A DNA stretch of 64,000 nucleotides from Phanerodontia chrysosporium (lineage: Eukaryota > Basidiomycota > Agaricomycetes > Polyporales > Phanerochaetaceae), in assembly GCA_001910725.1 (NCBI GenBank), contig MJGA01000019.1, positions 558,001 through 622,000 on the forward strand. The letters run 5' to 3'. Position numbers and translations under genes: made by a program. The notes below the pieces were generated by a model, which saw only the letters and a list, made by a program, of their open reading frames with translations, had not been told where the DNA came from and searched no databases. Positions within the stretch are counted from its first letter, which is position 1. The number at the start of each line of letters is the position of its first letter. Shown here one piece after another: positions 1 to 64,000 of this stretch.

Positions 1-1475
1 TTCACTCTCACTGATGACAGTTGTGCTTTCCGACCAGAGGTAGCTGAACCATGACGAGGTGGATGGTGCGGGTTGACTGGACTTCGCCTCCTCAGGCTTC
101 TCTTCCTCCTTTGCTAGTGGCTCCGGAGAGGCGACCGCTTCAGCACGCCCGTCTTGCTCGGTTGGCGAAGCAACGTGGTTGAGTACGTCCGCTTCGGCCT
201 CTGCGGCGAGGTTGGGAGCTGAAGGGACAGATACAACGACCTGCGGAACCAGAGATTCGGGCACGGAAGCGGACCCTTGGCCTGACTTGTCTTCGCTCGA
301 AGGCCCCTTGACGTCCGTCGAAGCTTGCGCGACCGCCTGGTCCAGAGGCATCTTGGGCCGACCAAGTAGAGGGATTCGAAGCATGAACCTACTCGACGAG
401 GAGGGGTTGAGGGACGTGACACCGCTTGCAGACGGAGTGAGAGTGGAGAGGGACAACTTGTGTGTAATCGTGTGCTCTGCAATGCGATTGATATCTGAGT
501 CAGATGTATGCATATAGTTTGAACGCACCTTGAGCCACAACCCGCCTTCCAGCTGGAACTTCGGCGGCGGCACCTCATCGTCGATGGAGGATATTCCAGA
601 GGTAGCACCACTGTCTGTGCGTGGGCTCGTCGGCCGCGTGGTCGTCGTGGAATCGAGTGAATCCGAAGGTGACATTGGCGACGGGCTAGGTTCCGATATT
701 GGCTGCGGCTGTGAGACTGATGTGTCTTTTGAATCCGTATTCGTAGGTTGGGTCTTGAGAGACGTAACGTTCTTCTCCAGAGTACTTCCGGCCACAGGAC
801 TTGCACCTCGAGATCTAGAAAGCGATCCAAACCAGGAACTGGGCTTAGAGGGCGACTTGGATAATGATGCAGTTCTGGTGGAACCGGACGAGAGAGCAGG
901 AAACGGAATGGACGTGGACTCGCTGCTCGTTGGGTTGACTGGCAATGGTGCGCTGTGCTGGGGAGAGGAGTCCGGAACTGGCGGGGAGGGCGAAGACTCT
1001 ATCTCAGTAGGCGGTCGTGATTGTGGTTCTAGATTCTCGGCCGGTGCGCTTTCTGTGAAGCATCCTGGAATGTAAGCCGAAAAGATGCGAGACAACGAGA
1101 GATAAGATGCATTCGTTACTCACCTTGAGGTGCGACCTCCTTCGATACTACAACGTCCGACGTCTTGGTAGAACCCGCGTCTTCGCCCGATGTCACGTCC
1201 ACGGTGCCGCTTTCTGAGAGCGAGCGTTCCTGCTTGCGCGTTGATTCGCCGCCCTCACTCCTTATACTCGCTGCGTCGTCTATTCCTGCTACGGTGTCGA
1301 TTGCGGAACGCAACGGCGAAGCTTGCAGTGGCTGCGCGAACACTTTGGATATACTAGTAGCCGGCTGCGGAGCGGATTGTGGACTCCGCCACTTTGGTTG
1401 TCGGTTGGCATGCAAGGTCGAGTGTGTGCTGGACGAGCTTGGACGACGGCTGCGGCGGCTAGAGGATGAAGACAT
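1..1475 (-). CDS. Ser/Pro-rich protein, 5' part only (runs off the window)
   Basis: The start is the ATG at 1475. I read three exons: 1475-1124, 1064-529 and 474 to beyond base 1, with GTGAGT and GTGCGT donors. The first residues are a run of Ser and Arg. The rest is low-complexity Ser/Pro/Thr/Glu sequence, probably disordered. Two short aromatic motifs recur in Ser-rich context, SSWFGSLSRSR in exon 2 and SSWFSYLWSES at the window edge. A basic, more ordered stretch reads SRFMLRIPLLGRPK in exon 3. That combination resembles the N-terminal tails of some fungal alpha/beta-hydrolase-type proteins, but the catalytic part would lie outside the window, so the family is only a guess. The exon-intron reading is the firm part of this call. 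Confidence 0.6.
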
Positions 1476-1737
1476 GGAGGTCGCAGCACAACACGTTCAT
1501 GGCGAGACGGCGGAAGGTGGAGTGTGCAGCAGCGATCCCAAAGCGGAATTAATCACATTATTTCTCCCGTTTATCCGGATAACACCGGATAAGTCCGTAT
1601 GGGCTCACTGAGACCTGTCTTACAGCTAGGACTCCTCCACGCGCCCTCAAACGTCTCCTGCGAGTCGAATATGGGAACAACGATAAGCACGTTGAAATGG
1701 CTGCGAGCCAATCATGAATCGAACGAGGTGTCCGGAA

Positions 1738-4700
1738 TCATACGGCCTGAGTCTTCCGCATTTGGCAACCTACGGCCTTTGATCCTAACAAGGACAAACA
1801 ACATACGTATGTCGTCGTTACAGGATCCTTACAGCACGAAGATACACAAGCAATCATACAGTGTCCATCTATCCATCCACTTCCCTTGACAGTGAAATGC
1901 GACATATCAGAGACCACGGACTCACTCGACGACGAGCCAGCCGTCACGCTTGGGCGAGTTCCTGGATGACGATCAGCTGCTTGACTGAGAAACCACGAAC
2001 GAGAAACGCACATGTCATCTGCCGACTTCGGTCCGACCACGAGCTTCACAGTCTTGACTTCAAATGCATGGAACTGAAGCTCAACCGTGGTCCGGTCTCC
2101 AGGGCTCGAACTCATGACTCGCAGGTCCTCCGTCTCGTCCTCGAGGAGATTGGTGATGGACGCGCTCTTGACGGGAATATGGCCGCCAATGTGGAGCTTC
2201 ACGCGCGCATGGCCTCCATACGCCTCGTACAGCCGAAGAACGATGCTGACGTTGGGACTAGCACTCTTATAATCGTCGTACTCGCCACGCTTGATCGTCT
2301 CAAGGAAGACGTTGCGGGCGCCTTCAAGAGTGAAGGGACGCGGGGTCTGGGTGAGAGGGTACGCCGGGACATCGTGGGGCACGTAACGGACTGCAAGACC
2401 TCTATAAGCACTGTTTAATGCAATGCAGACGCAGGAGCTGACCTTGGAGAGGCGAATTGAACAGATACGCTGCAATTGGGACGTCCGACTCCAGGAACGA
2501 ACCCTCGTGGGGCATGACCGCCCAGCTGAATTCGTGCATACCCTGATCCTGTTCGGCATCTGGAGCGGTGGCCGCGCGGAGGAGCGAAATGCGCAGGACG
2601 TTGCCGCGGCACGAGAAGCCGTACTTGCTCTCCGACAGGATGGCGACACCGTACCCGTACTCGCTTAAGTCGGCATACTGCATCGACGATTAGGGAGCGA
2701 CACTGGCCAGAAGTCGTCAAGCACACCTTGTGTCCGCACACCTCGAACTTTGCCATGTCCCAGGTCGTGTTCTTGTGCGTCGGGCGCTGGACGTGGCCGA
2801 ACTGTGTCTCGTACGTCGCGTTGTCGCTGTGAATATCAAGCGGAAGCTCGACTTCCCTATGATCAGCTACTGGCCCAGCTCATTGGTCGCGCGCAAGTGA
2901 TACTCACACTTCAAGAACTCGTGACGCTCGTGCCAGTCTACAACAGCGTCAAAGACTATTAGCGGCCGGGAGTTGTCCTTGGTTGTCGCTGTCGCAGCGC
3001 ATGAGTATCTATAGGTATATCACAATGGACTCTGCTCTCACCGCCAATCGCATTCAAGGAGATCTACATAATCCATGTTAGTAAGAAGAATTAAGCTAGA
3101 AGTGGAAGTTGCTTACAGTAGTCGAGATCTTGCTCTTGCCATACTTGATGACGGATCTGATGGATGCGCGGAGTGGGCCCTCGGACACGACAGAGATGTC
3201 AGTAAACTCCAGTTGGTGGGCCGTCTCGAGATGGTGAATCTCAACGTCTGCACAGTTCAATAAAACTACACATTGAGGAAGACACTGGGCACGTACCCCA
3301 TGCATCCCAGTAGTTCGGACGGTCATCGAAGATGACGAGACCGCCAGTTTGGCCCTGAGAGATCAACTCTCGGCTAGAAGGCGACATGAGATGACGAGCG
3401 GCTGCGCTGCAGACACAAATGCGCACCCAAGCACAATATCGTAGAGGCTCGTGATCCTTCCCTGTGCCACAGTGAGCTGCAAAACCGAGTTGCGCAGCAC
3501 GAAATGGTCGGAACCGTTCGTGAAAACTAGGTCGAGGTTAGCACGCGCGGCTATTGTCGGATGGCAAAACGCACCAGACACGGGCATGCAATCGGCATAG
3601 AAACCGATTGGCTTGGCCAGATGTCCGCCGTCCGCGCAATCGAGCAGGGCATAGCCCGTCTGGCCAGACGCGCTCGTCTGCACAACCTGCCCCTTCAGGT
3701 GGGCAGGCACACCGGAGAGTGGGATCTCGACGATATCGCGGCGCGGGAAGAACGTTGTGTTAATGCCGACGATGTTACCTGGGTCTTCAGCGACGCGGCG
3801 GTGAGCGGAAGAGCCTTCGGCAGGAGGACCTCCGTCGCCTTGTGCAGCAAAACCTCGCCGTCCTCGCGCACCTCGGCGTAGAGCTTCTCGGCGTCGTCGT
3901 AGACCATGCCACTGAGAAAGTTCAGAAGCGGATGAGGACGAGAGGGGAACGCCGCTTACATGGCAGATCCGGGCAAGACTGCCATGCAGGTCAGGCTCAT
4001 GAGAACAGCCCAATATTATGAAAGGAGATAGCTTACCATCATGGACTGCCGCATCGTTAGTATGCGTGTTTCTGGAAGAGGCATTTGCTACTCACATTGG
4101 TTCAGGAGCACCTTCTCCCAGCAAACATCAATTTGAGCCTTGGGGTATTCGTAGTCGCCCTTGTGGTATCTATACAGCGATGCGAGCGTCGCCAGGTGCT
4201 GCAAGAAGGGTTTGACTACGTGCTCTACAGTGTACTGAAGGCGACGTACCTCAACATCCCTCAATAATATCTCTGACTTGCGGTTGCCCTTCTTGATCGA
4301 ACCGTGACTGGTGTAGGTTCCTCGATGGAACTACGGAAACAGGGTTGGCTCGATTCGATGGCAGGTCTGAAGATAAACTTACCTCAAGATACAGTTCTCC
4401 GTTCCTGGAGAATACTCGTTCATCAATGCGATCAGCAGGACGACGCTTGAGACGTACCAGTTGGGCAATTTACTTCCGCCCTTAGACTCCTCCAGAACTT
4501 TGTCGAAGAAGTCCTCGACCAACGGACCCATGGTCACAGAAGGTAACTCCCGTGAATTGTTGCTCGTAGCACGTATGCGTCGAAGCTGTCACAATGGCTA
4601 AGCCTGGATTGAGAGTATCGGAAACGAAGTTCGCGTACGTTTTCAAGCATTTTCGAAAGCGGACCTCCTCCGCCGTCGCCATTGCCAAAGACGAGTAAGG

Positions 4701-6639
4701 CCATGTCTGAAGATTCGAGGTTCTGTCGTCGTCGTTTGCAAGTCAGCAGACTGTATTCTTAGCATGAGGCTGATCTGACCTTGTGGTTCACGATGCCCTT
4801 GTTAATGTCGCCCACGGTTGCCTGAGCGGTGTATGTATCTGATTATCGTCAGTCAATGTCAGCGAAGCGATATTGAAGATACGCACCGACAGGCGTCATG
4901 TGGCAAAGGACTTGGGTTCCGTCAATACCAACCCAGTTGAAGGTAGAGTGAGGGAAGACGTTGCTGCGAGACATCAATACTATAACTGCGGCGGGCCTGG
5001 CAGGTACGTACATATTGTTCCATGAAAGCTTCTGCGTGAAGAAGTACTTCATGCCAGCGAGGCGGATCAGTTGAGGATATGCGCCAGTCAAGCCAAACGA
5101 GTCGGGGAGCCAGGCAGTCTCGCAGCGCTTGCCAAAGCGTGTCTCGAAGTACCGCTGTCCATAGAGGAACTGGCGCACAAGCGCCTCTCCGGACGGCATA
5201 TTCGCGTCGTTCTCGACCCAGGAGCCGCCGACAAGATGGAATGTACCCGCTTTCACCTTCTCGCGAACGCGCTCAAACAGCGGCGGGTACAGTTCCTCGA
5301 GCCACTTGAACTGCTGCGCCTGGCTGCAAGTGAACCGGTGCTCGGGATATCGCTCCATGAGGTCGACCTGGGTAGACCAGGACCGAGCAACCTTCTGCTG
5401 GGTGACGCTGTAAGGCCAGAGCCTGCGCGCACACATGGTAGCCTCGCATTATGACGTTAAAGAATGCAACGTACCAGGCAGTGTCGATGTGACAGTATCC
5501 GATACCCCACACTTGGGCACGTTCCGGGCCTTCGTCGTAGATCTTCTCGCCCTTCTTCTCCCAACATTCGCCAAACACCTCCTCAGCCCTCCTGCGCGCC
5601 TTCTTGACACTTGCGAGGTCCTTGTTATCGAAGATGTTCATAATCTCGTTAGCGACCACCAAAGCCTTGTTCTGCAGACCCGTGTTTCCTCGGAGCGTCT
5701 CTGAGATCTCCTTCAGGGTCTGGAAGTCCGCCAGCAGACCCCAGGCGTCCATGTTCGGTACCACAAGGTCAGCGGACGCGAGACTGAAGTAGCGGTTCAT
5801 GTCTGGGGGCGCGATTGTATCGCCATTCCACGGCACACCGAACATTCCGTTGCAGCTGGACTCGATGACGACGGAGTACGTCCCTTTCCTGACTGCATGT
5901 GCAGGGATGATATGGTCTACGCGTCGGTCGCCGCCATACCCTCCAGTAATACCCTGCAAAGGCGTGCCGTCGGTGCTGAATATCATGGCCTCGCATCCAG
6001 GGTCAAATTCAACTGCAATCTGGATGAGAACGACTGCTAGAGAGCTTGGAGAACGAATGCTCACATTGAACACGTTCATACTGCTGAAAATAGGTGGGAA
6101 TATTCAACGTGACCTTCCACCAATGATTGGTCTGCCAAGAGCGTAAGTATCTCCCATCGTAGCAGTGATCTAGTCCTGTGTATAGCAAGTAATAACATGA
6201 CATGTGCACCCTGGAGCGGGACAGGATGGCATCGCTTGGTGCAGCGCTGACATGGAGGGCGACCGCAAGGAAACTTCACTCTCAGACTCACCCCTACACA
6301 CACCTCTCAGCATGTCAGTCAGTGACACACGGGCGACGGCTTACATGACGGTCCAAAGGAATCCCCCTTCTTCGCAGGCCTGAATTTCTGCTTCATGGCC
6401 TCCTGGAACGACGGCTTCGACAGACCGGGTGCGCTCCATACCTCGAGCTTCACATGGTGGGCATCGTCGACACGGTGGGTGAAGAGCATAGACGAGAGGT
6501 TCACATCAGAGAAGTGACCTCCTACGAAGGTGTTGAGACGGTTCTGCGTGAGCGGCTTGACCCATTTCGCGCCAGGTCCGTAGTTCAGGCTAGGGTAGTC
6601 GGGCAGCGACGAGGGTTGCGCGCGATGGTGTTCGCACAT
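1738..6639 (-). CDS. AMS1: Alpha-mannosidase, glycoside hydrolase family 38 (vacuolar Ams1 type)
   Basis: This is a class II alpha-mannosidase. In fungi Ams1 removes terminal alpha-mannose from free oligosaccharides and glycoproteins in the vacuole. The ATG at 6639 opens the fungal Ams1 N-terminus ([13 protein letters not shown]). The gene is split by many short introns. The metal-binding motif CHIDTAW is cut by an intron near 5473 and continues as LWPYSVTQQ. The nucleophile motif [10 protein letters not shown] lies at about 5085-5115. The C-terminal beta domain ends with [16 protein letters not shown], usual for the family, followed by an unusual 60-residue tail to the stop at 1738. That tail may mean the true last exon is spliced differently. 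The frame slips once near 3788-3796, as one missing base would cause. No signal peptide is visible, as expected for Ams1, which reaches the vacuole by the Cvt/autophagy route. Confidence 0.9.
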
Positions 6640-6989
6640 GTTGGTCTGCGTCAGAGGTTCAAAGCGACGCGAGCGACGACGGCGAGACCGGCTGGCGATA
6701 CTGGGCACATGACGCGTGGGGATGCGGGGGGTGTATATGTTCAACCGGGTTGTAATTGGCAATACAGATCGATTGAAACGAAGGTAACATATGCTTAACG
6801 CCTCCTTGAATGATGATCAACGTTCCTTTCTTACTTCTGCATAGAACAGTGATAGAGCGGTTCTAGATCTTTACCGCGCTGAAAGTCACGGCGCGAATCT
6901 GGATTTTGTAGGACAACCTCCACGACGACGCCCCCGACGCCTCCGACGTCCACGACGACCGAGCTGTCGACAGCACCGCTCCGCTCGTA
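6640..6989. promoter_or_regulatory. Divergent intergenic region
   Basis: These 350 bases separate the start codons of the alpha-mannosidase (leftward) and the methyltransferase (rightward), so they should carry both promoters and 5' UTRs. I see no clear TATA box or shared palindrome. No further gene is supported here. Confidence 0.5.
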
Positions 6990-8320
6990 ATGATTCACTC
7001 CCTCCAGCGACACCCGAAATATGTCGTGCTGCTCCTTGTACTCGTCGTTGGCTCCTTTCTCTACTTGACCGCGCCATACCCGACGCACGACTACACCGCG
7101 AATCTCGTTGGATTCCCGGGAGACCCCAGCCTGCCCTCGCGTGTGGAGAGGGCCGAGAAGTCCTACAGGAGAGTCGTGGAGAAGCGGCAGGAATTGATCA
7201 AGAAACATGGGCCTTCCCCCTCGCAGGTCGTAATGTACGTGTACCGGGATTTCTCGCCGTTAGGTGCCTCCGCTCACGTAGCGCAGGTTTCCTCCCGACC
7301 AGGATCCATGGCCCGCATACACCGTCTGTAAGTGAGCCCGCAGGCGACAGCACGGCTAAGCGGACTCACCTCATACGCCAGGGGACTTCTTCCCGCCCGC
7401 GTTCAATTGCCCACACGAGCTCGAGCGCGTCGGCACCCTTGGAGACGGCGGAAAGTGGACGTGCGGTATCTCGCGCGTTGCACAGAAGCCCGACTGTATC
7501 ATCTACTCGTTCGGTGTGTATGTACCCGCTCGCGCTTCGTCTGGGTGACTGACGTGCCCTCAGGGATGGACTGGGATTCCGCTTGGGAGGCAGCTGTGCT
7601 CGACAGCACAGAACGTTGCGAAATCTGGGGCTACGATCACGCTATGAAGGGCTTCGGCCGTCACGTCTCCCACGCGTCGTTCACCAAGAAGCACCGCACT
7701 CATTTCCAAACGAACGTCCAGCTTGGCCCAGAGGACAAACACTCGCGTAACGACGACCCCAAGCTCTACACACTGGAGACAGTCATGAAGCAGAACGGGC
7801 ACACGTTTATCGACATTCTCAAGATCGACATCGAGGGCTACGAGTTCACTACGCTGAAGGCGATGGTACAGCCCTACATCGACAGCGGCAAGCCATTGCC
7901 GTTCGGTCAGCTGCAGATAGAGCTGCACGTCTGGGGCAAGAAATTCCCGGACTTCTTGAACTGGTGGGAAACACTGGAGGCAGCCGGCCTGCGCCCAGTC
8001 ATGATGGAGCCGAACCTAGTTTACGTTAATTACAACAGAGCAAGCGGGGCTGAACTTGCAGAGGTGTGTCCCCCTTTTCCTCTCGTCATTGCCTCTGCCC
8101 CGTACCCGAGACACTATCACCGCAAGGGCAGAGCGGCAAGCGCTCGCTGCGTTGCATTCTTGCTCGGCGTCCGAAGACCAGTGTCGCTGACGCGAGCTCT
8201 TAGTACACCTTCCTGAACGTCAAGGGCAACAACATCTTTGTCGCCGACCCGCCAGCATCTGCAAATGCGGCCGACGGCGAGCCCGATCCCAAGTTTATCC
8301 GCCACGGGCCCCGCGAGTGA
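6990..8320 (+). CDS. Membrane-anchored methyltransferase-domain protein (FkbM / METTL24-like)
   Basis: The exons are 6990-7234, 7287-7327, 7382-7513, 7564-8063 and 8204-8320. They sum to 1035 nt (344 aa) with an intact frame. The N-terminus is a signal anchor (YVVLLLVLVVGSFLYL), so the rest should face the secretory lumen. The catalytic half starts at the family signature NCPHELERVGTLGDGGKW. It continues through YSFGMDWDSAWE (S-adenosylmethionine-binding fold) and IDILKIDIEGYEFTTL, the acidic motif typical of Methyltransf_21/24 (FkbM-like) proteins. It ends with a family-typical NIFVADPP segment. Such proteins are common in mushroom genomes, but the methyl acceptor is unknown. No frame damage is seen here, unlike in several neighbours. 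Confidence 0.85.
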
Positions 8321-8826
8321 ACGCGCCCGCGCCGCCTGCGCATTACTATCCCATATACCCGCGCCGCGACGCCGACGCACGGGCAGCACGCAACGTAAAA
8401 GGTCTCCCGCAGGACACGCGCAGTGGTGCCGACGACGGTTGCGCCGGTTGGATGGAGGCGCGAGACGGCCGCGCACGGGAAGGCCGCATCGCTGCGGGGC
8501 TGTTCGAGTTAGAAAGACGGTGTATGTTATGTTATACATATGTAATTCCTCTAGTATCGCCATGGCCGTCGCGGCGCGTGGTGAGACACCTTGTGGGTCC
8601 CTGTGTGCACTGCCAGGTACCCGAGCCGACGGAGAGATAATGGACAATTGTACTTCCGTCTCACCCCACGTCCGATGTCCGCAATTGTCTCCGCCCGGGC
8701 CCACGGTGCCGAAAAAGACGTTAATACCTTAAATATGCAAGTGTATACATACATAGATTTGCCCAGTCCGTGCTCTGTCCACATCTCGCAATCGCACCTT
8801 CGATGATGAGTGCCAGCTCTCACGTA

Positions 8827-10795
8827 TCAGCCGCCTATGCCCCACACTTCCAGCCCAACACATTCGAACGTGACGCCCTCGCCTTGACGTGGGCCAAGAG
8901 AGCACAGCGGCTCGTTGTCGAATGTTGGACAGCGCGCAGACGAGCCGTCCGAGAGCGTGGCGTCCAGGTACAGCCCGTAATGTCCGTCACTATTCGGGTG
9001 TCAACATCGGTACCAAACGAAATAGCAATAGACTTACCCGCCGCCAAACGATATATATTCCGGTTCACAAAGCGCAACATAGTCGTTGCGCCCGTCCACT
9101 TGTACACCCGGAGCTTGTCTTCGGGAAGGAGCTTCCATAGGAACCTGTGCACGCGCTATTATGAACCATTACCGCCGCAGCAAGAGGCCGGCCACGTACG
9201 ACTCGCCGCTGCCATAGTACGCGCCCTTGGACATGTGTATGCCCTCCCCCATCCACGCGCCAAAGACGGCGTCATTCGCGTCACGGAGCACGAGGAGCAT
9301 GCCGCCCGTGTACGTCTCGCAGCGCGTGTACAGCGTGTTGAGCGAGATGCCGTGCTGGTCGAGGCTGTACAGCAGCGTCCACGCGCGCGGCAGCCGCTTC
9401 AGCGCCGGCAGGTGCGGCCGCAGCTGCAGAGCGCAGCCGGTAAGCACGGTGTCGTCCCACGTTGCAGCGGGCGGGGTACGCACCTTGTCCGCGAGCGCGA
9501 CGGTGAGGATCCCGTGCGTGCCCTCCTTCCGCCCCACCAGCCGCACGCTCGCGCGCTCGACGTTCTCCTTGTCGAACTCAAAGCCCTTGTTCCACGCGCG
9601 GTCGCCCGCGAAGCCCGGCGCGCCGCTCGGCGGGATGTACGGGTGCGCAGCAAACGGCGTGCCGTGCGTGATGTCCGGGCAGTCGCAGCGCGGGCGGGCA
9701 GCCCGTCGACAGGGCCCGATGGCGCCTGCACTGATGTCACCGAGCGCGAGAGCAGCGACGACACCCATTTCGTCGGAAACGCTGACGCGGCGAGAGAGGT
9801 TGGTGTGAAGAACGACTGAGTCCGTTGGACTTCCGGGTGTGATATGCGCATGGGTGATGGTGGGAGTGATGGTGAGCGAGCTGGTGGGCTTTGTAGCTGC
9901 GCAGGGTCAGGTTCAGTCCAATTGGATTCACGTGTGGGGTGTCGTGAAATGCGGGCGAAATGGACATTGTCAGCCTCATGTGGAGGTTGTGGCGTGGAGG
10001 AGCGAGACTTGCTCCCCATACGCGCAGACCTGTGATTCTCGTCATGGTCCAACAGTTCGTCGAGGAGCCCCGTCGATGGTTTGTGAAGCTCTGAAGCATT
10101 AGACGTCGATGTCGAGGGCTGAGAAAGCGGCCACAGTCCTGGCATGGTACGAGCTGATTGCGCCGCAGAGAGACTATGCTCTGAAAGAGAGACGAGAGGT
10201 TGAGTGGGCACATCGACAGAACTTGTCTTTGGTACAGGTTCAGGCTTTGGTGTTGCCGGCTTTGATGATGTTTCCAATACATTCTGGCCCTGCTGCGTGC
10301 CGATGGGTGTGGCTGAGGACCTGAGTATCAGATGTGAAATGGACATAGAGCGTGAGTCTGCGCACCGCTTCTGAGAAAGTATAAGGGATCATCCTCATGC
10401 TCTAGCAACTCGTCCAGCACACCCTTCTTGTTCTTCTCTGTTGCAGCCTTTGCCTCCTCCGCAAATCGGTCAAAGAATTCGAAGTTCTGGATAGGGGAAA
10501 ACGGCTGACTAATGTCAGAACCAAGCTGGTGAAGCGGGTCCTCTGTCGTAGGGACGGAGACGAACGACCCGAATTCAGAGTCGGTAGATGAAGCTCGGGA
10601 GTGTCCCCTCATACGAGGTCGTGGCCGCTCCGCGGCAGGTTCGTCCTCCACAGGATGGAGAGTAGGGGATGCACGCGGAGTAGCGGGAGAGAATAGGGTC
10701 GCGAAGATGTCATCCTTCGCGTCGACATCTGCGGGCTGCTGCTGCGAGTCTGCTGGAAGGGGTATCAATGGTGACATGGATATCGGGTCAGGCAT
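8827..10795 (-). CDS. OXR1: TLDc-domain protein, oxidation resistance protein 1 (OXR1) family
   Basis: The exons are 10795-10366, 10312-9200, 9144-9038 and 8989-8827. The first half is Ser/Pro-rich and probably disordered, with two copies of an acidic LLDELL(E/D)H(E/D) motif. The second half is a full TLDc domain: LPRAWTLLYSLDQHGISL, GMLLVLRDANDAVFGAWM, GSGESFLWK, then ISFGGGDGHYGLYLD and a C-terminal LEVWGIGG. OXR1 proteins protect against oxidative stress and, in yeast, act on V-ATPase disassembly. The frame breaks at a GGG run (9091-9093, inside KWTG/RNDY) and again at about 9675-9705. The exon sum is 1813 nt, one more than a multiple of three, so two missing bases would restore an ORF of 604 aa. 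Both breaks sit in conserved sequence, so I read them as consensus errors. Confidence 0.88.
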
Positions 10796-11727
10796 TTTGC
10801 TATGCTATATCAGTGAGTTCGTGACATGAATGTGGTGCAGATGTTCTGTATTCCCCGTGAGCAGGACCATGGCAAGCGACTTGTCCGGAACAGGTGACAG
10901 ACCTACCCAGGTCGTAGTAACACAGTGTTCAGTGCGGACAGTATATAGACAAAAGGCCGCGATTCGTGCGAGTGGTATCCAGCGTAGGTGAGAACTGTCT
11001 TGTGGTCGCCGTGGAGGCAGACGGTGAGGTGCGCAGACGCCGAAGCAATACCGCCCGCCGTTTCCATATCAGGTATCAAGGCGCATCAGGCGCATCAACG
11101 CGATGACGCTGCTCGTTCCTTTCGTTATCCGTTGAAGGTCTACCATGTATTTGTTGTACTAAAGTATGCGGCATGCTGTCATACGACCTAAAACACTCAA
11201 AGGACAGCAGGCAGAGCTATCGATACTTCAAAGTTTTTGGCCGTCTCTTCAAAGTAGGACAACATGGAATATGACGCGATGACAACGGCCAGAAGCAGCA
11301 GGCCTCGTTGCAATAGCGTGTGCGTAAACGTCGGTTCGTATCTAAGAAAGAACGTGTACACACATACGATTGTCACAGCTTCGCTGATCCATGCTTGCTC
11401 GACCGTAGAAGATCAGCGTGCTGTGCGCTGTCCCGGTGTGCTAGAGCTTTCCAGTGGCAGTCCCGGATGCATCGTTATATCGCCGTCTCTCTTATTCTCT
11501 GGTTTTGGGGTTGCTATATGAAGTTCATTGCACAGCATCCCACGGTGGCGCTTTAAGCAGCACGTTTCTGGAGGCAACGCCGCCAACACGTTGTCGTCAT
11601 AATGCCATGGTGAGTATATAGAGCTCGACGGGGCGCACTGAACCTTCCGTCTTCTTGCTTGCAACAGTCAACTTCGACAGCCTCACGATCTCTCCCTTTA
11701 GACGACCTATTTTCAGCTCTTCACAAC
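10796..11727. promoter_or_regulatory. Divergent intergenic region with two TATA-like boxes
   Basis: This region lies between the starts of the OXR1 gene (leftward) and the membrane protein gene (rightward). A TATATA core at 10942-10947 lies about 145 bp upstream of the OXR1 start. Another at 11616-11621 lies about 110 bp upstream of the membrane protein start. Short open frames here have no recognisable content and I do not call them genes. Confidence 0.4.
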
Positions 11728-12481
11728 ATGGTGACGGTCAACGGCATCCGAGTGTTTCTCTACATCGTCCTGGTGAGTTGGTACACTACGAGGACGCGTT
11801 CAGGTGTACTCATATACTGTACGACCTCTCTAGTGGCTCTTTGCAGTGGTAACCTTGGGTTTGAGCGCTGCGCGCATCCACTACACCTTGCACATTCCCG
11901 ACGGGGACCCGTTGAACGGAGGCGTCAACTTCTATGGTACGTCAGGCCTCTCGTCTCAAAAGATATGGTATACCATTGAATCAACTTGTCCAGACCCCAT
12001 TGTCGCCGAACTCATCGCAACATCTGCCATCACTATTCTCTGGGTTCCTTGGGTGTACGTATCCCCTCTATATATCTACCAAGGCGCCACTGACGTACCG
12101 CAGCGTCTCTATCATAACGCGCACCTACGACTACGGCATTGTCTCCACCTTCCTGAGCGAGACGATAGGCCTCTTCGTGCTCTTCGTCCTGTGGCTCGTC
12201 GGGGCGGCCATATCCACGGTGCGTGCGGTGCCCTCCCGAGTCTCCGCAAGCGCTGACATGGAAACGCGCAGTCGCACTGGGGCGACCTCGCGTGGTGCCA
12301 TATATACCTTCCCTGCCGCGTGCTCACCGCCCTCGTGGCCTTCGCCTGGATGGGCTTCATCATCATCTTCATCTTGCTCATCATCAGCGTCATGTTCTCG
12401 GTCGCGAACCGCGCTTTCAGGCAGCCCATGCACGGTCGGTACGACCCCCGCTCGAGTTACGCGCCTAGTTACCGGGTGTAG
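11728..12481 (+). CDS. Four-helix membrane protein, MARVEL-like
   Basis: The exons are 11728-11772, 11834-11936, 11994-12054, 12104-12218 and 12272-12481. They sum to 534 nt (177 aa) with intact frame and good GT/AG ends. There are four hydrophobic segments: residues about 7-28, 52-72 (ELIATSAITILWVPWV), 85-108 (FLSETIGLFVLFVLWLVGAA) and 122-155 (LVAFAWMGFIIIFILLIISVMFSV). A short Tyr/Arg/Pro-rich tail (RYDPRSSYAPSYRV) should be cytoplasmic. The pattern of helices, a middle loop and a WMGFI-type last helix is that of fungal MARVEL-domain proteins, which act in plasma-membrane or vesicle domains. The specific function is unknown. The gene converges with the ZNFX1-like gene to its right. Confidence 0.75.
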
Positions 12482-12790
12482 GATCGCTCTGGGATTCCTT
12501 AAGCTGAGTGGGCTTACTTGTGAGTACGTCGATCTCATATTTTTTGTTGTAATGCAATACCTGTAATATGCGCTCGTCTCGAATAGATATTCGATTATAA
12601 TTTACATGTCAGATTGTTCGTACGGCGAGTACGATGGCAACACCTTCTCAGGCTACCGCGACCAGAGGCGAGAATGTGAATCTTTCCAAGACACTACATA
12701 CTAGTACATAGACAACCCTAATCTGTTCATCATAGACCAATCGCATACTGATACATGGATAACACTTTCGAGACGCTGACAGTCGGCACG
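12482..12790. other. Convergent 3' intergenic region
   Basis: These 309 AT-richer bases lie between the stop codons of two convergent genes and should hold both 3' UTRs and polyadenylation signals. No gene or repeat is seen. Confidence 0.5.
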
Positions 12791-15700
12791 TTAGGCAAAA
12801 CCCCTAGGCACTCCAGTGCCGCGTAGAATACTCTCAAACTCAGTCGCAGTGCTGTTGGTACTGAGGAGCCTGTGGCTACCGCCACCGATGAGTTCGCCGC
12901 ATTCCGGACAATTAGAGGTCATCATAGCACCGCCGCACTGCAAGCGTCGTGAGTTGCTGACGAAAAACAACTGATTGCCTGAGGACCTACCTCCGTTATG
13001 GTATACGGATGTCCATTCGGGCAGTTGTAGAAATGGCCGGTGTAACCTGGACGGTGTAAGGGTGGTTTTGGAGCATGGTTAGGATGCGGCTCACCGAAAT
13101 CGAACGCCTTCACAATCATTTCGCGCTCTTGCATGGACAGAGGCTGGTACACTCCACCGCGGCGTACGAAGGACTCGAGCTCCTCAAGCTGCTTGACGAA
13201 ACGCTCGACTTTGCTCCCGCAGTTGTCCTGGAACCATTCGCGCTCCTTCCTCATGGCTTCCACAGTATCCACAGGCCGGCTTCGCACGTACTGCTCTTGA
13301 TAGTCACGTAGAGCATGGGAGATGTCGTCGCACTTCGCCTTGACCTGGTCACCAAGACGTCTACGGTCGTCGGCGGTCGGGAGACGTCCACCACGCGAAA
13401 GAGCGCGCTCGTCTTCCATCATACGAAATCGGAAGTCCTCGAACTCGGCGCGGAGGATATACACGGCGCACTTCGCTGCCTGGCGGGAGGCGGACGACTG
13501 CTGCGCCATGAGGCGCGCTTTCTGCGCATCGATCTTGCAGGACTGGTAGATGAAACTGACGAAGGAGACCCAGAGCTTGCGGTGGCGGACACCAGACTCG
13601 TCGCTCGCGGTCGCGGGAAGGCCTTCTACTCGTGCTGCGCCGACCTCTCCTAGCATGAACCGCAGCTCGCATAGGGTGTGGATGGCGTCGATCTGGAAGC
13701 GCACGTCAGCCTTCGGAGGCGGCTGCCCGACCTTCAGCATCGCCGCCTTCAGTGCCACTGGTTCGGGTGTGTCCGTCGCACGAGAGGGATCGTTCGCGAT
13801 CGCTTCGAGTTCAAGCCGATAGAGAGTCGTGAGCGCACCCTCGTAGGCCTTGTGGTGCGCGCCGCGCCTTGTTGACATGCTATGTGCTGACCTATAGGCA
13901 CGCAGAAGGTCCTTGACGATATGGTTCCATGCCTTGGCCTCTGTCGTCGAGAAGCCGTGTACCGAATGCATGGCACCCGTATCGAGGTACGTCGCCGGGA
14001 GGGGATCGATATTGGCACCACTGAGCCAGGCATCACGTCGCTCGGCAGGATCCGAGACGTTTTCAATGTCGCAGCTGATTTTGCTGGCCGCATCCTTCCA
14101 CTTCTCAAGTTCCTCGGTGATCTTCTCGAGAGTAGGATTGAGTGCCTCCAGCTCCTTGGACATCGAACTCGCCACATTCTGCTCGAGAATGTCGAGGTTT
14201 GCACGCTTGGTGACTCGGCCATAGCGAGGAGACGTGATTGCAGCTCGACACGTCGGGCAGGTAGGCGGGAGCTGGTATTCCGTCGGTGGCTCCTTTGTCG
14301 ACATGTACCGTCCCATCTCGTCGAGAACGTAAAAATCAGACATCCTGCAGTGTCCGTCGAGCGTCTCCACGGTGAAGACGTGCTTGCATGCAAGGCCAAT
14401 CAGACGTTCTGCGGTATCGGTGGAGGAAGTGTCGATCTCTCCAAGGGTCCGCTGCATGATGAAATCGACGACGTCCTTCTTGCGGTCGGAAGACGTGCAA
14501 GTCACGCAATGCTGGAGGCTGCAAGGCTCTCCGCATACTGTGTGGCGCGGAAGCATTAGAGATGGATACATGAACCTCGAACAGCAGATTTGTCCTACCT
14601 GAAGGACATGGATGTCCACAGTTGAGCGTATTGGCGCAGGGCTCATCACAAGGAAGGCGTGAGCAAATCTGGAGCAATGGTGATGAGTGTGATTAGAAGG
14701 GCCTGATCGTTCAACGACTCACCGAACCGCAAGTCACTGGACACGTATGATGCGGACACGTCCACGTGCACGGTTCCATACAAGGAGGGCAGGGCACGGA
14801 GCAAGGCTTTTTGCACGACTGGTGGCTGCATTGCTGCCGACATGGGTTCTGGCAGGATCTGTTGCAACGATGGTCTTTCTCACAGTCTAGCCCGCATGGA
14901 TGGTGGCAGTAAAGAGGGCGCTCGCAGGGATGCTTGACGTGCACGGATCTCGCAACCTTGCCGGTGGTACCAGGAACATTCGTTGCATGGATGGTCCTAT
15001 TGAGACACTCGTTGCACCGTGACTTGCACGTCTTCCCGCAGCAGTCGAGAATGCCCCCACACGGTTCCTGGCACCTGTACTTTGCGGGATCCTTGTGACA
15101 AGCCATCGTGGCGAAATGCTCGCAGCGAGGCAACCGCTTAAAGACTTGCACGTTGCACTTCACGTCGTCTAGCTTCTCTAGCAGATGGCTGCGCGTCGTT
15201 CATCATCTAGATTAGAATATGATCATAAGGGTAAAACTCGAGTCGCGTACCAAGGTACCTGCGCCTTCTCGTGGCCACATGGCAGCAATACTTGGTAGAT
15301 GGGGAACTGACAGTCGCCGCATTCCTCGAAGCACCTCTTAGGGCACGGATGGCTGCGGGGCAGGGCGTCTTCGCGCAGGGCATATTACATTGCGTGCTGC
15401 GGTGGTTATCGCGAGTATCGTGACACTGAACGCAGGTTACAATCAGTCGACGGAGAGATTAGGGCTGCACAATAACTTACAACGGAGGGACAGATATGGC
15501 CACACGGTAACTGGCTACCACATGGTAGCAAGCATCCGCCGGCCGGCGCGAATCTTCCCAATTCCCCGGGCTTTGACACCGACTGTACTTGGTCGGGGTG
15601 ACGAGGGCAGATTATAGGAAGGCCGGGCCGATCTGGCCCCGTGTTTCCATCTCGTCGAGGACCGTCGACCATGTCTTGTTCTTTCGCAGGTTAGACGCAT

Positions 15701-18700
15701 TGCCGAGAACATAAAGCCATGTTTTGCACGGGATAATGCGACGTTGATGCGGTTGGAGCTCTGCGTATGCACTTGAGCTTACTGGCATGGCTTATCGAGA
15801 CGAACAGACCCACCTTCAAGAAACCAATGGGCGCCGACTCTGTCTCAAATGTTCCCGTATTCCTGACCAATGAGACAATGACGACCTTGGCCTCACGACC
15901 TTGGAAGATATCAACTGTCCCCAGCGCAATCTACAGCACAATCACTAGTGTCAGCGATGCGGCACGATATAATTGATGACATCCCACATACGTGCTTCGC
16001 GACGACCACTTGCTCGAAGTTTACCTCCTCTTCCAGGCCCGTATGCGCCAGCTGCTGTTCGTCGCGCTCGTCGAGAGCGACTGCCACTTTCATATCTCGT
16101 AAGGCCTGTCGGACCTTCTGCAGTTGGCCCAGGTATGCGCAAAGGACCGCGATGTCACCTGGTTGGCTGTACTCGCCCTGCCGCAAGAAGTACAAGACAA
16201 GGTCGCGGACCATTTGTACCTGTATATTCGTGAGATGAGAGTCGACCGAGAGAGGGTCTGTCGAGGTACTCACCTCGTACTTGTTGAACTTCGATGCTGA
16301 ATCCTCGGCGCCTCCTTCTGGGTTGGTGTGGTTGAGGAAAAAGACGTCCTTCTGCATACCCTGTACGTGAGGATATTGGGTAACAATCTCATGGTCCTGG
16401 AGTTCAGGATACAAGATATTTCTAAGAGGCAAAATCAGCGTGGCAATACCAACAGGCGTGACGGACATTTACCGAATGAAGTGAGATATGTCCGGACGCA
16501 TACGGCGCTGCACGTTGATTTGAGTCATGGGGAGTTGTTCTGTTGCGAGACGCTCCATCAAGGAACGGTCGAACTTGAATAACTCTCTTCCGCGCTCGCT
16601 GTCCATCGAGAGTGCTGAAAAGTTCGATGAGGTTATGTCAGCAATTTATGTTCCACGTCTACGTACAGAATGTCGCCAGCGTGGGACGCAGCTGCTCTGG
16701 ATCTCCGATACAGATGAGATGATGAACTGCAACACCAGATTTAGTTTCTAACGGTGATGATAGACCATGACATGCACCTGAAGCAACTAATGAAGTCAGT
16801 ATATGCGCTTCGAGAACCTGTCCCGCTTCTTCGACCATGAGCACGCGAGGAGCAATGCTCTGTTTGTAAGCGGGATATCAGTATGAGCCTGAACGTTCAA
16901 GGTGGTACGTACCGTCAGCAAGGAAACCAATTTTGCCGCTCCTGGGTGCGAGACAGAAGGGTCAGCATGACATTGGCGATGTTGCAGTGGCCATACCTGT
17001 GGTAGTGCAACCGATCAGGTCGACCTCGCTCAGAAGTCTTCTCCGTGTCTTTGGGTGAGGCGTCAGCGATACGCATAAGAAAGAGATGCCATGCACAGAC
17101 CTCGTCTCGGATGTCATTGTACTCCTGACAGGCTTCACGATACGACTGACGGAGCTTTTCGTATTCCTCGAGATTCGTTGTGTAAGCGAGAGCACGGATC
17201 TCATCTTCCCAAGCGGTAGCGAGCGCAAGCCTTTCGGTCGGAGACATTCCCCACATCGCCGTCTCCTTGAGCAACGTGCTAAGCGGACGCTGGCCCGTAG
17301 GGAGTGGTGGAAGCTGCTCGCCAAAGCCAAGCTCGAAAAACAGTTCCTGGACCATGGGCAACACTTGCGGCGGCCCACCATCTGCTTGCGGCTGAGGCAC
17401 GATGTACTGGATGTCGAGGCATTCCTTCCAGAAGCGATACATGGTCTTGTCCTGATCGTCCTTGTGCTGGGCTTTACCATCTTTCCCGGTCGTGATCCAG
17501 TCTCCTTGCTCCTCGACATCTTGCCAGTGGCGCTGTGCCAGCTCCTGGATCCAATACGGGGGAAGTTCAAGACGTTCTGCATGTTCCGGGTAGTGAATGG
17601 ACAGGTGACGTTCGATCTCTGCCGAAGTAAGAGATGGCTCTTGGATAGCGGCCATTACTTCGACATCTTCTCCTGAAGCTCCTTCATGACTCGATACTGT
17701 CGCCCGATAGAACGATCGAGACTTGTCTTGCCCGCCATCCTCTCGAGCTTGTCCAGTGTGTACTCGGATATACGTTCAGATCCGGAGCGGGAACCAAGGC
17801 GCACCAACTTCTGCGTGATTCCGGCATCCAGAACATCGACGAGCATATGATCCAAGGCATGGTTTGTGTAGGCGATGAGGACTGGAGAGCGTCAGCACGG
17901 GACGGTCGTCTAACGTAGGTTTGCGTACTTATGGGTCGGACGCCGCTGGCAATGAGGATACGTAGAAGCTCGCGGCCGGTGAAACTCTGCAATCGTTACT
18001 AAGTCAAACACAGGACGTGGCACCACTATCGGAGCGCACCTTTCCAGTTCCTGGAGGCCTGCACATGACTACGATCAATGACCAGCTATAGAGACACACA
18101 GGTTGCTCACCCTTGAATCAAGGATACTTCGCGGATGAGCGTATTGACGACCGCGTCCACCTGCGACGGGTCCAGGTTGCTGTTCGCGAGCAGCTCCGCC
18201 CGCGCTCGGGTGACCGTGTTCTCCCTGGTGATGTCTAGATTTTGTATCGTGGTTCCATTCTTCGCCATGCAGCCAAGTTTGTACGCGAAGCGCGGGGCAG
18301 TAGCGTACTTGGGCGGCAGAACTTGCACGTCTGCGAGGGATCCACCATGGGCAATGTACCGCGCGAATGGCACCTCTGTCGGCTCGATCGTCTGGAGTCG
18401 CTCGAGGAAGGGCCTTGTCGCCTCGTACATGACGTCGTTGTCGATGAGGAACATTGTGCGCCCCTGCGCCTCGTGCGCGTTCCGGCGGCCGCGGAGCGCA
18501 AGGAGCTCGACCTCGGGGTCGAAGAACGCGACGCGCACCTGAATGCGCTCTGCATCGCCCTTGGCCGATTCCGCGATATCGCGCCCCGACGAGCTGATCG
18601 TGCCCAGGTACGCATGCAGCCCGCCAGCGTCGACGACGCACAGCACAACGAGGCTCCCGCCCTGCAGCAGCCGGCTGTGCTCCCAGTACGCCTCGCGCTT

Positions 18701-20891
18701 CTTCGCGTCTTTGTCGCGCGCGGTGCCGCTCGGAGGGGTGTCGAGCATCAGGCCGACGGTGAGGTCGCGCCGCTCGGCCTTGACGGGGCAGAATTCGGCG
18801 TTGGAATACACGCGGAAGAAGACGGAGTCGTAACCAGAAGTTTTGTACGCTCCGCCACCCTTCGCGAGTAGCTGCTCGAGCTTCGTTATCTCGGTTCGCC
18901 TCCTGTTAGTCTTGCCCTGTGCCTGTAGCATTGCGGTTATATCGTTGTCGACGGTGACAATCGAGCTCCGGATTGGTGAACTAAGAGACATGTCAGCCGT
19001 CATAACGCCGCTCAGAGAAAGTGGTACTCGCATAAGCTCTTCTCTCAAAAGGCGGAATTGAATATCGAGATGACGCTCCATAGAACCGATTGGAAGGTGA
19101 TGAGGAGCATCCGGTGAGAAAACGGGGAGGTAGGGTGCATGTGGACAGAGCAATTCGTCATGCGTTGGGGCGACGCGTATCTCTGAAATATCGGCGAAGT
19201 CGTTGTCGTGACGAGGACCTTCGGGACGAAGTTCGCCAGGTGGGTCGTACGTGTACTTGAGCTGCATGATCTTGGCCTGACGACGCTGTTGCGGCGTCAT
19301 CCCTACGGGAGCAGCCTGGCGAGGCTTCTTCATGTTGGATTCGCGGTCAACGATGGCAACAAGCCGGTGGACCTCATCTCTAAGCTGATTGAGGATCAAT
19401 CGTCTAGTCGCTGGTTCTGCATTGGTGATCGAGTCCTGAAAGCGTGGAGGGTTCGAACAAACGTCTTCGGCCCAGCTCTCGAACCACTCTGCAAACTCCT
19501 TGATGAAGTCGATCAGGTCCGGGTGTTGCTTAATAGCGTCTTTGAAACGATTGAGGAACCTGGATAGCAATGTCAGCGGACAAGTAAAAGGAAAAGGGGT
19601 GTTCTCACTGAAGATATATGGTACTTAGAGACTTGAAAACCAACACTCCATCAAGGTCGCTCTGAAGCATAGGAGGAAGTTGCGGAGTCGTATCTCTCCA
19701 TGTCTTCGCCTCGATCATGCCTGCAATGCAGGAGCGGATCACCTCCTGAACTTCGTCGTAGTTGTGCTCAAGGACGGTATACAGATGGCTGGAACGACTG
19801 GACTCAGCACAAGGAGATCCATGAGTCAGCACTGTGCTCACTTGGTGTTCTTGTGAAGCGTGGTCTTCAAAATGAGGTCGGAGCTCATGAACTGTGGCAC
19901 AAAGGGTCAGCATATGAACGACGGAGTGCATGAACGGCAAGACGTTACCTCGAATATTGGGAAGTAACCTCTTTGGAAAGACAAATTGCCCGTATGTTGA
20001 CCAATCCGGTGGCTCACGGGCCTGAAGCGCAGTACGTCGCCGATCCTGACGATACCATTCCCCTGTACATGCTCTGAGCCCCTTGAAATGCCGCTGCCAT
20101 ATCCACGGACACGTACGTTGACCAAGAGCTCTAGGAACGCCTAAATGCTATCATTAGGAACATCTTGTCCTTCTGTTCCCCCAACGCTTACCTGCGCATC
20201 ATCTGATGTCTGCACTGCATGTCAGCGATCGAGGTACAGATACAGCTTACGCTACTTACCCATGCTTTGTTTCTATCGTTTACACTGGCAACAATGCGGA
20301 CGAAGCCCTGTACGCGGCCTGCGCCATCGAAGTGGTAGTTATCCCTGAGGAAGGGCTTGAGATGATTATGTGCTTCGACTGGGCTAAGTGTGTGGCGTTC
20401 AACTCGACTAGCCCCAGCAGTCATGGCCAAGCCTTCGATGGTAAAAAAGTCGGGGGTGTTCGTGTTCGCCGTGGATGTGGACGTGCCGCTGGTCGGAGTA
20501 TTGGCCTCTGCACCTGCAGATGCATTCGAGCCTTTCAAATGCTTGAAAGGACATTCGAAGGCACGATTACAGCTGCCGGCAGCCCAGTACATCCTGCAAA
20601 CACCAGCAGGGACTTGTGCATTGTTTGTTGTAGATGCGGACGTCTGTGGCGACGAGCGACTTCGTCCTGGAGTGTGACCGCCTTGATTGTTCGACTCTTG
20701 ATGTGCGCCTCTGCCACGACCACCGCGATTTCCCCCATTTGCTCCATTGTTTCCTCTCCCATTCCCTCGAGAGGGACCCCTCGTAGCTTGCCCTGCAACG
20801 ACGCGTCAGCACATACGCGATGATGACTAGGGAGGAACAGAGTCTCAAGGGAGTCGTCGTCGACCTACTTACCTCGTCCTCTATCTGCCAT
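12791..20891 (-). CDS. NFX1-type zinc-finger RNA helicase, full-length copy A (ZNFX1/Hrr1 family)
   Basis: This is a large superfamily 1 (UPF1-like) helicase of the ZNFX1 / S. pombe Hrr1 group, which works with Argonaute and RNA-dependent RNA polymerase in small-RNA silencing. The start ATG at 20891 is followed by an Arg/Gly-rich tail and one CCCH finger (C-x8-C-x5-C-x3-H, about 20510-20590). The Walker A motif reads SLIQG / PPGTGK across an intron near 18060-18110. Motif II is VEEAGQVLEAH at about 16800-16840. The last helicase motif, RINVALSRAKHG, lies near 15720-15750. A Cys-rich NF-X1 finger array (15163-14711) follows, then a degenerate RING-like segment (CKHVFTVETLDG ... CPTC), a long charged helical region, and an RZ-type zinc finger (CPNGHPYTITE / CGGAMM ... 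CPECGELIGG) in the last exons, with the stop at 12791. The frame slips once at about 17656-17659, consistent with one missing base, since the other copy reads through the equivalent position. Confidence 0.92.
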
Positions 20892-21355
20892 GGTAGTGTA
20901 GGAGAAGTAGAATCAAGATTGGATGCTCGTATATGCGGTGAAAGGTAGAAGAGTGAGAAGACCCCTCTCGCCTCGTGTGTGTAGACGCTACCGAATGGAC
21001 GCTCGATGTGGAACTTGGATAGCCTGTCCTGCAGTCACCTCCTCGTTCAATTCCTGTGACTGCGTTTTTCGCAAGAATTGCACGAGGAACTGGGACAATC
21101 GGCAGAGTTTGTGCAAAGGTGCTTATAGAGCGCGAGCGGGACAATGAATCAAGTGGTTGCGGACTTCAGTCCGCGGTGTCGGGGCTGGGGCGATACCCCC
21201 AGCGCACGGCCCTAAGCGCGCATCCACGAGGTGTGCCCCCGGTCACCTCGACTCGCCGCTGTTCAGCATGCTATGACACAGATAGGATCACACCCATTAA
21301 AGCAAGAAACTACGAATGTTGGATAATTAATTCAATGTACAGATGAGTACAACGC
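20892..21355. promoter_or_regulatory. Spacer between the tandem helicase genes
   Basis: These 464 bases hold the promoter and 5' UTR of copy A and the 3' end of copy B. I see no remnant of the RZ-finger coding sequence, so copy B's missing C-terminus is not simply hidden here behind one frameshift. No other gene is seen. Confidence 0.45.
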
Positions 21356-24300
21356 TCATTTGTCCAACCGAAGGTTATCGAGCGCTTTGACGACATCACC
21401 GCCGCCAAAAACAGTACCACCCACTTTGCTCTGCATCACCCAGTTCCGAATACGACTGTACCTATGCGTTGTGACTGGTACCGCGCAGGATGGGCATATC
21501 GGCGGGGTATGTCCAGAAGTCTGTCTGGGTTCCTTGGGATGCACCCAGGCGCCCCTGCCGTTCCTGCCGTAGAAGTCGCTAAGGCCATATACGTCGTCAA
21601 GGTATTCGACTGTGAAGAGATGTCCGCAGTCGAGCGATACCAACCGACCGGACAACGTCGACGACGAAAGATCTATATCTTTCAGTTTCTGGCCAAGGTT
21701 GACCACATCCCCCGACGTCATGGTGGCTCCCAAGATGCAGGTGGGGCATCGTTGGCCTTCACAGGGCTCGCCGCAGACTATCACTCTGGTCAGAGAACGT
21801 CATGAAACAAGTAGATGATGGCGTACCGGATGGACATTTATGGCCGCACTCCAGAGTTTTAGTGCATGACAGATCACACGGGACGCGTAGACATGGCTGA
21901 CGCATATGTGTCAGCGTCGGCATGCAATGCTAGTCAAGTCCTAGATTACTTACCTCCGCACACTGGAGCATACACTTTTGATGAGCACAGATCCATCCAC
22001 AAGCTTCATCGCACGGCTCGCATTGCTCTAAGCATCTCTTGTCGCAACGATCGTGCTTGCAGACGCGCAGGCATGGCTGGGCGCACGCAGCGATGCACTT
22101 GTGGTTACGCGCGCAGTCACCGCCGCAAACATGCCCGCAGTCCAGGATGCGTTCACAGGGATGAACTGCGTGTCTCGTGCGCACGAACGCACTCGTAGGC
22201 GGCGACGCTAATGTGGCAGATGTGGCTTGCTGGCACTTGTGACATGGCGACTTGCAACGCTCTCCGCAGCACTCGACCGTACCCCCGCAAGGTGCGGTGC
22301 ACATGTGCTTCGTGGCGTCTGTGCTGCAGCTGAGGGTCGGCGAGTGCTCGCAATGGGGAAGCGATTTTACGACAGGGACTAAGCATGGTACCTCGTCCAG
22401 CCGCTCCAGAAGATAGCTGCAGAACAGGCTGCTTAGTACATACGCCACATACTGAAGTAATGACTGTACCATGGAACCACATCTTTGACATGTCCACAAG
22501 GGAGCTTGATGTCGTAGTATGGCGACTGACAGTCTCCGCAGAGTTCGTGGCACCGTTTAGGGCACGGATGCTCCCGCGGGCACTCGATCCTTTCGCACGG
22601 TTTGGGACATTTGATGCTTCGGTGATTGTCTCGAGTGTCGTGACACTAGACACCACGGTGAGCAAGGTAAGACAGCGGACAGGGGAGAGTGAACGCTCAC
22701 AACTGAGGGGCATATATGTCCACACGGCATCTCCATCAGACAAGGTCGCCGACACCCTCCAGCTGGGGCGAGGTCTTCCAGATTACCAGGCTGCGAGATC
22801 TCGTGCGCCTGCTCTGAGTGCCGAGGACAGATGACGGGGAAGCCGGTGCCGATTTGCCCACGATCTTCCATCTCGTCGATGATCTTGGACCATGTCTGGT
22901 TCTTGCGCAGGTTCGAGGTGTTTCCCATGATATAGAGCCGTGCTTGGCACGAGACAGCGCAACATTGATGCGGTTGGAGCTCTATCGATATGTTCAGTAG
23001 TCATAGGAGTTGTGAAGGACGAGGACAGACTTTGAGGAATCCGATGTTGGCGGACTCGCATGCGTCGTCACCGGTATTGCGAACGAGAGACACTATCACA
23101 ATTTTCGCTTCGCGCCCCTGGAAAATATCCACTGTGCCGAGCTCGATCTGCGCGCGAGTCTGTCAATCTTGTTCTTTGTCGCGGAGAGTGCGACGGAGGG
23201 TTTACCTGCTGGGCAACGACTACATCGTCTGCAGTTGTGTCGTCCATGTCTTGACGGGCAAGCTGGTCTGCGTCGCGTTCGTCCATGCTGACCCCAATGC
23301 GGATGCCTCGCAACGCCTGGCGAACTTTCTGCAGCTGTCCGAGATACGCGCAGAGCACGGCAATGTCTCCCGGAGCGTTGTAGTCTCCTTGACGAAGGAA
23401 GTATCTGACCAAATCCTTCACCATTTCAACCTATATGAGGTAAGCACAGCCCGGTAACTTTGAAGGCGGAGCACGCACCTCATACATGTTGTACTTTGAG
23501 ACCGACTCATCTGGAGACGCCTCAGGCTGTCGATGGTCGAGGAAGAAGACGTCGCTCCGCATCCCGCGAACGGCAGGGTATTCTTGAACGAGGCTGTGGT
23601 CTTCGAGAGCTGGATACAGGATGGTGCGGATGAAGTGGGAGATCGACGGGCGCATCCGTCGTTGCACATTGATTTGGGACATAGGCAATGACTCGTCCGC
23701 AAGACGTTCCATGAGCGACCGATCGAATCTGAACAGCTCTCTCCCTCGCGCGCTGTCCATTGAAAGTGCTTTTCGACGTCAAATTCCCTCTATTGCGGAG
23801 CGATCTGAAAGCACCTACAAAAGTTGGTGACGTTCGGTCGAAGCTGTTCCGGATCTCCGATGAGAATGAGGTGTTGGACTATACATAGCGAGCATGTTTA
23901 TGAGTCATAACGTCTGATCTGCAGAATGATGGCACTTACCCGACGAAACCAAGGACGTCAAACCATGCGCCTCTAGCACTTGTCCTGCCTCGTCAACAAC
24001 TACAACTTTTGGCGCCACGCTCTGGAACAGATGAATGAGCTTGAAAAGTCGAGCATCCACTCATAACACACCGTCAACACCGAAGTCAGTTTTGCAGCGC
24101 CTGGCGATAGCAAAGTTCAGCTCAGTAGTGGGTCCATGTTATGCGTAGGCAATCACGGACCTGTAGTCGTGCAAGCGATCAGGTCCATCTGACTCAGAAT
24201 CCGCCTCCGTCTCTGAGAGACGCATCAGTCAGATGGCGGCTAGAGCAAATTGGAAACGCACCTCATCTCGAATATCGTTGAAATCCTCACAAGCGGTCTT

Positions 24301-27300
24301 GTAACGCGAGCGCAGGCTGTTGTAGCGTGACTGGCATTCGTCGAACACAGTGGCCCGTACGCTGTCTTCCCAGTGTCGCGCGAGCTTCTTCCGTTCTCCG
24401 GGAGACATGGCCCACACATCCCGGACGTTCTGGAGAGTATCGATGTCGCGGTCTGTCTTCGGTATCGGTCGGGTAGCTGGCGCTCCAAGAGATCGCAGCA
24501 GCTTCTCATCTTTCCACTCGGAGTTACCGAAGATGTCGAAGTCAGTGCCCTCCCTCCAAGCGCCATACACGGTGCCCTTGTACTGCCTGATCTCCTGTCC
24601 TCGACGCTTGTCGCCTTTGGTGTGCCACTCGCCATGAGTCTCCTCGTCGCTCTTCAGGTGCTCGACCAGCTTCTTAATCCACGGAGGTGGCTGCACGAAC
24701 CCCTGTAGCTGCTTCCCATGGTGCTTCTCGAGATAGCGTTGCAGCACCTTCCATGCGGGACGGGAACACTGCATGAAACGCATCACCTTTTCAATCTCGC
24801 CCTCGAGCTCTTTCATGTCGGCATAGCACCGCTTGAGCGCGTGTCCCCAGTTCGGGTAAAGTTCGTCGACGTCCTTCTCGAGCTTCTCCATCGTGAATAG
24901 GTTGACAGTTTCGTTCTTGCTCTGCGACCCCAATCGCGCGATCCTACGAGTGACACCTGATAGGACGGCGCCTCGACTTGATGGTCCAAGGCGTGATTGG
25001 TGTAGGATATCAGCACTAGTGGGCAGTCGGTTAGACGTGAGTCGTAAATCAGCAATCGTGGTGCGCACGAATCGGTCCCAGCCCACTCTTGATCAACAAT
25101 CTGAGTAGCTCGCGGCCGGTGTAGCTCTATGACATATCGCTGTCAGAAAGGAGCGGAATGTGAAGGATGGCGAGCGAGTGTCCTCACCTTTCCTGTCCCA
25201 GGAGGACTGGTAGATAGTATCAACAAATTAAATGGGGTTCGTGCGACGACTAGTCATCATCACTCACCCCTGAATCAGTGACACTTCTCGGGTTAGAGAA
25301 TGCACGACAGCTTCAACCTGCGAGGGATCCAAAGTACTGTGTTCACGTAGTTGCTGTCGAGCGACGGCAGCTGCACCCTCCTGAAGGACGTCCATGTCTC
25401 CGATAAAACTTTCCTTTCCCGGCTTCGCAAGGCATCCAAGCTTGAAGCGGAACCTGGGTGCAGTAGCGTATTTGGGCGGCGGCACCTCAATGTCGGCGAG
25501 CGACCCGGCTGCGGTAAGGTAGCGCGCGAAGGGGATGTCTGCGGGCTCCAATGTCTGCAGACGCGCGAGGAACGGCCGGGTCGCTTCGTAGACGATGCTG
25601 CTGTCGATAAGGAAGGCGTAGGAGTCTTGCGTCTGCAGCGCATGCTTGCGAAGTGCCATGAGCTCGATCTCCGGGTCGAAGAACGAGATACGCAGCTCGA
25701 CCTTGTGCGTGCTCTTCCGCGCGGAATTCGCAAGGTCGATCCCGGTTGACGTCACGACGCCGAGGAAGAGCTTTGGGTCCCCGGCCTGCACGACAACAAG
25801 GGCCACTAGACTGCCACGCTCGAGGCGCCGGCCGTTCTTCCAGTACTCAAGCCGTTTGCGCACGTCCGTGTCTCGCGCTGCGCCGCTTGGGGTGCGTCGA
25901 TGCGGAAGCCGACGGTGATGTCGCGCTGCTCAGCAGCAGCGAAGGTGAAGGTGATGCCTGTGTAGAGATGGAAGAAGACAGAGTCCACGCCGCTTGTCTT
26001 GTAGACGCCGCCGCGACTTTCGAACAGCTGCTGAAGCCTGGTTCGGCGGGTACTACCATGCTTGAGGTCTTCGAGGACGACAGCCACGGAAGTGCGGATA
26101 GGCGCGCTGCGTGATGAACATGTCAGAAAAGGAGGAGAGCTCCGAAAGCCTAGGGGACTAACGCACACTAGTTCCTCGCGCAACAGCCGAAATTGTATAT
26201 CGATATGACGCTCCATAGTGTTCGTGGCAGATGATGAGGAGCGTCCGGCAAACTCGAGGGGAGGAAAGGAGGGAGCGGCGAGAGAATCTCGTCATGAGTC
26301 GGCGCGATTTCGATCTGGAAATACTGGCGAAGTCGTTGTCGTGCCTGGGGCCCTGAGCGCGAAGGTCGCCGGGCGGATCGTACAGCACTGAAAGTTGCGC
26401 GACGCGGGCTTGGCGTTTGTGCAGACGTGCGACGTCCGAGGGGCTCGAGACTTGTTCCTTCTCCGCTGTCTGCGCCAACTCACGATTTACGATCTCCACA
26501 AGCCGATCAAGTTCTTCCCTCAGCTGTCTGACGATGAGTCGTTTCGTCCGCGGATCCTGAGAGGTGATTGGGTCTTGGAAAGTTGGCGAAACGGACGAGA
26601 CGTCTGATGACCAAGTTGTGAACCAAGCTACGAGTTGAGAGACAAGCTGCAGGGCCTTTTTCTGGCTCCTGGCCTCCTTGTGGCGCACAAACAGTCTGTA
26701 GCAATGATTAGGCGGTGCCAACGGGCGCTCTGAAGTACGCACTGGAGAAAGAGTGTTGTAAGGGTGCGGAAGAGGACAGCACCCTGCACCGAGTGAGAAG
26801 GCGTTTTGGGATCAAGCCAGTACTTGGCAGCGACCAGGGCCCCAACAGACGCGACGAGTGTGTCGCAGATTGTGGCGCAATGACGGTTGACTGGTTCGTA
26901 TAGCTGGCTGTTGAGGTACATCAGAACCGGACATACTACTGAACCACTACACTCACTTGATGTTCTTGTGAATCGTACTCCTCAAAACGATATCAGAAGT
27001 CAGGAACTGCAAAGCAATTGAGCAAACAAGCTGCATTCTATAAGAAAATCGCCTACTTCTAGGATCGGCAAATATGATGTTTGGAAGGAGATGCAACCAC
27101 CCGAGGTGTCCGATCTGCTATCCGTTTTCACAGCCCTGAAGGACAAGATGTTACTGATGCAAGAGATACCGTTCGTCTGTGGTGTATATGGTTAGGTTGT
27201 CTTCTCGAGAGCATACTGCAAAGGAGGAGAAGTGATCAAATACCTTGACGAGCACCTGCACGAAAGACTACCAATGCAATTTAGGAGGTGAAATTGTCTC

Positions 27301-27889
27301 GAATAACGCATGATATACCTGAGCATCATCGGAACTCTGTACGGAGGAATGAGAGGACGTAGAATGATAAACAAAGGACGCATACCCAATACTTGTTCCG
27401 AGAGTTGACATTTGATAAGACCCGAACAAAGGCTTGTACACGCTTGGGACTCGCTAGGTATACGTCGTCCTCGAGAAAGGGTTTGATATCGTTATGGACT
27501 TGAACTGGGCTCGCCTTCGCGGCAATTGAAGCATCGTGAACGGTGCCACCGACGTCGCAGAAGAAGTCTACCGGCTTCTCGACGTCTCCGTCCTCTTTCT
27601 GAACGCCAGGTTTTCCTCCGGCGGATACCGTCGGGCCTACCGAATGCTTGAAAGAACACTCGAAGGCACGAGAGCACCTGCCGGTGGTCCAGTACGTATC
27701 GCAGACTCCGAAAGGAAGGCCAGCGGCGATGCGCGAGGTCCTGGAAGTGGTGGAGTTGCCACCTCGCCCGGCGCCTCGGCCTCGTGTCGTAGCGCCGCCG
27801 CGAGCGGAGTGGGAGAATCTGCAGTTGTGACCGTAGCTGCACCGTCCCTGCAAGAAGAATTTGCACGTGCCAGAGGATCTCTCAGCCAT
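21356..27889 (-). CDS. NFX1-type zinc-finger RNA helicase, copy B, lacking the RZ finger
   Basis: This is a tandem paralogue of copy A with the same domain order. It starts at 27889 with one more finger than copy A: CCCH CKFFLQGRCSYGHNCRFSH, then a Gly/Arg-rich linker, then CDTYWTTGRCSRAFECSFKH. The P-loop reads SLIQG / PPGTGK (about 25190-25270). Motif Ia is LISYTNHALDHQ. Motif II is a canonical VVVDEAGQVLEAH (about 23950-24020), where copy A has VEEAG. The NF-X1 Cys-rich array lies at 22300-21950 and the RING-like segment (CGHLFTVEYLD ... CPSCAVPV) at 21690-21450. It then stops at 21356 after ALDNLRLDK, so the helical region and RZ finger of copy A (over 400 residues) are missing. The frame is broken near 25889-25892 (GGGG run), 26219-26230 and 26312-26322, each as one missing base would do. 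It could be a decaying copy or an intact gene with consensus errors; the same error type in essential genes favours the latter. Confidence 0.88.
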
Positions 27890-28429
27890 GTCTAGGGGGG
27901 ACAAAAAGTGTCGTTGGAGGGGGTGGGAGCTGAGAAGAGAGGTGGGTGGGTCGAGATACAAGGTTTGAGTGACCTAAATACCCACCTCGTGGTAAGTGTG
28001 TGTTGCTATTTGCACCTCTCTATCTGAGCCCAGGAGGCTGCCGAATAACAAGGCAGGTGTCAGAAAGCCCCAATTGAGGGATTCAAGCTGACTACTGTAG
28101 ACATACGTTAGGACGGCGGGAAGTGATATCTGTCGCACGCACTGCAAATAGAGACCGACCTTCAGGCCTCCCTTCATCGTCACCCCTCCTACGTGGTTTC
28201 AATTGGCATATTTTGAATGCACGCGCTCCTAACTTGGTTGCTAAAGAAAGTCAAAGGCCGCTGGGGACCCGCTGTGAAATACGTGCATGTGAAGGTGATC
28301 AGGCAAGTGTTTGATAAGATTGGCTTGAAGCTTGGATTCTTGAGATCGTGGGGGTGGATCTTATCTGATCATTTCCGAACCAAGCTGCCCGCTTACATGG
28401 TCGGCGCATTCCATGATTCCGTATTGCGA
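27890..28429. promoter_or_regulatory. Upstream region of helicase copy B
   Basis: These 540 bases lie between the copy B start codon and the target duplication of the DNA transposon. They should contain the copy B promoter. Two small open frames have no recognisable features. Nothing else is seen. Confidence 0.4.
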
Positions 28430-28438
28430 TGCACAGCC
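28430..28438. repeat. Left 9-bp target site duplication
   Basis: TGCACAGCC lies immediately outside the left terminal inverted repeat. The identical TGCACAGCC follows the right terminal repeat at 34634-34642. A 9-bp direct repeat exactly abutting both ends is the expected footprint of a cut-and-paste insertion. Confidence 0.9.
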
Positions 28439-28580
28439 CAGACTCCAGCCACCCGCCCGTGGAGGTTGAAAACCAGCGTCCTCCAGCCTGGCGGCTGATG
28501 AGTCATCGTAATTACTCAAACTCAAAGGACGCTGTAACCTCCACGGGCGACTGGCGGCAAATATATGTAAACAGTCCGGC
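28439..28580 (+). repeat. Left terminal inverted repeat, 142 bp
   Basis: It begins CAGACTCCAGCCACCC and ends CAGTCCGGC; the reverse complement of 34492-34633 matches along the whole length. It contains an internal inverted repeat (CGCCCGTGGAGGTT at 28454-28467 against AACCTCCACGGGCG at 28536-28549, with AGCGTCC / GGACGCT inside), an 11-bp palindrome GATGAGTCATC at 28497-28507, and a TATA-like ATATATGTAA near its inner end. Confidence 0.95.
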
Positions 28581-28717
28581 GCTCGTGTCAGCGGTCCTTA
28601 AAAATAAAGAAATGATGCAGAGATCTACGAAAGAAAATGTACGAGATACTCTGCGAATATTGTGTGAGCGCGCGCCCGTAGGAAGCCGGCACGTTCTTTC
28701 CTCCTCGAAGTTCTCTG

Positions 28718-31447
28718 ATGGCACGTCCGAACGCACCAGCTTCCCAGACAGGAAGTTCTTCAGCAACAGCGGCCAAAGATTATCCTACACTGACCGAAGC
28801 TCGCAAGGAGGTGCAGAGGATATTTGGACAGCGGCTATGCAATTGGCAGTACCTGGTGACGAAGGGTATACTAGAGAAGAAATATGTCTTTGCCAGTGCC
28901 GCAACCGGTATGGGCAAGACTCTGGCATTCATGGCGTCCATCGCGTTCCGGCCCGCGGAAACACTTGTGATCGTCGCACCGCTCAACATCCTAGGGAATC
29001 AAATGGAAGCACTTCTCACTGCGGCGGGAATATCAGCAATTTCAATCAACGGAGACACCGCAACGGAAGCAAATTACCAGGTGAGTGTGCTCCGATTCCA
29101 CAGAAGCTGCATCTGAGATGCTCTTCGCAGAATATGCGGAAGGGACGGTTCAGGGTGGTGATCATCAGCCCTGAACAGGCAATGAAGGAGAGGGGCGGCT
29201 TTCAGAAGCTCCTCGAAGACGCAGAGTTCCGCGCTCGGCTCATTGGTATCGTCTTCTCCGAGGCGCACTGCATCAGCCGTTGGGGTAAGTTCAGGGAGGA
29301 ATACATCGACATAAAGCAACTGCGTCACCAGCTACCGGACACACCTTTTGTGTTCATGTCAGCGACACTAACAGCCGCTGCCATCGAGGACATCAAGAAC
29401 CTCTTCGCCCTCCCGTCAGACAGAATCGTCGAGATTCGGCGCCCGAATGACCGGCCGAACGTCTGTGTCGGAATCCGGCAGATAGCTCATCCAGTCGAGA
29501 GCTGTCTCGATTTGGCGTTTCTCGTGCCGCACAAATGGAAGCCCGGGGACAAGCCTCCCGAGAAGTTTGTCGCCTTCTTCAACAGCATCAATGAGACGGT
29601 TACCGCGGGGAAAATGCTAAGAGAGAGGCTACCATATGCGTACCGTGATAAGATTGTGTGGTTCAATTCACATTGCAGTGACGCGTTCAAGGCGGAGCAA
29701 GTCGAGCGTCTCAAACGCGGGGAAGTCTGGGGTCTCTGCACAACAGACTCATTTGGATTGGTAAGAAGCCATGCATCTTCCAATGGCTATCTGCTAATGA
29801 TGCATGAAAGGGGGTCGACTTACCAGATATCATCCTGATTATTCAGTATCGAATATCAGAATTGGACATCGACACGCTATGGCAGCGGATCGGGCGCGCG
29901 GCGAGGAGTCGTTTGCTGCAGGGAACTGCATTAGTGTTTGTCAAGAAGAAATATTTCAATGAAGTCAAAGAGAAGAAGGCGAAAAATAAGGCCGTCCGAG
30001 AAGAGTGGCTAAAGCGGAAGCAGAAAGGCGACACAAACGAGGGCGTACCAGAACCGAAGCGCCAGAAGCAGCCAACAGCGCTGTTCGCGTCACGGGTGGG
30101 GGACCAACGGCTGTAGGCGAAGGTGAAGCCGATGAAGCCAGCGAGCCAGACGACGAAGAGACCACGGACGAGGACGAATCGGACGAGGACGAATCGGACG
30201 AGGAGGAAGCGGACGTACCTCAGGCGAGCCTAGGGCAAGAGCAGCAGGCTGAGCCACTTAGGGAGGGCTTGGATACGCCTTCTGACGAGCGTTCAGACGA
30301 GGGGGAAGTCGATTTGTCGATGCCAGACGCAGAAATCTTGGAGGAGCGTCGTGCGGTTTACCTCAAAGCCGCCCGCGAACAAATGGTGACCAAGCCTAAG
30401 AAGCAGAAGGGGAAAGCACCAGCAAGAGAGCCGGGGCCAGAGTTATTGGACATGGTGAATGCGGGACGACGAGGGCTGCAGTGTCGTCGCGTTCCCGCGA
30501 AGCTGGCGTTCAATAGCGATAAAGCAGGTGGGTGCAGCTTACCAAATTTGGTATAAGAATCACTGCCGCTCACGCACTGCAGAGCCTGACCCTCACGTCT
30601 GCGACCCCTCCTCACCCGCAGGATGCCCACGCTGCGCTTTCCCCTCTCCCCGAATTTGCTGCGACTTGCATCATCCCTCCCATTTCCAGCAAGCCGCCTT
30701 TCAACCAGCCGCCGACGTCACCATAAAGAAACAACCCCGCTGGTCTGGGATGCCCAAAGGATACCGTCGCCCTCAAAACGCCGGTTTACTCATCGCCGCT
30801 CTCAAGACCTGGCAGGACAACAAGACAGCGGAGGTGTTTGGAGCGGATAGTCGGGACCTGATTGGAGGATGTATGGTCTTGCCGGACGAGGTGCTGGACT
30901 GCATCGTTGATGGTGCGTATGGGGGAATCATCGTCTCCGCGCACGACGTTGTCAAGCAGACCAACTGGACTGACTCGCCGCTCTACAGCGATGAGCTTTC
31001 CGAGCTCATTCGCAGACATGATCCCCTAACGCCCAACAATTCAACGTTATCAGCAGCTGGCCGAGGTAAGTCAATCGTTCCCCTTTCTATATCTCAGCCG
31101 CTAATTCCCTGCTTGAACCCCCAGGTCCTGGTGCAAGCCGCTCGAACGCCGAAGGCAAAGCAAAGGCGAAACCCCCGAAGCCGCGGAAGCCTGCCTCTGG
31201 TGCGCCACCTCAAGGCGAAGGGCCACGCCAGCGCTGCGGGCACTGTCGCATGCCTGGTCATAATAGTAAGTCTCACTTAATTTCGTTGCATATCGGGATT
31301 AAATTTCCCCCAGAACGAGGCTGTCCTGTTCTCAAAGCCGGTGCAACGACATCTCAAGACGAGGACGTTACACCAGTACCTGCCCTGCCGGCCGAAAGCT
31401 CGCCTCAGACCCAGCCTCCCCCACGTCAGCACAACCCTCCTTCGTAA
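28718..31447 (+). CDS. RecQ-like superfamily 2 helicase with C-terminal zinc knuckle (transposon-encoded)
   Basis: The exons are 28718-29080, 29131-29760, 29811-30527, 30583-31065, 31125-31265 and 31314-31447. They sum to 2468 nt, and one missing base in the GGGGG run at 30098-30102 restores a 2469-nt ORF (822 aa). Motif I is ATGMGKTLAF, motif III MSATL, and motif VI QRIGRAARS. Motif II reads SEAHCISRWG, with Ser in place of the catalytic Asp of DEAH (codon TCC). After the helicase core come an acidic run (DEETTDEDESDEDESDEEE), a Cys/His-rich segment (CDPSSPAGCPRC) resembling a RecQ zinc region, and a CCHC zinc knuckle (C-x2-C-x4-H-x4-C, CGHCRMPGH...GC) split by the last intron. Its probable role is DNA unwinding during transposition. 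The altered motif II makes activity doubtful. Confidence 0.85.
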
Positions 31448-31614
31448 CCGTTGAACAGCGCAGCTTCACGGCTGCATCTGCGCATACCGAGGCACCACCT
31501 GCAATGGCTACGCACGCGATCTTGGAGATGTCCGCGTTCTTCGAAGGGTCTCCATTTTCGCGTACGCTAAACGGCTCATCCTCGGGTTGGTCCAACGGGT
31601 AATCTACGGTACGT

Positions 31615-34300
31615 TTACATTCCTATCTCGACGTTGAGGTCGTTTAACTCTGGCGCGACCACAGCATCCTCATCTTCATCCTCCGCCGTACCCGCCCCCT
31701 TACTCTTCATCAACGCCATAAACCCCTTATTCATCATGTTCGGAATAGAATAATGACACCTTCTTCCTGGCTGCGCCTTGTGCAGCTGTGTCTTGTCCAT
31801 GTATCTCTGAAGAGCTTGGTAAGTATGGCTCATATTCGGCTCAGTGTGGTGCGTTGATATGTGATTCAAGACGAGATTCTTCTCTAGGTTGACGTGACAG
31901 CTCTTGTAAACCTCGGTGAGTGTCGACTCCTTCATTATGGCTTCTATAGTCCTGTTAGGGCCCTTCTCGACATGGACCGTCTACGCCAAACGTGAGTACA
32001 CCTTATCTACTAGCCGGTCATCTGCTGAATTACCTTGTTGAACTTATTATAGAACTCGACCACCCAGTCTACGCCTCGAAATTTCCCCGCCTTCCCCGTC
32101 GGGTTGATCAACATGCTGTACCGCACGGCACGACTGCACGGGAGACAGGCGCTTAGCGAGCTAGATGCACACGGAGCAGCACAGCGACGTACCTCAAACC
32201 AGGTTCATAGTAGAAATGTACGTTCGTAATGTGCTTGATGATTTCGGCCGCGTACTTATGTTTTCCAGTTGCCTTGAAGATATACGCCCACGGCTCCATG
32301 CACAATTCAACGCGCCCGATATCGCCAGTGTTAATCGCGTACGTGAGTTCCTCATATAGAAGATATATCTGGTTGATGATGAGGCTGTTTTCTAGTTCGA
32401 AGTCTTGGTTTGCAGTATCTTCAAATCTCATTTCCTCAAGGTCTTTCGGCCGCGCGACGTAATTCATTGCCAGGTACTCCGCCAGACTCATGATGTCCGC
32501 GAGCGTGGGTTCTGACTTCGCCCATGCTTCTAGGCTGGTATGGTTAGCATCTCGCTCACAGACGAGCTCCTTCCAGCAGTCCAGCCGACGACAGATGCCA
32601 TCGTGCTGGATCACCTGGTGTGTGCGTCGGAATCCAATCTGTTTGGATGCAATCTTACCCGTCTCCTTGGGCCGTAGGATCCCGATGTGTGCCATCACTG
32701 ACACTGTGTCTCGATGCGACGCAGCCGGCGCGATGAGGATCCGGTGTGTTGCTTCTCCGGAAGCCATCTTCAAGTGAAATAAGCCGAAGACGTATCTCAC
32801 GAATTGAAGGCGGCGGACAGCGGTGCTCTCGAGGCTCCGAACGTTCTGCGCCCCTGCAATCCGTTCACCGGTCCCGAGGTCGCCATGAAAGAGGATCAGA
32901 TACTCCCGCATATCTTCGATAAGCGTGGGATCCTCGACGTCGTCCGGGTCACCAACTCCTGCCTGCTCGAGTAGCTTCTCCAAAGCCTCAATATTCCCAC
33001 TAACGGTCGAGTTCTCCACATCCATGGTTCGTACAGGGATCGTCTTTGTTTGGACAAGGGGAATCTGCTCGATGGTTTCCGGCGACGGTAAGTCCTTCTT
33101 GAATTTCCGGAAGTATTCTGGCCCTGAGTGCACCAGATCATAGACGAACTTAAGCTTGTTGAAGCGGTCGCGCCAATACATTCCGGAGCTGTCTGGTTTC
33201 CGATGGGAAGGGTGCATGCGAGCAAGATTCTTCCAGTCAGGTACAGGTGCTCGGGGCGTGCGGTCATCCGGAAGGGTGTCGTTCAGCCTTGACTCCTTCC
33301 ACATCTTCTCGGAAATCTGTAAGTGCTCCTTTGTTGTCCCTGGTGGCAGTGGAAAGACCAGGCCTGATGTCAGGTGCTTCAGGGACGTGGCTTGAGAGGC
33401 CTCGCGCGTGAATTTCGTGCTCTTCAAGTCGATATCAATATTATCATAGGCCCATCCAGCGGTGAGTGACTGCCCCAGTGTCACAATTGCCTCGTCAACG
33501 TCCGCGGACAGTGACCGGATAGCCTTGTTCGTCGTGTCAATGGCGGTGCTAATACCGAGGCGTGACAGGACGGCGAAAACCTTCTCTGACGTGTTGCTTG
33601 CATGTGCATGTATGCCGATAACACTCTGGAACGCGTTGGACATCTGATTGACAGTTGTCATCAGGATGCTCAAAATGACGGTGATCCTCTGGTACTCTCC
33701 GGTAAGCTTCTGGCACCTCGATAGGCGTCCATTTACTCACAATCCTTCGAATAGCCTCTCGCCTGTCGTCTATCAGCCGCACTTCGGCGCGCTGCCCTCC
33801 GCAGGGCCTGTCCGTGGCACGAGATCCTGATAGGCCAATCCATCCGCTTCGTTCCCCACCGCGGTCTCTGTAACCATGTCTGGTATCCCGCGCTTTCGCT
33901 TCAATTTCGTGTCACCAGCCCTGACAAGGCCTTCCAATAGCCTTACTAGGTTCGGCGCGAGCTGTTGCATGCGGTCGTGCATTTCCCTGAGCTCGAACTC
34001 CTCGATCTGGGCAACAGTTGCAGTGGACGCGCTGAAATGCCACCCAGCGTCGGCGCCTGCAAGAACGAGCAGCTCTTTCTGGTAAATATCGCTTTGCTTC
34101 TCTGCCACCCATGCCGCTGTCTGAGAATATTGATGCAAGCTTGATAGGAGGTCTTCAGCCCGGGCCACTATTTCGGCGCGAAATCGGCCTGCCGGTGTAT
34201 GATGTGCATGGTTCTGGTCGAGAATATGTAGTATGAGGTCAATAAAGGAGTTAATTTTGTAAAGATCAAGTAGATGCTCTAGGTCTTTATAGAGGGACAT
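31615..34300 (-). CDS. DUF6589-family protein, candidate transposase
   Basis: The exons are 34300-33741, 33688-32193, 32133-32034 and 31980-31615. With one missing base near 33783-33790 they give 2523 nt (840 aa). The N-terminal third is helical (MSLYKDLEHLLDLYKIN). The middle and C-terminal parts show what I recognise as DUF6589 features: a PSPETIEQIPLVQTKTIPVRTMD-like strand region, ILFHGDLGTGERI with conserved Asp/Glu, FGLFHLKMA, and the C-terminal GKAGKFRGVDWVVEFYNKF and HHTEPNMSHTY segments. The conserved acidic residues could be part of an RNase H-like (DDE) active site, but I cannot show this. The gene faces the helicase and is transcribed inward from the right terminal repeat. The family assignment is from memory of conserved motifs; the exon structure is read directly. 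Confidence 0.75.
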
Positions 34301-34491
34301 TTTCGAGGGATGCAGTCGCGACTAGTATCTACAGCACGACGGCGTCGTAGACGGCAACGCGCCTCTGATGCGCCGCCGACCGAATTGGGTATATGTTCCC
34401 GAATAAAATACTCAAAATTCACGAGCATCAAACATCAATTGTGCACGGCTGTCGCCGAACGAGCGACCTCAGATATCCATTGCCGAGGGAT

Positions 34492-34633
34492 GCCGGACTG
34501 TTTACATATATTTGCCGCCAGTCGCCCGTGGAGGTTACAGCGTCCTTTGAGTTTGAGTAATTACGATGACTCATCAGCCGCCAGGCTGGAGGACGCTGGT
34601 TTTCAACCTCCACGGGCGGGTGGCTGGAGTCTG
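34492..34633 (-). repeat. Right terminal inverted repeat, 142 bp
   Basis: This is the exact inverted counterpart of 28439-28580, with the same internal hairpin arms, the same GATGAGTCATC palindrome (about 34565-34575) and the same TATA-like sequence. Its inner edge lies 191 bp upstream of the DUF6589 start codon, so each TIR probably supplies the promoter for the gene beside it. Confidence 0.95.
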
Positions 34634-34642
34634 TGCACAGCC
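34634..34642. repeat. Right 9-bp target site duplication
   Basis: TGCACAGCC follows the right terminal repeat directly and matches 28430-28438. Confidence 0.9.
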
Positions 34643-35050
34643 TTGAACAGCTTGGAACTTGAGCTTGAGTTTGAAAGCTTGAAGGCTGATGCAGATGTCC
34701 CGTCTCGTCGGCGGACACACCATTTGCACACGGACCTTTGAAGTTCGCTCGGACATACGCATGCATGAGCGCCGGGTGCAAGCCCCGTTCGCTCGAATAC
34801 CACTCGCGGATCCAACGCATTCAGCGAAATGCTCGCATTGAGTGGGGGCTCGGCACGATTACAGGAGGCGAGCCGCGCTCGCGTACACTACGGCAACACA
34901 CCGAGATCAGGCAGACATTGGTCGCAACAACAGATAGAAGGTGTACATAAATACAAGACGTGGCAGGCAAAAAATGCAGAGAATGAGGAAGCTCCAGTGT
35001 TTTAGAGATGCAATGGGGGTACGCAGACAGGCGCTTTTGGTGATGAGGGT
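34643..35050. other. Intergenic flank right of the transposon
   Basis: These 408 bases lie between the transposon and the stop codon of the next leftward gene. They begin with a loose purine/pyrimidine repeat (CTTGAACAGCTTGGAACTTG ... GCTTGAAGGC). No gene is supported. Confidence 0.4.
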
Positions 35051-36456
35051 TTACTGCGGGACCGCCTCGACATGCTCGACCTCGGGCGACACCGACAGCT
35101 TGCCGAACGCGGCGGTCACCGCAGGCAGAGGCCGCTTCGTCTCCTCCCGCAGGTGGCTCGCTAACGGCGCGGCGGGCGAGAGCGGGGTGTACGGCGTCTG
35201 CGGAGACGTGCTCGACGAGCTCGAGGCCGACGAGCACGACGAGGACGAGGACGGCGGCGCCGACGGGTACGAGGCCGCAGCCGCCGCGCGCGCGATCGCG
35301 GGCTGTTCGTCCAGCGCGTCCGCGTGGCCAGAGGTCGGGAGCACGAGGTCGAACTCCTGCGCGAGCTCGGCGAGGAACGCGTCGTACTTGTCGTCCGGGA
35401 GCGCGTAAGGGTTTTCGCGGATGTATGCGCTGCAGCGTGTCAGCATCGGGTGCGCGGGGAGGGCGGGCAGCGGGACGTACCACATCCGGTGCACCTGGGC
35501 CTCGGCCTCCTGCAGGTACGCCTCTGCCTGCGCCTCGTCCTCGCAGAACGCCAGCCGGCGCAAGAAGCGCACGTACGACGCGCGCGCCCAGAGCTCGACC
35601 TTGGCCGGCAGCCTGCCGCGTCTCCCGCAGATGCCCGAGAGGCGGTTGGCACGGGGCGAGTCGAGCGCGAGACAGGGGCTCAGCGGGGCGCTGTACGCAA
35701 ACGTAGGCGACGCCGGCGTGAGGGTGGGTGAGGTCTTCGGCGAGACGTCGAGGCCCAGGGCGCCGCGAGATGGCGGGGACGGGGAGCTGCCGCGCGAGCG
35801 GGACACGAGCTCGTAGAGGGCGAACGCGCGGGTGAACAAGGCGAGCGCCTCGTCGTCGCGCGCAGAGTGGGACGCGTTGGTGCACGTCGGGAGGCCGTAC
35901 GACGCGTACGCGTGGTGGAACGAGCTTGTGCTGCAGGCGCCGGACTCGAGGAGGCCGAGGGGCGCGGGCGAGCTCGCCTGCGACGCGAGGGCCGGCGCGG
36001 GGGCCGCGAGCGCGGCGGCGAGGTGCAGGAGCGCGGTGACTTCGAGAATGTGCGTCGGGTCGGCCTTGACGGAGGTGGATTCGAGCAGGTGGCGGAGGTA
36101 GGGCTCCGCGGACGAGATCATGGAGGGTTTCGCGCTCTTCAGGGGGAGCAAGGGTCAGTGGCAACACGGGTCCCCGCAGCCCTGAGAGGGGCCGCGGCGG
36201 AAGAAGGGCGAACCTTGAAAAACATGACGAGCTGCCAGTAGCACTTTTCAAGACATGCACCCAGCTTGCTGCTGATCACTTCCGGATCGTCGTCGTCGTC
36301 GTCGATGACGCCGAGGTCGCGCCGCTGGTCGTCGGTGCCGTACTGGACCTCGTGGATGTAGTCTTGGAGGGAGTCGATGGCCTGCTGCTGTTGCGAGGGC
36401 GTCATGGACTCCTCGAACATGGCGCGGAACGACGAGCTGAGGAGGTTGCCTGGCAT
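35051..36456 (-). CDS. Unrecognised protein with acidic N-terminus and Ser/Ala-rich tail
   Basis: Two exons, 36456-36214 and 36136-35051, sum to 1329 nt (442 aa) in an intact frame. The N-terminus (SSSFRAMFEESMTPSQQQQAIDSLQDYI) looks helical. An Asp run (DDDDDDPEV) is followed by ACLEKCYWQLVMFFK. The middle part is Ala/Leu-rich with repeated amphipathic helices (ILEVTALLHLAAALAAPAP, ALFTRAFALYELVSRS), interrupted by a Ser/Pro insert. It then has AYLQEAEAQVHRMWYVPLP and a C-terminal Ser-rich stretch. The helical parts loosely suggest a TPR-like or transcription-factor middle region, but I cannot assign a family. Codon use and GC content match the genuine genes here, so I treat it as a real protein-coding gene. 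Confidence 0.7.
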
Positions 36457-38846
36457 TTTTGCGGAATGGTTCGGAATCCGTTGAGCTGGCCGCTTTGTGG
36501 GAACGTCGCCGCGTGCGACGCCGAGAGAAATTATGGGGAAATGGATAGAATAATCGTAGATGTCGTTACAAGATGGTGGTGGTAAGTAAGAAAGGAATGT
36601 TGGGGATTATATGCAAGAGGCCCATCCGTTTGTATCCGTACGACGTCGCGAACAGCGGACTTAAGGATCAAAAGATTGCCTCGGCAAGATTAGCGCCGCC
36701 ACAAAGGTCCCGACGTTTCCCGACGCTTTCTGATGCGCCATCCCGTTTTTAGACTTGCGCTCTTCCCTCACCTCCTCGCGCAGTGTCGACCACGACCTCA
36801 AGACCTTTGTCGCCGGCATCCTCGATGTCCAGCTTTGTATCGAATCGTCGACATTCGAGCAGAGTCTCTGGCCGTCGGAGCTCCACGATCGAGCACAGTC
36901 CGATGACCTCTTACGCTGGATCGACACAACCTATCTCGGCAAGCCTGCGGAAGCAAATACACGACTATCACAGGGCCTACAGCGTATAGCATGATCCTTC
37001 CCTGTGCGTCGCTTGCTTTCTCTTCACCCCGTTTCAGATGCGGCAGGGCTATTCCCGTGCACTCGTTCACCGCTGTCGTCACTGTTCTCCACAGCTGCTC
37101 TAGGGGCGTTTCATAGGTTCTGCGTTCTGTTGGGGCACTGCAGCTCAAAAATCAAGGCTCTCCATTCGACGCCTTGCGCTCTCGTTGCGTTCTATGGCAA
37201 TGAATGACAAAAACTCCTTGCAAACGTGATAGCTGACGTCCCAGATCATGGCGTGACCCGGAGTACGGCAGCTGCGCCTGCTCCCAGCGAGTCTCAAATT
37301 TGCGCCCACTAGGTCTGTGTCACTTTTTTGTCAAAACTACGTTCTGTGGATGCGAACAGCATAGTCGACAGATCATCTTCCCGCCTTACCGCCGCTTTCT
37401 CGACAACTCGCTCGGATCCGCCACAAATGAAGGCACGTTCGCTCGCCATGTCTCGCCTTCTCGCAGGTGGCCTCGCGCGGCATCAGCCTCACGGGTCCTA
37501 CTCTGATCACAGTCGACATGTGCTTTCGACACCTTGTGCCTGGATTTCCCGGATCCTCCTTAGGCATATACCTCCTGAACCACGCTCGCCCCTGAGACAT
37601 CCTCCGGGGCGCATACATCTTCCACCTGCTCCGACAGTGACGCTCTTCCTCTCTGGACATTCATTATCGGCGCCCCCACCTCCTCTCTTTGCCTTGCAAT
37701 CACCACACACTCACGGCCTTCAGAAAAGGTGTCAGTCTCAAGTGTACTGCTCTTCTTCAGTCGTTCGTTATCTTCCAATGCCGACCGCCGGAGGGTCGGT
37801 CCTGTTCTCCACACACTGACCCGTACCCCGCATTAGAAACGTGCAATTTTTAGGCTATCCGTGAATCCTCCCTTCCTTCCCCGCTCTCCACTTTCGCAGA
37901 TTGAGCGAGATGACGTGGGCCGACATTCGGGCAATCACCGAATGAACGTGATTAGCGCCAGCGCCACGAAGCCTCCCGCCTCCCATTCCGGTGGCGTCGT
38001 CATACGTCCGCTACACCTGACCCGCATCTCGTTCCGCAGGTGGTTGAGAGAAAGTCTCGCTCTCGTATCCCTCATCATGTACGTGTGCTTGCGGCTTGCG
38101 GATCTGCCGAACAGAAGGCCAGGATGTACTCTGCTAAGGCTGAAGTGACGCCGACGCGGCAATTTCTCGTGCAGGAGGATGCATCTGTCATCGGAGCCGG
38201 GCCGCCAAATTGATGACCGTTCGATTGCACGCACCACTCCGCACCCTTCCCACTCCTTCTCAAGCCTACATCTCATTCCTGGCTTGACGATGCGTCCGCG
38301 CCTGCGCAACCCTTACCAGTAGCCGCTACGCCACCGTTGCAGATATGTGTATCCTGATACATTCTGTGGTTACGTCTCCGTAAGCGAATGAAACTGATCA
38401 TCTACCCTCTGGCGACCATCGTCCTCCTGCCCAGAGGTTGACAACGGCCAGGTGCATCACCGTCTGTTCATACCGACGATCATACGCGTCATGGATCTGC
38501 GTTGTGCAACGGGGGAGACAGCATGATCGCAGATCTGATGGCGCGGGCTTACGGCGGTCGTGAGCGCTTGCGTAGGCTTGCGTTGATGAACCGCAGGCGT
38601 CTGGTGGACGGACACTCGCTCTTGCTCTTCTCCACGACTCACGCCTTTCTCGTGACACATTTTCTCTCTTTCTCACGGGCCTGGCTGGTACGCAGCGGTC
38701 TCATGGTATATTGAGCTGCCCTGACCCATTGACAGCTCTCTTTTGGTGTTTTCCCGCTCCAGCACGACCAACCGAACACGCTCCTTTGCACGCACACTAC
38801 CCTTACGCTACGCAAGACTCTCGCTATCCACGGCTTTACGTCAGTC
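36457..38846. other. Gene-poor interval
   Basis: These 2.4 kb contain only short overlapping open frames on both strands, with no recognisable domain, consistent splice pattern or repeat. Long stretches of the plus strand are pyrimidine-rich. A small frame at 36755-36994 (+, LTSSRSVDHDLKTFVAGILDV) looks more protein-like than the rest and might be one exon of an unseen gene, but I cannot join it to others. Confidence 0.35.
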
Positions 38847-39233
38847 ATGCATACGTTCAAGACCATCGTCGCCATCATTCTCTGCTGGGCAGTCGCGCCT
38901 GCGCTCGCTTGGCCGTACGTCGCTCTCCATGCTCTGTGTACCAGGCTCACCGTGATTCTTCTGTCAGAATATTCCCATGGGGCTCGCCCACACCCATACC
39001 CTTTATCGTGACTTCCACTACGGTCATTGCCTCGCAAGTTGCAACCTGGGCTCCGACCGTCACTCCACCAAGGTATGTCCTTGGTTTACCTCCTCCCCGC
39101 GGACTACCCAGCCAACCCGCAACGGTAGCACTCCAGACCTTCCCACACTGCTACACTCTGCTCCGATGGAGCAGCTCGCGGTCAAGATCGATGACAGGCA
39201 GAAGGTTCTGTACGTTCCTACCCACACGAGATC
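38847..39233 (+). pseudogene. Small secreted-protein gene split by the LTR retrotransposon (5' part)
   Basis: From the ATG at 38847 I read exons 38847-38914, 38968-39072 and 39129-39233, all with GT/AG junctions. The N-terminus is a clean signal peptide (MHTFKTIVAIILCWAVAPALA), then Trp/Pro/Thr-rich sequence. The retrotransposon starts at 39234 inside the third exon. Continuing the same frame from 47832, just past the element and its 5-bp target duplication, gives 24 more codons and a stop at 47905-47907, for a 117-aa prediction. Agreement of three introns, the signal peptide and the frame across the insertion supports a real gene that was interrupted. It has no recognisable family. Short secreted proteins are frequent in fungi and many act outside the cell. 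A chance ORF is still possible. Confidence 0.4.
39229..39233. repeat. Left 5-bp target site duplication of the LTR element
   Basis: AGATC directly precedes the left LTR and is repeated directly after the right LTR at 47827-47831. Five bases is the usual duplication length for Ty3/Gypsy integrases. Confidence 0.92.
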
Positions 39234-39765
39234 TGTCAAAGTAAACCCCGCTACTTACCTTAGTAGCTTAAGTGGGGTTGGACTTGACTGCGAGGGTGCG
39301 AGTGAAGTGGGTGAAAGACGAGGTAGATGATGCTGGGGACTTAAGCCCAGCAGAGCCCGGTATATATACATGAAGGGGAGGACCCCTGGTACTACCCGAG
39401 ACCCTTGATACTGCCCATCACATGCGCGATGGCGTGATGATGGTGCGATACTTGCCAAGACACTCCGGGCTCGGCGAAGTCTAAAGCCGAGTACCGGATG
39501 TGTCCGGAACCTTCTACGCTATTCTAGAATACACTACCCGGACCCTGGGTCCGGCTACCTACTATACCCTTGTACCGGAGCGTCTACATCATAGATAAGA
39601 TAAAGATAAGATCCTCACATGACTCTGAGTCCATTCCCAGCACGTGACCAACACGTGACCGCGTTCTGACGCGTGCCTGTCCTAACCCTAGTCCATAACC
39701 CTAACCCCTGGCGCCTACTGGGCGCTTACGAGAATAAAAACGTAGGGAATTAGAAAACTGTGACA
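39234..39765 (-). repeat. 3' LTR (left), 532 bp
   Basis: It begins TGTCAAAGTAAACCCC and ends AAAACTGTGACA on the plus strand, with TG...CA ends. It carries a perfect 17-bp palindrome CCGGACCCTGGGTCCGG (39538-39554), two CACGTGACC boxes 11 bp apart (39641-39649 and 39652-39660), and telomere-like CCCTAA units (about 39681-39708). Confidence 0.96.
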
Positions 39766-39780
39766 GTACCCCCTCTTCAG
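39766..39780 (-). other. Polypurine tract
   Basis: On the sense (minus) strand the sequence directly before the 3' LTR reads CTGAAGAGGGGGTAC, a purine-rich run in the position where plus-strand DNA synthesis is primed in LTR elements. Confidence 0.75.
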
Positions 39781-39804
39781 ATTCGAACTCCCGAGAGAAG
39801 ACTT

Positions 39805-42800
39805 TTATTTTCCAGTGGATCCAAACCCGCCTGATCCACGATCAGTTGACTGTAGTGTTTCGACGATTTCTATATCGGCATCGGCAATTTTCTCCAGGAT
39901 CAATTGAGCCGTCCTATCTCCAGTCGTGACTGTGAAGTCACTGTCGCTTGTGTTAAGGAGTAGTATTTTGACGATACCCGTGTAGTCCCGGTCGATAACG
40001 CCTGCGCCGACATGAATGCCTTTGAGTGCCAGTCCTGATCGCGGTGCAATCCGTCCATAGGTTCCAGTTGGAACTCGGATGTGAATGCCAGTGCTGATGA
40101 GTTTGCGGTCTCCTGCTGGAATTGTTACATCTTCTGCTGCATACAGGTCCCAGCCTGCTGCCTCGGTGGTGCTCTTGGATGGTGTTTTTCCACCATCTAG
40201 AACGATCTGAAGGGTTTCCTCTTCGTCGAGTTCTAAACCGTCTGTTTCCATAGGTGCTTCTTCGTTCCGAACGCGCCAAAATTCCGCGATCTTCTCTTTA
40301 GCACCTTCCAGATTACTTTCTGGTTCCCATTTGTCTTCTTCTGGCCCATAACCCTTCCATCGAACCATGTACCAGTTTCGTTTCCTGACACGCCCGGTAG
40401 TCTTATGGTTGAGAATTTTCTCGACCTCGTACTCGAGCTCTTCGTCGTGAACTTCTGGCTCTGGTGGTGCGGCTCGTTGGCCGACGATGGAGGGCATAGA
40501 ATAGGGGATTAATTTACTAGCGTGGAAAACCGGGTGATATGCCCTGTATTGTGGAGGCAGTTTCACCTTGAAGGTTACTTTGGACAGTTGCTCGATGATT
40601 TCGAACGGTCCTAGGTACCTCGGTGTCAGCGTGCGTTGAGTGGTTTGGTAATCCTTTGAATTCAGCAGGACTTTGTCGCCGACTTTAAACGGCACTTCTT
40701 GCTTGTTCTGGTCGTAGTACCACTTCATACGGTCCGCTGCTAGTTGTAGGGCTGCTTTGGCCTTGTCTTGGGCGTCTTGTCTAAGTCTGAATATCTCGTT
40801 CAAGTCTTTGCTTTTGGCTTGCTTGTCGAGAGTTGGTCCTGCCCGTGGGTGTCTACCATATTCTAGAAAGAACGGTGTGTCCTTTGTACTTTCATGTGCT
40901 GCGTTGTTGTAGGCGAATTCTGCAGTGGGCAGATAATCGACCCAGTCTTCGTGATTGACATTATCAGCGAAGCAGCGTAGGTACTGTTCTAGAACTTGAT
41001 TTACTCGTTCAGTTTGACCATCTGTTTGAGGGTGATATGCCGTAGACATCGCTGACTCGATACCGAGTAGCTTACACCATTCTTGAAAGAGTTCTGCCGC
41101 GAATTGAGTTCCTCTGTCTGAGATTATCTGCAAAGGTAATCCGTGGATAGGGTAAATTCTATCCATCAGGATCTTTGCGAGGTCTTTAGCAGAGAATTTG
41201 TTCGTTATCGCGAAGAAACGTGCTCTCTTGGTGAGTCGGCATACAACGACGAGGATGGCGTCCTTTCCTCTTGACGGCATCAACTGAGTAATCAAGTCGA
41301 TGGTAATAACTTCCCAAGGTCCGTTAGGTACCTTGTTGGGCATGAGTTGTCCGTAGGTCTGCTGTGTGCGATTCTTCATTCGCTGACACGTGTCGCAACC
41401 TGTGACGTATTTCTTGACGAAGACAGACATTCCCGGCCACCAATAGTTTCGGGAGACAAGTTCGTAGGTCTTCCATCTGCCTGGATGTCCGGCTGATGGG
41501 TGGTCGTGGTGCATTTGGACTACTCGTCGTCGTAAGTCCTCATTCTCATCCTTCGGTATGTAGATATGTCCCCGGAAGAGTAGCAATCCATTCTCAAAGT
41601 TCCATTCCTCTAACGGTTTCTTGAACTCGCGTGGGCCTGATTTGAGTAACGATTGATAGTTCTTGGTGACTTCGTCGGATAACAGAGCCTTCTTGACCTC
41701 TTGGAGCAGTAAATCGTCGTTTACTGGAGCGTCATGGGAGGCGTCGATCGCGCAGACTTCGAGCAGATTGGCGAAAAATTCTGGCTTCAGAAGAATATGG
41801 TCGCGATTATCGAGTTCTACCCCCTCTTCATGATCTGGTCTCCTGGACAGAGGGTCTTCAGCTTCCATTGTTTTACCCGGCTTGTGGTGTAGTGTGAAAT
41901 GGAATCTTGTTAGATATAATGCCCAACGAGCTTGACGACGAGACAATTTCTGGGCCTGCTTGAAATAAGTCAGGTTTTGGTGGTCTGACCATATCTCGAA
42001 TTTCTCCGGATGTCCCTCTAGATAGTGCCTATACTCTTCTAACCCGCGGATTATGGCCAACATCTCTTTGTCGTATATCTCATAGTTCCTTTCGTGAACA
42101 TTGAGTGACTTGGAGTGGAAGGCTACCGGATGGTAAAGCTTATCATTTGGGTCGAGTTGTGACAAAACCGAGCCGATCGCGAAATCACTCGCGTCGGTAG
42201 AGAGCCTGAACGGATTAACGTCGTCCGGAATTCGTAGAATTGGTGCAGAAGTGAACGCCTTTTTCAGGTCGTCAAACGCCTTCTGCTGGTCGGGACCCCA
42301 TTCCCATGGTTGATCCTTCTTGGTGAGTACCGTGAGTGACTTCGTGATCTTCGCAAAGTCTTTAATAAACCTGCGATAGAAATTCGCGAATCCAAGAAAT
42401 GCCTGAACGTGCTTGACCTTGGTCGGTACGGGCCACTCCGTTACGCCTGTGACTTTAGCAGGGTCCATTTCTACATGATTTTTGGATATAATCATGCCGA
42501 GATAGGCGAGCTTGTCCTTCTCGAATAGACACTTTTCTGCTTTTGCGAAGAGGTCGTTGTCTTCCAGTCGCTGCAACACTTCGTGTACGATCTTTCGATG
42601 TTCCTCGCGGTCATTGCCGAAGATGAGGATATCGTCGAGGTAGACCATAACCTTTCCTTGACGGATAAGGTCTTCGAAAATGTTGTTCATCATATTCTGA
42701 AATGTTGCCGGTGCGTTTGCGAATCCAAAGTACATAACTTTGGCCTGAAATAAACCATCCTTGGTTACAAAAGCCGTTTTCCACTCGTCACCTTCCTTGA

Positions 42801-43956
42801 TGCGGACATTGTTATATCCCCATCGAAGGTCGATTTTTGTGAATATCGACGCCTGAGACAGTGCGTCGATTAAGTCGGCGATGCGAGGGATAGGATAACG
42901 GTTTTTCTTTGTAATTCCATTCAAGGGGCGGTAATCCATGCAAGGTCGCAAACTTCCATCGGCCTTCTTTACGAAAAAGAATGATGCAGCGATGGGTGAC
43001 TTTGACTCTTCTATGTAGCCTTTTCGGCGTTCCTCACGAATCCACTCGTCGAAAGACGAGCGTTGTCTCTGGTCTAGTGGGTACACCTTTCCGATTGGGG
43101 GCAGCTTAGCTCCTTCCTCAAATTCGATGGCATGATCCCATGGTTTGTGGGTGGGCATGCGTTCAGACTTGGTTTTACTGAAAACGCTTTCGAATTTGTG
43201 GACCCAACTCGGTACCTGTGATTTCCATTGCGAGGTGTCAACTGTATCGTCGTCATCCTTTTCCAGGATGTCAGCGACAGCCTCGGCTTGCGTTCGTTCC
43301 TCTGGGTTACTGAAATCAACCCAGTTGATGTGGTGGGGAATATCCTCTTCTCCAATATCGTCCAGTGAGGATTCCCAAGGTTGCTCTGGTTCGAGCTCTG
43401 CCAGCTCCTCGTCATTGCCGATTTCGATGTCGAGGGCTTGGACTTTTTGTGCCATGCTGGAGACTTTGCATGATTCAGGACATCTGGTGAACTCCCAATT
43501 GCCTTTTGCCCAGTCGATTTCTGGGTTATGCCGGTGTAGGAACTTGTACCCTATGTACATGTCTTTGTCGTGCAAATCTGTCACGAGCAAGTACTGGGTG
43601 TGTTTATGCGTTCCAATTTCCAAGTAGGCTCGCAGGGCGTGAGTGATTCGTCCTGCTTTATTGATCGTTCCATCCGCATTTTTTACTTCATACGGATTTG
43701 CCAACTTAATAGTTACCAGATTGTTCTTTTCGACGAAGCTGTGATTGATGAAACTCGTCGTGGCGCCTGAATCAACCAGGGCTTCTGCCTGCGCTTTTTT
43801 ACCATACACCCACAGAGTAATAGGAAGTTTGAACGATAATGATTTATTACGCGAGACGTTCAATACATCAATGTCAATTACTCTATCTACATCCAGTGTA
43901 GACTCGGCCGTGGGTACATGATCAGCGTTACTGACCTGTAGGACGCAGGGATCCAC
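39805..43956 (-). CDS. pol: Pol polyprotein: protease, RT, RNase H, integrase, chromodomain, dUTPase
   Basis: This is an open frame of 1383 codons. In order: aspartic protease (ALVDSGATTSF, about residue 60), reverse transcriptase (LRPCMDYRPLN, then the YLDD catalytic motif near 440), RNase H (LSTDASDFAIGSVL), integrase with an HHCC zinc-binding start (HHDHPSAGH ... CDTCQ) and a DDE core (ISDRGTQF), a chromodomain (YEVEKILNHKTTGRV...WYMVRWKGYGPEEDKWEP), and a terminal trimeric-type dUTPase with its motifs (AAGWDLYAAED, RIAPRSGLA, VGAGVIDRDYTG, RTAQLILEK, DRGSGGFGSTG). The first codon listed is GTG and overlaps the gag stop as TAGTG. The frame is -1 relative to gag and is open upstream only to 43980, so synthesis probably needs a -1 shift or stop-restart within a 22-nt window. 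The dUTPase would limit uracil incorporation during cDNA synthesis. Confidence 0.95.
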   Translation of the reverse strand: MDPCVLQVSNADHVPTAESTLDVDRVIDIDVLNVSRNKSLSFKLPITLWVYGKKAQAEALVDSGATTSFINHSFVEKNNLVTIKLANPYEVKNADGTINKAGRITHALRAYLEIGTHKHTQYLLVTDLHDKDMYIGYKFLHRHNPEIDWAKGNWEFTRCPESCKVSSMAQKVQALDIEIGNDEELAELEPEQPWESSLDDIGEEDIPHHINWVDFSNPEERTQAEAVADILEKDDDDTVDTSQWKSQVPSWVHKFESVFSKTKSERMPTHKPWDHAIEFEEGAKLPPIGKVYPLDQRQRSSFDEWIREERRKGYIEESKSPIAASFFFVKKADGSLRPCMDYRPLNGITKKNRYPIPRIADLIDALSQASIFTKIDLRWGYNNVRIKEGDEWKTAFVTKDGLFQAKVMYFGFANAPATFQNMMNNIFEDLIRQGKVMVYLDDILIFGNDREEHRKIVHEVLQRLEDNDLFAKAEKCLFEKDKLAYLGMIISKNHVEMDPAKVTGVTEWPVPTKVKHVQAFLGFANFYRRFIKDFAKITKSLTVLTKKDQPWEWGPDQQKAFDDLKKAFTSAPILRIPDDVNPFRLSTDASDFAIGSVLSQLDPNDKLYHPVAFHSKSLNVHERNYEIYDKEMLAIIRGLEEYRHYLEGHPEKFEIWSDHQNLTYFKQAQKLSRRQARWALYLTRFHFTLHHKPGKTMEAEDPLSRRPDHEEGVELDNRDHILLKPEFFANLLEVCAIDASHDAPVNDDLLLQEVKKALLSDEVTKNYQSLLKSGPREFKKPLEEWNFENGLLLFRGHIYIPKDENEDLRRRVVQMHHDHPSAGHPGRWKTYELVSRNYWWPGMSVFVKKYVTGCDTCQRMKNRTQQTYGQLMPNKVPNGPWEVITIDLITQLMPSRGKDAILVVVCRLTKRARFFAITNKFSAKDLAKILMDRIYPIHGLPLQIISDRGTQFAAELFQEWCKLLGIESAMSTAYHPQTDGQTERVNQVLEQYLRCFADNVNHEDWVDYLPTAEFAYNNAAHESTKDTPFFLEYGRHPRAGPTLDKQAKSKDLNEIFRLRQDAQDKAKAALQLAADRMKWYYDQNKQEVPFKVGDKVLLNSKDYQTTQRTLTPRYLGPFEIIEQLSKVTFKVKLPPQYRAYHPVFHASKLIPYSMPSIVGQRAAPPEPEVHDEELEYEVEKILNHKTTGRVRKRNWYMVRWKGYGPEEDKWEPESNLEGAKEKIAEFWRVRNEEAPMETDGLELDEEETLQIVLDGGKTPSKSTTEAAGWDLYAAEDVTIPAGDRKLISTGIHIRVPTGTYGRIAPRSGLALKGIHVGAGVIDRDYTGIVKILLLNTSDSDFTVTTGDRTAQLILEKIADADIEIVETLQSTDRGSGGFGSTGK

Positions 43957-45524
43957 TACAGGTCGTTGAGAAAATCCACTTTACGGTCAGACGATTTCGC
44001 GTATTTAGCAGCTTGGGCCCTCATACGTGCACGCCTAGCTTCCCGCTCATCAACGGGTTCCTGGGGGGGAGTCTGTTTCAACTCCTTCTCGTCCTCCTCC
44101 GTCCATTCGTGGATACGGGCCGCATTGATGACGACTTCGTCGTCGGCCTCGAGTCCCGCGATCTCCTTCTCCAATTCGGCCATCCTGGCCTTCGCTTGGT
44201 TGAAGGAATTTTTCTTGGCAGCGAGTGCCGCTGCGTTCTTGCCTTTTCCTTGATTGTTACTCCCCCCGCTCGAGGAGGAGGCCTTGCCGTTGTTGTTGTT
44301 GTTACCGGAGGACTGCTGCGGCTTCTGGTCCTTGAGCGAGAAGCAGTCTGAAGTGACGTGCGTTTTAGCACGTGCGAACTTCTTCAGCTCAGTGCAAATG
44401 GCGCAGGGAGTTGAAACCTTCTTGGCTTCTTGTGAGTTCGCCTGTTGTTTCCCCTTGCCTTTGCCCTTGCCCGTCTGAGCCGCGCTGATGTCCATAGCAT
44501 TCGGGTCCGGTGTAGAACCCGAGCCGTGTGAGTTTCCCTTGCTGAAGATGTGCGTCGCTGCGCGGTCGGGGTAGAGTTCCTTGTATGCCTCAACGAGATA
44601 CGTCATGAATTCCGACGCGGTTGTAGGCCAACTCGAGCGACCGCGACCCAGCACGAAGATGCCCAGCTTCTCCTCGACGTTGTCGTACAGCTTGTTAATC
44701 ATATGTGCGTCCGTGAACGGCTTGCTGCTGTTGTCGAGGAGTACCTTGAAGCGAACCGAGTAGTCGATGATATCCTTCTGAAGGGCCGACTTGTCGTTGA
44801 GTAGCTTCTCGAGGTCCTTCGTTGCCGTGCGCGTAACATCCTTTTGACCGTAAACCGTCTGGAGACTAGCCCAGAAGCTGTCAACCGAGCCCATGTTCTC
44901 GCCCCTGGCGTTCTTGTCCAGCAGTGGTTGCATCAGCTTCAGGGCTGGTTCGCGCAACAGGGACAACGCATTGACTATGCGCTGTTTGTCCGTCGTGATG
45001 CCCTGAGTGCTGTTCCAAAGCTCGACCAGATTTTTCCATTCCTCAAACTTCGTCGTATTCTTCTCGCCTGAGAAGAGCGGCGGTTGGGCGGACTTGGGGC
45101 GAGCAGGTGCGCCCCCTCCTGAACCGATACCGGCTGGGAGGGCGTTCAACTGTTTGATCGCATTGTCTGCGATCCCCTTGACGCTTTCCAGCCCGGCTTC
45201 CTGGACATAGGTGATTTTCTGGGTTTCGACCAGCTCATGGCGAACTTCGTCCACCCTCTCCAGAATCGACGTCATAGCCTCATTAAAAATATTGAGGAAC
45301 CCATCGAATAGGTGCCTCACGTGGGCCTCGTTCTGACGGGAGGCTTCAACAACCCCCGCGTAGATCGATTCTTGGATGAAGATCCTTTGGTTCTGCGATA
45401 TTTCCTCTGGTGCTGCGACCGAGGAGATGGCCTGAACCGTGGTCTCGTGAGAGAGTTGGATATTGTCCGAGGACAAGTTGATGTCGGTCCAGTTGATGGC
45501 AGTGATTTGATCAGCGTCAGCCAT
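43956..45524 (-). CDS. gag: Gag structural protein
   Basis: It has 522 codons from the ATG at 45524. The central region has a typical retrotransposon Gag layout: PPLFSGEKNTTKFEEWKNLVELW, then FWASLQTVYGQKDV and a helical segment ending in FMTYLVEAYKELYPD. A Lys/Gln-rich basic stretch follows. The usual CCHC knuckle is replaced by CAICTELKKF...HVTSDC, spaced C-x2-C-x13-H-x4-C, so the loop is nine residues longer than normal. The C-terminus is charged and helical (AKARMAELEKEIAGLEADDE). The last codons and TAG overlap the pol frame. Gag should form the virus-like particle that packages element RNA. Confidence 0.88.
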   Translation of the reverse strand: MADADQITAINWTDINLSSDNIQLSHETTVQAISSVAAPEEISQNQRIFIQESIYAGVVEASRQNEAHVRHLFDGFLNIFNEAMTSILERVDEVRHELVETQKITYVQEAGLESVKGIADNAIKQLNALPAGIGSGGGAPARPKSAQPPLFSGEKNTTKFEEWKNLVELWNSTQGITTDKQRIVNALSLLREPALKLMQPLLDKNARGENMGSVDSFWASLQTVYGQKDVTRTATKDLEKLLNDKSALQKDIIDYSVRFKVLLDNSSKPFTDAHMINKLYDNVEEKLGIFVLGRGRSSWPTTASEFMTYLVEAYKELYPDRAATHIFSKGNSHGSGSTPDPNAMDISAAQTGKGKGKGKQQANSQEAKKVSTPCAICTELKKFARAKTHVTSDCFSLKDQKPQQSSGNNNNNGKASSSSGGSNNQGKGKNAAALAAKKNSFNQAKARMAELEKEIAGLEADDEVVINAARIHEWTEEDEKELKQTPPQEPVDEREARRARMRAQAAKYAKSSDRKVDFLNDL

Positions 45525-45657
45525 TGTTTCTTAGTCAAAAGGTATGTTAGTACAAATTCTTTCCACTTTTACAGTTGGAAAGTAAGGAAAACTCTTATGT
45601 ATCACACAGAAGTTCAGTATCAGGTGGAGTTTTTATTGCATCAGGTTACAGGTGGAT

Positions 45658-46443
45658 TTAGTATTCGAATGAGATATTGAGAGCGACTAGCTCCCTTGCG
45701 ATCTCTACATATCGAGTACTAAAATTTTCGAAGGATACATATTTTATTTTCTTTAGATCCCTCGTAATCCACCTGTAATGCTTTCCCTTCAACTTCTTTC
45801 TCCCCTTGTTCTCGTCGAAGTGGTCGTATAGGTCTTCGAAGTCGACGAGCAACTTCGAGACTTCGTCGCCTAGCTCCTTGTCGACCTTGTCGATGTCGAC
45901 GAGGTGGTCGCTGAGCGGTACCAAACGAAGGTTTACCGCGTTGAACAAATTCATCATCTCTTTTGTTCGATCGATGATGTGCGACTTCTGCATACGACCT
46001 GCTTCTTTCGGGACCTTGCCTTGCATGTCGCCGTCGTTCCCGTATGTCTCCTCGACCTCTTCTTGAGACAGGTGCTGAGGGGGGCCCAGACGACTCAGGA
46101 GTGAGGGAGCCGGATTCGAAATCCGGTCCTCGAGACGCTTGCGCGCCTTCATCTCCATGATGAGCCTGGAGGCCTGTTCGAGCGCCCAGAGGCGTTCCTC
46201 GAACTCCTCGTTGATGCGATCCTGTTCGGCCTTCGGGACGGGGCGGGTGACAGTGCGACGGTTACGCTCGCGCTGGAGGAGATACTTCTCGCGCTGTTTG
46301 GGGCGCTCGATCTCGGCCAGCTTCTCCTTGACCTCCTCGTAGACCTTTTCCTGGGTCTCCTTGCGAAGCGAGATGCGCTCGGCAAGGGAGGGGTAGGGGG
46401 CGGCGGCGTTGCGGGCAATGATGGTCTTGTTGTAGAACTTCAT
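45658..46443 (-). CDS. Extra ORF between the 5' leader and gag of the retrotransposon
   Basis: It has 261 codons, ATG at 46443, stop 134 bp before the gag start. It is highly charged and mostly helical, with coiled-coil-like stretches (EKVYEEVKEKLAEIERPKQREKY, INEEFEERLWALEQASRL), and a C-terminal Lys-rich part with aromatic residues (KGKHYRWITRDLKKIKYVSFENF). I recognise no retroelement domain. Its open frame inside a young element and its position argue it is expressed from element RNA. It could be a nucleic-acid-binding or particle accessory protein, or a captured host gene. Confidence 0.7.
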   Translation of the reverse strand: MKFYNKTIIARNAAAPYPSLAERISLRKETQEKVYEEVKEKLAEIERPKQREKYLLQRERNRRTVTRPVPKAEQDRINEEFEERLWALEQASRLIMEMKARKRLEDRISNPAPSLLSRLGPPQHLSQEEVEETYGNDGDMQGKVPKEAGRMQKSHIIDRTKEMMNLFNAVNLRLVPLSDHLVDIDKVDKELGDEVSKLLVDFEDLYDHFDENKGRKKLKGKHYRWITRDLKKIKYVSFENFSTRYVEIARELVALNISFEY

Positions 46444-47281
46444 TTCTGTGTGATAACATAATCAACCAGCGTCCTTTTACAGGTACGACTTATGGAAAGA
46501 AAAAGTGCTCAGAAAATGAGGGTTACCAGCCCTCTCTTGCTGCGGTTCGAATCTTGATGCGCGCGCATTCGTGGGTAGAGTCGTTTACGGCATGCCATTA
46601 TCTCTCTGCACATGCGCGATGGGGGAGTTTCAGATCTCAGTCGGGTTTCCACACCCGCTGCAAATGGTTTGTCGTGCCTTACAGCTACGATCTCCACGGA
46701 CTTCCTAGATGCTAGCGTCTTACCGCTTGTCATCCAGTACTGGGGATGCGGCCACCTTGCGGTGGACTCAACACCCCACGCGTCGCGTGGCCACTTACGC
46801 CTGTGGATCGGCAAGAAGATTCCCATGCTGTATTGCACAGCCCGCCCACATGGTCGCACTCCTGGCGCCACGCGTCCAACGGTGGGTCTCAACATGTCAA
46901 GCCCCTTGTCAGGTGGCCCAACGTATCCCCCAGATTCCAAGTCGTTTAGGTCTCCGGACAGGCCGAGCACAGCATCGCCTATTACAGGTCGATGTGCGCT
47001 TCGAACCCGCCAACACAAACATCACTCGCGATAATTCGACGAGTAATGCCCATGCGACCCCATGGCCGACGACGTACAGCCCCCTTTTACAGGTGGACCT
47101 CAGTCGCCAGCCCCACGAATGAAGAACTACCCCTATTACAGGTGGTAGCCGCGCATCGAAGAAACGAACCTGCGAACGCAAGATTATAAGTGGTAAAGGT
47201 GCCGACGTCGCCGGCAACGACGTCGAGCACGCTGCGCACGACGATCAAGCCCTTAAGGCCGACGTCGACGCGAAGGGGTAT
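46444..47281 (-). other. Leader of the retrotransposon with repeated TTACAGGT motifs
   Basis: This is about 840 bases of transcribed leader between the priming site and the extra ORF. TTACAGGT occurs on the plus strand at about 46477, 46982, 47087 and 47137, and once more at 45646 beyond the extra ORF, mostly behind a pyrimidine run. In sense orientation this reads ACCTGTAA. No long conserved ORF is visible. Confidence 0.5.
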
Positions 47282-47292
47282 AGCATCATCTA
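47282..47292 (-). other. Self-priming primer-binding site
   Basis: In the sense direction TAGATGATGCT lies two bases after the end of the 5' LTR. It is exactly complementary to AGCATCATCTA, encoded in the LTR at 47395-47385, which is where transcription should start. No match to a tRNA 3' end (TGG...) is visible. Confidence 0.7.
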
Positions 47293-47294
47293 AA

Positions 47295-47826
47295 TGTCAA
47301 AGTAAACCCCGCTACTTACCTTAGTAGCTTAAGTGGGGTTGGACTTGACTGCGAGGGTGCGAGTGAAGTGGGTGAAAGACGAGGTAGATGATGCTGGGGA
47401 CTTAAGCCCAGCAGAGCCCGGTATATATACATGAAGGGGAGGACCCCTGGTACTACCCGAGACCCTTGATACTGCCCATCACATGCGCGATGGCGTGATG
47501 ATGGTGCGATACTTGCCAAGACACTCCGGGCTCGGCGAAGTCTAAAGCCGAGTACCGGATGTGTCCGGAACCTTCTACGCTATTCTAGAATACACTACCC
47601 GGACCCTGGGTCCGGCTACCTACTATACCCTTGTACCGGAGCGTCTACATCATAGATAAGATAAAGATAAGATCCTCACATGACTCTGAGTCCATTCCCA
47701 GCACGTGACCAACACGTGACCGCGTTCTGACGCGTGCCTGTCCTAACCCTAGTCCATAACCCTAACCCCTGGCGCCTACTGGGCGCTTACGAGAATAAAA
47801 ACGTAGGGAATTAGAAAACTGTGACA
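47295..47826 (-). repeat. 5' LTR (right), 532 bp, with promoter
   Basis: Same length and sequence as the left LTR. In the sense direction U3 contains telomere-like repeats, the paired CACGTGACC boxes (47702-47710 and 47713-47721), the 17-bp palindrome, and a TATATATA box at about 47422-47429. The predicted RNA start at about 47395 lies 27-34 bp downstream of that box. Confidence 0.95.
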
Positions 47827-47831
47827 AGATC
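47827..47831. repeat. Right 5-bp target site duplication of the LTR element
   Basis: AGATC, identical to 39229-39233. Confidence 0.92.
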
Positions 47832-47907
47832 TCGCGCGTCGCAGCAAGGCGTCACCCTGTCGCGCGAGGCGCGCTTGCTTGCGCTCATGGGGCGCGCTCA
47901 TCCATGA
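47832..47907 (+). pseudogene. 3' remainder of the interrupted secreted-protein gene
   Basis: The frame from 39233 continues here after removal of the element and one copy of AGATC, adding an Arg/Leu-rich end (SREARLLALMGRAHP) and a TGA at 47905-47907. The call depends on the 5' part being real. Confidence 0.35.
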
Positions 47908-48824
47908 TGCAGACCTCTTGGCTGTAGGGTTTTTTGCCGCAGGCTCCGTCCGGTCCGAGTCTCACGGGCTGGAACGACAAACATACTGTATCATGTCCCG
48001 GAATTTTTGGGCATGTGCACACGACGTACTATAACAAACCTTAATACACCTTCATGCTTAATCATTGATGTCTTATCTGGATGTGCTCTGTGTTGCATGA
48101 TATAGCTTTTGTGAGATATGGCTTGATGAGCACTATGATGCGAAAGGTAGAACACCGGCATCTAGCAGTAGGTATGGAGAGCAGAGGTGCTCGGCAATCT
48201 ACACTCGAGAATCGACTAGGACAGGTCTGAACGCGTTAGAACTACTCTTGCGATGTGCAAGAAATCTTTTCACCGAATTGCCAAGAGCCAACAGACAATC
48301 TCACAGAAAAAGAAATCGCACGAAAAAGAGTTCTCACTGTAAGGTTCGAACCTGCAGTGTCATGTTTCCGTCAGACGCGATGCCATTTCGGCAGGCAACC
48401 ATATGCGTATTGAAAATACGACCATACTGTCGGTTCAACGAAAGCCCAGTTCCTAGATGCGTGCTCAGGCTCTGCCATGACAAACATCCCACCACAGAAA
48501 CGGCCGTTCGGTATGGTGGCAGGGACTCCGACCGCGTTGGTGGGATACGACATCAAGCCGCTACCAGGACACTTTGGAACAGGACTGTCAATCTAAACTG
48601 TGAACCCTCCTGCATCCGGTGCATTGACTAAGATAAACAAGCAATGTTGGTATGTTGTTGCCGCGTAGCTACCTAGCTAACCACAAGCTCAAAGTGCTTC
48701 AGGGCTTTTGCCAGGGAAAGGTTACACATCTGGTCAAAGCTACTGGCCGCAGTCGGCCTGCGTTTTCTTGGACACATTCTGCGCCGTCTAGGCTATACAC
48801 CCCGAAGCGTCCAGGACCTGCACC
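47908..48824. other. Gene-poor AT-rich interval with a tRNA-like relic
   Basis: No coding region is supported. At about 48330-48400 (minus strand) a B-box-like GCAGGTTCGAACC sits before a CTTTTT run, as in Pol III-transcribed tRNA genes, but the arms do not fold into a cloverleaf. It may be a diverged third member of the SINE-like family to its right. Confidence 0.3.
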
Positions 48825-49036
48825 ACACATGTCAGAAGCTTCAGTTGGGCAGGTCACCTACCCAGGAAAATTTCCTATAGCCCTTTGACCTGCAGTTAAC
48901 CTACCGCCAAGCGCGCAAGCAATATTTCACTTTTCGGGAATTTAGTTGAAAATCCCAAAAATGCAACCATGCCGGGGTTCGAACCCGCAGCACGTACCAC
49001 ATCACTAACGCGCTTAACCGTTGAACTACAAGAGCT
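48825..49036 (-). repeat. tRNA-derived SINE-like repeat, copy 1
   Basis: The minus strand starts with a tRNA-like head: an A-box-like TAGTTCAACGGTTAAG, then GGGTTCGAACCC as B box 32 bp later. The acceptor stem is too mismatched for a functional tRNA. The body is AT-rich, then GGTAGGTTAACTGCAGGTCA, GGAAATTTTCC, TAGGTGACCTGCCC and AACTGAAGC. The same blocks occur in the same order in copy 2, in opposite orientation. Confidence 0.6.
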
Positions 49037-49769
49037 TATCGTCGGCGCATTAAATATAATATCAGTATGACAATCCTGCTTCCGCGCAGCGCTGCCCAGC
49101 CAGGCCAGAGGGCGCCTAACTGTGTGCGGAAGGTCCCTTTGCCCCTAACCCTAGCTCAATATGTCCCAGGCAAGCCGACAATTCCACTGTGAGCGGTATG
49201 CAGCTCATGAAAGGGCCTCAGCCAACTTTACAGTGTATATAGCAGCATTTTATTTCTGTCAGCACCCTAGAGCATAAGAATGATTATTTACGATTATTTG
49301 AGGCATATTAGGGGAAAATATCCACTGCTCCTCTATTTATACCACATTGAGCCTATGTTATACCCTTAGACTTTAGTATACATTGGAAATGTTTAGAAGA
49401 CCCGTCTGTGTGCACACACGCGATGTATTGCGTGCAGAACTCGTTGCTCTCTCTGAGCAGGCAGGCTTGCCAAATCGGGACGCGGCGCTTGGCTGCGGCG
49501 CGGTGCCGCCCATAGCTCCGTCGAGCCATTTCTCGAGCAAGTGAGAAGCTCTGGAGGGTCTGGCCGCCATTTGGGTGAGTCCCCCCTCTCCTTTCTCTCT
49601 TTCTTTTCGCGCTCTTTTGCCTTGGCTAACCTTTGGCTAACCCTGGGCCAGGGTACTAGACCGCCTGCGGCAGCCTGGCCCTGGCCATGTATGGCGCGCA
49701 GGGCTGATCACATATTTGGCAGCTTCCAAATGTGTGCTCTAGGATATTTTCATGGAATACACGTTGTGC
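49037..49769. other. Gene-poor AT-rich interval
   Basis: No coding region is supported. It includes a short telomere-like CCCCTAACCCTAG (about 49141) and a direct repeat around GGCTAACC (49622-49640). Confidence 0.35.
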
Positions 49770-49988
49770 CGTCTTGGTTCAGTTGGTTTAAGCACGCGTT
49801 CTCAGTTCTAATCCGGCTTTTGACAGTTTATTTATTTCATTTTGGATGAATTTTCCTGTTTTTCTTCGTAGGTCAACGTAGGTCAGAGCAGGTCAGAGCA
49901 GGTCAGCGCCTATTTGCAGGTTACCTGCCCGCAGGAAATTTCCCTCGGTAGGTCACCTGCCGAACTGAAGCGGCTCCACATGTGACCA
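49770..49988 (+). repeat. tRNA-derived SINE-like repeat, copy 2
   Basis: The head GTCTTGGTTCAGTTGGTTTA is A-box-like, followed closely by AGTTCTAATCC as a decayed B box. The body is AT-rich, then four tandem 10-bp units of (GTA/GCA)GGTCA type at 49868-49907, GGAAATTTCC, TAGGTCACCTGCC and AACTGAAGC, matching copy 1 block by block in the opposite direction. The head is partly deleted compared with copy 1. Confidence 0.6.
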
Positions 49989-51388
49989 AAGGTATCGGGT
50001 ACATCTGCTGTATTTCATGTTAACGGATGTCGTTGTGAAGTGGGGCGCCAGCAGCCGAAAGTGCTGTAGGAGGCACTGTTAGTGTAGTATTATTGCAATT
50101 GGGGTAGTAGGCTCGACCACGCAATATCCGACTTATGATAGCTCGGTGTCAAGACGCCGCAAAGGCAGAGAGGTACGACTGGCCCACTTTCGTTCATCAC
50201 TGTTTGACGTCTGCATGCTTTACAGCCCGCGGTGTACGGTGGTCAACCATTTTTCCGGTACTTGCAGCTTTACGGGCCTACCCGTCCGAACGTTGCCGCC
50301 CCCAACCACCTATGCCTTGCGCATCTGGCTGAACGCATGCCGAACTTCGCTTCTCCTCAGCACCAGACGAAATTGCCGTGAGAAGACCCTCCCTGGATGG
50401 TGTGTTCCCACTCTGTAGCTTCGTGGAACCCGCCGAGGCAAGCTAAGTGCATCCATCTATATCCGCCTCACCAGATGCCGCCGACGGGCGCCCCGCCTAC
50501 ATCTACCTTCCACGCACCAATAGAGTATGTCTAACGGACATGAAACGCCGTGCACCGAAAACAGCGCTTACCGCTGCCAAGCCGGCCAGTTGCGATTCGC
50601 CGTGCACCAAAGCGCTACTCAGGCGAAATACACACTAACGGCTCGTGCGACAGCCTGTGTGTTCCACTCTTCATCGCGTCGGCGATGGCTGATCTGCGTG
50701 CCCGGGGTGTCGGCTGGCCACCATGGTCGGCTCGCATAGGTCGGACGGGACCATTGCGCGGACGGCAGGCAAACTGCCTCCAAAATGTCTCTCCGACGAG
50801 CGCTCCGTGGCATGTAGCCAAGCCCCGTCCAGGAGTCGGGTCTCGGCATGCCCTTGTGGAGACTATGTGCACGGCAAGATCACACAACAGGGACGGCCTT
50901 CTGAGGACTCGGTAAACAGGGTCCGGGGAACACATATTCGCAGGTTGCAGCCGCGGTCTAAGAGCTCTGCGCCAACTGTCCGCACGGTCGACGTTTCCCA
51001 TGCACATTACATGGTTCGGGTGAACCAGCCCGGTCGGTACCTGCGTCGCCCATCATTCGAGGTGCGCTTCTCACGTTCTGCGACAAGGCTGCGCTGACGG
51101 TGATGCGCCTTACACCGACAGACCTCTCGACTTGGATAGTTGCCGGGCTATGAAGCCGTAGCGATGGCGTGGGCTCTTGAACCCGAGCAAGCGGGCATCA
51201 CACGGAAGCGTCAGGATGGGCAAGAAAGCCCTCATGCTATGGTTGCTTGGTATGTTTGCCACGGAACTTAGGTGCACTGGCGAGGCCAAAGGTTCAGGAT
51301 GGTCTCCGCAGGGTACTCGAAGACGCATAAATGCCCCAGAGGCGGACACTAAAGCCTCAAGCTTCCTGCGCTCTCCTTCAAACTCGCT
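49989..51388. other. Gene-poor interval upstream of the multicopper oxidase
   Basis: 1.4 kb with only short overlapping frames on both strands, none with a recognisable domain. The last few hundred bases should contain the multicopper oxidase promoter, but I see no convincing TATA box or copper-response element. Confidence 0.4.
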
Positions 51389-54148
51389 ATGGACCAGAGC
51401 GCATATTCTCGCTTCGGTCGTGCCAACCATGCACGCCGACGCCTTAACCTCTGTCTCCGCCCTACTCCGGTCTACCTCCCTCTGCTCCTCGCCCTACTTG
51501 CCATTGCTTTTGTCACTAGCGTCGATGCTCGCGCTGTGTCTTACGACTCTCGCGATACGCGCGACTTAGCTTCCGACGAAGCGACTGTCGCGGTTCCGAG
51601 AGCAGACAACTTCGTCGTCGGCAGCATCCGAGGCCAGCCACCGACGACGCGGCACTTCAACTTCGTCGTCTCGCAGATGAATGGCTCGCCTGACGGGTTC
51701 TCAAAGCCGATGCTCGTTGTCAACGGTGCGAGCTCAAGTTGTGATCATACTCTTTCCCACGTACTGACGTCCGTATAGGCCTGTTCCCGGGGCCGACCAT
51801 CGAGGCGAATCAGGGCGACCGCATCGTCGTTCATGTTACGAACACGCTCTCGACGCGAACGTGAGTGACTGTTTCCGCACCTACATCGACGGATATCAAC
51901 CATCGTCCCTCCATAGCACAATCCATTGGCACGGACTGGTACGTCTTCCTCAGTCTTCGTTGAGGTAGCCGCAGCTGCCGACGACTTCGCGATCATGATA
52001 GTACCAGAATGGCACGAACTACTACGACGGCACCGCTGGCGTTACCGAATGCGGCATCCCGCCTGGCCAATCGCTAACCTACAAGTGCGTGGCTTTCCAT
52101 TCGCGTCCGCTCGAACTGACGTTCAGGGCGTGAACTCTCAAGCTTCACTGTTGACGACTTCTCAGGCACGACTTGGTGGCAGTGAGTAATATCAAACGTT
52201 AGTTCTGGCCCGGACGCTGACACGGTGCCGCAGTGCCCGTGCGTTGCTCGGTCTATCCGCCTTCCTCCTTCATGACTGACGTTCTGCCTCACTTGAACTG
52301 CTACCCAAATAGACTGTGAGTACTCAAACAGCGTCATTGGCTAGATCTTTAATTAACCATTTCGTAGATGACACGCAGTACACTGATGGAGTCACCGGCG
52401 CTCTCATCGTTCATCCTCGCAAGTACCCACGCGGTTTCCCGACTTGGGACGAAGACATCGTCGTCGAACTCACCGACATCTACCACGCGTTCAGCGCGAC
52501 GATTCTGTCTGAGTACCTCGGGGTATGTTAGGCCCTCATGTGCTTCTTCACGAGCCGGACACTGACGTAGAACAGGGTGGCGGAGGTCCTCTAACGGGCC
52601 TTCAACTGGAGACGCCTGATAGCGGTGTAAGTCTCCGCTCTTTGGCTCTACTACGTCGCTCATAGATCCGTAGGCGATCAATGGTATTGGTCAGTATAAC
52701 GGTAGCACGAAGTACACAAACGTGAGTCGCTGGGTGCTGTTACTACTCTGTCTTATATGCTGATGCGAGGCCATACAGCTCAACCTGAAGCCGAACAAGA
52801 CGTGAGCACAACATCACTGCTACTATACTTATACCAATCAGCGGCTTGACAGCTACCGCCTGCGTCTTATACACACCGGCTCCGCTGCAGCGATCCGCTT
52901 CAGCGTCGACTACCACGCTCTGACCGTGATCGAGGCCGACAGCACGCTCACACAGCCGTACACTGTATCGAGCGTCACGCTCGCCGTCGCGCAGCGCTAC
53001 AGCGTCCTCCTCACGACGAACCAGCCGCCGAGCCCGCGCGCAACTACTGGATGCGTGCCGCCCTCAAAAGCGCAGTGGCTGTGCCTGGCGCGAACGCCGA
53101 TATCCGCGGTATCCTGCGGTATGGAAGCGGCCACGCTGCCCCGACGGCCGGTGCAGACCCTGGCGTGCCAGGCTCGGGGCTCGCTGACCTGGACGTAGCG
53201 AAGCTTGTGCCGGCGGCGCCACGGACGCCGCCGCCGGCCACCAAGTGTGTTCCATCTTGCCCTACCGCGGTGAACTCCTACTGACCTTTGGAAGGGCATA
53301 CACCGTCGACTTTAGCATCGGTGGGAAGCCCGACGGCGGTGCGTTTGCAACCATGAATGGCACGGTACGCTCCGCGCTCTGTTCATAATGCATGGATTCA
53401 ACACTGATGGCGTACACAGAGCTGGCAACCGCTTCAGGGGACAACGACACTCCTTCAGATCGTCGATGCCGCACGCAACGGCAGCATGTATGCGCCTGAA
53501 GGGTCTAGCATACAGCCTGGAGGCCAGTTCCTCATCACCGAGGACAGCGTCGAAGTTGTAGATATTCTCCTGGTACGTACCCTTTGTATTGACCAAGGAC
53601 AGCGCTGCAACCGTTGACATTCTCTGATAGGTCAACACTGGTCCTGGCGACCATCCGTTCCACCTACATGGACACACGCCATACATGTACGTCCACTCGC
53701 GATCCGACCTGCCCAGATACTCATTGCAAATGCAGCATGGGCTTCGGCACGGGCACTTACACTGGAACCGGGCTCAATACCGTGAACCCGTTCATGTGAG
53801 GTTGACCCAGTTCATTTAGGGCTCTTCTGATCTGAAAACGCAGGCGAGACACATTTGCTGTACCGGGCAGCGGCTGGTTGCTCATGCGCATTGTTACGGA
53901 TAACCGTAAGCCGTACACTCTTCGTTTCACAATGGGACCGCACTGAGACGCCGCTACCAGCCGGGATTTGGACCCTTCATTGTCGTGCGTACATCTCACT
54001 ATCTCTGTATCTGTTTAGATGCTGACCTTGGCTTGCAGACATTGCGTGGCACATGGCTGCAGGTTTGATGATGCAGATCAGCAGCTTGCCATCGAAGGCA
54101 GCGCAGCTCGACATCCCACGAGACATTGTGAGGCAGTGCAGCGCGTGA
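51389..54148 (+). CDS. Multicopper oxidase (laccase/ferroxidase-like), secreted or membrane-anchored
   Basis: The ATG at 51389 precedes a basic stretch and a hydrophobic segment (LPLLLALLAIAFVTSV), a signal peptide or type II anchor. All four copper motifs are present, spread over many short exons: HWHGL (about 51930), WWHAH (joined across an intron of about 126 bp near 52240-52365), HPFHLHGH (about 53662) and HCHIAWHMAAGL near 54040. The type 1 copper has Leu at the axial position. Stop at 54146-54148. Such enzymes oxidise phenols, metals or pigment precursors with reduction of oxygen to water. It does not read as a typical lignin-degrading laccase; the N-terminus is longer and more basic. 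The frame breaks at about 53024-53032 and 53212-53222, each as one missing base would cause, in GC-rich sequence between conserved segments. Confidence 0.88.
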
Positions 54149-54925
54149 GCGGGTCAGGCAGAAGGACATTGTTCTAGCCTAGATATGACTACATCTATCG
54201 GACAGTAGATGCGCTTGACCAAGGACAATTCGCAACTTACAGTACATTGTGGTTCCTGAGTTATTATAACTTATGTAATATGATACCAATGAACTTGAAG
54301 GGCATGGCAGTTTATGAGACTGGAGCTAGCTCTTGCTTTCCACCCTTCAAGTTCGCCCTGGGGTTATCTTTGTTCGTTGAATCCTACTGTAACACCGTTG
54401 CCAGCAACTTCGAGATGATTGCCTTTGTTGAGCCTAGAGAGGAGGCTCATTACCTCAGAGATTTGCTCTACTGACACGAACTCGTGGTGAAGCCACTGAG
54501 GGTTTGATTGCACCTAACCTATGTGATGCTCGCCACGTGTGACGCCTTCGTGGCGCGCAGTCACGTCGGCGACTCCCACAGTCAAAATCATCGTGCTTTC
54601 ACGTCGGACGGTCTTTCACCCACTCCGTCGCCAGCGAGCTCAACGAACTCCAACTTACCAATTTACGCTGCCTTATGCAATCCAGAAATGCTACCTACAA
54701 GCTCCTCGCGCACTCGATATCATCCGAATGGTCACCCGACAAAGGACTCGACCTCCTACCTCGGTCGCCTCAGTGAGCACCGTCATCGACGCTCATCTGA
54801 CTCCTTTTGCAGGAAATACATCACTCTGCGGAATATCATGCATTCTAAGTCAAGACACAGCGCCAACGATGTACACATGCGACGAAGAGAGGATACGCGA
54901 AAATCGATCGTAATCAATGAAAGAG
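54149..54925. other. Convergent 3' intergenic region
   Basis: 777 AT-rich bases between the stop codons of the oxidase and the next leftward gene. Short open frames here have no recognisable content. Confidence 0.4.
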
Positions 54926-56334
54926 TCACCAGATCGGTGCCAGCGCAATGTCGTACGGCGGGTCTGGCAACGCCGCCAGCACGTCTTCAATCGCAGGGAG
55001 GTACACGGCTCCGAACGGTACCGGCGGTGGAGGCGGAACCCAGTGATAGCCAGGGGGCGCAGGGCCGAGGGCAGCTGCTGGTGCAGGCCCGGCGACGGGC
55101 ACAGGTGCAGGCGCAGGCATCGCGGGCACGTGAGCAGGGGCGGGGGCGGGGAGTGCTGGTGCGGGAGCGGGCATAGGCGTCGCGAGAGCATCAGCATCAG
55201 CAGGCTCAGGTACGTTCTCGATCGAGTCAACAACTACGGTGACCTCAACGTCAGACGGGGCACCCGCGCCCCTTGCCAGGGCCGAAGAAAGACGACGCGG
55301 CAGCGAGTGAACGGGGCGCGATGCCTGCGTCGAACATCCGGGCACGCGCTGAGCCCCGTTGCGCTCCCCGCTGCCGTTTTGACAAGTGTCGCCCTTGCAG
55401 GCTGGCTCGGCCCCGCCTCGTGTACGTCGTCGCTTCAGGTCCCTGTCACATGTGTCGTCCGCGTCGTCGTCGAGTTTTCGGGCGCGGGCCTTGCCCTTGC
55501 GGTCAATACCGGTCGGCGCCGATTGGCTGGTCCCCACGGTTGGAGTTGCGGCGCTAGCAGGTACAGACTCTGGGTTTGAGTCCCTGTTAGCGTCGAGATG
55601 TGGCTCGCCCAGTCTTCCAGAAGAGGCGTGCGCAGCACTTGGGGCGACGCGCACCTCGGGAGCAGCGGAGCAGTCGAGAGACAAGGCAGTGCCTTGCTCG
55701 GTTGTATCATTTGTTTGTCTTTCTGGTTCAGACAGACCAACAGAGGATACCTCTGAGTCAGGCTGTTGCAGAAAGGTCTTGTTTGATGGGGCCTGGGAGG
55801 CTGCATGATTGCGCGGCTGTCCGGCGTCGAGGCGGAAATAGGCTGGAAAGACGAATGAGGACAATGAAAGTCATTAGTTTCTGACGCGCACTCACCCTTG
55901 TTGTCAAGGTATCCCGTTGGTGGGGCCAGGTGGCGAGACGAGCTCAGTTGGGCGGCCCGATCGCGCGGCGGGGGACTAGGTCTTCGGGCAGGTCCAGGAC
56001 GTGAGTCAGCGTCATTGCCACTCTCCTGCGCACCGACGCACTCATCATCGCCGGCGTACCCAGATTCAGCGTCGTCACCTGTCGGCTCCGCGTCGGCAGA
56101 CGCGTCGCCCTCGCCCTCGCGCGCGGCCTCCACGCGCTGTACAAGCTCGTCCAGCTCGTCGAAGATGCGCTGGAAGACGCGCGTCGCGGGCCTGCGCAGC
56201 GCGGCGACGGCGCAGATGCGCTCGAACAGCCAGAAGTGGTGCCGCTGCGTGTCCGCGAGGAGGCCCGCGATGTCTGCGAGCGCGGCGTCGGGGCCGGGGC
56301 TGGCGCGGGAGTTTTCGTCGTCGGTGGGAGGCAT
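54926..56334 (-). CDS. Ala/Pro-rich protein with acidic and basic tracts, function unknown
   Basis: Two exons, 56334-55896 and 55842-54926, sum to 1356 nt (451 aa) in frame. The start was chosen as the ATG that opens MPPTDDENSRASPGP; an upstream ATG at 56439 lies in less protein-like sequence. The N-terminal part has a helical region (LADIAGLLADTQRHHFWLFERICAV) followed by an acidic stretch (EGEGDASADAEPTGDD). The middle part has a likely nuclear localisation signal (DRDLKRRRTRGG). The end has imperfect PAPAPA repeats and a Trp/Pro-rich terminus (YHWVPPPPPVPFGAVYLP). I do not recognise the family. A nuclear, mostly disordered protein is the most I would infer. Confidence 0.65.
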
Positions 56335-57682
56335 TCGGTCGGTAGACAAGCGGGTGTGCAGCGGATGGTGTGTGCGTTGCCAGATGGGGGAGAAAGAGGG
56401 AGGATCTGGGCCTGCTTTATACTGCGGAGCGCACGCCACTCGCCTTTGTGGCCACCCCGATCGCCATAACGGGGATGGTCCCGCGCCTGTCTCGTGAGTG
56501 GCGTGGTCGCTTTCAATGTGTCATCATCGCTTCCATGGCCCACACTTGTCCTTGTGGTCCATGAACATCAACGGAAGAAGTGAATGCCGCAGAGAACTGC
56601 ACCGAGGCGTCGACGGCATTGTTCATTTCTGCTGAAGACGAGGTATATCGTAATTCTGCAGGTATGTATCGATCAAGTTGTGTAACCCATGCTGCTCAAA
56701 TCTACCAGATTCTCACCCTCGCACGATTGAACATCACGAGAGAAAAGGCTGGGCTGCTGGTTCCACAGTTGCCATCCGAATCGTCTATCTGCAAATACTC
56801 ATCACGCTGCTCAACACCCCCAGATTCCAACCCAACAGCCTATCCCGTCCGTCTACGCTCTGCTTTCCCAGACGAACCAGAAAGTACAGGCGCCTCGTGT
56901 CATGGAGGCTGTGTCACCGCCGGCGTCACGGGGAAGCACAGCACCTGCGCTGTTCCCGTCTCTCCTCGTCGACGGACTGCAACCTTGGACTACCCCCTTC
57001 AACGCACCACCGCATCTATGCCGGACCCTTGTGTTCTCTTTGTTGGGAGCCACGAGTGGCGCCGTCTCCGCTGCGGACTCTTTCTCGATGCAGAGTCAGC
57101 CACGACAGCGATGCAGCCGAACGAAACCGTGTCGGGAGCGTGGAGGGTAGCCGAAGCTGTCGACTGCCTCGCCCACAGAAATACGATTGTTGACCAGCCT
57201 GCGTATTACTTTGAGGTCGTCCCAGAAGCACCTCCCGACAATGACGAAGATATCGCGTACGTTGACGTCCCGATCTGATGCTCTGCACAGACTTGCTCAT
57301 CTGCAAAGATTGGGGATAGGGTACGTGCCGTGACAGCGGTACTTGCATTTGCGCGCGTCTGACGGTCTGTGCAGGTTTGCATTCGAAGGCGACAGAGGCT
57401 GGATTGCATTTCGTGTGCTGTTTTGGGACGAGGGGTCCATCCATCTACTCGTTGGTGTTGGGCCTGATCGATCTACTGTGGAAATACAAGACATTGACGG
57501 TGAGTATGGGCGTACATATCATTGTCATCCACTGTTCAAGCAGAACGTGTACAGTGGTTCCATGGCCAACTACCACTGTCGGTTGCGGGATTACGGTGAA
57601 CAGCCGCACCATAGTCTTCACGCAGAGTGGCGGGTTTCTAGGTCTGTGCCTACGCCGACAATATGCATGACATACACCTGAC
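56335..57682 (+). other. Interval with possible unrecognised rightward exons
   Basis: 1.35 kb between the divergent Ala/Pro-rich gene and the F-box-like gene. Two stretches look protein-like: one ending ...YYFEVVPEAPPDNDEDIAYVDV (stop about 57278) and one around 57373-57500 (FAFEGDRGWIAFRVLFWDEG). They could be exons of a separate small gene or 5' exons of the F-box-like gene. I cannot join them with convincing splice sites. Confidence 0.3.
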
Positions 57683-59406
57683 TTGCAAATAGCCGAGTAC
57701 ACATTTCCTATTGGGCTACCACCCTTCACACGATGCTACCCAATCTTCTGTCGTGCATCGCTTTCCCGCTCCAAGAGCATTCATTCTTTTACAGACGAGC
57801 TTGCAGGAGGGCCAGATTTCGCCTATGACTTTGCATCATATGCGTTGCGCAAAGCAACCGCAGCCCGCAGGAGGAGCCGTGGAGAGGCACCGTTTCCAAT
57901 CGAGATCGTGAAAAGCATCGCAACGCATCTCAGCGCTATGGTCCTCGAGGGCCATGAAGACTTCTCCGCATTCCCGCTGCGACCTGTGCTTGACCCGCTG
58001 AGTCGCGTGTGCCTTCACTGGAGCACGATATTCCGCCCGCTTATCTTCGAGCAGCTCTCCGTGTACTCGCCCGCGCGTCTTCAAGCCCTCGTCAAACTCC
58101 TTCACGCCTACCCGCCAGGGCTCCCGCCTCTCCTGCACCTCGTGCAATCGCTGACCGCGGGCGACGAAACCAGCCTCGAGGCCGTGCTCGTGTCTGGAGC
58201 AGCCCTCCCCCTCGCAGGCCTGCAGAACCTCGAGTGCCCGCCGCAGCTGCACGCCCCGCCCCGCGTCTCCCTCGCGCTGAGCGCGCTGCTCCGCCCACTG
58301 GCGTGCGTCACCGAGCTCATGGTGAGCGACCGGCACTTTGGCTCCGTCGCGGAGCTCCTCGGCGTCCTCCGCGCGCTGCCGCGGCTCGCAGGCCTCAGCC
58401 TCGTCGACCCCGCCTTCCGCCGGCGCGGCCCCACGCACGCCGCGCGCCGCGCGCCGCTGCCACGCCTGCGCAAGTACGAGTGCACGGCGACGCCGTGGGC
58501 GCCGAAGGACAACGGCATGGTGCTCGTGCTGAACAGCGTGCTGCTCCTCGGGTCCACGCTCCGTGCAGACGTCGATGCGCTGACGGCGCTCGTCGAGGTG
58601 CTGCTCAGCAAGGACGCGGACATCGGGGATGCCGAGGCGCGCCATGAGGCGCTGTACCTGTCCGGCTCCCGAGGAACGACGACAGCGTGGTCCCTGGTCG
58701 GGCCGCCGTCTGCACCAGCGCGTGCGTTCCTGGTTGCTTCGCCTGCAGCCAACATGCTGACCTTCCACCAGTCGAGTTCATCGCCAACCGGGCGCCCGTG
58801 CTCTCCATCACCATCGAGCACCGCCCGCCGCCCCCTACGCGGCCGACCCAGCGTGCGGTCCGCTTCGTCTTCACCCTCTACAACGGCTTCCGACCTGCCC
58901 CGTGCGTGGACACCCCGGCGTTTGTTACACTGCTCCATAGGCTCGATGCTCGGCGCACGGCGGGCTACGCGTTCTGCCTGCGTATGGAGGGACCGCATGC
59001 TGAGGCCGTACAGGCTGGCCTCCCGCGCTCATGCCCCTCGCCCATGCGGCTGGGCTTGTCGTTATCGAAGAAGCAAGACCGCAGAGTCAGCTCAACCCCA
59101 ATGCAAAGATTCTGCCACGCGCCTGACAACAGACGATTGCTCAGTCTCTCGCCGGTCCCTCTCTGTGAGGCAGCTGGGCCTCGAAGTCCACGCTACGAGA
59201 CGCCCCGAGGTGGCACAGCATCGCAGGGTGGTGGCATATCGGGAGGTCATGCGAGCAGGAGTGCGGTCCGTCGATGTCGCAGATACACAGAGGCAGGGAA
59301 GATGCTGGCCAGGCTTACTGCCACCAGCTTTGTCGCATTGGTATGCAGTGATAGAAGCCCAGAGCCATCTCTGCTAGTCGCAATATATCAGTGTTTATGG
59401 CGGTGA
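57683..59406 (+). CDS. F-box / leucine-rich-type protein (5' end uncertain)
   Basis: The open frame has no ATG near its start, and the sequence before 57693 ends in an acceptor-like TTGCAAATAG, so at least one upstream exon is probably missing. An F-box-like segment reads FPIEIVKSIATHLSAM, then LDPLSRVCLHWSTIFRPLIFEQLSVYSPARL. Agaricomycete F-box proteins start this way. Leu-rich repeats follow (LACVTELMVSDRHFGSVAELL, RALPRLAGLSLVDPAF). A 50-nt intron ending at about 58769 joins this frame to LEFIANRAPVLSITIEH. F-box proteins recruit substrates to SCF ubiquitin ligases; the substrate is unknown. The region after about 59050 (RVSSTPMQRF...) looks poorly conserved, so the true stop may be earlier. 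Confidence 0.6.
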
Positions 59407-59733
59407 TGGCGGGATGGCGGGATGTGCTGCAGTCGGCAGCAACATGATGCTGTCTGCAGCATACTTGCCGAAACACGGGCACGGTGCCCCGGGAGAGCAT
59501 AGGCCTGGCGACCGTCCTGAACCTGTTCATGAGCCGGGGCCTTCAGCTGCGAGCCCGCACTGTCCGCCGCCAGCAGCTCGCATAACAGCAGCCAATCTAG
59601 GCATTCGGCAGCCAGCGGTGGACGCAGATTCGCGCGGCCTGGCCGTCGAGATCGCCACACGGCACGGATGGGGATCTAAGCGAATCTATATTGTCAGGCT
59701 CTAAAACAGACACAAACGGTACTCTCAACCAGA
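59407..59733. other. Convergent 3' intergenic region
   Basis: 327 bases between the F-box-like gene and the stop codon of the thioesterase gene. A small repeat GGCGGTGATGGCGGGATGGC is at 59400. Nothing else is seen. Confidence 0.4.
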
Positions 59734-61285
59734 TCATCCTTGAATGATATGCACGCGCTGCCCATACGTCGTGAGCGCGCCCTCCATGCCCAGGCGCACG
59801 CCCTTCACCGCCTCGAGGTTGCGCACCCGGCGGGCCTCAATCTCGCCACCGAGCGCGGCCTCCCAGAACCGCTCGCCCTTGGGCACGCGCTCCCACCCGC
59901 TCACGAGGAAGTCCTGCAGGGTCTGGAGGTGCCCCTTCGGCGCGTCCGCCGCCTGCATCTCGAGCGACCTCGCGAACGCCGGCGGCGGGTGCGCCTGGCT
60001 GTAGCGCGTCACGCCCGCCTGCACGAGCGCGGACTCCGGCGGCGGCGGCACGCTGAAGCCCTCCATCGCGAGCACGAGCGCGGGCGGGATCGTCTTGCGC
60101 CCGATCTTGAAGCAGAGCTCGCAGACGGCGACGCAGTGCAGCGTCGCGCCGTCCGGCTCCGGCGGGAGCGTCGCCGCGATGCGCTCTGCCGCGTTCGCGG
60201 ACGGCGTGCTCGCGCGCTCAGGCGTCGTCGTTCCCGAGGGCGCGACGGGGGTGTGCATCTGCGGGTTCGGCGCGTGATCGCCCGAGGGGATGGGCTTCGG
60301 AGCGGTCGTTTTAGGGTGGGGCTTGCGAGGTTTGTCGGATTTGGGCTTCGCCTTGGTGACGTAGCGCACGACGACGTAGAACTAGCGGGTAAGATACGTT
60401 GAGGGCCGAGATCACAACGCCTGAGCAGACATGACGCACCCATTTGTCTTCCCATGCTGCAATACTCATGCGCATCTCATATCTCGCAAAGATGGGAATC
60501 TCGCGGATGAACTTGAAGTGGGTCGCTGGACAGCAGTCAGCTAATAGACTAGACTCTGGAGGCGCATACAACGCACCTCCCAACGGCGTCCACCCGCCGA
60601 CACGATAGAAGGTAGGACAGATTTTCAGTGCCGCGCGGAAACGAGCAGCGTCGAGTTGCTGGTGCAAGGGGGTACATGATGAGTGCCAGGCGACCAGGAG
60701 ACAGGGTCGACATGCACGCACCTTGGGATAAGACGAGTTCGACAGATGCCAATTAAAGTCGCAGTCGTCCGGTCCTAAGAGACGGCGTAACGAGTAAGCA
60801 AAGGGGTTACGAGCTCACATGGCCAGCATGGCGCCGCATACAGTCACCCGGGGGAGGCGTGACGTCTTGTTCTTCACGGCGAGCTGCCCATACGCTGCAC
60901 TGCGGCGGACCGAGAGAACTCACCTGCCCACTGCGACACGCTCACGGTGTAGCCGATCGGGTCCTCTCCGACAGGACACAGCTCGCGCATGAACTTGCTG
61001 TGCAGCTCGCGGATCCGGGTCCGCGACGCAAAGACGTTCCGCCACCATATCTTCCACCAGCGGATGCGAATCGCGTATACGGGCCGGATGAGCACGTTGT
61101 CTGCGCGAAACCGTCAGTCGGACGCCAGGAAGAGACCCAGAGCTACACACAGTGCCACACGAGCGGCCAGGACCGGATGTTGATGAGAAAGAGCAGGCCG
61201 AGCACGTACTTGAGCACGGCCGGGACGTGCTGCAGGCCGGCAGGGGGCGCTGCACGAAGTTTGCGAGGGCCTGGAGGATGGACAT
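59734..61285 (-). CDS. Thioesterase-superfamily (hotdog-fold) protein, THEM6-like
   Basis: The ATG at 61285 starts MSILQALANFVQRP. A hydrophobic segment (VLKYVLGLLFLINI) then suggests a membrane anchor. The hotdog domain follows over several exons: CDFNWHLSNSSYPK (matching the D-x-N-x-H-x-N-x-Y signature of 4HBT/THEM6 proteins), FYRVGGWTPLGGALY, THFKFIREIPIFARYEMRM and WEDKWFYVVVRYVT. A Pro/Lys-rich insert precedes a last helical region (CELCFKIGRKTIPPALVLAMEG). The family hydrolyses acyl-CoA or related thioesters; the substrate is unknown. The frame breaks in the GGGGG run at 61243-61247, where one more base joins the two halves of the first exon. Confidence 0.75.
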
Positions 61286-62009
61286 CGCAGCTGAGGACTC
61301 GCGCGGAGGCTCGCGGAAGCGACGAGACGCACCTTGCTATATAACTGATCCGTCTGGGGCCTCGTCATCCTGCGTGACGCTCTCCGAAGTCTTGAGAACG
61401 CAAAAGACGGTGTGCTTCGTCGATCGTCGATGCGGGGGGACCGTGCTGGCCAATGGCAGGATGTGCTGCGCGGACGGCGGCCGGGGACGTGCTCGGCGTT
61501 GGGGATCCGGCAATCGCGGATACCCGGTCTCCGGAGGGCTGATGCCCCATCGGTTTGCGGGCCAGAGAGGACACAGAGGCGTCTCGCGAGGACGCGAGAG
61601 GCAGCGACGAGGGGCGTGAATGCGGCAGAGGGGCTCGAGGACAACGCCACGAAGGCTGCTAATTGAGCAGGCAGAGCCGGGCGGGCGGTTACCCGGAGAG
61701 TTGTTTGTGCGTGTTAGGATCCGAGGCTCTTCCCTGCCTTTCTCGGATCTAAGTACCACTCAGGAGCCCAGGCACGCTTCGCCGCATTGAGACATTGCAC
61801 ACACCGCAATGAACAACAGCTCACCCAAAAGCGTGTTGCAGGCTGCTGACAACAGCATGGCAAGCAAGCGACGGGCAGCCTCTGGTGTCGCAGAGGCACC
61901 CGAGCACATTACATTGTCTATTCCATAAGGTGGGGTTGCGTGCAAGAGTTCAAACAAAAGACACCGGTATGTAAAGCAGAAGTACAGTAGTGATGGTACA
62001 TCAGGCAGC
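61286..62009. other. Intergenic region
   Basis: 724 bases between the start of the thioesterase gene and the stop of the dihydrolipoyl dehydrogenase gene. It should hold the thioesterase promoter. I see no gene, repeat or clear TATA box. Confidence 0.45.
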
Positions 62010-63815
<1,806 letters not shown>

Positions 63816-64000
63816 GACTGTACGATGGTGGTTTGCAAGCAAAGAGTTGCGGTAAGAGCGGCCGCACGAAATGACGGATTACAAGTCCGGGACGCGCCGG
63901 ATCCCCGCCCTCCGGCCGACAAGCGCCCGCCCGCCCACTGATGTCGCGCCGGCGCTGGAGGCGAGCCGCTGCCGAGGCTGCAAAGCGCCAGTCGCCCTCG
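63816..64000 (-). promoter_or_regulatory. Upstream region of dihydrolipoyl dehydrogenase
   Basis: GC-rich 185 bases upstream of the LPD1 start; contains its 5' UTR and probably promoter. No distinct motif is seen before the window ends. Confidence 0.4.

Follow-up and report, generated by a model that had tools for sequence, protein, structure and literature searches.

The 6195-bp element at positions 28439-34633 of the window, the 64,000-nucleotide stretch of Phanerodontia chrysosporium DNA analysed here, is likely an AcademH-type DNA transposon, in which a DUF6589 protein would be the transposase and a RecQ-like helicase its inherited partner. The features of the element are:

28430-28438: left 9-bp target-site duplication TGCACAGCC, an exact repeat
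28439-28580, plus strand: left terminal inverted repeat (TIR), 142 bp, tip CAGACTC, with a palindrome inside (arm comparison and inverted-repeat test)
28718-30556, plus strand: RecQ-like helicase gene, comprising the helicase core and an acidic stretch (Pfam DEAD/Helicase_C, open frames)
28718-29080, 29131-29760 and 29811-about 30116, plus strand: putative helicase exons, followed by downstream exons with uncertain joins
31070-31447, plus strand: probable exon(s) for the C-terminal part of the helicase, outside the Pfam matches, with a CCHC-like stretch CGHCRMPGHN
31618-34300, minus strand: DUF6589 gene, the predicted transposase (aligned stretches 34300-32189, 32132-about 32013 and 31977-31618)
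32153-33736, minus strand: main DUF6589 open frame (527 aa; Pfam PF20231, 243 bits), in which YDN-D and HGD motifs occur
34492-34633, minus strand: right TIR, alike to the left TIR at 142/142 bases (arm comparison)
34634-34642: right 9-bp target-site duplication TGCACAGCC, an exact repeat

As an earlier note on this DNA had claimed, the two TIRs are identical over all 142 bases when the arms are compared directly (an inverted-repeat search of the window returned 145-nt arms at 99%), and the element is flanked on both sides by an exact 9-bp direct repeat. The claim of a sole, convergent gene pair also holds: a Pfam scan of all six frames of the element (E ≤ 0.01) gave DEAD/Helicase_C on the plus strand, DUF6589 on the minus strand and nothing else. 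The length of 6195 bp is correct, but it had been assigned to the interior and in fact covers everything from one duplication to the other, the TIRs as well as the interior. When the TIR was searched against its own genome, the 39.0-Mb fungal assembly containing the window, 14 matches were obtained; four more copies with a TIR at either end are among them, and every one is flanked by an exact 9-bp duplication of its own. Because the TIR recurs in this way, the structure in the window is not a product of chance. The insertion appears to lie between genes. A search of the genome with its single-copy left flank (501 bp) found no empty site. To the left of the insertion there is also an open frame encoding a CCCH zinc finger (27326-27973).

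Four lines of evidence together point to DUF6589 as very probably the transposase: (i) the existence of copies with defined ends, (ii) the coupling of the helicase to DUF6589, (iii) the in-step divergence of the two genes and (iv) purifying selection. The earlier note had proposed that DUF6589 is the transposase of a transposon group carrying a helicase, and bounded two-gene copies in four lineages support that proposal. In the whole genome we located 12 copies with both ends, nine of them at DUF6589 places. Their target duplications are exact 9-bp repeats in ten cases, a 9-bp repeat with 8/9 bases alike in one and an exact 8-bp repeat in one. The tips of all 12 fit YAGNCT, a motif that helped to locate the ends of C2, C83 and C102, the ends of the other nine having been located independently of it. 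DUF6589 identity among the four lineages is 18-24% over the columns compared, with the small fragment C83 left aside.

Window-type TIRs bound five of these copies, namely the window copy, C87 and three short ones, all with exact 9-bp duplications that differ from one another; four TIR matches on C33 are truncated or interrupted and do not enter the numbers of copies given here. The C87 copy (14.3 kb) is 78-82% identical to the window copy in the aligned parts and is split by a nested LTR retrotransposon (C87:48192-56293) with 602-bp LTRs at 99.8%, which from a reading of its open frames would be of the Ty3 type. The three short copies (1.4-1.7 kb) have in common with the window copy only 166 bp at the left end and 440 bp at the right end. 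None of them is listed among the DUF6589 or helicase matches of the genome, and they were therefore presumably moved in trans.

Among the other lineages, two pairs of copies are nearly identical within their ends and differ in their flanks: C124 and C135 (99.2% over 7.7 kb; 9-bp duplications GGGAAGAAC and ATTTTGTGG) and C1 and C113 (99.9% over 6.07 kb; duplications ATCATCCGC and ATGGGGAAG). The C83 copy (2.46 kb, duplication GCGGCAAGG) holds the 3' part of DUF6589 only, the C2 copy (14.5 kb) has the duplication AACGAACGC/AACGAACGA, with 8/9 bases alike, and the C102 copy, which represents the fourth lineage, has tips TAGTCT and the exact 8-bp repeat GCATCTCA. Pfam finds DUF6589 43 times in the genome, at 17 places. 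A scan for exact 9-bp repeats in 11 stretches around other DUF6589 loci (spans above 2.5 kb only) gave nothing convincing, and tip motifs combined with inverted repeats gave C83, the left end of C2 and the inverted repeat in C102. When seven loci were scanned with the tips as anchors, C102 was found, with displaced controls scoring at 0/10 for C102 and 1/70 over all seven; a match at C69 was rejected, since it leaves the DUF6589 gene outside and its tips disagree. At eight of the 17 places (C64, C69, C60, C94, C59, C113:1330708, C2:415272 and C73), no ends were found in the 3.6-10.3 kb searched.

The RecQ-like helicase is an inherited partner of DUF6589 and not a chance passenger. A search of the genome with the helicase of C124 gave 15 matches, each with a DUF6589 match no more than 11 kb away; of the 17 DUF6589 places, 15 have a helicase match and two, C73 and the deleted copy C83, do not (these counts are lower bounds, only the best candidates having been scored). 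At 12 of the 15 places the gene pair is convergent, and at three (C2, C124 and C135) it is divergent. The identity matrices of DUF6589 and helicase correlate at r = 0.94 over 63 pairs (13 loci entered, C2:415272 without helicase values), a value reached in 0/9999 permutations and mostly due to close clusters. DUF6589 has a dN/dS of 0.073 between the window and C87 copies, and the helicase one of 0.075; over ten comparisons, seven values fall at 0.063-0.096, one is 0.156 and two are undefined with synonymous sites saturated. Both genes are thus under purifying selection in the measurable pairs, which for DUF6589 come from inside lineage A, the sister group of A, and lineage B.

The association extends to other mushroom species, in which 17 of 36 listed helicase rows stand on a contig of exactly the size of a listed DUF6589 row's contig and 19 do not; equal size serves here as a proxy for a common contig, and on larger contigs adjacency does not follow from it. 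The 36 rows are those from species that also have a listed DUF6589 row, and the count uses only species-named rows (70/120 and 84/120 of the rows listed, P0200 left out); within it no two different species have equal contig sizes. In Agrocybe pediades the two rows share a contig size of 5312 bp, in Trametes cinnabarina the genes are g5 and g7 of one scaffold, and in Paxillus involutus the gene numbers are consecutive.

The assignment of the element to a known group rests on comparison with published transposons. Kojima 2020 is said to be the original description of AcademH, as Academ superfamily DNA transposons with a helicase. In the passages available from two later sources, AcademH elements have a helicase and 9 or 10-bp target duplications (PMC10045372) and are present in fungi including Basidiomycota (PMC10799480). 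The elements described here resemble AcademH, as portrayed in those passages, in each of these respects and in their low copy number: they have TIRs (142/142 in the window, with inverted tips YAGNCT in the 12 bounded copies), duplications of 9 bp in ten exact cases and one with 8/9 bases, next to one of exactly 8 bp, a RecQ-like DEAD/Helicase_C gene at 15 of 17 DUF6589 places, and basidiomycete hosts. Those listed relatives that carry a species name are mushrooms. The element is therefore probably an AcademH member, an assignment made by helicase, duplication length and host range and not by transposase sequence. The concern in the earlier note that the group might already have a name thus appears justified, the name very probably being AcademH. 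What is new here is the link of DUF6589 to this kind of transposon: in the open-licence literature, with subscription papers and Repbase outside the search, we found no paper linking DUF6589 to AcademH-type transposons and nothing related under the Pfam identifier PF20231.

That same silence of the open-licence papers, none of which was found to name DUF6589, together with an AcademH assignment made on traits other than transposase sequence, would suit a superfamily of its own that resembles AcademH, its DUF6589 not homologous to Academ transposases. We consider this improbable, as the helicase and the 9-bp duplications occur together in the right host group, which makes an independent group less likely. 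Another lineage, KolobokH, likewise has a RecQ helicase and, according to PMC9587614, is reported from no hosts but fungi. Kolobok elements are described there as having TTAA duplications and 5'-RR termini, whereas TTAA is the duplication in 0/12 of our copies, whose duplications are typically of 9 bp and whose tips are CAG or TAG; KolobokH was rejected on these grounds, and we regard it as scarcely credible for this element.

DUF6589 might instead be accessory, with a transposase encoded elsewhere moving the elements through their TIRs. Mutator-like elements (MULEs) would be one example of a source, as they too have 9-bp duplications and long TIRs, and at least four MULE matches occur in the genome. 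However, the MULE domain PF10551 is absent from six frames of the window element (E ≤ 0.01) and from six relatives (E ≤ 10), and the element carries a helicase, on which basis MULE was rejected. The earlier note had named mobilisation by another transposase as a possible refutation, and MULE, KDZ and Plavaka matches, in match lists that are lower bounds, fall inside none of the 12 bounded elements. More generally, neither the six frames of the window element nor the part of the frames scanned from two other lineages yielded any further transposase domain. The four lineages differ in their end sequences and each has its own DUF6589 gene, which is under purifying selection where this was measured, and an external transposase is accordingly very unlikely. 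KDZ (PF18758) and Plavaka (PF18759) are fungal DNA transposons present in the same genome, and both were rejected as identities for the element: neither domain is found in the window element, all 17 KDZ matches listed lie elsewhere, and no listed Plavaka match falls at the 12 bounded places. Genome-wide there are at least 102 Plavaka, 17 KDZ and four MULE transposase domain matches, and several of the Plavaka matches score identically, as recent copies would.

If DUF6589 is the transposase, its conserved residues (numbered as in P0017) are candidates for catalytic positions. In-frame stops around 33780-33735 make an intron probable there in the window gene. Across 56 sequences from three lineages, lineage B being represented by one sequence, N281, D464, D619, G645, D646 and Y669 never vary, while conservation is 90% or more at D280, H499 and E651. 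When 117 sequences are aligned, N281, D619, G645, D646 and Y669 remain invariant, with D280 and D464 at 90% or more. The E651 column is C in lineage B, and D619 and D646 both stay candidates for the third acid. A G-x-x-H motif ends 35 residues past D464 and may correspond to the C/D-x-x-H signature that several superfamilies have between the second and third catalytic acids, according to a passage of PMC9587614. A search with the DUF6589 profile against solved structures matched no transposase, the best hit (E = 0.13) being unrelated and at chance level. In a home-made mean-field covariation analysis of the expected strand pairing, 51/356 control blocks scored equally high. DUF6589 would be a DDD/E enzyme, and transposition would be by cut-and-paste. 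In the C87 copy the D280 column reads N and the DUF6589 frame holds a stop.

In the helicase of the window copy, motifs I and VI read ATGMGKT and QRIGRAAR, and motif II (29257-29268) reads SEAH, compared with DEAH in the closest sibling copy, C87. Given this motif II, the helicase of the window copy may be inactive and the copy itself non-autonomous; neither the window nor the C87 copy looks fully intact. By sequence, the helicase core matches solved structures of RecQ, WRN, RECQ5 and BLM. The transposon helicase is thus like host RecQ helicases in its core and differs from them in the RQC domain, which was found in 0/8 relatives scanned (E ≤ 0.1), some of them matching RecQ_Zn_bind or HRDC weakly and short of the cut-off. 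The sole RQC match in the genome (C80:2369663) lies outside all 15 helicase places.

Inverted repeats are long in lineage A and short or imperfect in the other lineages. The TIRs of the window and C87 copies are 98-99% identical, compared with 54-87% in the other 42 aligned 142-bp windows and a synonymous divergence of about 1; the TIR is therefore either under constraint from end to end or homogenised by conversion. Inside the window TIR is a palindrome with perfect 14-bp arms (TIR positions 16-29 and 98-111), and the TIR folded as a single strand is more stable than shuffled sequences (z = -7.6; 0/200 shuffles equally stable). The same layout is seen at the left end of C1 (arms from position 13) and the right end of C124 (33-bp arms from position 14, 91%). 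Palindromes just inside the ends, a second and apparently new observation, were thus detected at four of six ends tested, both window ends counted (E ≤ 2e-4), and not at the C1 right end or the C124 left end; inside the window element, 2/56 200-bp windows hold an inverted repeat (E ≤ 1e-3). Folding is also better than in shuffles at the C1 left (z = -5.6), C1 right (z = -3.4) and C2 right (z = -3.2) ends, and not at the C124 left (z = +0.4) and right (z = -0.2) ends, the latter folded as a 140-nt piece with part of the far arm cut off. In the short copy C122 the left TIR misses 8 bp of one palindrome arm and the duplication is still exact, so that the palindrome may not be strictly required, unless the 8 bp were lost after the insertion. 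When C124/C135 are compared with C2/C83, pairing of the arms survives one double change (G-C to T-A) and a matched shift by one base; with so few events between these copies, this is no more than suggestive.

In the proposed mechanism, DUF6589 would recognise the ends by the YAGNCT tip and, at many ends, a palindrome 13-16 nt inside, cut there and insert the element at a target opened with a stagger of 9 bp; filling of the gaps would then produce the 9-bp duplication. The RecQ-like helicase would most likely unwind or remodel the ends or repair intermediates. A bolder version, which we think rather unlikely, makes DUF6589 an unrecognised transposase family with a helicase-dependent group of its own, the helicase being obligate rather than accessory and working on the end palindromes as extruded hairpins or palindromic repair intermediates.

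Mushroom genomes contain many DUF6589 proteins (at least 633 and at least 223 matches in separate searches), and nearly all names among the matches listed are 'hypothetical', 'uncharacterized' or 'DUF6589 domain-containing'. The element suggests a role for many of these genes filed as 'unknown'. If DUF6589 proteins are transposases and their RecQ-like neighbours transposon helicases, annotation would be corrected, and readings of RecQ 'expansions' in Agaricomycetes would need correction as well. With exact ends and near-identical copies at hand, the helicase need of a DNA transposon becomes testable. A further observation concerns C33 (about 41640-63820), where a TIR of the window family is interrupted, beside a TAA repeat, by an element with inverted ends CACGACAATAATTTGACAC about 22 kb apart, possibly a large CACTA-like transposon.
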